Shown piece by piece: positions 1-38,545 of a stretch of DNA of 38,545 bases. Below the pieces are notes generated by a model that was not told the origin of the DNA, made no database searches, and saw only the letters and a list, made by a program, of their open reading frames with translations. The translations under genes were made by a program, and so were the position numbers. How positions within the stretch are numbered: position 1 is the first letter of the stretch; each line of letters begins with the position of its first letter. Source of the DNA: Opitutus sp. GAS368. GTDB lineage: Bacteria > Verrucomicrobiota > Verrucomicrobiia > Opitutales > UBA953. Location: positions 1-38,545 of the forward strand of contig CAMBGQ010000016.1 in NCBI GenBank assembly GCA_945866215.1. The letters are read 5' to 3'.

Positions 1-837
1 TGTTTGCGAATCGAGCGGCTGAATGGCGAAGGCTTCGAGATTAAAGCCTGCGACCAACCAGAAGGTAATGGGCAGAAGAACCGCCAGCCAAAGAATGGCG
101 CGGGTCCAGAGGTTGGAGTCGGATAAGAGGCGGCGCAGGCCTGGGTAGACCATCCCGCGGAAGGCGAGTTCTTCCATGATGGGGGCACCCATCGTCACTG
201 CCAAAGCAATCGTCAGGAAGCGCCAAGTATCGACGTCGGTCTTGAGCACCGCATCCACGATCTCTTGTGGTTCGTCGGCGGGCGGGTGGCCGGCCCAGCC
301 GCTGAGGAAGAGCTGTTCCCAGGCCAGGTGGAGACCCTTCCAGACGAGCGAGGCGGCGAGTCCCAAGGCGAGGATCGCCAAGAACGCCAAGAGGATACGG
401 CCGAGGCCGACGCCGCGGAGCGCCTGGTGAAACGGCGAGCCAGTGTTTGCTGGTTCCTCCGAAGGGACGGAGGGCGCCCAATCGAGCGAGCGGGGCGCGA
501 GGGCGCCCATGGCGAGCATCGCAACGGCCGCCGCCAACTGGCCGCTGAAGGCCGCCGTGAACATATGCGCCTGCGAGATACCGAAGTCAGTCGAAGTGGA
601 TAAGCCTTGCATCACGAGTCCGGTCACGACGCCGAAGAGGATGCCGAAGGCGAGCAGCCCGGTGCCCAGTCCCATCGCGGCGTCGCCGATAGAGATCGTC
701 GAGAGAGTGTCCTTACCCGGTAGGTTGTGCCAGCATTTCAGCGCGAAGATGCCGGTGAAGGCCGCGCCGAGATTGATGACCAAGCATGCCCAGTCCCACG
801 GCCCGAAGGCATCGAGGGACAGCGTGAGCTCATCCAT
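1..837 (-). CDS. CPBP-family intramembrane metalloprotease, C-terminus cut by window edge
   Basis: The reading frame is open for 279 codons from an ATG at 837-835 to the window edge without a stop, so the C-terminus lies outside. The protein is rich in hydrophobic helices, for example around residues 15-30, 45-65, 85-100 and 145-165. Near residue 220 it has the motif EELAFRG, the first active-site motif (EExxxR) of the CPBP/Abi (CAAX-protease-like, PF02517) glutamic intramembrane proteases. The second and third motifs (FxxxH and HxxxN/D) would lie beyond the edge, so activity cannot be judged. The start lies 6 nt past the pyrC' stop, which suggests co-transcription with pyrB-pyrC'. The substrate is unknown; family members process prenylated proteins, bacteriocins or membrane proteins. 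The family call is firm and the role is unknown. Confidence 0.8.
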   Translation of the reverse strand, partial: MDELTLSLDAFGPWDWACLVINLGAAFTGIFALKCWHNLPGKDTLSTISIGDAAMGLGTGLLAFGILFGVVTGLVMQGLSTSTDFGISQAHMFTAAFSGQLAAAVAMLAMGALAPRSLDWAPSVPSEEPANTGSPFHQALRGVGLGRILLAFLAILALGLAASLVWKGLHLAWEQLFLSGWAGHPPADEPQEIVDAVLKTDVDTWRFLTIALAVTMGAPIMEELAFRGMVYPGLRRLLSDSNLWTRAILWLAVLLPITFWLVAGFNLEAFAIQPLDSQT

Positions 838-843
838 CGTCGC

Positions 844-2139
844 TTAGGCGCCGAAGACCTGACGACCGCCGACGAACGTTGCGCGGACGCGGCCCGTGAG
901 GGCGCGGCCGACGAGCGGGTTGTTGCCAGACTTCGAGGAGAGGTCGGCGGACGTGGGCGTCCAAGCGGCCTTCGGATCGAGAATGACCAAGTCGGCGAGG
1001 GCGCCGGCCTTGAGTGTGCCGGCGGCGAGGCCGAGGACCTTGGCCGGGCCGTGCGTCAGGCGGGCGATGAGTACGGGGAGTTTAGCGTGTCCGGCGGCCA
1101 CGAGTGCCGTGTGGGCGGCGGCGAAGGCTGTCTCCAGGGTCGCGGCGCCGAAGGGAGCCAGGTCGAACTCGCAATCCTTCTCGGTGGCCGTGCAGGGAGA
1201 GTGGTCGGAGCAGATCGCGTCGATCGTGCCGTCGACGAGCGCGGCGATGAGCGCCAGACGGTCGGCTTCCTCGCGGAGAGGTGGATTCGTCTTCAGGCTC
1301 GTACCGTAGTTCGCCAGCGCGGCGTCCGTGAGGAGTAGGTGCAGGGCGGAGACTTCGGCCGTGACCGCGAGTTGCTTCGCCTTGGCGCGGCGGACGATGT
1401 CGGCGGAACCGCCGGAGGAAAGGTGCTGCAAGTGGATGCGGGCCTTGGTGAGTTCGGCGAGGAGGCAATCGCTCGAGACCACGACTTCTTCGGCGGTGCG
1501 GGGCAGGCCGCGGAGACCGAGCCGGAGGGACCAGGCGCCTTCGTGCATCTGGCCGCCTTCGGTCATGCTGCTGTCTTGGCAGTGGTCGAGGACGACCAGG
1601 TCGAACATCGCAGCGTATTCCAGCGCGCGACGCATGATCTCGTTGTTCTGGACGCCCGAGGTCGTGTCGGTGACGGCGACCACGCCGGCCTTCTTCATCG
1701 TGCCGAGAGGGGCGAGAGCCTGGCCCTCGTGGCCCTTCGTGAGCGTGCCCGTGGGCAACACGCGCACGGCGGCGTCGCGCGCGCAGATCTCGCGGAGGAG
1801 TTGAATCGTGCCGACGTTGTCCGCCGCGGGGAGCGAGTCGGGCATCGTGACGAGGGTCGTGAAACCGCCGGCGGCGGCCGCGCGGGTGCCCGTGCGGATC
1901 GTCTCGCGGGCCGTGCGGCCCGGTTCACCGAGGCGGCAGTTCAGGTCGATGAAGCCCGGGGTGACCACGAGGCCCGTGCCATCGATGATGCGGGCCTTGG
2001 CCTGGTCAGCGGCGGAGAGCTGGTCGACGAACTTACCGTCGAGGGCGAAGACGTCGCCCTTCGCGTCGTCGCGCTGAGCGGAGGGATCGATCACGCGGGC
2101 GCCGCGGATCCAGAGGGGGGAGTTATCGGCGGGATTCAT
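844..2139 (-). CDS. pyrC': Dihydroorotase-like protein PyrC', probably non-catalytic
   Basis: 431 residues, the usual length for type I dihydroorotase. The amidohydrolase fold is clear: PGFID at 61-65, a DHC motif with H186, QHL with H239, the SDHSP motif with D312, and NPPLR near 285. The signature that normally reads DxHxHxREPG reads DLNCRLGEPG here (65-74). Both metal-binding histidines and the substrate-binding arginine are therefore replaced by Asn, Arg and Gly, and the His normally following DHAP is Cys. In Pseudomonas an inactive PyrC' of this kind is needed to assemble the aspartate carbamoyltransferase complex. The ATG overlaps the pyrB stop by 4 nt (ATGA), consistent with stoichiometric co-translation of a complex. 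I infer a structural or regulatory role, with an active dihydroorotase elsewhere in the genome. It is not a recent pseudogene, because the frame is intact and the rest is conserved. Confidence 0.88.
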   Translation of the reverse strand: MNPADNSPLWIRGARVIDPSAQRDDAKGDVFALDGKFVDQLSAADQAKARIIDGTGLVVTPGFIDLNCRLGEPGRTARETIRTGTRAAAAGGFTTLVTMPDSLPAADNVGTIQLLREICARDAAVRVLPTGTLTKGHEGQALAPLGTMKKAGVVAVTDTTSGVQNNEIMRRALEYAAMFDLVVLDHCQDSSMTEGGQMHEGAWSLRLGLRGLPRTAEEVVVSSDCLLAELTKARIHLQHLSSGGSADIVRRAKAKQLAVTAEVSALHLLLTDAALANYGTSLKTNPPLREEADRLALIAALVDGTIDAICSDHSPCTATEKDCEFDLAPFGAATLETAFAAAHTALVAAGHAKLPVLIARLTHGPAKVLGLAAGTLKAGALADLVILDPKAAWTPTSADLSSKSGNNPLVGRALTGRVRATFVGGRQVFGA

Positions 2140-3077
2140 CGGCTGATGGCTCCGGTGCAGAGGTGTAGGACGGCCATGCGGACGGCGACTCCGTTGCGCA
2201 CTTGTTCGAGGATGACCGAGCGGGGGCCGTCGGCGACTTCGCTTTCGACTTCGACGCCACGGTTGATGGGTCCGGGGTGCATGACGATCGCCTCGGGTTT
2301 GAGCCAGGCGGCGCGTTCGGCGTTGAGGCCGAACTGCGAGGTGTATTCGCCGAGCGAGGGGAAGTGCGTGGTCGTCTGGCGCTCATGCTGGATGCGAAGG
2401 AGCATGACCGCGTCGCAATCCTTCAGGGCTTCCTTGAGGTCATGGACGATACGGACTTGCGGGAAGGCTTCCTTCAGCGAGGCCGGGACAAGTGTCGCGG
2501 GGCCGGCGAGGGTGACTTGCGCGCCCAGCTTCGAAAGGCAGAGGATGTTGGAGCGGGCGACGCGGCTGAAGAGGATGTCGCCGAGGATGGTGACCTTGAG
2601 GCCTTCGACCTTACCGAAGCGCTGGCGGAGCGTGAAGGCGTCGAGCAGGGCCTGCGTCGGGTGTTCGTGGGCGCCGTCGCCGGCGTTGATGACCGAGATG
2701 TCGAGGACCGAGCCCAGGTCGCGGGCCGAGCCGGCGGAGGAGTGGCGCATCACAATCGCGTCGACGCCCATCGCACTGATGTTCATCGCCGTGTCGCGCA
2801 GGGTCTCGCCCTTGACGAGGGAGGACGCCGTCGTGTTGATCGACACCACTTCGGCGCCGAGCTTCTTGGCTGAGATTTCGAAGGCCGTGCGGGTGCGCGT
2901 GCTCGGTTCGAGGAAGAGGTTCACCACCGTGCGGCCCTTCATCAGGTCGAGGCCCTTACCCGGCGCGAGCGCGGGCAGGAACTGGTCGGCTTGGCGGAAG
3001 AGTAGTTCGATTTCGGGGCGGGAAAGCTCCTCGATGCCGGTCAGGTCTTTTTTCGTCCAGGTGTCTTGTGGGGCCAT
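2136..3077 (-). CDS. pyrB: Aspartate carbamoyltransferase catalytic subunit
   Basis: Catalyses carbamoyl phosphate + L-aspartate to N-carbamoyl-L-aspartate, the committed step of de novo pyrimidine synthesis, in the cytoplasm. Family motifs are complete: the carbamoyl-phosphate loop STRTRTAFE, the HPTQALLD motif, LRIQHER and MHPGPINRG. From the ATG at 3077 the protein is 313 residues and begins MAPQDTWTKKDLTG, close to the usual N-terminus. An in-frame ATG at 3116 would add 13 residues of low family resemblance and would place the palindrome at 3097-3111 inside the coding region, so I prefer the shorter form. No regulatory subunit gene (pyrI) is adjacent. The 4-nt overlap with pyrC' suggests a PyrB-PyrC' complex as in pseudomonads. 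Confidence 0.95.
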   Translation of the reverse strand: MAPQDTWTKKDLTGIEELSRPEIELLFRQADQFLPALAPGKGLDLMKGRTVVNLFLEPSTRTRTAFEISAKKLGAEVVSINTTASSLVKGETLRDTAMNISAMGVDAIVMRHSSAGSARDLGSVLDISVINAGDGAHEHPTQALLDAFTLRQRFGKVEGLKVTILGDILFSRVARSNILCLSKLGAQVTLAGPATLVPASLKEAFPQVRIVHDLKEALKDCDAVMLLRIQHERQTTTHFPSLGEYTSQFGLNAERAAWLKPEAIVMHPGPINRGVEVESEVADGPRSVILEQVRNGVAVRMAVLHLCTGAISR

Positions 3078-3096
3078 GCGGTGAGGTTCCGGTGGC

Positions 3097-3111
3097 CCTA
3101 ACGAGGTTAGG
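3097..3111. promoter_or_regulatory. Small palindrome in the pyrB leader
   Basis: CCTAAC and GTTAGG flank a 3-nt spacer (GAG) 19 nt upstream of the preferred pyrB ATG. It could be an operator half-site pair or an RNA hairpin near the ribosome-binding region. The sequence shows only the symmetry; no known pyrimidine regulator motif is recognised. Confidence 0.3.
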
Positions 3112-3161
3112 ACCATTGGGAAAGTGCGGAGGGAAGGCCCTTGGTCAAGGGATTTGCGGAA

Positions 3162-3291
3162 GGGGCAGGGCCAGGGGCAGGGCTAGGGACAGGTTTCGAT
3201 TACTTAGGGACAAAAATAGGGTCCGTGGCAGGCGATACCTGACATGGCCTCATCCTTCTGGTCCTGTCCGTGTCCCTGCCCCTGTCCCTCG
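3162..3291. repeat. Long inverted repeat A, hexamer arms (AGGGRC type)
   Basis: The left arm 3167-3193 and right arm 3263-3289 are inverted copies matching at 23 of 27 positions. Both arms are degenerate tandem hexamers such as AGGGGC and AGGGAC. The roughly 70-nt interior holds a small hairpin CAGG-CGATA-CCTG. On the minus strand the arm begins about 5 nt after the trpA stop, so in an mRNA it would form a 3' hairpin separating trpA from pyrB. The left arm has five G-runs with 2-3 nt loops and so has G-quadruplex potential. Same arm class as the element at 25149-25223. Confidence 0.8.
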
Positions 3292-3295
3292 AAGT

Positions 3296-4087
3296 TTACT
3301 TCGCTAGCAGTTCCCTGACCTTCGCGCCGATGGCGGCCGCGGCCTGGGATTTATTGTCCTTATGGGCGGCGACGACGTTCACCAAGGCGCTGCCAACGAC
3401 CACGCCGTCGGCGACCTTGGCGATGGCCTGCACGTGGGCGGCGGTGGAGACGCCGAAGCCGACGCAGATGGGCAGGGCGGTATGCTTACGGATCTCGGTG
3501 ACCGCGGCGGCGAGGTTGGCGGCCAATTCGGAGCGTTCACCGGTCACGCCTTCGCGCGAGACGTAGTAGATGAAGCCCGAGGCGTGCTTCGCGATGAGGC
3601 TGATGCGGGCGGGCGGCGTGGTTGGAGCCACGATGAAGATATTGGCGAGTCCGTGTTTCTTCGAGGCCGCGATCAGGTCGGAAGCTTCCTCGGGCGGGCA
3701 GTCGAGGACGAGCAGGCCGTCGGCGCCGGCGGCGCGGACCTTGGCGCAGTAACCTTCGAGGCCCAAAGAGAACAGCAGGTTATAATAACAATAGAGCACG
3801 ATCGGCTTGTCCGTCCCGGCGCGCACCGCGCGGAGCACGTCGAGTAGGCCCTCGTAGGTCATGCCCCCTTCGAGAGCGCGTTGGGCCGCGAGTTGGTTGG
3901 TCAGGCCATCGGCGAGGGGGTCGGAGAAGGGTACGCCCACCTCGAGCACGTCGGCGCCGTTCTGCGCCAGGGAAAGGAGCACGGCCTTGGAGGTCTCGAC
4001 GTCGGGGTCGCCGGCGCAGACGTAGCTCACGAAGGCCGGGCGGCCTTCGGCTTGGCAGCGGGCGAACGTCTGGGCTAAGCGATCCAT
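3296..4087 (-). CDS. trpA: Tryptophan synthase alpha chain
   Basis: 263 residues. It cleaves indole-3-glycerol phosphate to indole and glyceraldehyde 3-phosphate and passes indole to TrpB. The first motif FVSYVCAGDPD and the catalytic block EVGVPFSDPLADG are present. Counting from the ATG at 4087, the catalytic acids fall at Glu49 and Asp60, the same numbers as in the enterobacterial enzyme, which supports this start. A longer in-frame start at 4273 would translate the antisense of tRNA-Leu and is rejected. No trpB or other trp gene is adjacent; the gene stands between the tRNA and the pyr genes and is separated from pyrB by inverted repeat A. Confidence 0.96.
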   Translation of the reverse strand: MDRLAQTFARCQAEGRPAFVSYVCAGDPDVETSKAVLLSLAQNGADVLEVGVPFSDPLADGLTNQLAAQRALEGGMTYEGLLDVLRAVRAGTDKPIVLYCYYNLLFSLGLEGYCAKVRAAGADGLLVLDCPPEEASDLIAASKKHGLANIFIVAPTTPPARISLIAKHASGFIYYVSREGVTGERSELAANLAAAVTEIRKHTALPICVGFGVSTAAHVQAIAKVADGVVVGSALVNVVAAHKDNKSQAAAAIGAKVRELLAK

Positions 4088-4191
4088 AGGCGAAAGGAAG
4101 CCGGGTTTGGTGCGGAGGGCAAGGCGAAGGCGAACGCCGCCCGCTTTCCCGGGTTGCCAATCGGGGGCGTGTCCGCACTTTGGAGCCGTCG

Positions 4192-4272
4192 GCCCAAGTG
4201 GTGGAATGGTATACACATCAGACTTAAAATCTGCCGCCGAAAGGCTTACCGGTTCGAGTCCGGTCTTGGGCA
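4192..4272 (+). tRNA. tRNA-Leu (anticodon UAA)
   Basis: The acceptor stem GCCCAAG pairs with CTTGGGC, with discriminator A as expected for Leu. The anticodon stem CAGA/TCTG encloses the loop CTTAAAA (anticodon TAA). There is a long variable arm (GCC-GAAA-GGC), as in class II tRNAs, and a T-arm ACCGG-TTCGAGT-CCGGT. CCA is not encoded; it must be added after transcription. Confidence 0.96.
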
Positions 4273-4285
4273 CGGCAAAATGGAA

Positions 4286-4318
4286 CAGGCCGCACGGGTG
4301 GTGCGGCCTGTCTTCCCG
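4286..4318 (+). terminator. Hairpin terminator after tRNA-Leu
   Basis: A perfect 10-bp stem CAGGCCGCAC / GTGCGGCCTG with a 5-nt loop lies 14 nt after the tRNA end. It is followed by a weak pyrimidine tract (TCTTCCCGCTTT). The stem is strong but the U-tract is poor. Confidence 0.65.
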
Positions 4319-4521
4319 CTTTCCGGGATAAATAAGTCCAGAGTCCTAGCTACGGGACTCTGGGGTCGGGTACGGAGAGTTTTATTCCTGCTTCCGTTAG
4401 TCGCCCTCGCGACTGCTGCGTCCTTTATAAGGGAGGCTCTTACCTGAGTGAAATTGACTGAGCGTGTTGTGCTCATCCCCCAAGGTGTTGTCAACGGATT
4501 CGTCGAAAAACTCCGATAATA
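4319..4521. other. Gene-free region with hairpins; no clear gene
   Basis: About 200 nt between the tRNA-Leu terminator and the yhhQ terminator hold no credible gene. They contain a 9-bp perfect hairpin at 4338-4363 (CCAGAGTCC / GGACTCTGG, 8-nt loop) and a 6-bp hairpin near 4400 (AGTCGC-CCTC-GCGACT). On the minus strand the first hairpin is followed by a T-rich stretch (ACTTATTTATC), so a short minus-strand RNA ending there is possible. A minus-strand TTGACA at 4494-4489 has no good -10 partner. The one open frame here runs antisense through the tRNA and is not convincing. Confidence 0.4.
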
Positions 4522-4573
4522 GGACAAAAAGTCGATTGGAGGCCATTAAAGCCCGCGGAAACGGGGTGCCTCC
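4522..4573 (-). terminator. Probable terminator of the yhhQ transcript
   Basis: On the minus strand GGAGGC (4573-4568) pairs with GCCTCC (4543-4538) around an inner C/G-rich segment. It is followed by AATCGACTTTTTG. It begins 2 nt past the yhhQ stop codon. The stem is interrupted, so confidence is moderate. Confidence 0.45.
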
Positions 4574-4575
4574 GC

Positions 4576-5280
4576 TTAGCGCCGGAGGCTGAAAGGCGTG
4601 AAATCGGTGTCGGTGTCATACGCATCGACGCCTTCGACCTGCTTCAGCTTCGCGCAGACGACGGTCGTCACGGGCGTCATGACCACCTCGACGAGCACCT
4701 TGAAGATCCAATTGGCTAACATCACCGCGAGGAGCGTCTGCGGGCTCCAGATTCCGAGGAAGGCGAGCGGGTAGAAGATCAGGCTATCGACGCCTTGGCC
4801 GACGACGGTGGAGCCAATGAAGCGGGCCCACGGATGCTTGCCGCCCATGCGTACCTTCATTTTCGCGAGGACGTAGGAGTTGAGGAAGTCGCCGACGCAG
4901 AAAGCGACAATCGAGCCGAGGGCGATCCGCCAGCCGCCGCCGAAGCAGGTCTCGAGCGCGGGTTGCAGCTGCGCGCTGAACGGCTCGTTCGGGCTGGCCG
5001 GCATCGCGAGCACGATCCACGTCATCACCGTCGCGAAGATCATTGCGGCGAAACCCGACCAAATCACTCGGCGCGCCAGGGCGTAGCCGTAGACTTCGGT
5101 GAGGATATCACCGAAGATATACGACAGCGGGAAGAACAGGTTGCCCGCGCCGAAATCGGTCTTGCCGAAGAAGGGCAGGTCGAGTTGCACGACCTTGGCT
5201 GGGCCAATGAGGTTGGAGCAGAGGAGCACCGCGACGAACGCGCCGAGGATGAGGTCGTAGTAGCGGTAGCTGCGGTTCAT
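4576..5280 (-). CDS. yhhQ: Queuosine precursor transporter (YhhQ/QPTR family)
   Basis: 234 residues with about six hydrophobic membrane segments. Family signatures (PF02592) are present: FPLSYIFGDILTEVYGY near residues 50-66 and RFIGSTVVGQGVDSLIF near 150-166. Members import queuine or preQ0/preQ1 bases for modification of tRNA wobble G34; which precursor is carried cannot be told here. It lies 53 bp downstream of the SGNH hydrolase gene on the same strand. No preQ1 riboswitch was recognised in that gap. Confidence 0.9.
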   Translation of the reverse strand: MNRSYRYYDLILGAFVAVLLCSNLIGPAKVVQLDLPFFGKTDFGAGNLFFPLSYIFGDILTEVYGYALARRVIWSGFAAMIFATVMTWIVLAMPASPNEPFSAQLQPALETCFGGGWRIALGSIVAFCVGDFLNSYVLAKMKVRMGGKHPWARFIGSTVVGQGVDSLIFYPLAFLGIWSPQTLLAVMLANWIFKVLVEVVMTPVTTVVCAKLKQVEGVDAYDTDTDFTPFSLRR

Positions 5281-5333
5281 CGGCGATTAGGTTGATGGGT
5301 TCGGCTCCGTTCGCCAGCGGGGAGGGCGAAAAA

Positions 5334-6491
5334 TCAGCGGCCGAGGGCGGCCTTGAGGAAGGGCTCGAAGATATCGGCCTGGCGATGGAAGCCCAAGTCG
5401 CTCGCGTGCGAGCCGTCCGTGGCCCCATCGCCGTCGTCGCCGTAGAGAAGGTCGCCGGGCACGTAGGACAGGCCTTTGACGCCTTCCTTCACGAGTTGCT
5501 CATAAGCGGCCTTGAGCGCGGCGTGGTTCGCGTCGTGGTGCAGGCGCAGCGAGGCTTTAAGCCACGCGTCGGTGTTACGGCGGTCCTCGACGAGGATGAT
5601 CGGGGTGTCGGGATGGGCGGCGCGGAGTTGCTTCACGAGCGGCATACATTTCTCGGCGACGGCTGCTGCGTTCATGTTCGGGAGACAGTCGATCACGTAG
5701 GCGGCGGCGTCGATGCGCGTGAGGAATTCGCCGACGGCTTGGTCCATGCGGCCGTTGCCCGAGAAGCCGAGGTTCACGACCGGCACGTCAAAGCGGCGGC
5801 CGAGGATGGCCGTGTGCACCATGCCTGGTCGGCTGGCGCAGGCACCGTGCGTGATCGAGGTACCGTAGAAGACGACTGGCTTCGCGCGCGGTTTGAGGCC
5901 GACGAACTTTTTGCCTTCGGTCACGCCGACGTTGAGGAATTCGACGCCGTTATAGAGCGGGAGGTAGATGGCGTAGTCGCGTTCGCCCGCGTCGAGGCCT
6001 TCGGCGATGCGGACCTTCATCTCTTGCGTGGTAGGACGGACGACCTGCACCCAGCGCCACTTACCGTTCTCGTCGCGGGCGTAGAGGTCGAGGCCGCTGA
6101 CGCCGGTGGCGGGCATGTGCGGCTGCTCGAGCTTCGGCTTGGTCACCTTGTAATGGGCATAGATCGTCGTGGCGTCGGTGCGGAAGCGGAACAGCAGGCC
6201 CGCGCTATCGCGGCTCAGGCCCCAGACCGCCGGCGTGACCTTACCATCGGCCTCGGCGGGCAGGCGGTCGAAGTAGCTCTTACGCTCCGCGTCGGGGAGG
6301 GCGCGGCCTTCGAGGTCCGTCGCGCGGACGTCGTGCCAAGAGATTTTCTCGTCGGTGCGTACTGCGAAACGGTCGACGGACTTCGGTGCGGCCTTGGCGG
6401 CCGGGGCTTTTGCGGCGGACTTGGTCTGCTGAGCGAAGCCCGCGGCGCCGAGGCAGAGGAGGGTAACGAGGAGGGCGGTGGTGGGGCGCAT
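5334..6491 (-). CDS. Secreted SGNH/GDSL-family hydrolase
   Basis: 385 residues. An N-terminal signal peptide (residues 1-20, ending GAAGFA) directs export. An N-terminal beta-rich domain (about 40-200) contains GLDLY (133-137), as in proteins with a GxDLY domain before a GDSL-type lipase. The SGNH domain follows: GTSITHG with nucleophile Ser212, Gly245 in GFSGNGRMD, Asn272 in CLPNMN, and the D-G-S-H acid/base pair Asp359/His362. All catalytic blocks are present. Family members deacetylate or de-esterify polysaccharides or lipids; the substrate is unknown. It starts 8 nt after the preceding coiled-coil gene and is probably in one transcript with it and yhhQ. Confidence 0.9.
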   Translation of the reverse strand: MRPTTALLVTLLCLGAAGFAQQTKSAAKAPAAKAAPKSVDRFAVRTDEKISWHDVRATDLEGRALPDAERKSYFDRLPAEADGKVTPAVWGLSRDSAGLLFRFRTDATTIYAHYKVTKPKLEQPHMPATGVSGLDLYARDENGKWRWVQVVRPTTQEMKVRIAEGLDAGERDYAIYLPLYNGVEFLNVGVTEGKKFVGLKPRAKPVVFYGTSITHGACASRPGMVHTAILGRRFDVPVVNLGFSGNGRMDQAVGEFLTRIDAAAYVIDCLPNMNAAAVAEKCMPLVKQLRAAHPDTPIILVEDRRNTDAWLKASLRLHHDANHAALKAAYEQLVKEGVKGLSYVPGDLLYGDDGDGATDGSHASDLGFHRQADIFEPFLKAALGR

Positions 6492-6499
6492 GAGGAAAA

Positions 6500-7126
6500 T
6501 CAGAGGGCGGTGCCGTGCGTCATCGCGATCGCCCGGATCTCGGCGAGCGGCTTCTCATAGGCATCGAGGGCGGCGACGTAGTCCTCGCGGGCCTTATCGG
6601 CGCGCTGGAACGCGGATTCCGTGGTCGCCTTGGTCTTGTCGAGGTTCGCCTGGGCTTTGGCTTCCATGTCTTCGGCGGCGGCGAGCGACACCGAGGTGTT
6701 GCGAATCTGTTCTTGTAGAAAGAGGATTTCGCGGACGTCGATATTAGGCTGGCTGCGGAGAAAGGTGAGCTGCTGACGGAGCGCCTCGAGGCTGCGGTTC
6801 AGACGGCTGACGCGCTCCGACTCGCGAGTCACGTTGGACTGCGCGCGATTGACGAGCGCCTCGGCCTTCATCTTGTCTTCGAGCGAGCGCTTATATTCCT
6901 CGAAACGCAGCTTCGTGCGCGGGTAATTGGCCGTCGACATCAGTTGGACGACACCTTCCTTGGTGACGTAGGGTATCTGGTAGCGTCGGTTATCGATTCG
7001 CAGGATGTATTTCTCCCCCGGCTGGTCATAGATAATCGGCAGGGATTGCGGGGCCTCCGGTTCAGCGGCCACGGCCGGCAGGATGCCCAGCAGGAGCAGA
7101 CCAAGGAGGGAGGGGAAGACCTTCAC
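6500..7126 (-). CDS. Secreted coiled-coil protein of unknown function
   Basis: 208 residues. The N-terminus is a clear signal peptide (LLGLLLLGILPAVA, cleavage probably after AVA). A short segment around 30-60 (residues YILRIDNRRYQIPYVTKEG) looks folded. From about 70 to 195 the protein is charged and Ala/Leu/Arg/Glu-rich with heptad character, so a long coiled coil is likely, located in the periplasm. I recognise no family. It lies 31 nt after tetR and 8 nt before the SGNH hydrolase gene, all on the minus strand, so co-transcription is plausible. Confidence 0.75.
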   Translation of the reverse strand: MKVFPSLLGLLLLGILPAVAAEPEAPQSLPIIYDQPGEKYILRIDNRRYQIPYVTKEGVVQLMSTANYPRTKLRFEEYKRSLEDKMKAEALVNRAQSNVTRESERVSRLNRSLEALRQQLTFLRSQPNIDVREILFLQEQIRNTSVSLAAAEDMEAKAQANLDKTKATTESAFQRADKAREDYVAALDAYEKPLAEIRAIAMTHGTAL

Positions 7127-7157
7127 CTCTTCTTTCTATGCCGCCTGTCGCGGGCAG

Positions 7158-7775
7158 TCAAATCACCTTGCGGGCGGTCCGGCGTCGGCCGGCGATATGT
7201 CTGGCGATGAGGCGGGTGACATCCTTGCGGAGGGTGCGGCCGTCCTGATCGGCCAGCCACAGCTTCAAGAGTCCGGCGTAGAAGCAGAAAGTCTCCTGGG
7301 CGGCCAAACGGGCGTCGAAGCCGGGCGGGGTAAGCTTCGCATGTTGCGCGGCGGCGTAGAGCGCGGTCGTGTCCGCGAGGAACTGGGCGCCGGCGGTCAT
7401 GAGGTCTTGGCGCACCGAGGCGAAGGCCCCGATATACTCGCATTTCCAAAGCATGACCTCGTAGGTTTCTTGGGCGGCCTTCTCTTCGGCCAGGCGGGTG
7501 AGCGCCGATTGCAGGCCCAACTCAATTCGCCGGAGGGGGTCGCCGGCGGTTACATCGGGGTAGCGGAGCAAAGTCCCGGTCTGTTGGCGCACGGCCATGA
7601 AAAGATCGGCCTTATCCTGGAAATGCCAATAGACCGCCCCGCGGGTCACGCCGGCATTCTGGGCGACCTCTTCTAAGGAGGTGTTGGTCACTCCGTGGAG
7701 GCTGAACGCCAGCCGGGCGCATTCGACGATGCGGTGACGAGTCTGAGCCGCCTCTGCTTTGGTCTTGCGAGCCAT
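7158..7775 (-). CDS. TetR/AcrR-family repressor of the efflux operon
   Basis: 205 residues. The N-terminal DNA-binding domain (about 10-57) has a helix-turn-helix reading SLEEVAQNAGVTRGAVYWHF, very close to AcrR/TtgR. The C-terminal helices (60-200) form the ligand-binding, dimerising domain and match the TtgR-type layout. It is transcribed divergently from an RND efflux operon, with only 24 bp between start codons and a 30-bp palindrome of the AcrR/TtgR type spanning the gap. The natural reading is a local repressor released by toxic hydrophobic compounds; the ligand is unknown. Autoregulation is likely because the same operator lies at its own start. Confidence 0.92.
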   Translation of the reverse strand: MARKTKAEAAQTRHRIVECARLAFSLHGVTNTSLEEVAQNAGVTRGAVYWHFQDKADLFMAVRQQTGTLLRYPDVTAGDPLRRIELGLQSALTRLAEEKAAQETYEVMLWKCEYIGAFASVRQDLMTAGAQFLADTTALYAAAQHAKLTPPGFDARLAAQETFCFYAGLLKLWLADQDGRTLRKDVTRLIARHIAGRRRTARKVI

Positions 7776-7792
7776 TATAGGATAAATAGATT
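7765..7792 (+). promoter_or_regulatory. Candidate efflux-operon promoter
   Basis: TTGCGA (7765-7770) and TAGATT (7787-7792) lie 16 nt apart. They would place the transcription start at about 7799-7800, on the ATG of the fusion-protein gene. The -10 overlaps the left operator arm, so bound repressor would block polymerase. Both hexamers match consensus at only four of six positions or so, hence low confidence. Confidence 0.35.
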
Positions 7793-7817
7793 TACATACA
7801 TGTCTGTATGTAAATCT
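7788..7817. promoter_or_regulatory. TetR/AcrR-type operator palindrome
   Basis: A perfect 13-bp inverted repeat, AGATTTACATACA - TGTC - TGTATGTAAATCT. The core TACATACA / TGTATGTA resembles the published AcrR site and the TtgR operator. It covers the ATG of the membrane fusion protein (7800) and begins 12 bp from the tetR start, so one bound repressor could control both directions. Confidence 0.9.
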
Positions 7818-8921
7818 CGCCCAGTCGAGGGTCTTTTTTGCGCGCTCGTTTTGCTCGGCCTGTTCGGCTGCCGCCCAGAACAGTCCGTGCCGCCTTCCCG
7901 ACCATTGGCGGTGGCGGTCCTCACGGTCACCCCGGCCGACATCACGCTGACGGCGATCTCTCCGGCGCTGATCGAAGGCGTCCGCGAAGTCGAAGTCCGG
8001 GCGCGCGTGACGGGCATCCTGCAGACCGTCAATTACGCCGAGGGTGTCCCGGTGAAGGCCGGCGATCTCTTATTCCGCATCGATCCGGCGCCCTATGCCG
8101 CCGCCCACGCGCTGGTCCTGGCGCAACTCGCGCAGGAAACCGCCCGCGCGCAGCAGGCCGCCGCCGAAGCCGTCCGGCAGGCCGAGCTCTTTCGCCAAAA
8201 GGCTGCCAGCCGGAAGGAAGCCGACGATGCGCAGGCCCTCGCCGCCGCTGCGCAAGGGGCGCGCGATGCCGCCGTCGCCAAAGCCAGTCTCGCTAAGCTC
8301 GACCTCGACTACTGCGAGGTCCGTTCGCCGATTGATGGCGTGGCCGGTCGCCGGCTCCGCACCGAAGGCGCGCTCGTCAATCCCGCCGGTCCGGACGGAC
8401 TCCTGACGACCATCGTGCGCGCGGACGAAATCTGGGCGCGCTTCGGCCTGGCCGAGGATGATTTCCGCAGTCTTTTCGCTGGCGGGGCGGCGACGGCGCT
8501 CGGCGCTGAGGTCGCGTTGTTCCGTCCGGATGGTTCCGTCCAACCCTTGCGCGGACGGGTCGACTTCGCGTCGACGCAGGTCGATGAACGGCTCGGCACG
8601 GTGCAGGTCCGCGCGCGTTTCGCCAACGCCGACGGCGCGTTGCTCGCCGGCCAGTTCGTGCGCGTGCGCGTCACCGGCGGCCAGGCCAAAGGCGCCTTCC
8701 TTGTGCCGCAGGTCGCGCTTATCCAGACGCCTGCCGGGCGTTCCGTCTTCGTCGTCGGCGCGGGTGGCCGCGCGGAGTCTCGTCCGGTGACGTTGGGTGA
8801 TACGCAGGGCGCGGATATCGTCATCCTCACCGGCCTGCGCCCCGGCGACCAGGTCATCCTCGACCAATTGCAGAAGCTGCGTCCAGGCACGCCGGTCGTC
8901 CTCGCTCCGGCCAAGAAGTAG
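7800..8921 (+). CDS. RND efflux membrane fusion lipoprotein (HlyD/AcrA family)
   Basis: 373 residues from the ATG at 7800. The N-terminus is a lipoprotein signal: hydrophobic core, then LFGC with Cys24. It then follows the AcrA order: a barrel-sandwich half (VEVRARVTGILQTV), GDLLFRIDPAPY, a long alpha-helical hairpin (about 95-165), the second lipoyl half (LDYCEVRSPIDGVAGRR), then beta-barrel and membrane-proximal domains. It links the inner-membrane pump to the outer-membrane channel. This start lies inside the operator. An upstream in-frame start at 7695 would run antisense through the repressor gene and lose the N-terminal position of the lipoprotein signal, and no alternative ATG, GTG or TTG lies before the signal core. 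No Shine-Dalgarno sits at a useful distance. The stop codon directly abuts the pump ATG. Confidence 0.93.
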   Translation: MSVCKSRPVEGLFCALVLLGLFGCRPEQSVPPSRPLAVAVLTVTPADITLTAISPALIEGVREVEVRARVTGILQTVNYAEGVPVKAGDLLFRIDPAPYAAAHALVLAQLAQETARAQQAAAEAVRQAELFRQKAASRKEADDAQALAAAAQGARDAAVAKASLAKLDLDYCEVRSPIDGVAGRRLRTEGALVNPAGPDGLLTTIVRADEIWARFGLAEDDFRSLFAGGAATALGAEVALFRPDGSVQPLRGRVDFASTQVDERLGTVQVRARFANADGALLAGQFVRVRVTGGQAKGAFLVPQVALIQTPAGRSVFVVGAGGRAESRPVTLGDTQGADIVILTGLRPGDQVILDQLQKLRPGTPVVLAPAKK

Positions 8922-11900
8922 ATGGGCTGGGACTTCTTCATCCGGCGGCCGATCTTCTCCGCGGTCCTCTCGCTCATCATCGTCCTGGTCGGCGGGATTG
9001 CGCTGCTGAACCTGCCGCTTTCGCAGTATCCGCAGATCGCCCCGCCGACCGTGACCGTCGTCGCAAGCTACCCTGGCGCTTCGCCCGAGGCACTCGTGAA
9101 CAATGTCGCCGCACCCCTCGAGGAGCAGATCAACGGCGTCGAAGGCCTGCTTTATTATTCTTCCAACTCGTCGTCGAGTGGGGCACTCAGCATCACCGTC
9201 ACTTTCGAGAACGGCGTCGACCCGGACATGGCCACCATCCTGGTGGCGAACCGGGTCAAGCTCGCCGAGCCGCGCCTGCCGGAGGAGGTCCGCCGTCTCG
9301 GGGTGATCACCAAGAAGCGTTCCAACGACGTGCTCATGTCGGTGTCGATCCTCTCACCCCAAGCCACGCGGGACTCGGTCTTCCTGAGCAACTACGCGTC
9401 GACGACCGTCGTCGAGGAAATCAAGCGGCTGCCTGGCGTCGGCGATGCGGGCGTCTTCGGCTCGCGTGACTACGCCATGCGCGTCTGGCTGCGGCCGGAC
9501 CGGATGGCTGCGCTGGGCGTGACGTCTGCCGAGGTCGTCCGCGCCATCCGGACCACCAACGCCCAGTATGCCGTCGGCCGGCTCGGCCAGGAGCCGTCGG
9601 TCGACGCCGCCTTCGTGGTGCCCGTGGTAGCGCGCGGACGCCTGTCGACCCCCGAGCAGTTCGGCGAGATTGTCCTGCGTTCCGGCGCGGCGGAGGGCGT
9701 GCTCCGCCTGCGGGACGTCGCCCGGCTCGAGCTCGGCTCCCAGAGCTACGAGCAGCTCAGCATGCTGGACGGAAAACCCGTGGCCGGCATCCGTATCTTC
9801 CTGCAGACCGGCGCCAACGCGCTGGAGACCGCCGACCGCATCCGCGCGCGAATGGATGACCTCGCGCGCCAGTTCCCGCCGGACGTCCAGTATGAAATCC
9901 CCTTCGACACCACCCGCTTCGTGCGGTCCGCCATCGGCGAGGTGCGCAACTCGCTCCTGGAGGCCGCGTTCCTCGTCACGCTCGTGGTCTTCCTCTTCCT
10001 CGGCTCGTGGCGCGCGACGCTCATCCCGATGATCGCCGTGCCCGTCTCGCTGCTCGGCGCCTGCGCCGGCCTCTGGGTGATGGGCTACGGGATCAACATC
10101 CTCACGCTCTTCGCGATGGTCATCGCCATCGGCATCGTGGTCGACGACGCCATCGTCGTCCTCGAGAACACCGAGCGCCTCATGCGCGAGCAGGGGCTGA
10201 GCCCTTTCGCCGCCGCCCGGGAATCCGTGCGCGAGGTCGCTGGCGCGATCATTGCGATCGTCTGCGTGCTCGTGTGCGTGTTCGTGCCCGTCGCGTTCCT
10301 CGGTGGCATCGCGGGCGTGCTCTACCGCCAATTCGCGGTCACCGTCGCCCTGGCCGTCACCCTCTCTGGTTTCGTGGCCCTGACGCTCACGCCGATGCTC
10401 TGCGCGTTACTGCTGAAGCCACGCGCCTCGGGCGACGCCGGTCGGCTGGCCTGGCTCGTTGATGGTTTCGGCCGCGGTTTCGCGGCCGTCGCCGCCTGGC
10501 ATGGTCGCGTGGTGCGCTGGTTGCTGGCGCATCCGCGTTCGGCGGCGGGCGCCTTCCTGGCCGTCATCGTCGCTAACGTGGTGCTCGTGGTGAAGATCCC
10601 GCGCGGCTTCTTGCCGCCCGAAGATCAGGGCTACCTCCTCGCAATGGTCGCCTTGCCCGACGGCGCCGGCATCAACCGGACAAAAGCTTTCATGGATGAG
10701 GTCACGCCCAAACTGCGCGCGAACCCCGCCGTCCGCCACACCTTCGCCATCAGCGGCTTCGACCTCCTTGGCGGCGGGGAGCGCACGAACGCCGGCACGA
10801 TCTTCCTGCCGTTGAAGGATTTTGGCACCCGTCCGCCGGGGGGCGACGTCCTCGCCCGCCAGCTCAACGCGATCGGCATGAATCAGCCGGATGGTATGTG
10901 CCTTGTGGTGAATCCGCCCGCCATCCGCGGCATCGGTTCCGCGGGCGGCTTCGAATTCTACCTGCAGGCGAAGGAGGACGACGACCCCGCCCGTCTCGCG
11001 GCCAATATCGAGAAGCTCGAGGCGGCCTTGCGCGCGCGCCCCGAGCTCACGGGTATCCGCGTCTTCCTGCGGCCAGCCGTCCCGCAGATCTTCGCCCAGG
11101 TCGACGAGGTCCGCGTCGCGTCGCTCGGCGTCACGCTCCCAGAACTCCATGAGGCCCTGCAGGCCACCATCGGCGTCGTCTATGCCAACGACTTCACGTT
11201 GGCGGGGCGCACCTATCGCGTGCTCGTCCAGTCCGAGGCGGCCGATCGCATGGATGTCGCCGCCGCCGGCCGCGTGCACGTCCGGGCCGCGAACGGAGCG
11301 ATGATCCCGCTCTCGACCTTCGTGAAGTTCACGCCCTCCTCCGGACCGGAGCAGCTGGAACGCCACATGGGGTTCCTCTCCGCCCGCCTGATTTGCGCGG
11401 CCGCGCCTGGCGTGAGTTCCGGCGAAGCCATCGCGCTCGTCGAGCAGATCGCCGAGGACATCCTGCCCGTCGGCTACGGCATCGATTGGACGGCACAGGC
11501 CTTGCAGGAGAAGCGGGCGGCGACGTCCGCTTTGCCGGCGTTCCTCTTGGCCTTGCTGATGGTCTTCCTGATTCTCGCGGCCTTGTATGAAGACCTTGCG
11601 CTACCATTGGGGGTGCTGCTCACCGTGCCCTTTGCGCTCCTCGGCGCGCTGCTCGCCGTGCTCGTGCGCGGGATGCCGAACGACATCTACTTCCAGATTG
11701 GGCTCGTGACGCTCATCGGCCTCGCGGCGAAGAACGCCATCCTGATCGTCGAATTTGCGGAGACCGCCCGGCGGGCCGGCCGTTCCGCCGCCGAAGCGGC
11801 CGTCGAGGCGGCCCGCATGCGTATCCGACCGCTCGTCATGACCTCGCTGGCCTTCGTGCTCGGGGTCGTCCCCCTGGCCTTCGCGAGCGGCGCCGGGGCC

Positions 11901-12032
11901 GCGGCACGCCAGTCGATGGGCACGGGCGTGCTCGGTGGTATGTTGTTCGACACCTTCGTGGCTACCTTGTTCATCCCTTGGTTCTTCCATCTTCTTTCTG
12001 GCCGCAAGAAGCCGGCCGTCGTCCAGCCATGA
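8922..12032 (+). CDS. RND multidrug efflux pump, inner-membrane transporter (AcrB/HAE1 type)
   Basis: 1036 residues, near the 1049 of AcrB. It begins with the usual FFIRRPIFSAVLS helix. The proton relay is complete: adjacent Asp408-Asp409 in GIVVDDAIVVLEN and Lys937 in AKNAILIVEFAE, matching AcrB D407/D408/K940. Two large periplasmic loops lie between TM1/TM2 and TM7/TM8. It exports hydrophobic compounds by proton antiport with the fusion protein and outer-membrane channel encoded either side. The start abuts the previous stop and its own stop overlaps the next ATG by 4 nt, so the three genes are tightly coupled. Substrate range cannot be read from the sequence. Confidence 0.96.
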   Translation: MGWDFFIRRPIFSAVLSLIIVLVGGIALLNLPLSQYPQIAPPTVTVVASYPGASPEALVNNVAAPLEEQINGVEGLLYYSSNSSSSGALSITVTFENGVDPDMATILVANRVKLAEPRLPEEVRRLGVITKKRSNDVLMSVSILSPQATRDSVFLSNYASTTVVEEIKRLPGVGDAGVFGSRDYAMRVWLRPDRMAALGVTSAEVVRAIRTTNAQYAVGRLGQEPSVDAAFVVPVVARGRLSTPEQFGEIVLRSGAAEGVLRLRDVARLELGSQSYEQLSMLDGKPVAGIRIFLQTGANALETADRIRARMDDLARQFPPDVQYEIPFDTTRFVRSAIGEVRNSLLEAAFLVTLVVFLFLGSWRATLIPMIAVPVSLLGACAGLWVMGYGINILTLFAMVIAIGIVVDDAIVVLENTERLMREQGLSPFAAARESVREVAGAIIAIVCVLVCVFVPVAFLGGIAGVLYRQFAVTVALAVTLSGFVALTLTPMLCALLLKPRASGDAGRLAWLVDGFGRGFAAVAAWHGRVVRWLLAHPRSAAGAFLAVIVANVVLVVKIPRGFLPPEDQGYLLAMVALPDGAGINRTKAFMDEVTPKLRANPAVRHTFAISGFDLLGGGERTNAGTIFLPLKDFGTRPPGGDVLARQLNAIGMNQPDGMCLVVNPPAIRGIGSAGGFEFYLQAKEDDDPARLAANIEKLEAALRARPELTGIRVFLRPAVPQIFAQVDEVRVASLGVTLPELHEALQATIGVVYANDFTLAGRTYRVLVQSEAADRMDVAAAGRVHVRAANGAMIPLSTFVKFTPSSGPEQLERHMGFLSARLICAAAPGVSSGEAIALVEQIAEDILPVGYGIDWTAQALQEKRAATSALPAFLLALLMVFLILAALYEDLALPLGVLLTVPFALLGALLAVLVRGMPNDIYFQIGLVTLIGLAAKNAILIVEFAETARRAGRSAAEAAVEAARMRIRPLVMTSLAFVLGVVPLAFASGAGAAARQSMGTGVLGGMLFDTFVATLFIPWFFHLLSGRKKPAVVQP

Positions 12033-13429
12033 TTACCCGCTGCTGTTTCTTCCTCTGCTGCGGCTTGTTCGGTGGGTGCACGCTTGGTCCGGATTACGTC
12101 CGGCCTGAGTTGCCCCCGACCGCGGGTTATCCTGAAGCGGGGAAGGGCGGCGCTGCCGTCCGCGCCGAGTGGTGGAAGTCGCTGGGCGATCCAGAGCTCG
12201 ACGCCTTGGTGGCGAAGGCCCTGGTCGCCAACGCCGACCTCCGTATCGCCGTGGGCCGGGTGGAGCAGGCGAGTGCCTTGCTCGGAGAGACGGCCGGCGC
12301 CGGCCGGCCTCAGTTCGACGTCGGCGGCGGCGTGAACGCGAGCAAGCTCAGCGAAGGCGCGTTCAATCAGAACCTGGCCGCGACCGGTCGTGATCGCACC
12401 ACCAGCCGCGCCGGCCTGGGCACGTCCTTCGAGCTCGATTTTTGGGGTAAGCTCCGCCGGGCCGAGGAATCGGCGCGGGCCCAGCTGCTGGGCGCGCGCG
12501 AGGCGCGGAGCATGGTCGAGCTTTCCGTCGGCGTCGCGGTCGTGCGCGCCTACGCCGCCGTGCGGTCGGCGGACGCGCAGTCGCTCGCTGCGCAGGAGGT
12601 CTTCGCCGCCCGCGACGAGGAAGTTAGCCTCATCGCCAAGCGGGCCGCTGTCGGTGCCGCCGGTCCGAACGAAGTCGCTCAGGCGGAGGTCGCCCGCTCC
12701 GCCGCGGTCGCCGTGCTGGCCGATGCCCGCCGGGCGCGGGCTGCCGCCGAACACCTGCTCGGTATGTTGACGGGACAGCCGGAGCTGACCCTCGCCGTGC
12801 GTTCCCAGGATGGCCTGCGTCTGCCGTCGCCGGTCGCGCCGGGCCTGCCGGCCGATCTCCTTCGCCGCCGGCCCGACGTCGTCGCTGCGGAGCAAGCGCT
12901 CATCGCGGCCAACGCGCGCATCGGCTTCGTCCAGGCCGCCCGTTTCCCCAACTTCACGCTGACGGGTGCGATCGGTTCGGAGAGCCGCGAGCTCAGCGCC
13001 CTATTCGACCGTACCACCGCGACCTCCTCACTCGGCGTCGATCTCCGTTATCCCTTGCTCGACTTCGGCCGCGGGGCGGCGCGGGTCGAGGGCGCCGTGG
13101 CCGAGCAGCATCAGGCCGCCGCGGCCTATGAAAAAGCCTTCCTGAACGCCTGCCGCGAGGTGCGCGATGCCTTGGTCGACGTCCGGGAGACCGCGGCGTC
13201 GGCGGTCGCCGCCGAGCGTCGCGCCCGGGCGGCCGGCGAAGCTTACCGCATCGCCGCCGAACGCGCCCGGCAAGGTCAGACCGGCCCCATGGAGCTGCTT
13301 GCCGCCCGCCGACTGCGGGCCGAATCCCAGGTAGCCGTGGCCAAGGTGCGGCAGGATCGTTTGGCGGCGCAGGTCGACCTCATCCGCGCCTTGGGCGGGG
13401 TGCGGCCGGATGAGCCAGGTCCCCGCTAG
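12029..13429 (+). CDS. Outer-membrane efflux lipoprotein (NodT/OprM family)
   Basis: 466 residues from the ATG at 12029, which overlaps the pump stop as ATGA. The lipoprotein signal ends LFGGC, followed by TLGPDYVRP, the hallmark of OprM/NodT channels. Two outer-membrane-efflux (OEP) repeats follow, each with long Ala-rich helices; FELDFWGKLRRAEESARAQ and LPADLLRRRPDVVAAEQ are typical blocks. It forms the TolC-like trimeric exit duct of the RND pump. An in-frame start at 11978 would bury the lipoprotein signal and is rejected. Confidence 0.94.
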   Translation: MITRCCFFLCCGLFGGCTLGPDYVRPELPPTAGYPEAGKGGAAVRAEWWKSLGDPELDALVAKALVANADLRIAVGRVEQASALLGETAGAGRPQFDVGGGVNASKLSEGAFNQNLAATGRDRTTSRAGLGTSFELDFWGKLRRAEESARAQLLGAREARSMVELSVGVAVVRAYAAVRSADAQSLAAQEVFAARDEEVSLIAKRAAVGAAGPNEVAQAEVARSAAVAVLADARRARAAAEHLLGMLTGQPELTLAVRSQDGLRLPSPVAPGLPADLLRRRPDVVAAEQALIAANARIGFVQAARFPNFTLTGAIGSESRELSALFDRTTATSSLGVDLRYPLLDFGRGAARVEGAVAEQHQAAAAYEKAFLNACREVRDALVDVRETAASAVAAERRARAAGEAYRIAAERARQGQTGPMELLAARRLRAESQVAVAKVRQDRLAAQVDLIRALGGVRPDEPGPR

Positions 13430-13445
13430 GATGCGGAGGAGATTG

Positions 13446-13469
13446 CCAAGCCATTCGGGAATGGTTTGG
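13446..13469 (+). other. Hairpin between efflux operon and antiporter gene
   Basis: CCAAGCCATT pairs with AATGGTTTGG (one G-T wobble) around a CGGG tetraloop. It ends 7 nt before the next ATG, with no T-tract after it. It may attenuate or shape translation of the antiporter mRNA rather than terminate transcription. Confidence 0.45.
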
Positions 13470-13476
13470 TCGAGGT

Positions 13477-14913
13477 ATGCCCACGACGCCTGATCTCTGG
13501 TCGCAGCTCGCGGCGGCCGTCCAGCAGGATGGTTTCCTGCTGGTCGCCAGCGGCGTGTTCGCGCTGGCCATCCTGCATGCTTTCGCGGCGCCGCTCTTCG
13601 CCCGCGCGGCCCATCAGCTGGAGGAGGCGCATCGCGAATCCGTCCGCGCCGGCCGGTCGCCGGTCAACGCCCGCGGCGAGTCATCGTCTCTGCGGGCGGC
13701 GGTCATGCACCTGCTCGGGGAGGTCGAGGCCGTCTTCGGTATCTGGACGTTCGTCCTTTTCGGCCTGTTGGTCGCCTGGCCTGGGAAGGGTTGGGCTTTC
13801 GCGTGCCGCTATGTGGAAAGCGGGGATTACGCCGCTGCGCTCGCTGGTGTTGCGCCGGCCGGGCCTTCCAAGTTCATCGAACCCCTGTTCGTCTTCATCA
13901 TCATGACGCTCGCTGCGGCTCGTCCCATCATGGCGCTGGCGGCGCAGTTGCTCGGCGGGGCGGCCCGGCTGCTGGGGGATGGCACGGCCGCGCGCTGGTT
14001 CGCCATCCTCACGTTGGCTCCATTGCTTGGCTCGCTGATCACCGAGCCCGCGGCCATGACGATTGGCGCCCTCTTGCTTTCGGCGCAATTCTACGCCCTG
14101 CAGCCCAGCGACCGGCTCAAGTATGCGACGCTGGCGTTGCTCTTCGTGAATATTTCCGTCGGCGGTGCGCTGACCAACTTCGCCGCCCCGCCCATCGTCA
14201 TGGTCGCCGCCAAGTGGGGCTGGTCGACGATGGATGTCTTCGGGCATTTCGGCTGGGCTGCGATCTCGGCGATCTTGATCTCCAACCTGACCTACCTACT
14301 CATTTTCCGCCAAGAGCTCGCCGGGCTGAAAGCGGACGCATCGGCCGATACCCGGCGGGAGTCGATTCCGGCCTGGATCACGGTAGTGCATCTGTCGCTG
14401 ATGGTCTGGACGGTCGTCATGTTGGCGGGGCACCACCCGATTCTCATGCTGGGCGGGCTCTTGGTCTTTTTGGCTTTCACCGTGGCGACGCCGCAATGGC
14501 AGGATCCGGTGCGCTTGCGCGGTCCCCTGCTCGTCGGGTTCTTCCTCGCGGGCCTCGTCGTGCTGGGCGGACTTCAGGGCTGGTGGATCTCTCCGGTCAT
14601 CATGCGCTTGAACGAAGGGGCGCTCTTGGCCGCGTCAACCCTCCTGACCGCCTTCAACGACAACGCCGCGATCACCTACCTCGCCGCCCAAGTCCCCGCC
14701 CTATCGGCCCCAGGGGCGGAAGCACTCCGGCATGCTGTCGTCGCTGGTGCCTTGGCGGGCGGGGGTCTGACCGTCATCGCCAATGCTCCGAATCCGGCCG
14801 GCCAGTCGATATTATCTCCCTGGTTCTCGGGAGGAGTATCGCCTGGTAAGCTTTTTCTTTGGGCGCTCGTCCCCACCGGGGTGGCCTTGGGGTGCTTCGT
14901 TTGGCTGGGCTGA
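13477..14913 (+). CDS. Putative Na+/H+ antiporter (PF07399-like membrane protein)
   Basis: 478 residues with about ten to twelve hydrophobic segments. Conserved-looking blocks inside the membrane part include TEPAAMTIGALLL (about 190), FVNISVGGALTNFAAPP (about 225) and LLTAFNDNAAITYLAAQVP (about 390), which match the ArsB/NhaD-like fold and the Pfam 'putative Na+/H+ antiporter' family. Substrate and direction are inferred only from the family. It follows the efflux operon by 47 nt on the same strand, so read-through transcription is possible. GAGG lies unusually close (1 nt) to the ATG, so ribosome binding may not rely on it. Confidence 0.8.
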   Translation: MPTTPDLWSQLAAAVQQDGFLLVASGVFALAILHAFAAPLFARAAHQLEEAHRESVRAGRSPVNARGESSSLRAAVMHLLGEVEAVFGIWTFVLFGLLVAWPGKGWAFACRYVESGDYAAALAGVAPAGPSKFIEPLFVFIIMTLAAARPIMALAAQLLGGAARLLGDGTAARWFAILTLAPLLGSLITEPAAMTIGALLLSAQFYALQPSDRLKYATLALLFVNISVGGALTNFAAPPIVMVAAKWGWSTMDVFGHFGWAAISAILISNLTYLLIFRQELAGLKADASADTRRESIPAWITVVHLSLMVWTVVMLAGHHPILMLGGLLVFLAFTVATPQWQDPVRLRGPLLVGFFLAGLVVLGGLQGWWISPVIMRLNEGALLAASTLLTAFNDNAAITYLAAQVPALSAPGAEALRHAVVAGALAGGGLTVIANAPNPAGQSILSPWFSGGVSPGKLFLWALVPTGVALGCFVWLG

Positions 14914-15007
14914 GGGTATCTAAGGTCGCATAGAAGCGGTTTTTGGCTGTTCAACTCAGCTTCGGGGTACGATAATATGTTCTCCCCCAACCCCCGCTTC
15001 AATTCCC

Positions 15008-15667
15008 ATGCCTACCCGCCGTCGCGCCGGTTTCACTTTAGTCGAACTCTTGACCGTCATTGCCATCATCGGCGTGCTGGCTGGCATGCTGTTCCCGGCC
15101 ATCAGCGGCATTCGCAAGAAGGCTCGGCAAGCCAACGCGACCACCGCCTTCAGCCAGTGGGCGGGGGCAATCACCAAATACAAGCAGGTCTACGGCTTCT
15201 ACCCCAACATCGGCTCGAGCTACGACTCGGCCAAGGATTCCCTGCACCTGCTGGAAGACCCCACGACCAACCTTAATTTCGTCAAGGCCATTTCTGGTCG
15301 CCTGCCGACCGGCACAGCCCTGCAGAATACCGACCGCAAGCTCCTCAATAAAAACGCCCAGGAGTTTTGCGCATTCGGTAAGGACGATTTCGAGGATCCG
15401 GCCAACCTGACGGACGCTTCGCTCCTCGTGGATCGCTTCACCAACCGTAACATCCGCATCGTCTTCGACACCGATAATAATACGAATCTCCGTAACATCG
15501 TCGTCCCGCTGGGAGCTGATTCTATTCCTGAAGAAGTCCGGGCCATTTCGGGAACGACCGGAATCCCCGCGCGCATCGTCATCTACTCCACGGATCTGGG
15601 AGAAGACTTCAGGTCCGCGGATGGTTTGGGCGCTTCCGACTTCGCGCAGGTCATCGCCATCCAATAA
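15008..15667 (+). CDS. Type II secretion/type IV pilin-like pseudopilin (GspG-like)
   Basis: 219 residues. A short positive leader, MPTRRRAG, is followed by FTLVELLTVIAIIGVLAGM, the class III prepilin signal: cleavage after Gly8, Glu at +5 and a hydrophobic helix. The next segment (RKKARQANATTAFSQWAGAI) is the continuing N-terminal helix. The globular domain from about 60 is not recognised. It is the first of four consecutive prepilin-type genes, and its stop overlaps the next ATG by 1 nt. A GATAAT at 14971-14976 upstream is a possible -10 but lacks a convincing -35. Confidence 0.88.
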   Translation: MPTRRRAGFTLVELLTVIAIIGVLAGMLFPAISGIRKKARQANATTAFSQWAGAITKYKQVYGFYPNIGSSYDSAKDSLHLLEDPTTNLNFVKAISGRLPTGTALQNTDRKLLNKNAQEFCAFGKDDFEDPANLTDASLLVDRFTNRNIRIVFDTDNNTNLRNIVVPLGADSIPEEVRAISGTTGIPARIVIYSTDLGEDFRSADGLGASDFAQVIAIQ

Positions 15668-16500
15668 TGACCGTGCGTTCCATCGCGCGCCGTGGCTTCA
15701 CGCTGATCGAGCTCCTGGTCGTCATCGCGATCATCCTGCTCATCTCCTCGCTCTTCCTCGGCCTTTCCGCTGGCGACGGCGGCGGCCTGCCAGCCGGGCA
15801 ACGCGTCATCGCCTCCTCCGTCCGGACTGTCCGGGCCATGGCCTTGATGAACCGCGGGCCGGGTACCACGGGCATCACCTACGCGAACCGATACCGCCTG
15901 CTCATCTTGAACGACCCTGACGATGAGGCCAATCACCTCCGCCAGTTCGTCCTCGCCGTCGGCGGCGTCAGTTCGGCGGAATTGGGCAGTGCGGATCCTG
16001 CGACCATCACCAATACGTCGGTCGCCCCCTACAAATGGTTCTCGCCGGAGCCGGCCCAGCTGCTGCCGGCCGGCGTCGTCTTCGTGCCTCCAGCCAGCGA
16101 TACCGGGACCGTGCTTTCGATCCCGATCACGACCGCCAACACGCGTCGTAGTATCATTGGCCCGCTCGCCGATGATGCGTCCACGAACGCGACGGACTCC
16201 CCCAGTAGCACCCCTCCGTGGATGATCTATGCGCCGACCAACCAGCCCATGGCCCTCGGCGCCATGTCTGCCGACTTCAACCCGAAGAAATGGTTCTACA
16301 TTGAACTGCAGGGTACCGGCGCCTCCAATCATCTCGGGCGCGTGCTGCTCGTCCTCGCCTCGGGCGTGGTGCGCAATACTGGCCCAGCGAAAGCCATGAT
16401 CGACCTGCCTTCCGAGATCCAGTTCGCCGCCCTTTCCCTGCGGCCCAATGGCGATGTCTCGATGACCTTGGACGCCGATGAGATGGACAAGGCCAAATAA
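15667..16500 (+). CDS. Pseudopilin, resembles Verru_Chthon cassette protein D / GspH-like
   Basis: 277 residues. The prepilin signal is RRGFTLIELLVVIAIILL, with cleavage after Gly10 and Glu at +5. The following helix contains GQRVIASSVRTVRAMALMNRG, similar to minor pseudopilins of GspH type. The large C-terminal domain (about 70-277) is mostly beta-like with Pro/Asn/Thr-rich loops and is not recognised. Size, order and context resemble protein D of the four-gene 'Verru_Chthon cassette' described in Chthoniobacter and Verrucomicrobium; I cannot confirm this without profile scoring. It probably forms part of a pseudopilus with its neighbours. Confidence 0.82.
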   Translation: MTVRSIARRGFTLIELLVVIAIILLISSLFLGLSAGDGGGLPAGQRVIASSVRTVRAMALMNRGPGTTGITYANRYRLLILNDPDDEANHLRQFVLAVGGVSSAELGSADPATITNTSVAPYKWFSPEPAQLLPAGVVFVPPASDTGTVLSIPITTANTRRSIIGPLADDASTNATDSPSSTPPWMIYAPTNQPMALGAMSADFNPKKWFYIELQGTGASNHLGRVLLVLASGVVRNTGPAKAMIDLPSEIQFAALSLRPNGDVSMTLDADEMDKAK

Positions 16501-16510
16501 TTTTCCTCCG

Positions 16511-17302
16511 ATGAACCCTCCCCGCAATCTCCCGCCCAGTCGCCCAGGCTTTTCGCTCATCGAGGTGACGCTCGCCATCGGCATCGTCGGCGTCGCGATT
16601 CTCTCCTTGGTCGGAATCCTTGGTTCCACCTTCCAGCAGGTGGACGACATCATGCAGACCAACCGCGCGCTGGCGGGCGTGAACCGTCTGATCGGTGCCT
16701 TGGATAATCCTCGCTCAATCGTCCACCTCAACGACCAGCGGGAGAAGGAGGTTGAGAACTCGAAATACCTCATGGACGCCGGCCTGAACCTCGACGGGGG
16801 TAATCCGTCCGCGCCGAGTTTTGATATCGCCTATCGCTTCCTCCAGAAGGCCAGCGATAACGGCGCCAACGCCGTCTGGCTTTATGTCTATGAGCGGAAA
16901 ATCGTCGGCATGGAGAGCGATAAGACCGGTGAAGCCGCCTACGCCCTATTTTCCAATCCTTCGATCATCGAGGTGGCTTATTGCGACGGCAACAATCTGT
17001 CCCTGCAGGCCTTCGCCGGCCGCAACATCATCGGCTCGCCGATGCGGGTGCGGCTTTCCCTTTCCAAACTGCTCGTCGGCCAGCGCGCCGAGATCGACGC
17101 GACCAACTTCGAGCCCAAGACCACCAAGGTACCGTCGCCCCCATGGGGCGCGTCGCCGATCCCCTCGCAGCCTTCCGCTTACGCCTTGGCCTACCTCCCG
17201 ATCGTCGCGGAATTCTTCACCCACGACTACAGCCCTTACGTTTCTTTCAAGGATAAGTCCGAGGAGCCCTTGTTGGTCCAGAATATCGTTATCAGCCGAT
17301 GA
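16511..17302 (+). CDS. Pseudopilin, resembles Verru_Chthon cassette protein B / GspI-like
   Basis: 263 residues from the ATG at 16511; an upstream in-frame ATG at 16478 overlaps the previous gene and is less likely. The prepilin signal is RPGFSLIEVTLAIGIVGVAIL, with cleavage after the Gly and Glu at +5. The start FSLIEVTLA and the later helix resemble the B protein of the Verru_Chthon cassette. The C-terminal part is unrecognised. Its stop overlaps the next gene by 4 nt (ATGA), indicating translational coupling. Confidence 0.82.
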   Translation: MNPPRNLPPSRPGFSLIEVTLAIGIVGVAILSLVGILGSTFQQVDDIMQTNRALAGVNRLIGALDNPRSIVHLNDQREKEVENSKYLMDAGLNLDGGNPSAPSFDIAYRFLQKASDNGANAVWLYVYERKIVGMESDKTGEAAYALFSNPSIIEVAYCDGNNLSLQAFAGRNIIGSPMRVRLSLSKLLVGQRAEIDATNFEPKTTKVPSPPWGASPIPSQPSAYALAYLPIVAEFFTHDYSPYVSFKDKSEEPLLVQNIVISR

Positions 17303-18597
17303 ACACACTGCTTCGCCCAGTCCGCGCCGGTTTCACCCTGCTTGAGGTCATGGTCTCGACGGCGATCATGGTCATCATCGTCTTGACGGTCGTCTCGATC
17401 GCTTCCGACACCCTGCGGGTCTACGATCAGGCGGTCGCCGACCTCTCGACCCAGTCTGAGGCGCGGGGTGCGCTGGATGCGCTGGAGAACGATTTTTCAA
17501 CCGCCATGTTGCGTGCCGATGGGCGATGCTGGATGGAAGTTGTCGTGCCCGGCTCGTCCAGCACCGACGTGCCCGGCCCCCCCGTCCCCGGCGTCATCGG
17601 TAACCTGCAGGCGTCCGATCACCCCATCCTGATGTTATTCGGTGCGCCGACTGATCGGCCGCGATGGACGCCCGGCATCGGCCGGACCGCCTTGCGCGGC
17701 GATGTCTGCGCCATCTCCTATCGCATCGGCCAGCGTTCGCCCTTCGACTCGCCTGGCGAGAAGATCCAGCAGGTCTACGGGATCTACCGCACCCTCATCG
17801 ATTCCGAGAACACCTTTACCGCGGCCCTTCCGCTGATCCTCAGCTCGACGATGGACGTCCCGAAATCGCCTTGGAATTACTGGTCCGGTTCGCAGCGTTT
17901 TATCAATTACTCGAAGGTCCCTACGCCCGATTACGAGACCCGCGCCCTCATCGATGCGAACATTGAGAGTCCGAACCCGTGCTGGACGATGGATGAAAAC
18001 AACTTCATCGCCTCGAACGTCGTCGCGATGAACTTAGTTTTCTGGGGGACCTCCTCGCTGCCGGCGACCGCCGCATTGGGTTCCTTGAAGGACCCCTGCG
18101 CCCGTCTGCCGCGGACGCTTCGGCCGGTTGTCCTGGTCGGCAAGTCCGATGACAAATCGGCCATGGCGGCTTCCAAGGGCGGCTATCTGGCGATTTACAA
18201 GTTCGCCGACGGCGCCACCGATATCGCCACCGCTCCGCTGCGTTATGCGCCGAACGGCACCCCGACCATTCCGGCACCGACGCCGAACGGCGCCGGCCTG
18301 AAAGTCCAGCCCTATGACTATTTCAGTTCCCGTCTCCGGATCCACTCCGACCGTATGTATCCGGACACGTTGCCCCTGAAGCCCACCTCGCCCTCCTGGC
18401 TGCCTTATCTTCCTTACTCGCTGAAAGCCATCGAGGTCTCGCTGACCATCCTCACGCCAGAAGGCTCCAAGGAGCTGCGTGGTTTGCAGATGCTCAATAA
18501 CAACCAGAAGGTGCCCGACGCCGAGTTCAAGCGCATCGTCTATCAGCATGGGCGCAATTACACCCGCTATATCCGGGTCCTGTCCAACGGCGGCTGA
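17299..18597 (+). CDS. Pseudopilin, resembles Verru_Chthon cassette protein C / GspJ-like
   Basis: 432 residues, large for a pseudopilin. The prepilin signal is RAGFTLLEVMVSTAIMVIIV, followed by a helix containing EARGALDALENDFSTAML, typical of GspJ-like and cassette-C proteins. The C-terminal domain (about 80-432) is long, Pro/Ser/Thr-rich and unrecognised; it could carry a binding or decorating function. It is the last gene of the cluster, 20-50 nt before a strong bidirectional terminator. No ATPase, secretin, platform protein or prepilin peptidase gene lies in this window. Confidence 0.82.
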   Translation: MNTLLRPVRAGFTLLEVMVSTAIMVIIVLTVVSIASDTLRVYDQAVADLSTQSEARGALDALENDFSTAMLRADGRCWMEVVVPGSSSTDVPGPPVPGVIGNLQASDHPILMLFGAPTDRPRWTPGIGRTALRGDVCAISYRIGQRSPFDSPGEKIQQVYGIYRTLIDSENTFTAALPLILSSTMDVPKSPWNYWSGSQRFINYSKVPTPDYETRALIDANIESPNPCWTMDENNFIASNVVAMNLVFWGTSSLPATAALGSLKDPCARLPRTLRPVVLVGKSDDKSAMAASKGGYLAIYKFADGATDIATAPLRYAPNGTPTIPAPTPNGAGLKVQPYDYFSSRLRIHSDRMYPDTLPLKPTSPSWLPYLPYSLKAIEVSLTILTPEGSKELRGLQMLNNNQKVPDAEFKRIVYQHGRNYTRYIRVLSNGG

Positions 18598-18618
18598 GCC
18601 GCCGGTTCGTCTCCAAGG

Positions 18619-18650
18619 AAAAGGGGCGCCATCCGGCGCCCCTTTTTTCT
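18619..18650. terminator. Bidirectional intrinsic terminator between pseudopilin operon and accA
   Basis: GGGGCGCC-ATCC-GGCGCCCC is flanked by A-rich sequence on the left and TTTTTT on the right. It terminates the plus-strand pseudopilin transcript and, read from the other side (T-tract TTTTCC), the minus-strand accA transcript. Confidence 0.93.
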
Positions 18651-18668
18651 TGGCCGCTGCGCGGAGGC

Positions 18669-19637
18669 TTACTCGGCGTAAACGCCCATCGCGCGGAACT
18701 TGGCGTAACGCATCGCGATGAGTTTCTCCGGCGAGGCCTTGGAGAGGTCGGCGAGTGAGTCGCGCAGGGTCTTGCGAATCGCGGAGCCCGTGGCGGCCGG
18801 GTCTTCCTGGGCGCCACCGAGGGGTTCCTTCACGACGCCGTCAACGACGCCGAGCTTGAGGAGATTAGGCGCGTCGAGGCGCAGGGCTTCGGCGGCCTTC
18901 GGGGCGTGGGCGCGGTCCTTGAAGAGGATGGCGGCGCAGCCTTCGGGCGAGATGACGGAGTAGTAAGCGTTCTCGAGGATGTAGACTTTGTTTGAGACGG
19001 CGATGCCGAGGGCACCACCGGAACCGCCTTCACCGATGACGAAAGTGATGATCGGCACGCCGAACTGACTCATCTCGCGGAGATTGACGGCGATGGCTTC
19101 GGCGACGTGGCGTTCTTCAGAGCCGATGCCAGGAAAAGCTCCTGGGGTGTCGACGAGGGTGATGATCGGCAGGCCGAAGGTGTGGGCCATCTTCATCAGG
19201 CGAAGGGCCTTGCGGTAGCCTTCGGGATTCGGGCAGCCGAAGTTTCGGCGAAGATTCTCCTTCGTGTCGCGGCCCTTCTGCTGGCCGAGGACCATGACCG
19301 GCTGGCCTTCGAAGAACGCCGTACCGCCCACGATGGACTCGTCGTCCATGTAGAGGCGGTCACCGTGCAGCTCCTGGAAGTCATCAAAGAGCATGCCGAT
19401 GTAGTCCAGAGAGTAGGGCCGACGGGGGTGGCGGGCCAGCTGGACGCGCTGCCAGGGGTTCAGGTTGCCGTAGACCTCGCGACGGGTCTGCTCCATCTTG
19501 ACCTCGAGGGACTTGACCTCCTTGGAGACGTCCATCCCGGCGGACTCGGAGGAGGCCCGGAGGGAGTTGATCTTGTCCTCGAGCTCCCGGAGGGGCTTTT
19601 CGAATTCGAGGGTGAAGCGGGCCTTGGGCGCGGACAT
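18669..19637 (-). CDS. accA: Acetyl-CoA carboxylase carboxyltransferase subunit alpha
   Basis: 322 residues from the ATG at 19637 (MSAPKARFTLEFEKPL, the usual N-terminus); an in-frame start 12 codons upstream is less likely. AccA with AccD transfers the carboxyl group from biotin to acetyl-CoA to give malonyl-CoA, the first step of fatty acid synthesis. Signatures: the N-terminal helical segment, RHPRRPYSLDYI, HGDRLYMDD, LVDTPGAFPGIGSEER and FVIGEGGSGGALGI. accD is not in the window; fabD, the next user of malonyl-CoA, lies 9 kb away. The upstream region holds G-rich inverted repeat B. Confidence 0.97.
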   Translation of the reverse strand: MSAPKARFTLEFEKPLRELEDKINSLRASSESAGMDVSKEVKSLEVKMEQTRREVYGNLNPWQRVQLARHPRRPYSLDYIGMLFDDFQELHGDRLYMDDESIVGGTAFFEGQPVMVLGQQKGRDTKENLRRNFGCPNPEGYRKALRLMKMAHTFGLPIITLVDTPGAFPGIGSEERHVAEAIAVNLREMSQFGVPIITFVIGEGGSGGALGIAVSNKVYILENAYYSVISPEGCAAILFKDRAHAPKAAEALRLDAPNLLKLGVVDGVVKEPLGGAQEDPAATGSAIRKTLRDSLADLSKASPEKLIAMRYAKFRAMGVYAE

Positions 19638-19680
19638 GGGCCGTAAGTTGGAGAAACGGGAGGGAGAGGGCAATTGAATA

Positions 19681-19835
19681 GGGGGTGGGGCAGGGGGTGG
19701 GGCAGGGGTTAAAGCAGAGTAAAACAGGGTTTTTAGGGGTAGGGATGGGGGTAGGGGTAGGCATTTCGGGTGGCGGGTGGCGGCCTCGGGTGGCAGGTGC
19801 CGGGAGTCGAGTTACCCCAACCCCAACCCCTTTAA
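19681..19835. repeat. Long inverted repeat B with G-quadruplex tracts, between accA and DUF1080 gene
   Basis: The arms about 19731-19754 (TTTTAGGGGTAGGGATGGGG...) and 19812-19835 are inverted copies matching at roughly 18 of 24 positions. Outside the left arm, 19681-19707 has five runs of four or more G with 1-2 nt loops, a very strong G-quadruplex pattern. Inside is a GGGTGGC-type 7-nt tandem (19768-19797). It sits in the divergent promoter region of accA (minus) and the DUF1080 gene (plus). The inversion is less regular than at the other loci. Confidence 0.65.
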
Positions 19836-19893
19836 TGGTTTCCCCTTTCCGTTGAACCTATGGTCGGCCAGCCTGTCTGCACCCTCACACCCC

Positions 19894-20691
19894 ATGCGCC
19901 TCGCTTCCCTGCTCTCCCTTGTGGCCGCTGCCGGCCTGGTCGCCGCCGAAGGCTACACCGACACCCCTTTCATCCACGGCACCCAGTGGCGCGTCCATGA
20001 CTCCGCCCGCCCGCAGCCGCCTCGTGCCGAGGCTTCTAAGCTCAAGTGCAACGAGGCCGCCGCCCCGGCCGGTGCCATCTTGCTCGTCGGCGGTGCCGAC
20101 TCGGCCGGCGAGTGGGAAGCCGATGCCGTCCCGAACGCCAAGCTGAAGACCCCGGTCACCTGGGAGATCAAGGACGGCGTGATGATCGCCCGTAGCAATG
20201 GCATCCGCACCCAGCGCACCTTTGGCGATATCACCTTGCACGTCGAATGGCGCTCCGCCGCGGGTTATGACACCGACCCCAAGAAGAAGAGCCAAGGTAA
20301 CTCCAACAGCGGTATCTTCTTCATGAAGACCTACGAGCTCCAGGTCCTCGATTGTTCTAAGACCGAGACCTACGCCGACGGCATGACCGCCGCGATCTAC
20401 GGCCAGCAGCCGCCGGCCTTCAACGCCTGCCTGCCTTCCCGCAGCTGGAACAGCTACGATATCGAGTTCACTGCCCCGCGCTTCAACGCCGACGGCTCCG
20501 TCGCCAGCAAGACCCGCATCACCGTCGTCATGAACGGCGTGACGGTCCAGGATGGCACCGAATACATTGGCCCGAGCAGCCATAAGAAGAATCCTCCTTA
20601 CGTGAAGCATGCGGATAAGCTCCCGCTCGGCCTGCAGTGGCACGGCGATGCGGTCGAGTTCCGTAACATGTGGGTCGTCGAGAAGAAGTAA
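19894..20691 (+). CDS. Exported DUF1080 protein (3-keto-disaccharide hydrolase-like)
   Basis: 265 residues from the ATG at 19894, which places a signal peptide (MRLASLLSLVAAAGLVAA) at the N-terminus; an upstream in-frame start would bury it and overlap repeat B. The mature part is a single PF06439 (DUF1080) concanavalin-like beta-sandwich: ITLHVEWR, NSNSGIFFMKTYELQVLD and the C-terminal LPLGLQWHGDAVEFRNMWV block. Family members bind or hydrolyse oxidised sugars (3-keto-glycosides) and are abundant in Verrucomicrobiota and Planctomycetota. It acts in the periplasm or outside the cell. The next gene starts 6 nt after its stop. Confidence 0.92.
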   Translation: MRLASLLSLVAAAGLVAAEGYTDTPFIHGTQWRVHDSARPQPPRAEASKLKCNEAAAPAGAILLVGGADSAGEWEADAVPNAKLKTPVTWEIKDGVMIARSNGIRTQRTFGDITLHVEWRSAAGYDTDPKKKSQGNSNSGIFFMKTYELQVLDCSKTETYADGMTAAIYGQQPPAFNACLPSRSWNSYDIEFTAPRFNADGSVASKTRITVVMNGVTVQDGTEYIGPSSHKKNPPYVKHADKLPLGLQWHGDAVEFRNMWVVEKK

Positions 20692-20697
20692 GCACGG

Positions 20698-21528
20698 ATG
20701 GGAGTCCAGGCTCACACGGTCAAGCACCTGCTGGGGCTGCTGTTGCTGGGCCTCATCTTCTATTTCGTCGAGCGGATCATGGGGGCGCGTCGGCGGCCGG
20801 GATTCTTTCGTCCCGGCATGCTGACCGACACGGCGTACTTCTTTACCATCGAGTTATTCAAGCAGGCCTCCCGGTTCCTGCTGATCGGACCGTTCATCGT
20901 GCTCGTCGTCGCGGGCGTCACGACGGCGGAGGAACTGCAGGCTCAGCCGTACCGCGGTTTCGGCCCGGTGGCCGCTCAGCCACTCTGGCTCCAGGCGATC
21001 GAAATCTACCTCTTGGCTGATTTCATGGGCTACTGGTTGCACCGGCTTTTCCATACCGGCGCTTGGTGGCCGTTCCATGCGGTGCACCATAGTTCCGAGG
21101 AGCTCGACTGGCTCTCGAGTGTGCGGGTGCACCCGGTCAACGAGACCGTCAATAACCTCGCCCCCGTCGTGCCCTTGCTCTTCCTCGGCTTCGACCCCAC
21201 CGTGACGGCAGGCGTTGCGGGCTTCCTGACCTTCTACGCGATTTTCCTGCACGCCGATGTGGATTGGGACTTCGGCCCGCTGCGTTCCGTCATCGCCACG
21301 CCGGTCTTCCACCGCTGGCACCACTCGAAGGACCCGGCGGCGGTCGACAAGAACTTCGCCGGGCTCCTGCCGCTGTGGGATATTATTTTTGGGACGTATT
21401 ATATGCCGCGCGAACGCCTGCCGCAGAACTTCGGCGTCCCCGAAAAGGTGCCGACGGGCTACTTTGGCCAGCTCTGGCACCCCTTTGCAGGTTGGTTCAA
21501 GCGCAAGGGCCCGCCGCCATTGCGGTAA
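20698..21528 (+). CDS. Fatty acid hydroxylase/sterol desaturase superfamily protein
   Basis: 276 residues, integral membrane. The di-iron histidine clusters are complete: HRLFH (His115, His119), HAVHH (127, 130, 131) and HRWHH (205, 208, 209), together with His145 and a further His near 185, the PF04116 pattern. Hydrophobic segments lie near 10-25, 55-75, 100-115, 155-165 and 170-185. Family members hydroxylate or desaturate lipids, sterols, carotenoids or hopanoid-like molecules using O2; the substrate is unknown here. It is 6 nt downstream of the DUF1080 gene and 57 nt upstream of kamA. Metabolic linkage of the three genes is not obvious. Confidence 0.9.
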   Translation: MGVQAHTVKHLLGLLLLGLIFYFVERIMGARRRPGFFRPGMLTDTAYFFTIELFKQASRFLLIGPFIVLVVAGVTTAEELQAQPYRGFGPVAAQPLWLQAIEIYLLADFMGYWLHRLFHTGAWWPFHAVHHSSEELDWLSSVRVHPVNETVNNLAPVVPLLFLGFDPTVTAGVAGFLTFYAIFLHADVDWDFGPLRSVIATPVFHRWHHSKDPAAVDKNFAGLLPLWDIIFGTYYMPRERLPQNFGVPEKVPTGYFGQLWHPFAGWFKRKGPPPLR

Positions 21529-21585
21529 GGCGATATGCTTCCCCGTTTGCATTGGGAGTCCCGACCGTTAGGGTAGTTTTAGCCG

Positions 21586-22743
21586 ATGTATCCTCAGGAC
21601 CTACGCGAAAACTGGCATGCCGGCCAAGGCCGATGGAAGGACGTGCCCGCCGCGGAGTGGAACGACTGGCACTGGCAGCTCCGCAACCGCATCAACACTC
21701 TGGCGCAGCTGGAGTCGATGCTGGAGCTGACCAAGGAGGAGCGGGAAGGGTGCCTCTTCGCCCCGCATAAGCTCTCGCTTTCGATCACGCCGCATTTCTT
21801 CAACCTCATTGACCCTAAGAATCCAAACTGCCCGGTCCGCCGGCAGGTCATCCCGCGGATCGAGGAGTCCTACGTCGCCCCAGGCGAATCCGAGGATCCC
21901 GTCGGCGAAGAGGGCACCATGCCTGTTCCTGGCATCGTCCATCGCTACCCCGACCGCGTGCTCTTCCTGGTCACCGATCGTTGTGCTTCGTATTGCCGTT
22001 ATTGCACGCGTAGTCGCCTGGTCTCCAACGCTCAGGCTTATGATTTTCATCCCGAACTCGAAGCCGGCCTGAAGTACATCGAAGAGCACACCGAGATCCG
22101 CGATGTCCTGCTGTCCGGCGGCGACCCACTATTACTCTCCGACGCCAAGCTGGACGCGCTCCTCGGCCGCCTGCGCGCCATCAAGCACGTCGAGTTCATC
22201 CGGCTGGGCTCGCGCATCCCGGTCTTTCTGCCGCAGCGCATCACGCCTGAGCTCGCGGAGATCCTCCGTAAGCACGGGCCGGTCTGGATGAGCATCCACA
22301 CCAATCACCCGAAGGAGATTACCCGCGAACTCGCTACGGCTTGCGAGCGCCTCTCCTTCGCCGGCGTACCTCTCGGCAACCAGTCCGTGCTCTTGGCCGG
22401 CATCAACGACGACGCCGAAGTCATGAAGTCGCTGCTGCATCGGCTCCTGATGATGCGCGTGCGCCCGTATTACCTTTACGCCTGCGATCTCATCGAAGGC
22501 TCGACCCATTTCCGCGCGCCCATCCAGAAGGGCATCGACATCATCCGGGCGCTCCGCGGCCACACGACCGGTTACGCGGTGCCGCAGCTCATCATCGATT
22601 CCCCGGGCGGCGGCGGCAAGGTGCCCATCAACCCAGAATACGTGCAGGCCATCCATGACGGCATCGTCGAACTGCGTAATTTCGAGGACCGGGCGTATGT
22701 TTATCCGTCCGGTACGAAGATGCCGGAACCGAGGAAGGTTTAA
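21586..22743 (+). CDS. kamA: Lysine 2,3-aminomutase, radical SAM/PLP enzyme
   Basis: 385 residues. Converts L-alpha-lysine to beta-lysine using a [4Fe-4S] cluster, S-adenosylmethionine and PLP. The cluster motif CASYCRYC gives Cys133/137/140, and GGDP (178-181) is the SAM-binding motif. Asp301 (in YACDL), Asp338 and Lys345 (in DSPGGGGK) match the clostridial residues Asp293, Asp330 (lysine binding) and Lys337 (PLP) with a constant offset of 8. That favours a true free-lysine mutase over an EpmB-type EF-P lysine mutase. No epmA, efp or beta-lysine acetyltransferase (ablB) gene is adjacent. The stop codon TAA runs straight into inverted repeat C. Confidence 0.9.
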   Translation: MYPQDLRENWHAGQGRWKDVPAAEWNDWHWQLRNRINTLAQLESMLELTKEEREGCLFAPHKLSLSITPHFFNLIDPKNPNCPVRRQVIPRIEESYVAPGESEDPVGEEGTMPVPGIVHRYPDRVLFLVTDRCASYCRYCTRSRLVSNAQAYDFHPELEAGLKYIEEHTEIRDVLLSGGDPLLLSDAKLDALLGRLRAIKHVEFIRLGSRIPVFLPQRITPELAEILRKHGPVWMSIHTNHPKEITRELATACERLSFAGVPLGNQSVLLAGINDDAEVMKSLLHRLLMMRVRPYYLYACDLIEGSTHFRAPIQKGIDIIRALRGHTTGYAVPQLIIDSPGGGGKVPINPEYVQAIHDGIVELRNFEDRAYVYPSGTKMPEPRKV

Positions 22744-22960
22744 GCGGTTGGCGGTTGGGAGCACAAGCCGCTCAAGGGGGAACCGGAAACCGGATGATTG
22801 GCTGGGGCCTGTCTTTTGGTAAGCTTGACCGAATAGGCCAGCTGCGGTTGAGCGAGGCCGCTCAACCCTACCTAAAATGGGTCCGCAGCATCCTTTCCGG
22901 TTTCCGGTCTCCCCTTGGGGTGGGTCTTTTCTATCCGCTAACCGCCAACCGCTAACCGCT
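22743..22960. repeat. Long inverted repeat C, heptamer outer arms, conserved interior
   Basis: Outer arms are built of RGCGGTT heptamers: left 22743-22760, right 22935-22960 (AACCGCY). A second inner inverted pair, 22773-22794 with 22896-22917, matches at 20 of 22 positions around CCGGAAACCGG / CCGGTTTCCGG. The centre has a hairpin TTGAGC-GAGGCC-GCTCAA. Its interior is closely related to the element at 37528-37747: the 37-nt block starting at 22785 matches it at 34 positions. The left arm shares its first A with the last base of the kamA stop codon. Confidence 0.9.
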
Positions 22961-22963
22961 GCT

Positions 22964-22990
22964 GGTCGGCCTGACGGAGTCAGGCCGACC
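22964..22990. repeat. Perfect 12-bp hairpin
   Basis: GGTCGGCCTGAC and its reverse complement flank a 3-nt GGA loop, 4 nt past repeat C. There is no T-tract on the plus side. It may be part of the kamA 3' end or a separate palindrome. Confidence 0.7.
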
Positions 22991-22997
22991 AATACAA

Positions 22998-23022
22998 CTA
23001 ACCGGGGTTTTAATCCGGTTAG
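22998..23022 (-). terminator. Probable terminator of tRNA-Arg
   Basis: On the minus strand CTAACCGG and CCGGTTAG form an 8-bp stem with a 9-nt loop, followed by TTGTATTG. It begins 13 nt after the tRNA 3' end. Confidence 0.5.
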
Positions 23023-23034
23023 CGCTCAAAGGGG

Positions 23035-23106
23035 TGGGCCCGTAGGGATTCGAACCCCAAACGTCTGATCCGTAGTCAGAAATGATATCCATTTCACCAC
23101 GAGCCC
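23035..23106 (-). tRNA. tRNA-Arg (anticodon ACG)
   Basis: On the minus strand the acceptor GGGCTCG pairs with CGGGCCC (one T-G wobble), with discriminator A. The anticodon stem TCTGA/TCAGA encloses CTACGGA, giving anticodon ACG, whose A34 is normally deaminated to inosine to read CGU/CGC/CGA. The T-arm has the loop TTCGAAT. CCA is not encoded. Confidence 0.95.
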
Positions 23107-23157
23107 GTAGCGAGGAATCGGAGCAAACGCTCCCCAGTCCCTAAGGCAAGGAATTTT

Positions 23158-23847
23158 TCACGCCTGCGCTTGATGCAGGGCCACCGTGCCCAAAAACATC
23201 TTTTTATGGCCGACCTTGGCGAATCCGGCGGCCCTGAGTTCCGCCTCGAGTCCCGCGGCGTCCGGGAAGCCAGCAATGCTGGTCCCAAGATATTTATAGG
23301 CTCCGAAATCGCCGGTGAGCAGGCCTGCCAGCACCGGCAACAGGCAACGCACGTGCAAGAAGTGGAACGGTGCGAACCAGGCGCTGGGCTGAGAGAACTC
23401 GAGAATCAGGAGCGTGCCGTCGGCGCGCAGGATGCGGCGGAGTTCGCAGAGACCCTTGGCCCGGTCCTCGAAATTACGGATACCGTAGGCGATCGTGACC
23501 ACGTGCTGCGAGGCGTCGGCGATCGGCAGGGACATGCAGTCGCCGGTCTTGAACTCAAGCGTGACACCTTCTTTCTGCGCGCGGACGCGGCCGAGCTCGA
23601 GCATCGGTTCACAGAAGTCGTAACCGACGATGGTGCAATCAGCCGGCAGGGCTTGGCGGAGGGCGAAGGCGACGTCGCCGCTGCCGGTGGCGAGGTCTGC
23701 GACGGTCTGGGGGCGCGCAGCCACGGTCGCGGCGACAAGCTGCCTGCGCCAGCCGACGCACAGACCGAGGCTCAATACGCGGTTCGCGAAGTCATAGCGG
23801 GAGGCGATCCCGGAGAACATGCGTTGGACGGCGGAGCCTTCGGGCAT
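23158..23847 (-). CDS. ubiE/menG: Demethylmenaquinone methyltransferase
   Basis: 229 residues. A SAM-dependent methyltransferase for the last step of menaquinone (or ubiquinone) synthesis. The N-terminal family motif is ASRYDFANRVLSLGL...WR (about 15-35); the SAM-binding motif I is DLATGSGDVAF; the UbiE signature TIAYGIRNF lies near residue 120. With menD about 11 kb away and no ubi genes seen, menaquinone is the likely product. It sits between tRNA-Arg and inverted repeat D, with mnmA upstream on the same strand. Confidence 0.93.
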   Translation of the reverse strand: MPEGSAVQRMFSGIASRYDFANRVLSLGLCVGWRRQLVAATVAARPQTVADLATGSGDVAFALRQALPADCTIVGYDFCEPMLELGRVRAQKEGVTLEFKTGDCMSLPIADASQHVVTIAYGIRNFEDRAKGLCELRRILRADGTLLILEFSQPSAWFAPFHFLHVRCLLPVLAGLLTGDFGAYKYLGTSIAGFPDAAGLEAELRAAGFAKVGHKKMFLGTVALHQAQA

Positions 23848-23885
23848 GGGGTTACCCTCCGCACATTGGGCGGAAGGTCAAGTGA

Positions 23886-24022
23886 GTGACACGGGAGGGG
23901 ACACGTTGACAAGTGGGCACGTGGGCAAGGGCCGAAACAGCCGCTCATTTAGCCCCAGGGTTTGGTCATACCCGGATGCTATCTCCCCTTGTCAACGTGC
24001 CAGCGTGCCCACGTGTCCCCTT
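23886..24022. repeat. Long inverted repeat D, octamer arms (GTGGGCAM type)
   Basis: Arms 23897-23931 and 23986-24020 are inverted copies matching at 28 of 35 positions. Each arm is a run of degenerate 8-nt units such as TTGACAAG, TGGGCACG and TGGGCAAG. The loop is about 54 nt. On the minus strand the first arm begins about 4 nt after the mnmA stop codon, so it separates mnmA from ubiE. It uses the same arm vocabulary as the element in the purH-fabD gap but a different loop. Confidence 0.85.
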
Positions 24023-24024
24023 GG

Positions 24025-25101
24025 TTACACAAAAACTCCTCCGCCCATGAGAACGCGGTCGTGGTAGACGGCGAGGACCTGGCCGGGGGCGAGGCCGCGC
24101 TGGGTCTCGGCGAAACGGAGGCGGACGGTGCCGTCGGGCTGCGGGAGGAAGCGGGCGGGCGTGGCTTTGTCGCGGTAGCGGACGCGGGCAAGGATGTCCT
24201 GGTCGCCGACCACGGGCTGATTGATCCAGGTGAAATCGCGCGCGGTGGCTTCACCGGTGTAGAGCCAGCGCGCGTCCGGCTTATCGAAGGCGACGTGCAG
24301 CGTGTTGGCCCCGAAATCTTTCTTCACCACGACGAAGTATTCGTGGTCGGTGTTGGAGGGCAGGCCGATGCCCTTACGCTGCCCGATGGTATAGCGGTGC
24401 AGGCCACGGTGTTGGCCGATTTCCTTCCCCGTGGCGTTCACGACCGGGCCGGGCGAATCGGGGATATGGCGCTCGAGAAAATCTTGGACGGGAATCTGGC
24501 CGAGGAAGCAGATGCCTTGGCTGTCCTTGCGCTCGGCGTTCGGCAGCCGCGCGTCCGCCGCGAGTTGGCGCACCTCGGGCTTCCGCAGCTCGCCGATCGG
24601 AAAGATTGCCTTCGCCAGCTGCTCTTGGCGGAGTAAAGCGAGGAAGTACGACTGATCCTTGTTCGGGTCGAGGCCCTCAAGGAGGTCGAACGTCCCGTCG
24701 GCGTTACCGCGGCGACGCGCGTAGTGGCCGGTCGCGATGGCGTCAAAGCCGTCCGCGAGGGCCCGGCGCAGGAAGACGCCAAACTTCATCTCACGGTTGC
24801 AGATGATGTCGGGGTTCGGGGTTAGCCCCCGACGGTACCCGTCGACGAGGTATTGGACGACCGTTTCGCGGTAGGCTTGGACAAGGTCGAGGATCCGGAA
24901 GGGGAGCCCGAGGTGCGCGGCGACCGCTTGGGCGTTGCGGACATCGTCCTCCCAGGGGCATTCGCCGGGAAAGGGTAGGCCTTCCTCGTTCATCCAGGTC
25001 CGGAAGTAGGCCGCATGCACCTCATGCCCTTGCTGCTTGAGCAGAAGGGCGGCCACGGCGCTGTCTACGCCGCCGGAAAGGGCTACCAAGACTTTGGACA
25101 T
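24025..25101 (-). CDS. mnmA: tRNA-specific 2-thiouridylase
   Basis: 358 residues. Adds sulfur at C2 of wobble U34 in Lys, Glu and Gln tRNAs, in the cytoplasm. The PP-loop SGGVDS lies at 9-14 and binds ATP. The catalytic cysteines Cys101 (TPNPDIICN) and Cys198 (GICFLG) match E. coli Cys102 and Cys199. GHYARR and the RYTIGQRKGIG block are typical. Full length, with no anomalies. It is preceded by inverted repeat E, which it shares with the divergent LysM gene. Confidence 0.97.
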   Translation of the reverse strand: MSKVLVALSGGVDSAVAALLLKQQGHEVHAAYFRTWMNEEGLPFPGECPWEDDVRNAQAVAAHLGLPFRILDLVQAYRETVVQYLVDGYRRGLTPNPDIICNREMKFGVFLRRALADGFDAIATGHYARRRGNADGTFDLLEGLDPNKDQSYFLALLRQEQLAKAIFPIGELRKPEVRQLAADARLPNAERKDSQGICFLGQIPVQDFLERHIPDSPGPVVNATGKEIGQHRGLHRYTIGQRKGIGLPSNTDHEYFVVVKKDFGANTLHVAFDKPDARWLYTGEATARDFTWINQPVVGDQDILARVRYRDKATPARFLPQPDGTVRLRFAETQRGLAPGQVLAVYHDRVLMGGGVFV

Positions 25102-25148
25102 CGGTCGGCAAGGTAGGGCGGGGACGGGCGGGGATACAGACTATTTCA

Positions 25149-25223
25149 AGGGACAGGGACAGGGGCAGGGACAGGGGCAGGTAATATTGGCCGGTCCCTG
25201 CCCCTGTCCCTGTGACTGTCCCT
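25149..25223. repeat. Long inverted repeat E, hexamer arms (AGGGRC type)
   Basis: Arms 25149-25181 and 25191-25223 are inverted copies matching at 27 of 33 positions with only a 9-nt loop (TAATATTGG), making a long near-perfect cruciform. Units are AGGGAC and AGGGGC. It lies in the divergent gap between mnmA (minus) and the LysM gene (plus). The left arm has G-quadruplex potential (five G-runs with 2-3 nt loops). Confidence 0.9.
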
Positions 25224-25265
25224 ACCTTGCTTGCTCTCCCGCCTCGGGCGTGTTTTCCTTGGTCC

Positions 25266-25838
25266 ATGCGTCTCGGACTCCTCTTTCTTTTTCTCGGCCT
25301 TCTCCCCCTCTCGGCGCAGAACGCTCAGCTCGCCGGCATGCAGCAGGACCTCGCGGAACTTCGCACTGAGATCGAGAAGATGAAGTTGGAAAACGCCGAC
25401 CTGCGCGTCGCGCTCAGCCGCCAGCTGGCTGGTAAATCTCCCGCCGCCTCGCAAGGCGAGGCCCTGTCCAAGGCCCGCGCCGAGATTTTGGCCGAAGTGG
25501 ATCGGCGTCTCAAGCAGCAGACCGATGAGGTGAACGCCGCCCTCGCCGAACTCACCCGCCAGGTCAACGCCGCGCTCGGTAAGACTGGGCCGGTGGCGCC
25601 GCCGAAGTCCGGCAAGGCCGCCGAAGCCCCGGTCGCCGCGGAGGAAGGCTTGCCGACCGATGTGCCGCGTTCCGGTAGCAGGTATCTCGTCAAATCAGGC
25701 GACACCGTCACGAAGATCGCCCAGCGCCTTGGCTCCAAGGTCGACTGGATCCTGAAGGCGAACAATATTGCCACGCCCTCCGCGCTAAAAGCGGATGTGG
25801 AGATCTTCGTCCCGCAGCCGGAGACCTCCGGTCGCTGA
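25266..25838 (+). CDS. Secreted LysM-domain coiled-coil protein
   Basis: 190 residues from the ATG at 25266, which puts a signal peptide (MRLGLLFLFLGLLPLSAQ) at the N-terminus; an in-frame start at 25212 would overlap repeat E. Residues 20-105 are heptad-rich and probably coiled coil. A Pro/Ala/Lys linker follows. A C-terminal LysM domain (about 138-185: YLVKSGDTVTKIAQRLG, then ILKANNI) should bind peptidoglycan. It is probably a periplasmic cell-wall-attached protein. It ends 18 nt before parB on the same strand. Confidence 0.88.
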   Translation: MRLGLLFLFLGLLPLSAQNAQLAGMQQDLAELRTEIEKMKLENADLRVALSRQLAGKSPAASQGEALSKARAEILAEVDRRLKQQTDEVNAALAELTRQVNAALGKTGPVAPPKSGKAAEAPVAAEEGLPTDVPRSGSRYLVKSGDTVTKIAQRLGSKVDWILKANNIATPSALKADVEIFVPQPETSGR

Positions 25839-25856
25839 TTCTCTTCGCCTCGCCTC

Positions 25857-26753
25857 ATGCCCACTCCTCCTAAGAAATCCCTCGGCCGCGGTCTCGGCTC
25901 TCTCATTGGCGGCGGCGTGACCAAGCCCGCCGCGCCGGCCCTCCCGGTGGCGATCGCTGCGTCGGTGCCGCCCGCCCTGCAGCTACTGGAATTACCGCTC
26001 GGCTCGATTGTCGCCAATCCCCGCCAGCCACGCCGCGATTTCGACGACGCCCAAATCAAGGAACTCGCCGACTCGATCCGCTCCGAAGGGCTCATGCAGC
26101 CGATCGTCGTCCGTAAGGTGAAGGATGGCTACGAACTCATCGCCGGCGAACGCCGCTTCCGCGCCTTCAAGTTAATCGGCCAGCCGACCATCACCGCCCG
26201 TGTGGTCGAAGCCAGCGACGCCTCCAGCGCCGTGCTCGCGCTCATCGAGAACCTCCAGCGCGCCGACCTCAACTCGGTCGACGAAGCCCTCGGCTTCGCC
26301 TCCCTCATGCGCGACTTCAATCTCACGCAGGACGCCGTCGCCGAGCGCCTCGGCAAACCGCGCGCGACCATCGCGAACAGTGTCCGCCTCCTCGCGCTCG
26401 ACCCCGACATCCAAGGCTTCCTGCGCAAGGGCCAGCTTTCCGCGGGTCATGCCAAGGCCTTGCTCGGGGTGGAGAATCCCGCGCACCGCATGCTCGTCGC
26501 CCGTCTCGTCATCGAGAAAGGCCTGTCGGTCCGCGCCACCGAAGCCGAGGTCCGCAAACTTGGCGCGTCCAAGAAAGGCCAGCGCAAGCAGACCGTTCAG
26601 ACCGTCGTGGACGATGTCCAGAAACGCCTCGCCTCCCATTTCGCCTCGCCCGTCTCAGTCGTCCGCAAGGGCACCAAAGGCAGCATCTCGATTCCTTTCA
26701 GCAGTGACGATGAACTCGCCCGCCTGCTGGAGAAGATTGGGGTGAAACTGTAA
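25857..26753 (+). CDS. parB: Chromosome-partitioning protein ParB
   Basis: 298 residues. The N-terminus KKSLGRGLGSLIG is the usual ParA-interaction segment. The CTPase/ParB-N domain (about 43-135) has the GERRFRA box and ENLQRADL. The central helix-turn-helix region (about 140-215, LTQDAVAERLGKPRATIANSVRLL) reads parS. The C-terminal dimerisation segment is about 255-298. It loads on parS and spreads to organise the origin. parA normally precedes parB but is absent here, replaced by the LysM gene. I saw no parS-like TGTTTCACGTGAAACA in the window. Confidence 0.95.
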   Translation: MPTPPKKSLGRGLGSLIGGGVTKPAAPALPVAIAASVPPALQLLELPLGSIVANPRQPRRDFDDAQIKELADSIRSEGLMQPIVVRKVKDGYELIAGERRFRAFKLIGQPTITARVVEASDASSAVLALIENLQRADLNSVDEALGFASLMRDFNLTQDAVAERLGKPRATIANSVRLLALDPDIQGFLRKGQLSAGHAKALLGVENPAHRMLVARLVIEKGLSVRATEAEVRKLGASKKGQRKQTVQTVVDDVQKRLASHFASPVSVVRKGTKGSISIPFSSDDELARLLEKIGVKL

Positions 26754-26767
26754 CAAGCGTAGGTGAG

Positions 26768-26877
26768 AGCGGTTGGCGGTTAGCGGTTGGCGGTTAGGTA
26801 AATGCCGAGAAACAAAAAGGCCCGTGTCAGGTGACGCCGGTTTTTTTGTTTTTCCTAACCGCTAACCGCCAACCGCT
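26768..26877. repeat. Long inverted repeat F, heptamer arms (RGCGGTT type)
   Basis: The left arm 26768-26798 is four RGCGGTT heptamers plus AGG. The right arm 26854-26877 is its inverse; the first 21 nt of the left arm recur exactly in the right arm. A terminator hairpin is nested in the loop. It lies between convergent parB and purH. Same heptamer class as elements C and I but without their shared interior. Confidence 0.9.
26810..26853. terminator. Bidirectional terminator nested in repeat F
   Basis: AAACAAAAAGG pairs with the T-rich TTTTTTTGTTTTT across a GC-rich centre (GGCCCGTGTCAGGTGACGCC). It can end parB transcripts on the plus strand and purH transcripts on the minus strand. Confidence 0.75.
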
Positions 26878-26901
26878 AACACCTCGGCGGCCCTCGGCCG
26901 C

Positions 26902-28443
26902 TCAGTGCTTAAAGTGGCGCATCCCGGTGAAGACCATCGCCATGCCGCGCGCGTCGGCGGCGGCGATGACGTCGGCGTCCTTCACGGACCCTCCCGGCTG
27001 GATGGCGCAAGTCGCGCCGGCGTCGGCCGCGGCGAGCAGGCCGTCGGGGAAGGGGAAGAAGGCGTCGGACGCGATGGCCGAGCCCGTGAGCGAGAGCTTG
27101 GCTTCGCCGGCCTTCCAGACCGCGATGCGCGACGAGTCGATGCGGGACATCTGACCGGCGCCCACGCTGAGTGTGCGTTCCTTGCCGGCGTAGACGATGG
27201 CGTTGGACTTCACGTGGCGGACGACGCGCCAGCCGAAGAGCAGCGCGGTCATCTCGTCGGCCGTCGGGGCACGTTTGGTGACAATCTTAAAGTCGCGCGG
27301 GTTGGCGGGCTTCTGGTCGCGGTCCTGGACGAGCACGCCGCCGATGACGGCGCGGACTTCGCGGAGGGTGTCGGCGCGCAGGCCGACCTTGGCGCGCATG
27401 AGGCGGAGGTTCTTCTTCTTGCCGAAGATCGCGAGGGCATCGGCGTCGAACTCCGGCGCGATGATGACCTCGGAGAAGATCTCGGCGATGGCCTCGGCAA
27501 GGCCCTTGTCGACCGTGCGGTTGGCGACGATGATGCCGCCGAACGGGGCCTGCTTATCGGTCTCGAAGGCCTTGTGCCAGGCTTCGAGGAGGGTGTCGGC
27601 CGAAGCCACGCCGCAGGGGTTGGTGTGCTTTAGGATGCAGATCGTCGGGCGCTCGAACTCGCCGATGAGGTAGGTCGCGGCGGTGATATCGAGGATGTTG
27701 TTATAGCTGAGTTCCTTGCCCTGCAGCTGCTCGAAGGCCTCATGGAACGAGCCATACAGCGCGGCCTGCTGGTGCGGGTTTTCGCCGTAGCGGAGGCGCT
27801 GGGCGAGGGGCAGGGTCGACGTGAAGCGGGAGGGCAGGCCGAGGACGTTGCCGAGGCCGGGCTGGGCCTGGGATTCGAGGTAGTTAGCGATCGCGGCGTC
27901 GTAGGCCGAAGTGCGCTGGAAAACCTTGAGGGCGAGTTCGCGGCGGAGTTCGCCGAGGGTCTCGGGGGCCTTCATCGCAGCGAGCACGCGCTCGTAGTCG
28001 GCGGGGTCGGTGACGACGGAGACGGAAACATGGTTCTTGGCGGCGCTGCGCAGCATGGACGGCCCGCCGATGTCGATGTTCTCGATGGCGTCCTCGAACG
28101 AGCAGTGCGGCTTCGCGACGGTCGCTTCGAACGGGTAGAGGTTCACGACGACGAGGTCGATGAGCTCGATGCCGTGCTTCTTGGCTTCATCGAGGTGCTC
28201 GTCGGAATCACGACGGCAGAGGAGGCCGCCGTGGACCTTCGGGTGCAGGGTCTTCACGCGACCTTCCATGATCTCCGGGAAGCCCGTGTGCTCGCTGACG
28301 TCGGTCACCGGCAGGCCAGCGTCGCGCAGCATCTTCGAGGTGCCTCCAGTCGAGAGGAGCTTGTAACCGTGTTCCTTGATGAGGGCCTGCGCAAAGGGCA
28401 GGAGGCCAGTCTTGTCGCTGACGGAGAGAAGGGCGATGGGCAT
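26902..28443 (-). CDS. purH: Bifunctional AICAR formyltransferase/IMP cyclohydrolase
   Basis: 513 residues, full length. It catalyses the last two steps of purine synthesis: formylation of AICAR with 10-formyl-THF, then ring closure to IMP. The N-terminal IMP cyclohydrolase (MGS-like) domain (1 to about 130) has [11 protein letters not shown] and [19 protein letters not shown] and [16 protein letters not shown] are typical. The C-terminal AICARFT domain carries KHTNPCGVA with the catalytic Lys-His pair. It stands alone, between repeats F and G. Confidence 0.97.
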
Positions 28444-28460
28444 GGTGAAAGAAAGGGCTA

Positions 28461-28651
28461 GGGGTAGGGGGAGGGGGTGGGGGGGTCAAGGAAGGAGGGG
28501 TGGATGAGGGGGCACGTGGGCAAGGTGACACGGGGGCACGGCCGTTATGCCTCACCCCTTATTTATCATGCTTTGGGGCATCTCCCCATGTCCCCGTGTC
28601 CCCTTGCCAGCATGACCCCTGGCCTTTCTCTCCGCCATTGACCCTCCCGCC
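28461..28651. repeat. Nested long inverted repeat G, octamer inner arms and G-rich outer arm
   Basis: The inner arms 28518-28541 and 28586-28609 are inverted copies matching at 20 of 24 positions, built of 8-nt units (GGGGGCAC, GTGGGCAA, GGTGACAC), the vocabulary of element D. An outer G-rich arm (28461-28489, ending GGGTCAAG) faces a C-rich arm (about 28636-28651) sharing TTGACCC. Positions 28461-28485 have four G-runs of 4-7 with 1-2 nt loops, a strong G-quadruplex pattern. It lies in the divergent promoter gap between purH and fabD. Confidence 0.8.
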
Positions 28652-28672
28652 CTTTTTCCCTCCCTCCTTCCC

Positions 28673-29581
28673 ATGTCCACCGCACTCCTGTTCTCGGGTC
28701 AAGGCGCCCAAGTCGTCGGGATGGGGAAATCCCTGTACGAAGGCTCGGCCACCGCCAAGGGCTTGTATGACCGAGCCGCCCAGGTGCTGCCGTTCGACCT
28801 CCGTCAGGCCTGCTTCGAAGGCCCGGCCGAGCTCCTCACCGAGACTCGCGTCTGCCAGCCTGCCCTCTACGTCCAGGGCTACGCCATCGCCCAGATCCTC
28901 AAGGAGCGCGGCAAGCTCAACGACCTCAAGGCCTGCTTGGGCCTCTCCCTCGGCGAACTGACCGCCTACGCCTTCGCCGGCGTCTGGGATTTCGAGACCG
29001 GCCTCAAGGTCGTCGCCGAGCGCGGTCGCCTGATGCAGCTCGCCTGCGATCAGACCAAGGGCGGCATGGCCGCGGTCATCGGCGGCACGCGCGAGGATAT
29101 CTCTAAGCTCTGCGCCGCGTTTGATATCGACGCCGCAAACTTCAACTGCCCCGGCCAGGTCGTGATCTCCGGCGACGCCGACAAGGTCGCCCAAGCCGTC
29201 GCCCGCGCCAAGGAGTTCGGCGCCTTCAAGCTCGTGAAGCCCCTCGTCGTCGCCGGTGCCTACCACAGTCGTCTGATGGAGCCGGCCCGCCAGGCCTTCG
29301 AAACCTTCCTGCAGGGCGTCGAGTTCAAGCGGCCCCAGTTCACCGTCTACGCCAACACCACTGGCGGCACGCTCGCCGAGCCGGCCGCCCTCCGCGCCGC
29401 ACTGGTGAAGCAGGTCGTCTCCTCGGTGCTCTGGGAGGACGATTGTAAGGCCGCGGCCGACACTGGCATCGCTCAGTTCTACGAATGCGGCCCGGGCGGT
29501 GTCCTGGCCGGCATGATGAAGCGCTCCGCGCCTGCGGCGCTCGTGGCTTCCCTGCACGAGTTCGCGGATATTCCCGCCTGA
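28673..29581 (+). CDS. fabD: Malonyl-CoA:ACP transacylase
   Basis: 302 residues. Transfers malonyl from CoA to acyl-carrier protein for fatty acid synthesis. The oxyanion-hole motif SGQGAQ is at 8-13. The nucleophile elbow reads GLSLGE (Ser near 98) where many enzymes have GHSLGE; the Leu form also occurs in other FabD lineages. The catalytic His is in AGAYHS, and the C-terminal QFYECGPGGVLAGMM block is typical. Followed 72 nt later by lepA on the same strand, but the other fab genes are not here. Confidence 0.95.
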   Translation: MSTALLFSGQGAQVVGMGKSLYEGSATAKGLYDRAAQVLPFDLRQACFEGPAELLTETRVCQPALYVQGYAIAQILKERGKLNDLKACLGLSLGELTAYAFAGVWDFETGLKVVAERGRLMQLACDQTKGGMAAVIGGTREDISKLCAAFDIDAANFNCPGQVVISGDADKVAQAVARAKEFGAFKLVKPLVVAGAYHSRLMEPARQAFETFLQGVEFKRPQFTVYANTTGGTLAEPAALRAALVKQVVSSVLWEDDCKAAADTGIAQFYECGPGGVLAGMMKRSAPAALVASLHEFADIPA

Positions 29582-29653
29582 GGCCTCCTTAACCGGGGCT
29601 AACGCTGGACAAGCGAGCCGTCCGTAGTCCTATTAGACCTTTCCTCCTTTACC

Positions 29654-31453
29654 GTGTCCTTAGACCACATCCGCAACTTCTGCATCATCGCACACGTCGA
29701 CCACGGCAAGACGACCCTTTCCGACCGCCTGCTCGAGCACACGAAGACGATCGAAAAGCGCCAGATGAAGGAGCAGCTGCTCGACGCGATGGACCTCGAG
29801 CGCGAGAAGGGCATCACGATCAAGTGCCACCCGGTGACGATGAACTTCACCGCCCCGGACGGTAAGCAATATATTCTCAATCTCATCGATACCCCGGGGC
29901 ACGTCGATTTCGCCTATGAAGTCTCCCGCTCCCTCGCGGCCTGCGAAGGGGCGGTGCTCCTGATCGACGCTTCCCAGGGTGTGGAAGCCCAGACAGTCGC
30001 CAACGCCACCCTCGCGATGAACCAAGGCCTCGAGATCGTCCCAGTCATCAACAAGGTCGACCTCGCCAGCGCCCGCCCCGAAGAAGCGCGCCGCCAGGTC
30101 GAGGATATCTTGACGATTCCCGCTCAGGACGCCGTCCTCGCCTCGGGCAAGTCCGGCATCGGTATCGACGAAATCTTCGCCGCGATTATCAAGCGCGTCC
30201 CGCCGCCCCGCTGGTCTGACTACCCGCAGCACCGGGCACTGGTCTTCGACTCCCTCTTCGACTCCTATAAGGGCGTCATCAGCTATGTCCGCGTTTTCTC
30301 GGGCACCTTCAAGGCCGGCCAGACCATCGAGCTGATGTATAACGGGGTACGCTCGGTCATCAAGGAAGTCGGTATCTTCTCTCCGAAGATGAAGCCGCAG
30401 GCCGAGCTTGGGCCGGGTTCGGTCGGCTACATCGTCATCAATATCCGCGAGGTCGCGGACGTGAAGGTCGGCGACACGATCACGCTCGCCAGCGATCCCG
30501 CCCAGGCGCCGGTCCCGGGCTTCAAGGAAGTCCGCCCGATGGTTTTCAGCGGTATCTACCCCCTCGACACGGCCGATTATGAGAAGCTCAAAATCTCGCT
30601 CGCCAAGCTCGCGATCAACGACTCGTCGCTGACCTACACCGCCGAAAGTTCGACGGCGCTGGGCTTTGGCTTCCGTTGCGGCTTCCTGGGACTGCTCCAC
30701 ATGGAGATCGTCCAAGAGCGCCTTCGCCGCGAGTACGACCTCGATATCCTCTCCACCTACCCGTCGGTCGTCTATAAGGTCTATACCACCGACGGCGTGG
30801 AGCACATCCTCGACAACCCAGTCGTCATGCCGGATCCGTCCGCCATCGAGCACATCGAAGAGCCGACCATCCGCGCGCATATCCACATCCCGGGCACTTC
30901 GATCGGCGACATGCTGACGCTCGTCCAGGAAAAGCGGGGCCTTTGCGAACGGACCGAGACCATCGACGGCGACCGCGTCGTCCTCGTCTGCCTCCTGCCG
31001 CTCAACGAGATCCTCGTCGACTTCAACGATCGCATGAAGTCGATCACCCGGGGCTACGGCTCGATGGACTACGAGCTCGGCGAATACGTCACCTCGGACC
31101 TCGTCAAGATGGACATCCGCGTCAACGAGGAGCCGGTTGACGCCTTCTCCTCGATCGTGCACGCCTCCAAGGCCGAAGGCCGCGGCCGCGCCCTCTGCGA
31201 GAAGCTCAAAGAACTCCTGCCGCGTCAGCTCTTCAAGATCGCCATCCAGGCCGCCATCGGCTCCAAGGTCATCGCCCGCGAGACCATCGGCTCGGTCGGC
31301 AAGGATGTGACCGCGAAGTGCTACGGCGGCGATATCTCCCGTAAGCGCAAGCTCCTCGACAAGCAGAAGGAGGGCAAGAAGCGGATGAAGCAGATTGGCA
31401 AGGTCGACATCCCGCAGGAGGCCTTCATCAAGATCCTCAAGAACGAAGGTTGA
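29654..31453 (+). CDS. lepA: Elongation factor 4 (LepA), GTG start
   Basis: 599 residues, the normal LepA length. A translational GTPase that promotes back-translocation or helps initiation and ribosome assembly under ionic stress. The P-loop is AHVDHGKTT; G2 and G3 (DTPGHVDF) and NKVD are present. Domains II, III and V and the LepA-specific C-terminal domain (ending GSVGKDVTAKCYGGDISRKR) are all in place. The start codon is GTG at 29654, fixed by the usual LDHIRNFCIIAHVDHGK N-terminus. lepB follows 58 nt downstream, the classic lepA-lepB arrangement. Confidence 0.97.
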   Translation: MSLDHIRNFCIIAHVDHGKTTLSDRLLEHTKTIEKRQMKEQLLDAMDLEREKGITIKCHPVTMNFTAPDGKQYILNLIDTPGHVDFAYEVSRSLAACEGAVLLIDASQGVEAQTVANATLAMNQGLEIVPVINKVDLASARPEEARRQVEDILTIPAQDAVLASGKSGIGIDEIFAAIIKRVPPPRWSDYPQHRALVFDSLFDSYKGVISYVRVFSGTFKAGQTIELMYNGVRSVIKEVGIFSPKMKPQAELGPGSVGYIVINIREVADVKVGDTITLASDPAQAPVPGFKEVRPMVFSGIYPLDTADYEKLKISLAKLAINDSSLTYTAESSTALGFGFRCGFLGLLHMEIVQERLRREYDLDILSTYPSVVYKVYTTDGVEHILDNPVVMPDPSAIEHIEEPTIRAHIHIPGTSIGDMLTLVQEKRGLCERTETIDGDRVVLVCLLPLNEILVDFNDRMKSITRGYGSMDYELGEYVTSDLVKMDIRVNEEPVDAFSSIVHASKAEGRGRALCEKLKELLPRQLFKIAIQAAIGSKVIARETIGSVGKDVTAKCYGGDISRKRKLLDKQKEGKKRMKQIGKVDIPQEAFIKILKNEG

Positions 31454-31511
31454 CGCCCCAATTCGGGCTTCCCCTCGGTGGGCTGATGGTTAGTTTGAGG
31501 GGGCCTTCCCC

Positions 31512-32855
31512 ATGTCTTTCTACTACCGCCGCAAGCTCCGTAAAATCGGCAACGCCTTGCTTGAGGGGTCGGAGAAGGTCCACCTTTACCGGGGCGACGT
31601 GCTGGCCAAGGCGTCCCTCAATGAGCAGCTCGAGCTGGCGGAGAAGGTCCGCGCGGCCGCGCGCAATCGGACGATGGAGGTCACCCAAGTCGAGGCTTTG
31701 CTCAACCGCCTGCACGAGGTGCTCGTGCGCAACGGCGGCAAGGTCTACCCGGTCACATCCGGCACGGACTGGACCGAGATGGTGGTGATGGCGGCCATCG
31801 TGGCCGGGGCGATCCGCAGCTTCTTCCTGCAGCCGTTCAAGATCCCGACGAATTCGATGTGGCCGACGTATAACGGCATGACCGCCGAGGTACGCGCACC
31901 CGCCGACCCGGCGCCGGATTTACTCACGCAGGCCCTCGACAAACTTCAATGGACTTGGACCTATGTGATCCCCGCCGAGGCGGAGGGAGAGGTGGCCATC
32001 CCGATTGTCACGCAGCGTTCCGGCAACAACCAGGTCGAATACGGCCTGCGTCAGCGCAGCCGGACCATCGACACGGGCATCTTCGGCACGGGCATCTGGA
32101 AGGGGCCAGCCGACAAACATGAGATCCAGGTCGGCGCCACCCTGCAGAGCGTGCTCGTGCCCGCGGACTTCAATTTCGAGACGGTCATCTTGCGCACCTA
32201 TTTCCCCGAGGAGGCGAAGCTCAAGCTCCCTCGGCAGGACCAGGATCGTTGGCGCGTGGTCTTCGCCAAGGCTGTCCGCGAGGGCCGCATCAAGAATGGT
32301 CCGTTCGGGCCGGTGTTGGTGACTGGCAAGACCGTCGAGACGGGCAAGCCGCTTTTCAATTTCGACATCCTGACCGGCGATATGCTCTTCGTGGATCGCA
32401 TGTCCTACCACTTTGTGGATCCCTCCCGCGGCGATACCTTTGTCTTCCGCACGAACAACATCCCTGGCCTCAACGACCAATACGGACAGCCTTCCCAGAG
32501 CTATTACGTCAAGCGCCTCGCCGGAGTGCCAGGGCAGAAGCTCCGCATCGGCGACCAGGGTGAGCTTTTCGTGGATGGCAAAGTCGTCACCTCGCCGGCA
32601 CCGATGGCGCTTAATAGCCGGCGGGCGATGGACCAAGGTTATTACGGTTACCTGCCGGACGCGGGGGGCGATCGTTACGCGCTGCCGCTGCAGGAGGAAT
32701 ATCTCGTGAGGCCCTCGCATTACTATGCGCTGGGCGATAATTCGTCGAACAGCTTCGACTCGCGCGGCTGGGGCGAAGTCCCCGCCCAGGATGTCGTCGG
32801 CAAGCCGCTCTTCATTCTCCACCCCGTCACATCCCACTGGGGCCCGGCGAAATAG
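31512..32855 (+). CDS. lepB: Signal peptidase I with a large insertion
   Basis: 447 residues, longer than the 323 of E. coli LepB. It removes signal peptides from exported proteins at the outer face of the inner membrane. The nucleophile Ser115 is in IPTNSMWPTY (box B) after a membrane segment at about 88-105. The general base Lys334 is in YYVKRLAGVPGQ (box D). GDNSSNSFDSRGWGEVP (box E) is near 415. The catalytic dyad is intact. Between box B and box C about 170 residues are inserted (about 120-290), and the N-terminal cytoplasmic part (about 85 residues) is charged and helical. The insertion may adapt substrate choice; that is inference. Confidence 0.94.
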   Translation: MSFYYRRKLRKIGNALLEGSEKVHLYRGDVLAKASLNEQLELAEKVRAAARNRTMEVTQVEALLNRLHEVLVRNGGKVYPVTSGTDWTEMVVMAAIVAGAIRSFFLQPFKIPTNSMWPTYNGMTAEVRAPADPAPDLLTQALDKLQWTWTYVIPAEAEGEVAIPIVTQRSGNNQVEYGLRQRSRTIDTGIFGTGIWKGPADKHEIQVGATLQSVLVPADFNFETVILRTYFPEEAKLKLPRQDQDRWRVVFAKAVREGRIKNGPFGPVLVTGKTVETGKPLFNFDILTGDMLFVDRMSYHFVDPSRGDTFVFRTNNIPGLNDQYGQPSQSYYVKRLAGVPGQKLRIGDQGELFVDGKVVTSPAPMALNSRRAMDQGYYGYLPDAGGDRYALPLQEEYLVRPSHYYALGDNSSNSFDSRGWGEVPAQDVVGKPLFILHPVTSHWGPAK

Positions 32856-33025
32856 GATAGGGGTAGGGACGTGATTGCCATCACGTCCGTGGGCGGACGG
32901 ACATCATAGGGTCGTTGACCTTACCCGGCTCATGCCACGTCGCTCTGCGAACGGCGGCCATGGCAATGGCCGCCCTACCTTAGGGAATCCGTTGCCTTGC
33001 CACCCCCGACCCCTATCCCTATCCC
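32854..33025. repeat. Inverted repeat H with internal hairpins (AGGGRT-type arms)
   Basis: The outer arms 32854-32869 and 33010-33025 are inverted copies matching at 13 of 16 positions, of AGGGGT/AGGGAT type. They overlap the last bases of the lepB stop TAG. Inside are perfect hairpins: GACGTGAT-TGCC-ATCACGTC (32868-32887), CGTCCG-TGGG-CGGACG (32884-32899, overlapping the first) and GGCGGCCAT-GGCA-ATGGCCGCC (32953-32974). It separates lepB from the GNAT gene and could form several alternative structures. Confidence 0.75.
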
Positions 33026-33044
33026 TGCGCTTCACCGCTCCGCC

Positions 33045-33716
33045 ATGGCCTGGAACCTCTACCGCCACTATAAAGGCAACCATTACCTCCGGCTCGGAGT
33101 CGCCGCGCATTCCGAGGACCTTTCGCCGCAGGTGGTTTACCGCTGCCTGTATGATAATCCCGCGGCGCGCACCTGGGTCCGCCCGCAGCCGATGTTCGAA
33201 GGCACGATTGAAGACGGCCGCCCGCGTTTCACTCCGATGGGCCGGCTGCGTCTTGTGCAGCCCGAAGACATGCGTACCGTTCTGGCCTTCGGCTATGGCG
33301 AATGGAAACAGGATAAGACCTTCGACCAGTATTGCGCCGGCAAGGACACCGATCGCAATCACCTGCGTGGCACGCGTTATCTCCTTGAGGACGCCGCGGG
33401 GCAGCCCGTCGCCGCGTTGAACCTCCTCCGCTTCCGCGAAAGCCTCATCGGCTTCGCCTCCGTGGCGACCTCGCCAGAGCACCGTGGCAAGGGTTACGGC
33501 TCGATCTTGCTACGCGCCGTCATGGAGCTGCATCGCTTCGCCCAGCCGGACCTCCGCTTCGTGCTCTTTTCAGAAATCAAACCAGCGATCTATGAGCGCC
33601 TCGGCTTCCGCGTCCTGCCGCCCGAGCATCAGCACTTCCTGCCGACTCCAGCCATGGCCACCGGCGACACGCCGTTGTCCGCAAGCGAAGGCGAATTCCT
33701 GAAGGCCTATTTCTAG
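33045..33716 (+). CDS. DUF1653-GNAT acetyltransferase fusion
   Basis: 223 residues from the ATG at 33045; an upstream in-frame start at 32997 would run through repeat H. Residues 1-65 match DUF1653 (PF07866): YRHYKGNHYLRLGVAAHSE, then VVYRCLYDN, WVRPQPMF and RF. Residues about 68-220 form a GNAT fold with the acetyl-CoA loop ASVATSPEHRGKGYGS (Arg147-Gly-Lys-Gly-Tyr-Gly) and a C-terminal YERLGFRVL strand. DUF1653 is usually a stand-alone small protein. The fusion suggests that DUF1653 recognises or positions what the GNAT domain acetylates. The substrate is unknown. Confidence 0.88.
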   Translation: MAWNLYRHYKGNHYLRLGVAAHSEDLSPQVVYRCLYDNPAARTWVRPQPMFEGTIEDGRPRFTPMGRLRLVQPEDMRTVLAFGYGEWKQDKTFDQYCAGKDTDRNHLRGTRYLLEDAAGQPVAALNLLRFRESLIGFASVATSPEHRGKGYGSILLRAVMELHRFAQPDLRFVLFSEIKPAIYERLGFRVLPPEHQHFLPTPAMATGDTPLSASEGEFLKAYF

Positions 33717-33725
33717 GCCGCCGGT

Positions 33726-34541
33726 TTACTTCTTTACCGGAGCGGCCAGGGCGACCCGCTCGAGCCACTCGGCGATTTTCGGCATTTCCGATGCCCCGAA
33801 GGTGTGGCCAATGCCGGCCATCTCGCTGCCGACCACGGTGGCCCCCTTGGCTTTCAGGGCGCCGGGCAGGTGGCTGGTGTTTCGCTTGTTCGAGCCTTTC
33901 TCTGAGCCCCAGCAGACGTAGGCGAACTTGCCCTGGAGATTGGTCAGGGCACCCAGCGAAGTGTAGCCGGTGCCGCCGCCATCGGCAAAAACGAAGATAC
34001 CAAAATAATCGGTGAGCTTCGGTCCGCTGCTCAGGCGCAACATCCCGTCGATGGCGTGGCCGCCGTTACTAAAGCCGGCGATGATTGAGCGCGACTTGTC
34101 GATGTTCGGGACGACTTTGGCGACCTCATCCAGCATGAAGCGCTGAAACGTCCAGACCTTCGCGTAATCGCCGACCATGTTCGCTTGGGTGGGATTGTTC
34201 GCACCCTTGGGGTAGGGCAGGCCGACGAGGATGAAGTCGCCCGCGGGCAGGAAAGCGCCGCTGGGCTGGTTGCCGCCTTCGCCGCCGCCGAGCCAGACGA
34301 CGAGCGGGAATTTCTTCGCGGTATCGTAGTTCGCCGGGAGCGTCAGGTGGCAGGCCGCGAGTGCGCCTTTGCGGTCCACGGTCAGTTCCGGGAAATCAAA
34401 TCGCAGCGTGGCCCCGGGCGCGACCTGAGCCTTGAGTTCCGTCCGCGGGACAGGCTTGGCTGCAACCGGGGCGGTTGCCTTATCCTGCGCCTGCAGTCCG
34501 AGGCCTATTGCGAGCAGGAGGCAGAGGCGGAAGACGCTCAT
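33726..34541 (-). CDS. Secreted alpha/beta-hydrolase (esterase-like)
   Basis: 271 residues. The signal peptide is MSVFRLCLLLAIGLGLQAQ. The hydrolase domain starts near 60: LPANYDTAKKFPLVVWLGGGEGG holds the oxyanion loop, GFSNGG (Ser158) is the nucleophile elbow, an Asp follows in a FVFADGGG strand, and the C-terminal GIGHTFG supplies the His. The pattern resembles PHB-depolymerase/feruloyl-esterase-like or dienelactone-hydrolase-like proteins. The substrate is unknown and it acts in the periplasm or outside the cell. It starts 5 nt past the menD stop, so it is probably co-transcribed with menD despite no metabolic link. Confidence 0.82.
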   Translation of the reverse strand: MSVFRLCLLLAIGLGLQAQDKATAPVAAKPVPRTELKAQVAPGATLRFDFPELTVDRKGALAACHLTLPANYDTAKKFPLVVWLGGGEGGNQPSGAFLPAGDFILVGLPYPKGANNPTQANMVGDYAKVWTFQRFMLDEVAKVVPNIDKSRSIIAGFSNGGHAIDGMLRLSSGPKLTDYFGIFVFADGGGTGYTSLGALTNLQGKFAYVCWGSEKGSNKRNTSHLPGALKAKGATVVGSEMAGIGHTFGASEMPKIAEWLERVALAAPVKK

Positions 34542-34546
34542 CCGGT

Positions 34547-36253
34547 TCAGCGGAAGGACTTCTGGCGCCAGGTGGCGTCGGTTTCGCGGTCGGTCCGGAA
34601 TTCGATGACGCGCACGCCCTTGCCGCGGATCTCGAGCAGGCGACGCAGGTCGTTCCAGCCGTCGGCCAGATCATGGCGTACCTTATGTGCGGCGCAGAGT
34701 TTGCCGAGGTCGGCGGCCTGAGGCGTACCCCAAAGCTGTTCGAAGCGGACGCTTTTCGCCACGGCGAGGTGATTAAAGATGCCGCCGCCCTGATTATTAA
34801 TCACGACGACCGTGAGATCGCCGCGGTGGCCGTAGGCGGAGAGTAGGGCGTTGCTGTCGTGGAGGAAGGTCAGGTCACCGCAGAGTAGCACGGTGCGCTT
34901 GCCGTCGAGCGAGGCGCCGAGCGCGGTCGAGACGGTGCCGTCGATACCGTTGGCGCCACGGTTGGTGAGGACTTCCGGGCCCGGTCCGGCGGGATGGTAG
35001 AACCACTCGACGTCGCGAATCGGCATGCTGCTACCGACGAACAGGCGGTCATCCGGGCCGAGGGCTTCGTCGAGCAGCGACACCACGCGTCCTTCGAAGG
35101 GCCAATCGACGTTCACAATGCGCGTGAGCTTCTTGGCGGCGGCTTGCTGGGCCGTCTGCCAGGCCTTGCCGTAAGCGGAGGCGTGGTGCGCGACATCATC
35201 GCCCGAAGGCACGAGGTGTCCGTCGAGGCGGCTCCAGCGGGAATGCGTCGGGTCGGTGTTCTCGCCGGCGCGGCCGAGTTGGAGTGCGATGAGGTCGGCG
35301 TCCTTGATCCAGGCGCGGAGGACTTTGCTGGTCGGCAGCGGGCCGACGAAGACCGCGGCCTGCGGACGCAGGGTGCGGGCGGCTTTGGCATCGCGCAGAA
35401 TGAGGTCGTAGCCCGAGACGAGTGCAGCATCACCGGCGAGGTCGCCGCGCAGCGTGCCCGCGCCATCGGCGAGGATTGGCCAGCCGGTCAGCTGGGAAAG
35501 TTCGCGCAGGGCCGCGGCGCTTTCGTCGCGATCTTCAAAGGCGTGTGGGCCGACCACGATGACGCCGCGTTCGGTCCTCGGTAGCAGGCCGGCAACCGTG
35601 GCGGGCGTGAGGGTCGGTCGAACAATCCCGCAGGGTGGCACGGCCGTGAAGGTCTCGAGGTTGAGCCCCGCTGGCGCCTTGAAGCCCTTTTCGGCGTCGG
35701 TCGGTGCGAGAGGGTCGCGGAAGGGCAGATTGAGGTGCACCGGGCCAGCGAGAGGCCCTTGCGAGCGCTGCCAGGCGTCGACCAAGAGTTGGCGCCAGTG
35801 GCGGAGTAGGGTGAGGTCGGTGCCGGGCACGGCGGCCTCGGTGGCCCAGACGGGATACGCGCCGAAGAGGCCATTCTGGGTGATCGTCTGGCCCGAGTGG
35901 CATTCACGGAGTTCGGGTGGACGGTCGGCGGTCAGGACGAGTAAAGGCGTGGCTGCGAGGCGGGCCTCGACGACGGCGGGCAGGTAGTTGGCGGCGGCCG
36001 TGCCGGAGGTGCAGAGCAGGGCGGCGGGGCGGCCGGTGGCCTTGGCAAGGCCGAGGGCGATGAAGCCAGCCGAACGTTCGTCGAGCGCGACGGTCACGTG
36101 CAGGCCGGTGGATTCGGCGAAGGCGTGAGCCAGCGGCGTCGAGCGCGAGCCGGGCGAGATCACCACGTGGGTCAGACCAAGTCGGCGGAGCGTGCGCACG
36201 CCGACGTCGGCCCAGAGGGCGTTCGTGTTCAGGTGCTTCGTCGCGCGGGCCAT
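34547..36253 (-). CDS. menD: SEPHCHC synthase (menaquinone biosynthesis)
   Basis: 568 residues from the ATG at 36253; a TTG four codons upstream is possible but less likely. A thiamine-diphosphate enzyme joining isochorismate and 2-oxoglutarate. The N-terminal motif is VVISPGSRSTPLAHAF; the TPP glutamate is in DERSAGFIALGLAKATGRP; TSGTAAANYLPAVVEA follows. The C-terminal TPP/Mg site is GANGIDGTVSTALG and CGDLTFLHDSNAL. All three TPP-enzyme domains are present. No other men gene is adjacent; menG is at 23158-23847. Together they indicate classical menaquinone respiration. Confidence 0.95.
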   Translation of the reverse strand: MARATKHLNTNALWADVGVRTLRRLGLTHVVISPGSRSTPLAHAFAESTGLHVTVALDERSAGFIALGLAKATGRPAALLCTSGTAAANYLPAVVEARLAATPLLVLTADRPPELRECHSGQTITQNGLFGAYPVWATEAAVPGTDLTLLRHWRQLLVDAWQRSQGPLAGPVHLNLPFRDPLAPTDAEKGFKAPAGLNLETFTAVPPCGIVRPTLTPATVAGLLPRTERGVIVVGPHAFEDRDESAAALRELSQLTGWPILADGAGTLRGDLAGDAALVSGYDLILRDAKAARTLRPQAAVFVGPLPTSKVLRAWIKDADLIALQLGRAGENTDPTHSRWSRLDGHLVPSGDDVAHHASAYGKAWQTAQQAAAKKLTRIVNVDWPFEGRVVSLLDEALGPDDRLFVGSSMPIRDVEWFYHPAGPGPEVLTNRGANGIDGTVSTALGASLDGKRTVLLCGDLTFLHDSNALLSAYGHRGDLTVVVINNQGGGIFNHLAVAKSVRFEQLWGTPQAADLGKLCAAHKVRHDLADGWNDLRRLLEIRGKGVRVIEFRTDRETDATWRQKSFR

Positions 36254-36345
36254 AGGCACAGGCAATCCGCCAAGGGTGGGGCTGTCCAGCGTGGGCTTGG
36301 TTTTGGGTTTAAGCTTGGCCGATTAGCCCTATCTTTTCCTTTCAA

Positions 36346-36684
36346 ATGGAGGTCTTCCTGCATCTGTTACCCCTGATCGGTTCCCTTGTGTTCACGGGCT
36401 TACTGATCCATGCGATCTTCTGGGGGATGACGTTCACCGTCGACGAAGCCTATGTGCGCGTGCGCTTTTACGGCTGGGCCGCGCGTAAGGTCGCGCTGCG
36501 CGATATCGAATGGGCGGCGCAGGATTGGTGCTTCTGGAATGAGCATTACACCAATACGGTGAACCCCAAGAAGATGATTCTACTCCACCGTCAGACTGGT
36601 CTGTTCAAGAACTTCCTCATCAGTCCGCCTTCGCCGCAAGCGTTCCTTCAGGAACTCGCCGTGCGCGGCGTCACGGTTCGATAA
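36346..36684 (+). CDS. Small membrane-anchored protein of unknown function
   Basis: 112 residues. One strong membrane helix lies at about 5-30 (LPLIGSLVFTGLLIHAIFWG). The rest (about 30-112) has alternating hydrophobic residues with aromatic clusters (VRVRFYGWAARKVALRDIEWAAQDWCFW) and could be a small bacterial PH-like beta domain facing the cytoplasm. I recognise no named family. It is 5 nt upstream of the exported TIM-barrel gene, so the two are probably co-transcribed. Confidence 0.7.
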   Translation: MEVFLHLLPLIGSLVFTGLLIHAIFWGMTFTVDEAYVRVRFYGWAARKVALRDIEWAAQDWCFWNEHYTNTVNPKKMILLHRQTGLFKNFLISPPSPQAFLQELAVRGVTVR

Positions 36685-36689
36685 ACTTT

Positions 36690-37529
36690 ATGCGCACGCT
36701 CCTCGCTCTCTTCTGTTCCGCCGTCGTCCTCGTCGCCGAGGATCGGCCCGCTTTCTTTGCGATGGATACCGCCGCTCGTCTCGAGCCGGCGGAATGCGCG
36801 CAGGTGCTGGCCGATCTTGGTTATGCGGGCTTGGGTGGGCGCCCGGCCACAGCCAAGGCTCACTCCGCGGCGTTGAAGGCGAAGGGCCTCGTCTTCTTTA
36901 ACGGCTACCACGTCACGAATTTCTCTCATGCGCAGACGGCCATGTCGGCCGACCTGAAGAAGGCCGTCGATGACTTGGCGTCGGCGGGCGGCTCCGTGCT
37001 TTGGCTGGGCATCAATAAGGTCGATTTCCCGATGGGTATCAAATTACCCCCGGAATACGGAGATACCATCGTCGTGCCGCAACTCCGCCAATTGCTGGCC
37101 TACGCTAAGCCTAAGGGCGTGAAGATTTCGCTCTACCCCCATGGAGGTTTCTGGGCCGAGAAGTTTGAAGTCTGCGTGCGTGTCGCGGAGAAGGTCGACG
37201 ACAAGTCGTTGGGCGTAACGTTTAATCTCTGCCACTGGCTGAAAATCGAAGGCTCCGAGCGCGATCCACTCCCGCTGATCAAGGAGGCCCTGCCGCGGCT
37301 GAACTTCATCACGATCAATGGCGCCGACACCGGTGACACCCAGAAGCTCGGCTGGGATAAGCTGATTCAGCCGTTGGGACGAGGGTCTTATGACGTGGCG
37401 TCGCTGGTCACCCAGGTCCGGCGGGCCGGCTATCGCGGCCCGTTTGGTTTCCAAGGATACGGCATCAAGATGGAGCCCAAGGAACTCCTCAAGGAGACCA
37501 TGGAAGGTTGGCAGAAGGTGGTGAAGTAA
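36690..37529 (+). CDS. Exported TIM-barrel protein (xylose isomerase-like, AP endonuclease 2 family)
   Basis: 279 residues. A short signal peptide (MRTLLALFCSAVVLVAE) precedes a TIM barrel of PF01261 type: DLGYAGLGG early, VKISLYPHGGFW near the middle, GVTFNLCHWLKIEG (metal-ligand region) and FITINGADTGD later. Cytoplasmic relatives isomerise or epimerise sugars, but exported forms with a leader are common in Verrucomicrobiota and Planctomycetota. The function here is unknown; a role in extracytoplasmic sugar handling is an inference. The stop codon TAA is continuous with inverted repeat I. Confidence 0.85.
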   Translation: MRTLLALFCSAVVLVAEDRPAFFAMDTAARLEPAECAQVLADLGYAGLGGRPATAKAHSAALKAKGLVFFNGYHVTNFSHAQTAMSADLKKAVDDLASAGGSVLWLGINKVDFPMGIKLPPEYGDTIVVPQLRQLLAYAKPKGVKISLYPHGGFWAEKFEVCVRVAEKVDDKSLGVTFNLCHWLKIEGSERDPLPLIKEALPRLNFITINGADTGDTQKLGWDKLIQPLGRGSYDVASLVTQVRRAGYRGPFGFQGYGIKMEPKELLKETMEGWQKVVK

Positions 37530-37747
37530 GCGGTAAGCGGTTGGCGGTAAGCGGTTGGGGCGAGCCATCAAGGCAAGGGAAACCGGAGACCGGATGATTG
37601 GCTGGGGCATGTCTTTCGGTAGGGCTGACCGACTCGGTCGGCCGATTTTAAGCGAGAGTGCTTAACCCTAACTCGAAAATGGCCCGCAGCATACCTTCCG
37701 GTTTCCGGTCTCCCTTTGGGGCGAGGCTTTCCTTACCGCTAACCGCT
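37528..37747. repeat. Long inverted repeat I, second copy of the element-C interior
   Basis: Outer arms of RGCGGTW heptamers (left 37528-37557, right 37731-37747). The inner arms 37574-37594 and 37697-37718 centre on ACCGG repeats. Interior blocks are near-identical to the element at 22743-22960, including ATGATTGGCTGGGGC and CCGCAGCAT. The central hairpin is TTAAGC-GAGAGT-GCTTAA, against TTGAGC/GCTCAA in the other copy: a compensatory change. It begins at the last two bases of the stop codon of the TIM-barrel gene. Confidence 0.9.
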
Positions 37748-37757
37748 GTCGTCTGGT

Positions 37758-37793
37758 AACAAAAAACCCCGGTCGCCCGGGGTTTTTGTTTTC
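37758..37793. terminator. Bidirectional intrinsic terminator
   Basis: AACAAAAAACCCCGG and CCGGGGTTTTTGTTTT flank a short TCGC-type loop, 10 nt past repeat I. It ends transcripts from both the plus-strand TIM-barrel gene and the minus-strand DUF3500 gene. Confidence 0.93.
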
Positions 37794-37808
37794 AGTCTGC
37801 AATCAGCC

Positions 37809-38545
37809 TTACTTACCAGCCGCGTGTTCCTTGGCGTGCTCGCGCAGCGGATCGTAGGCGAAGTCCTTCTTCAGGTCGCGCCACGAGGCGTGGACGTGGT
37901 TGGCGCCGCCCTGGAAGTTGGCCATCTCGAAGAGGAAGGTCGGACCCTGGATGCTGTAGTAGTGGGGCTCGCCGACTTCGAGGCCACCGTTCCAGGCGAA
38001 TACGAGGGAGTCCTTCACGGCGTCGATCGCCTTGATCTCGCGGACGGCGAAATCGGGGCGGGCGCGGCTGACGTATTCGAAGATGATCTTGCCGAGCAGC
38101 TGCTTCTGTTCGGCGGTGAGGGCCGTGGCGGCGATGCCCTTGTGCTTGATGAGCCCGTCGGCCTTCTGTTTGTTGCCCGTCACGATGTCCCGGAATGGGT
38201 CCTTGCTGAGGAAGCCTTGCTTGCGCTGTTCGGCGGTGAGCGATTTCGCGAGCTGGCGGCCGAGGTCGTCTTCATACTGGAGCACTTCCAGGCCCACGGG
38301 GCCGGGCTGGCCTTCCTTAATCTTGCCAGGATTGCTGGCGAAGAAGGAGGGCGTTGAGCTCACGAGGTCGCCGTCGACGAGCGTGAAGTTAAGGGACAGG
38401 TGGTGACCTTCCCAACGGAAGCCCCAGGTGCCCTTGGCGTTCGGAGCGCCGAAGATTGAGACGAAGTAGTTCTCGGCGTCGCGCTTCGGGCCGGAGTCCT
38501 TCTCGAGTTCGAACAGCACGTGTTCGAGGGCCATGATCTGCTCGG
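37809..38545 (-). CDS. DUF3500 protein, N-terminus cut by window edge
   Basis: At least 245 residues. The frame stays open past the ATG at 38534 to the window edge, reading E-Q-I before that Met. The family usually has a longer N-terminus, so the true start lies outside. Blocks of PF12006 (DUF3500) are clear: ALEHVLFELE, YFVSIFGAPNAKGTWGFRW, EGHHLSLNFTLVDG, TPSFFASNP, DIVTGN, GGLEVGEPHYYSIQGPTFL and GGANHVHASWRD. The His-rich blocks suggest metal binding or an enzyme, but the family has no established function that I know of. Confidence 0.9.
   Translation of the reverse strand, partial: EQIMALEHVLFELEKDSGPKRDAENYFVSIFGAPNAKGTWGFRWEGHHLSLNFTLVDGDLVSSTPSFFASNPGKIKEGQPGPVGLEVLQYEDDLGRQLAKSLTAEQRKQGFLSKDPFRDIVTGNKQKADGLIKHKGIAATALTAEQKQLLGKIIFEYVSRARPDFAVREIKAIDAVKDSLVFAWNGGLEVGEPHYYSIQGPTFLFEMANFQGGANHVHASWRDLKKDFAYDPLREHAKEHAAGK

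Follow-up and report, generated by a model that had tools for sequence, protein, structure and literature searches.

The DNA considered here, referred to as the window, is the whole of contig C16 (38,545 bp) of a MAG of Opitutus sp. GAS368, an assembly (G000) of 1.90 Mb in 97 contigs that is 85.5% complete. Its nearest named match (L009) is a metagenome genome labelled Verrucomicrobia, whose MnmA is 91% identical to that of the window, and the matches beyond L009 carry mainly Opitutales or Opitutae labels. Gene calls were home-made, by hexamer coding score, and NCBIfam names the genes around the features of interest as trpA, pyrB, accA, kamA, ubiE, mnmA, parB, purH, fabD, lepA and lepB; an Rfam search returned tRNAs and no other RNA family. 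The longest trpA ORF overlaps an opposite-strand tRNA-Leu(taa) (window 4087-4272), and the coding score places the true start at 4087. The parB gene (window 25857-26753) has no adjoining parA, its neighbours being a LysM-type ORF and purH, and in locus L137 (genome G049) the space between parB and purH holds a homologue of the TIM-barrel gene lying before element I in the window.

Nine palindromic elements, lettered A to I, lie in the gaps between genes, where the search was for inverted repeats with loops of at least 15 nt. They are given here with the parts of C, F and I that the argument needs:

3161..3290, no strand: element A, 6-mer arms, trpA(-) to pyrB(-), co-directional gap
19679..19830 (approximate), no strand: element B, degenerate, 6-mer-like arms, divergent gap accA(-)/ORF(+), unscored by the element detector
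22741..22960, no strand: element C, homologous to I, convergent gap kamA(+)/tRNA-Arg(-)
22818..22872, no strand: innermost REPIN-like doublet of C, GGTAAGC...CCCTACC
23896..24021, no strand: element D, 8-mer arms GGGGACAC/GTGGGCAC, mnmA(-) to ubiE(-), co-directional gap
25149..25223, no strand: element E, 6-mer arms GGGACA/GGGGCA, divergent gap mnmA(-)/LysM-type ORF(+)
26767..26885, no strand: element F, 7-mer arms, convergent gap parB(+)/purH(-)
26807..26854, no strand: loop of F, intrinsic-terminator-like hairpin with a T-run
28463..28664 (approximate), no strand: element G, 8-mer arms, divergent gap purH(-)/fabD(+)
32853..33026, no strand: element H, 6-mer outer arms, lepB(+) to the next ORF(+), co-directional gap
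37527..37747, no strand: element I, whole composite, convergent gap TIM-barrel ORF(+)/ORF 37809(-)
37527..37560, + strand: outer 5' arm of I, 7-mer units GCGGTTR/GCGGTAA, containing the stop TAA 37527-37529
37575..37607, + strand: middle CCGG shell of I, 5' arm AAGGGAAACCGGAGACCGGATGATTGGCTGGGG, from the inverted-repeat search
37618..37672, no strand: innermost REPIN-like doublet of I, GGTAGGG-hairpin...hairpin-CCCTAAC, with near relatives flanking sister-species RAYT genes
37684..37716, - strand: middle CCGG shell of I, 3' arm CCGCAGCATACCTTCCGGTTTCCGGTCTCCCTT, from the inverted-repeat search
37731..37747, - strand: outer 3' arm of I, CCTTACCGCTAACCGCT, from sequence reading
37762..37787, + strand: separate intrinsic terminator just 3' of I

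A sequence-only reading of this DNA had pointed out that such elements sit on or next to stop codons, and had taken this placement, as hard to explain by random insertion, to fit a 3'-end role in transcription termination, protection from 3' exonucleases or insulation between operons. Direct reading bears out the overlaps in C, H and I: the kamA TAA occupies 22741-22743 and the C arm AGCGGTTGGCGG begins at 22743, the lepB TAG (32853-32855) opens the H arm TAGGATAGGGGTAGGG, and the TAA at 37527-37529 forms the first three bases of the I arm TAAGCGGTAAGCGG, where it opens the repeat unit TAAGCGG. The closeness of A, D and F to stops is equally plain, with starts 3-13 nt beyond and the earlier distances good to within 1-2 nt: the A arm ends at about 3289 and the trpA(-) stop lies at 3296-3298, the D arm ends at 24021 and the mnmA(-) stop lies at 24025-24027, and the F arm begins at 26767, the parB stop ending at 26753. 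That earlier list was selective, since it omitted B, E and G, which lie in divergent gaps and not near a stop.

Nested anatomy and the REPIN core

Element I is built of three concentric palindromes, with 7-mer arms outermost, a CCGG shell in the middle and a GTAGGG...CCCTAC REPIN at the centre, and the whole folds into a single nested hairpin (RNA z=-7.4 for 37521-37800 and DNA z=-6.0 for 37521-37750, both against shuffles). Element C is 78-83% alike to I over two stretches and has the same three layers, and H carries a GTAGGG...CCCTACC doublet at 32862-32979 inside its 6-mer arms. The innermost layer is a REPIN as these have been defined together with their RAYT (TnpA-REP) transposases (PMC3116915, PMC3733652), having a GTAG-type end next to a hairpin (GGTAGGG in I and H, a slightly degenerate GGTAAGC in C), an inverted REP pair forming one hairpin unit (both ends in 40 gaps, with GTAG always outward), many dispersed extragenic copies (GGTAGGG in 72 gaps of about 1.23 Mb) and, in sister species, a cognate RAYT flanked by the same repeat. 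The siting at 3' ends and stops is also as described in both papers; unlike the systems described there, the REPINs here lie inside palindromic shells of unrelated sequence, and a RAYT (PF01797) was not found in the window's own assembly, which is 85.5% complete.

Of the 55 genus genomes searched for Y1 transposases (PF01797), 24 have over-threshold matches. RAYT genes of 147-155 aa in G016, G002, G050 and G004 have GTAGGG...CCCTACC REPs on both sides, longer or shorter RAYT frames in G051 and G001 are likewise REP-flanked on both sides, and in G008, G024 and G047 the same REPs stand next to incomplete RAYT frames. The loci with REPs on both sides are L229, L231, L232, L235, L236 and L239; in L231, L232 and L235 the upstream REPIN, reverse-complemented, is GGTAGGGCTGACCACCCTTGGTCAGCCGCGGTTGAGCGAGGGCGCTCAACCCTACC, near-exact to the module at the centre of C and of I, and in L239 the stop TAG of the RAYT gene falls in a GTAGGG-type REP end. 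The outer tandem-unit arms and the CCGG shell have no GTAG end and, among the genus transposase flanks examined, no transposase beside them. Larger Y1 relatives (~310-330 aa) at L160, L163, L164, L165, L168 and L238 adjoin long GGGGTCAG...CTGACCCC palindromes, an arrangement like that of TIRYT and its TIR elements (GGGGWSAS motif), but these palindromes are not window arms. Element D opens with GGGGACAC, which fits GGGGWSAS, and no TIRYT flanked by GGGGACAC was found among the genus Y1 flanks.

As composite intergenic palindromes containing REPs in alternating orientation, the elements resemble the REP mosaics (BIMEs) of enterobacteria, but BIMEs alternate REPs side by side, whereas the window elements are concentric and have short tandem-unit arms. 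Cyanobacterial STRR heptamers are direct intergenic 7-mer arrays, whereas the arrays of the window have inverted partners. The TAACTGA heptamers of Beggiatoaceae form intergenic tandem 7-mer arrays (PMC4679880) that are direct and lie mainly just upstream of starts, in contrast to the inverted-paired arrays of the window, which lie away from starts. Apart from the survey of GTAG REPs, no earlier literature description of tandem-unit inverted arms in Verrucomicrobia was found. Most of the genus genomes tested carry the 7-mer GCGGTTR and 8-mer GTGGGCAC patterns, against 0 of 13 from the order's other families; in a sample of 195 genomes across the phylum there were three matches beyond the genus, of which two are simple tandem arrays.

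The arms also share a polarity. The 5' arm is G-rich in 145 of 153 inverted repeats and C-richer in 5 (138 gaps from the window's own genome, G016 and syntenic loci), and this holds for every arm family examined and in 38 of 38 divergent gaps, whereas control hairpins in element-free gaps are unbiased (75 vs 76). A recognition foot shared by all families could possibly produce such uniformity, as could RNA polymerase meeting a G-rich arm on entry from either side.

Placement around stops, starts and gap types

In 829 kb of the window's own genome, 37 of 355 gaps contain inverted repeats scoring at least 15, where shuffled gaps would give 0.25. Distances to stops and starts were taken from this 829 kb and 800 kb of the relative G016 (1.63 Mb in total), counting each element from its outermost arm, leaving out tRNA gaps and using uniform placement in the same gap as the null. 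Stop sides lie within 15 nt in 33 of 72 cases, against 22.2 +- 2.7 expected (P printed as 0.0000 in 3000 simulations), and within 3 nt in 11; start sides lie within 15 nt in 14 of 66, against 18.1 expected (P=0.07), and of 38 co-directional gaps, 28 have the element closer to the stop (Wilcoxon p=0.0096). The 21 syntenic mnmA regions of the genus, which are related by descent and not independent, give counts of 32 of 50 for stops (21.5 expected) and 8 of 62 for starts (18.8 expected), and 19 of their 20 co-directional gaps have the element closer to the stop. The stop-side bias is real and moderate; avoidance of starts is significant in the syntenic loci and suggestive in the combined sample of the window's genome and G016.

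Elements confined to convergent sites were considered and rejected, co-directional and divergent gaps being occupied too. Among gaps of at least 100 nt, elements are found in 13 of 35 convergent, 18 of 165 co-directional and 8 of 99 divergent ones; contigs C7, C8, C13, C19 and C46, picked for repeat matches, are excluded from these figures. Divergent gaps account for 35 of the 125 element gaps analysed and for 3 of the 9 elements in the window. The spread along the genome is uneven, with 8 elements in the 38 kb of the window vs 5 in 639 kb (contigs C1-C6, C9-C12, C14 and C15), and C8, C13, C16, C19 and C46 form the element-dense set in this comparison; the repeats may also restrict how long contigs assemble.

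Tabulated over the sampled 1.63 Mb, arm-to-stop distances are not flat, in keeping with the sequence-only reading, yet they have a long tail. What stands of its placement claim is a non-random distribution biased to 3' ends and convergent gaps; what does not is the step to a dedicated 3'-end function, and the argument from random insertion was overstated, since insertion or retention that spares promoters and ribosome-binding sites yields an equal pattern, one already described for REPs, which in convergent gaps lie less than 20 bp from 3' ends and whose GTAG supplies TAG stops (PMC3733652). The adjacency of REPs to stop codons, like their siting in convergent and co-directional gaps, is already known and accounts for the observed placement (PMC3733652). 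What goes beyond the known is that the elements are nested concentrically, have arms of tandem units, exchange families at fixed sites and share one polarity.

Conserved sites with exchanged arms

Between the window's genome and G016, 9 orthologous gaps are occupied in both, 8 in one only and 254 in neither (Fisher 2.5e-11). Three of these nine gaps (trpA-pyrB, mnmA-ubiE and purH-fabD) have clearly different outer arms in the two genomes, and the gene-proximal flanks align at gaps with swapped outer arms. Across the genus, the mnmA-ubiE gap holds 8-mer arms in the window, L009, L119 and L125, 6-mer arms in L120, L121, L123 and L132 and a GCGCGACTGCGTCGCG palindrome in L122 and L131; the parB-purH gap holds 7-mer arms with a terminator in eight loci, 8-mer arms in L121, L122 and L124 and GAGTATG units in L132; and arm families are swapped likewise at the divergent gaps mnmA-lysM and purH-fabD. 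Orthologous gaps with no element also exist, the mnmA-ubiE gap shrinking to about 9 nt in L137, and several elements are absent from the more distant genus members L137 and L138. The dominant signal in F across relatives is the replacement of whole arms; there is one covarying pair (34-132) among relatives, and column-wise covariation over 7 species is weak, with two double-change pairs and not beyond shuffles.

L122 and L131 come from less closely related species and have in common both the GCGCGACTGCGTCGCG element and the same altered sequence upstream of ubiE, which suggests that the mnmA-ubiE gap may have passed by recombination between them.

Signatures at the RNA level

A T-tract follows only 3 of 104 outer 3' arms, and intrinsic-like terminators are no commoner in gaps with elements (6 of 91) than in gaps without (36 of 476); in F and I the terminators are distinct from the arms, lying within the loop of the former and downstream of the latter (37762-37787). 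Like rho-independent terminators, the elements are hairpins 3' of genes, but in place of a short-loop hairpin with a U-tract they have long loops (at least 15 nt by the definition of the search), arms of 20-35 nt and no U-tract, and they occupy divergent gaps too. Selection on a transcript hairpin would be expected to leave more G-U than A-C mismatches between the arms, as read on the transcribed strand. Co-directional gaps show no sense-strand G-U excess, with 67 G-U vs 90 A-C (fraction 0.43, 95% CI 0.35-0.51; the terminator control, at 8:4, is too small to calibrate this), and the counts are 66:49 in convergent and 54:48 in divergent gaps. Since the mismatches carry no G-U bias, pairing seems not to be maintained at the RNA level. 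Elements in divergent gaps behave like the rest. Neither the G-U tolerance of an evolved 3'-end RNA hairpin nor its restriction to positions downstream of genes is found.

Discussion

I consider it likely that the elements are REP/REPIN-class palindromic DNA that gathers in promoter-free space, tolerated passengers and not purpose-built transcription stops. They would be nested repetitive extragenic palindromes whose innermost layer (in C, H and I) is a REPIN-type doublet very probably spread by the RAYT (Y1/HUH) transposases of the genus, and this REPIN sits inside other palindromic shells, namely the CCGG shell and tandem-unit arms built of 6-, 7- or 8-mers. Elements would be gained, nested and replaced chiefly at long-standing intergenic sites and would survive where promoters and ribosome-binding sites are spared, so that they crowd at stops, above all in convergent gaps, and mostly keep a distance of some 50 nt or more from starts. 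Some arms themselves provide the stop codon because their ends contain TAG or TAA. Transposition would be the cause and promoter avoidance the filter, with template switching as the homogeniser. The arms would be kept complementary by events in the DNA, either replacement of the whole element or correction between arms through a template switch, and selection for a hairpin in the mRNA would not be what maintains them. Template switching is known to restore the match between arms at the DNA level (PMC8794818; E. coli PMC7202029), and REPs are known insertion-sequence targets (PMC1525189); I infer that both apply to the present elements. The conserved occupancy of sites could instead mean that a hairpin is needed there.

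Several other explanations deserve to be weighed against this one. It is unlikely that the elements exist as dedicated 3'-end structures, evolved to terminate transcription, block 3' exonucleases or insulate operons: the stop-side excess, the convergent bias and the strong folding of I (RNA z=-7.4) would agree with such a role, as would the hypothesis that REPs serve termination and mRNA stabilisation (PMC3733652), but it is left unsupported by the divergent elements (35 of 125 gaps), the few U-tracts (3 of 104), the separate terminators of F and I, the lack of sense-strand G-U bias and the orthologous gaps that have no element, and entire families are swapped at one site. The divergent elements and the missing G-U bias also speak against hairpins that stall ribosomes next to stops and so lower translation of the upstream gene, a role inapplicable in divergent gaps and very unlikely as the general explanation given that the upstream genes are unrelated housekeeping genes; there is nonetheless a precedent, as a later survey (PMC12306157) discusses REPs within 15 nt of stops as possible translation regulators and relates from earlier work that E. 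coli REPs closer than 16 nt to a stop reduce upstream translation by ribosome stalling, and 33 of 72 stop sides here lie within 15 nt, 11 of them within 3 nt. Lowered translation is possible as a side effect at some sites.

A mover that cuts TA/TAG-like sequence would have stops as natural targets and would replace the stop with an arm end, which is how one could read arms that open with TAGGGG, TAAGCGG or GTAGGG and supply the stop in C, H, I and the RAYT gene of L239, GTAG REPs being known suppliers of TAG stops (PMC3733652); I find this quite improbable, however, with D, A and F beginning 3-13 nt past the stop, about half of the stop sides more than 15 nt away and the divergent elements without a stop. 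Conserved occupancy with family swaps, the missing RNA signature and the G-rich 5' arm (145 of 153, control 75:76) would agree with a role at the DNA level, in which a gap needs a palindrome of any sequence (as supercoil sink, cruciform, or gyrase or protein site), its presence being kept and its sequence swapped, but occupancy is patchy, L137 and L138 go without several elements, 639 kb of other contigs of the window's genome hold only 5, and permissive sites with nested insertion explain the conservation equally well, which makes such a role distinctly unlikely. I would also call doubtful the idea that certain gaps of the genus cannot do without a long palindrome, whatever its sequence, in which the G-rich arm comes first on both strands, with the DNA or R-loop shape kept and the nested, unrelated families acting as interchangeable suppliers.

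For tolerated palindromic passengers of the REP/REPIN class, the wider meaning is that closeness to stop codons, often taken as a sign of 3'-end function, also arises from palindromic mobile DNA whose insertions into promoters are not tolerated. The genus amounts to a natural experiment, with dozens of species, conserved gene order and repeat families swapped at the same gaps, and it could inform our understanding of the turnover of REP-type DNA, of whether such DNA requires a RAYT, and of whether hosts come to depend on a hairpin independently of its sequence.
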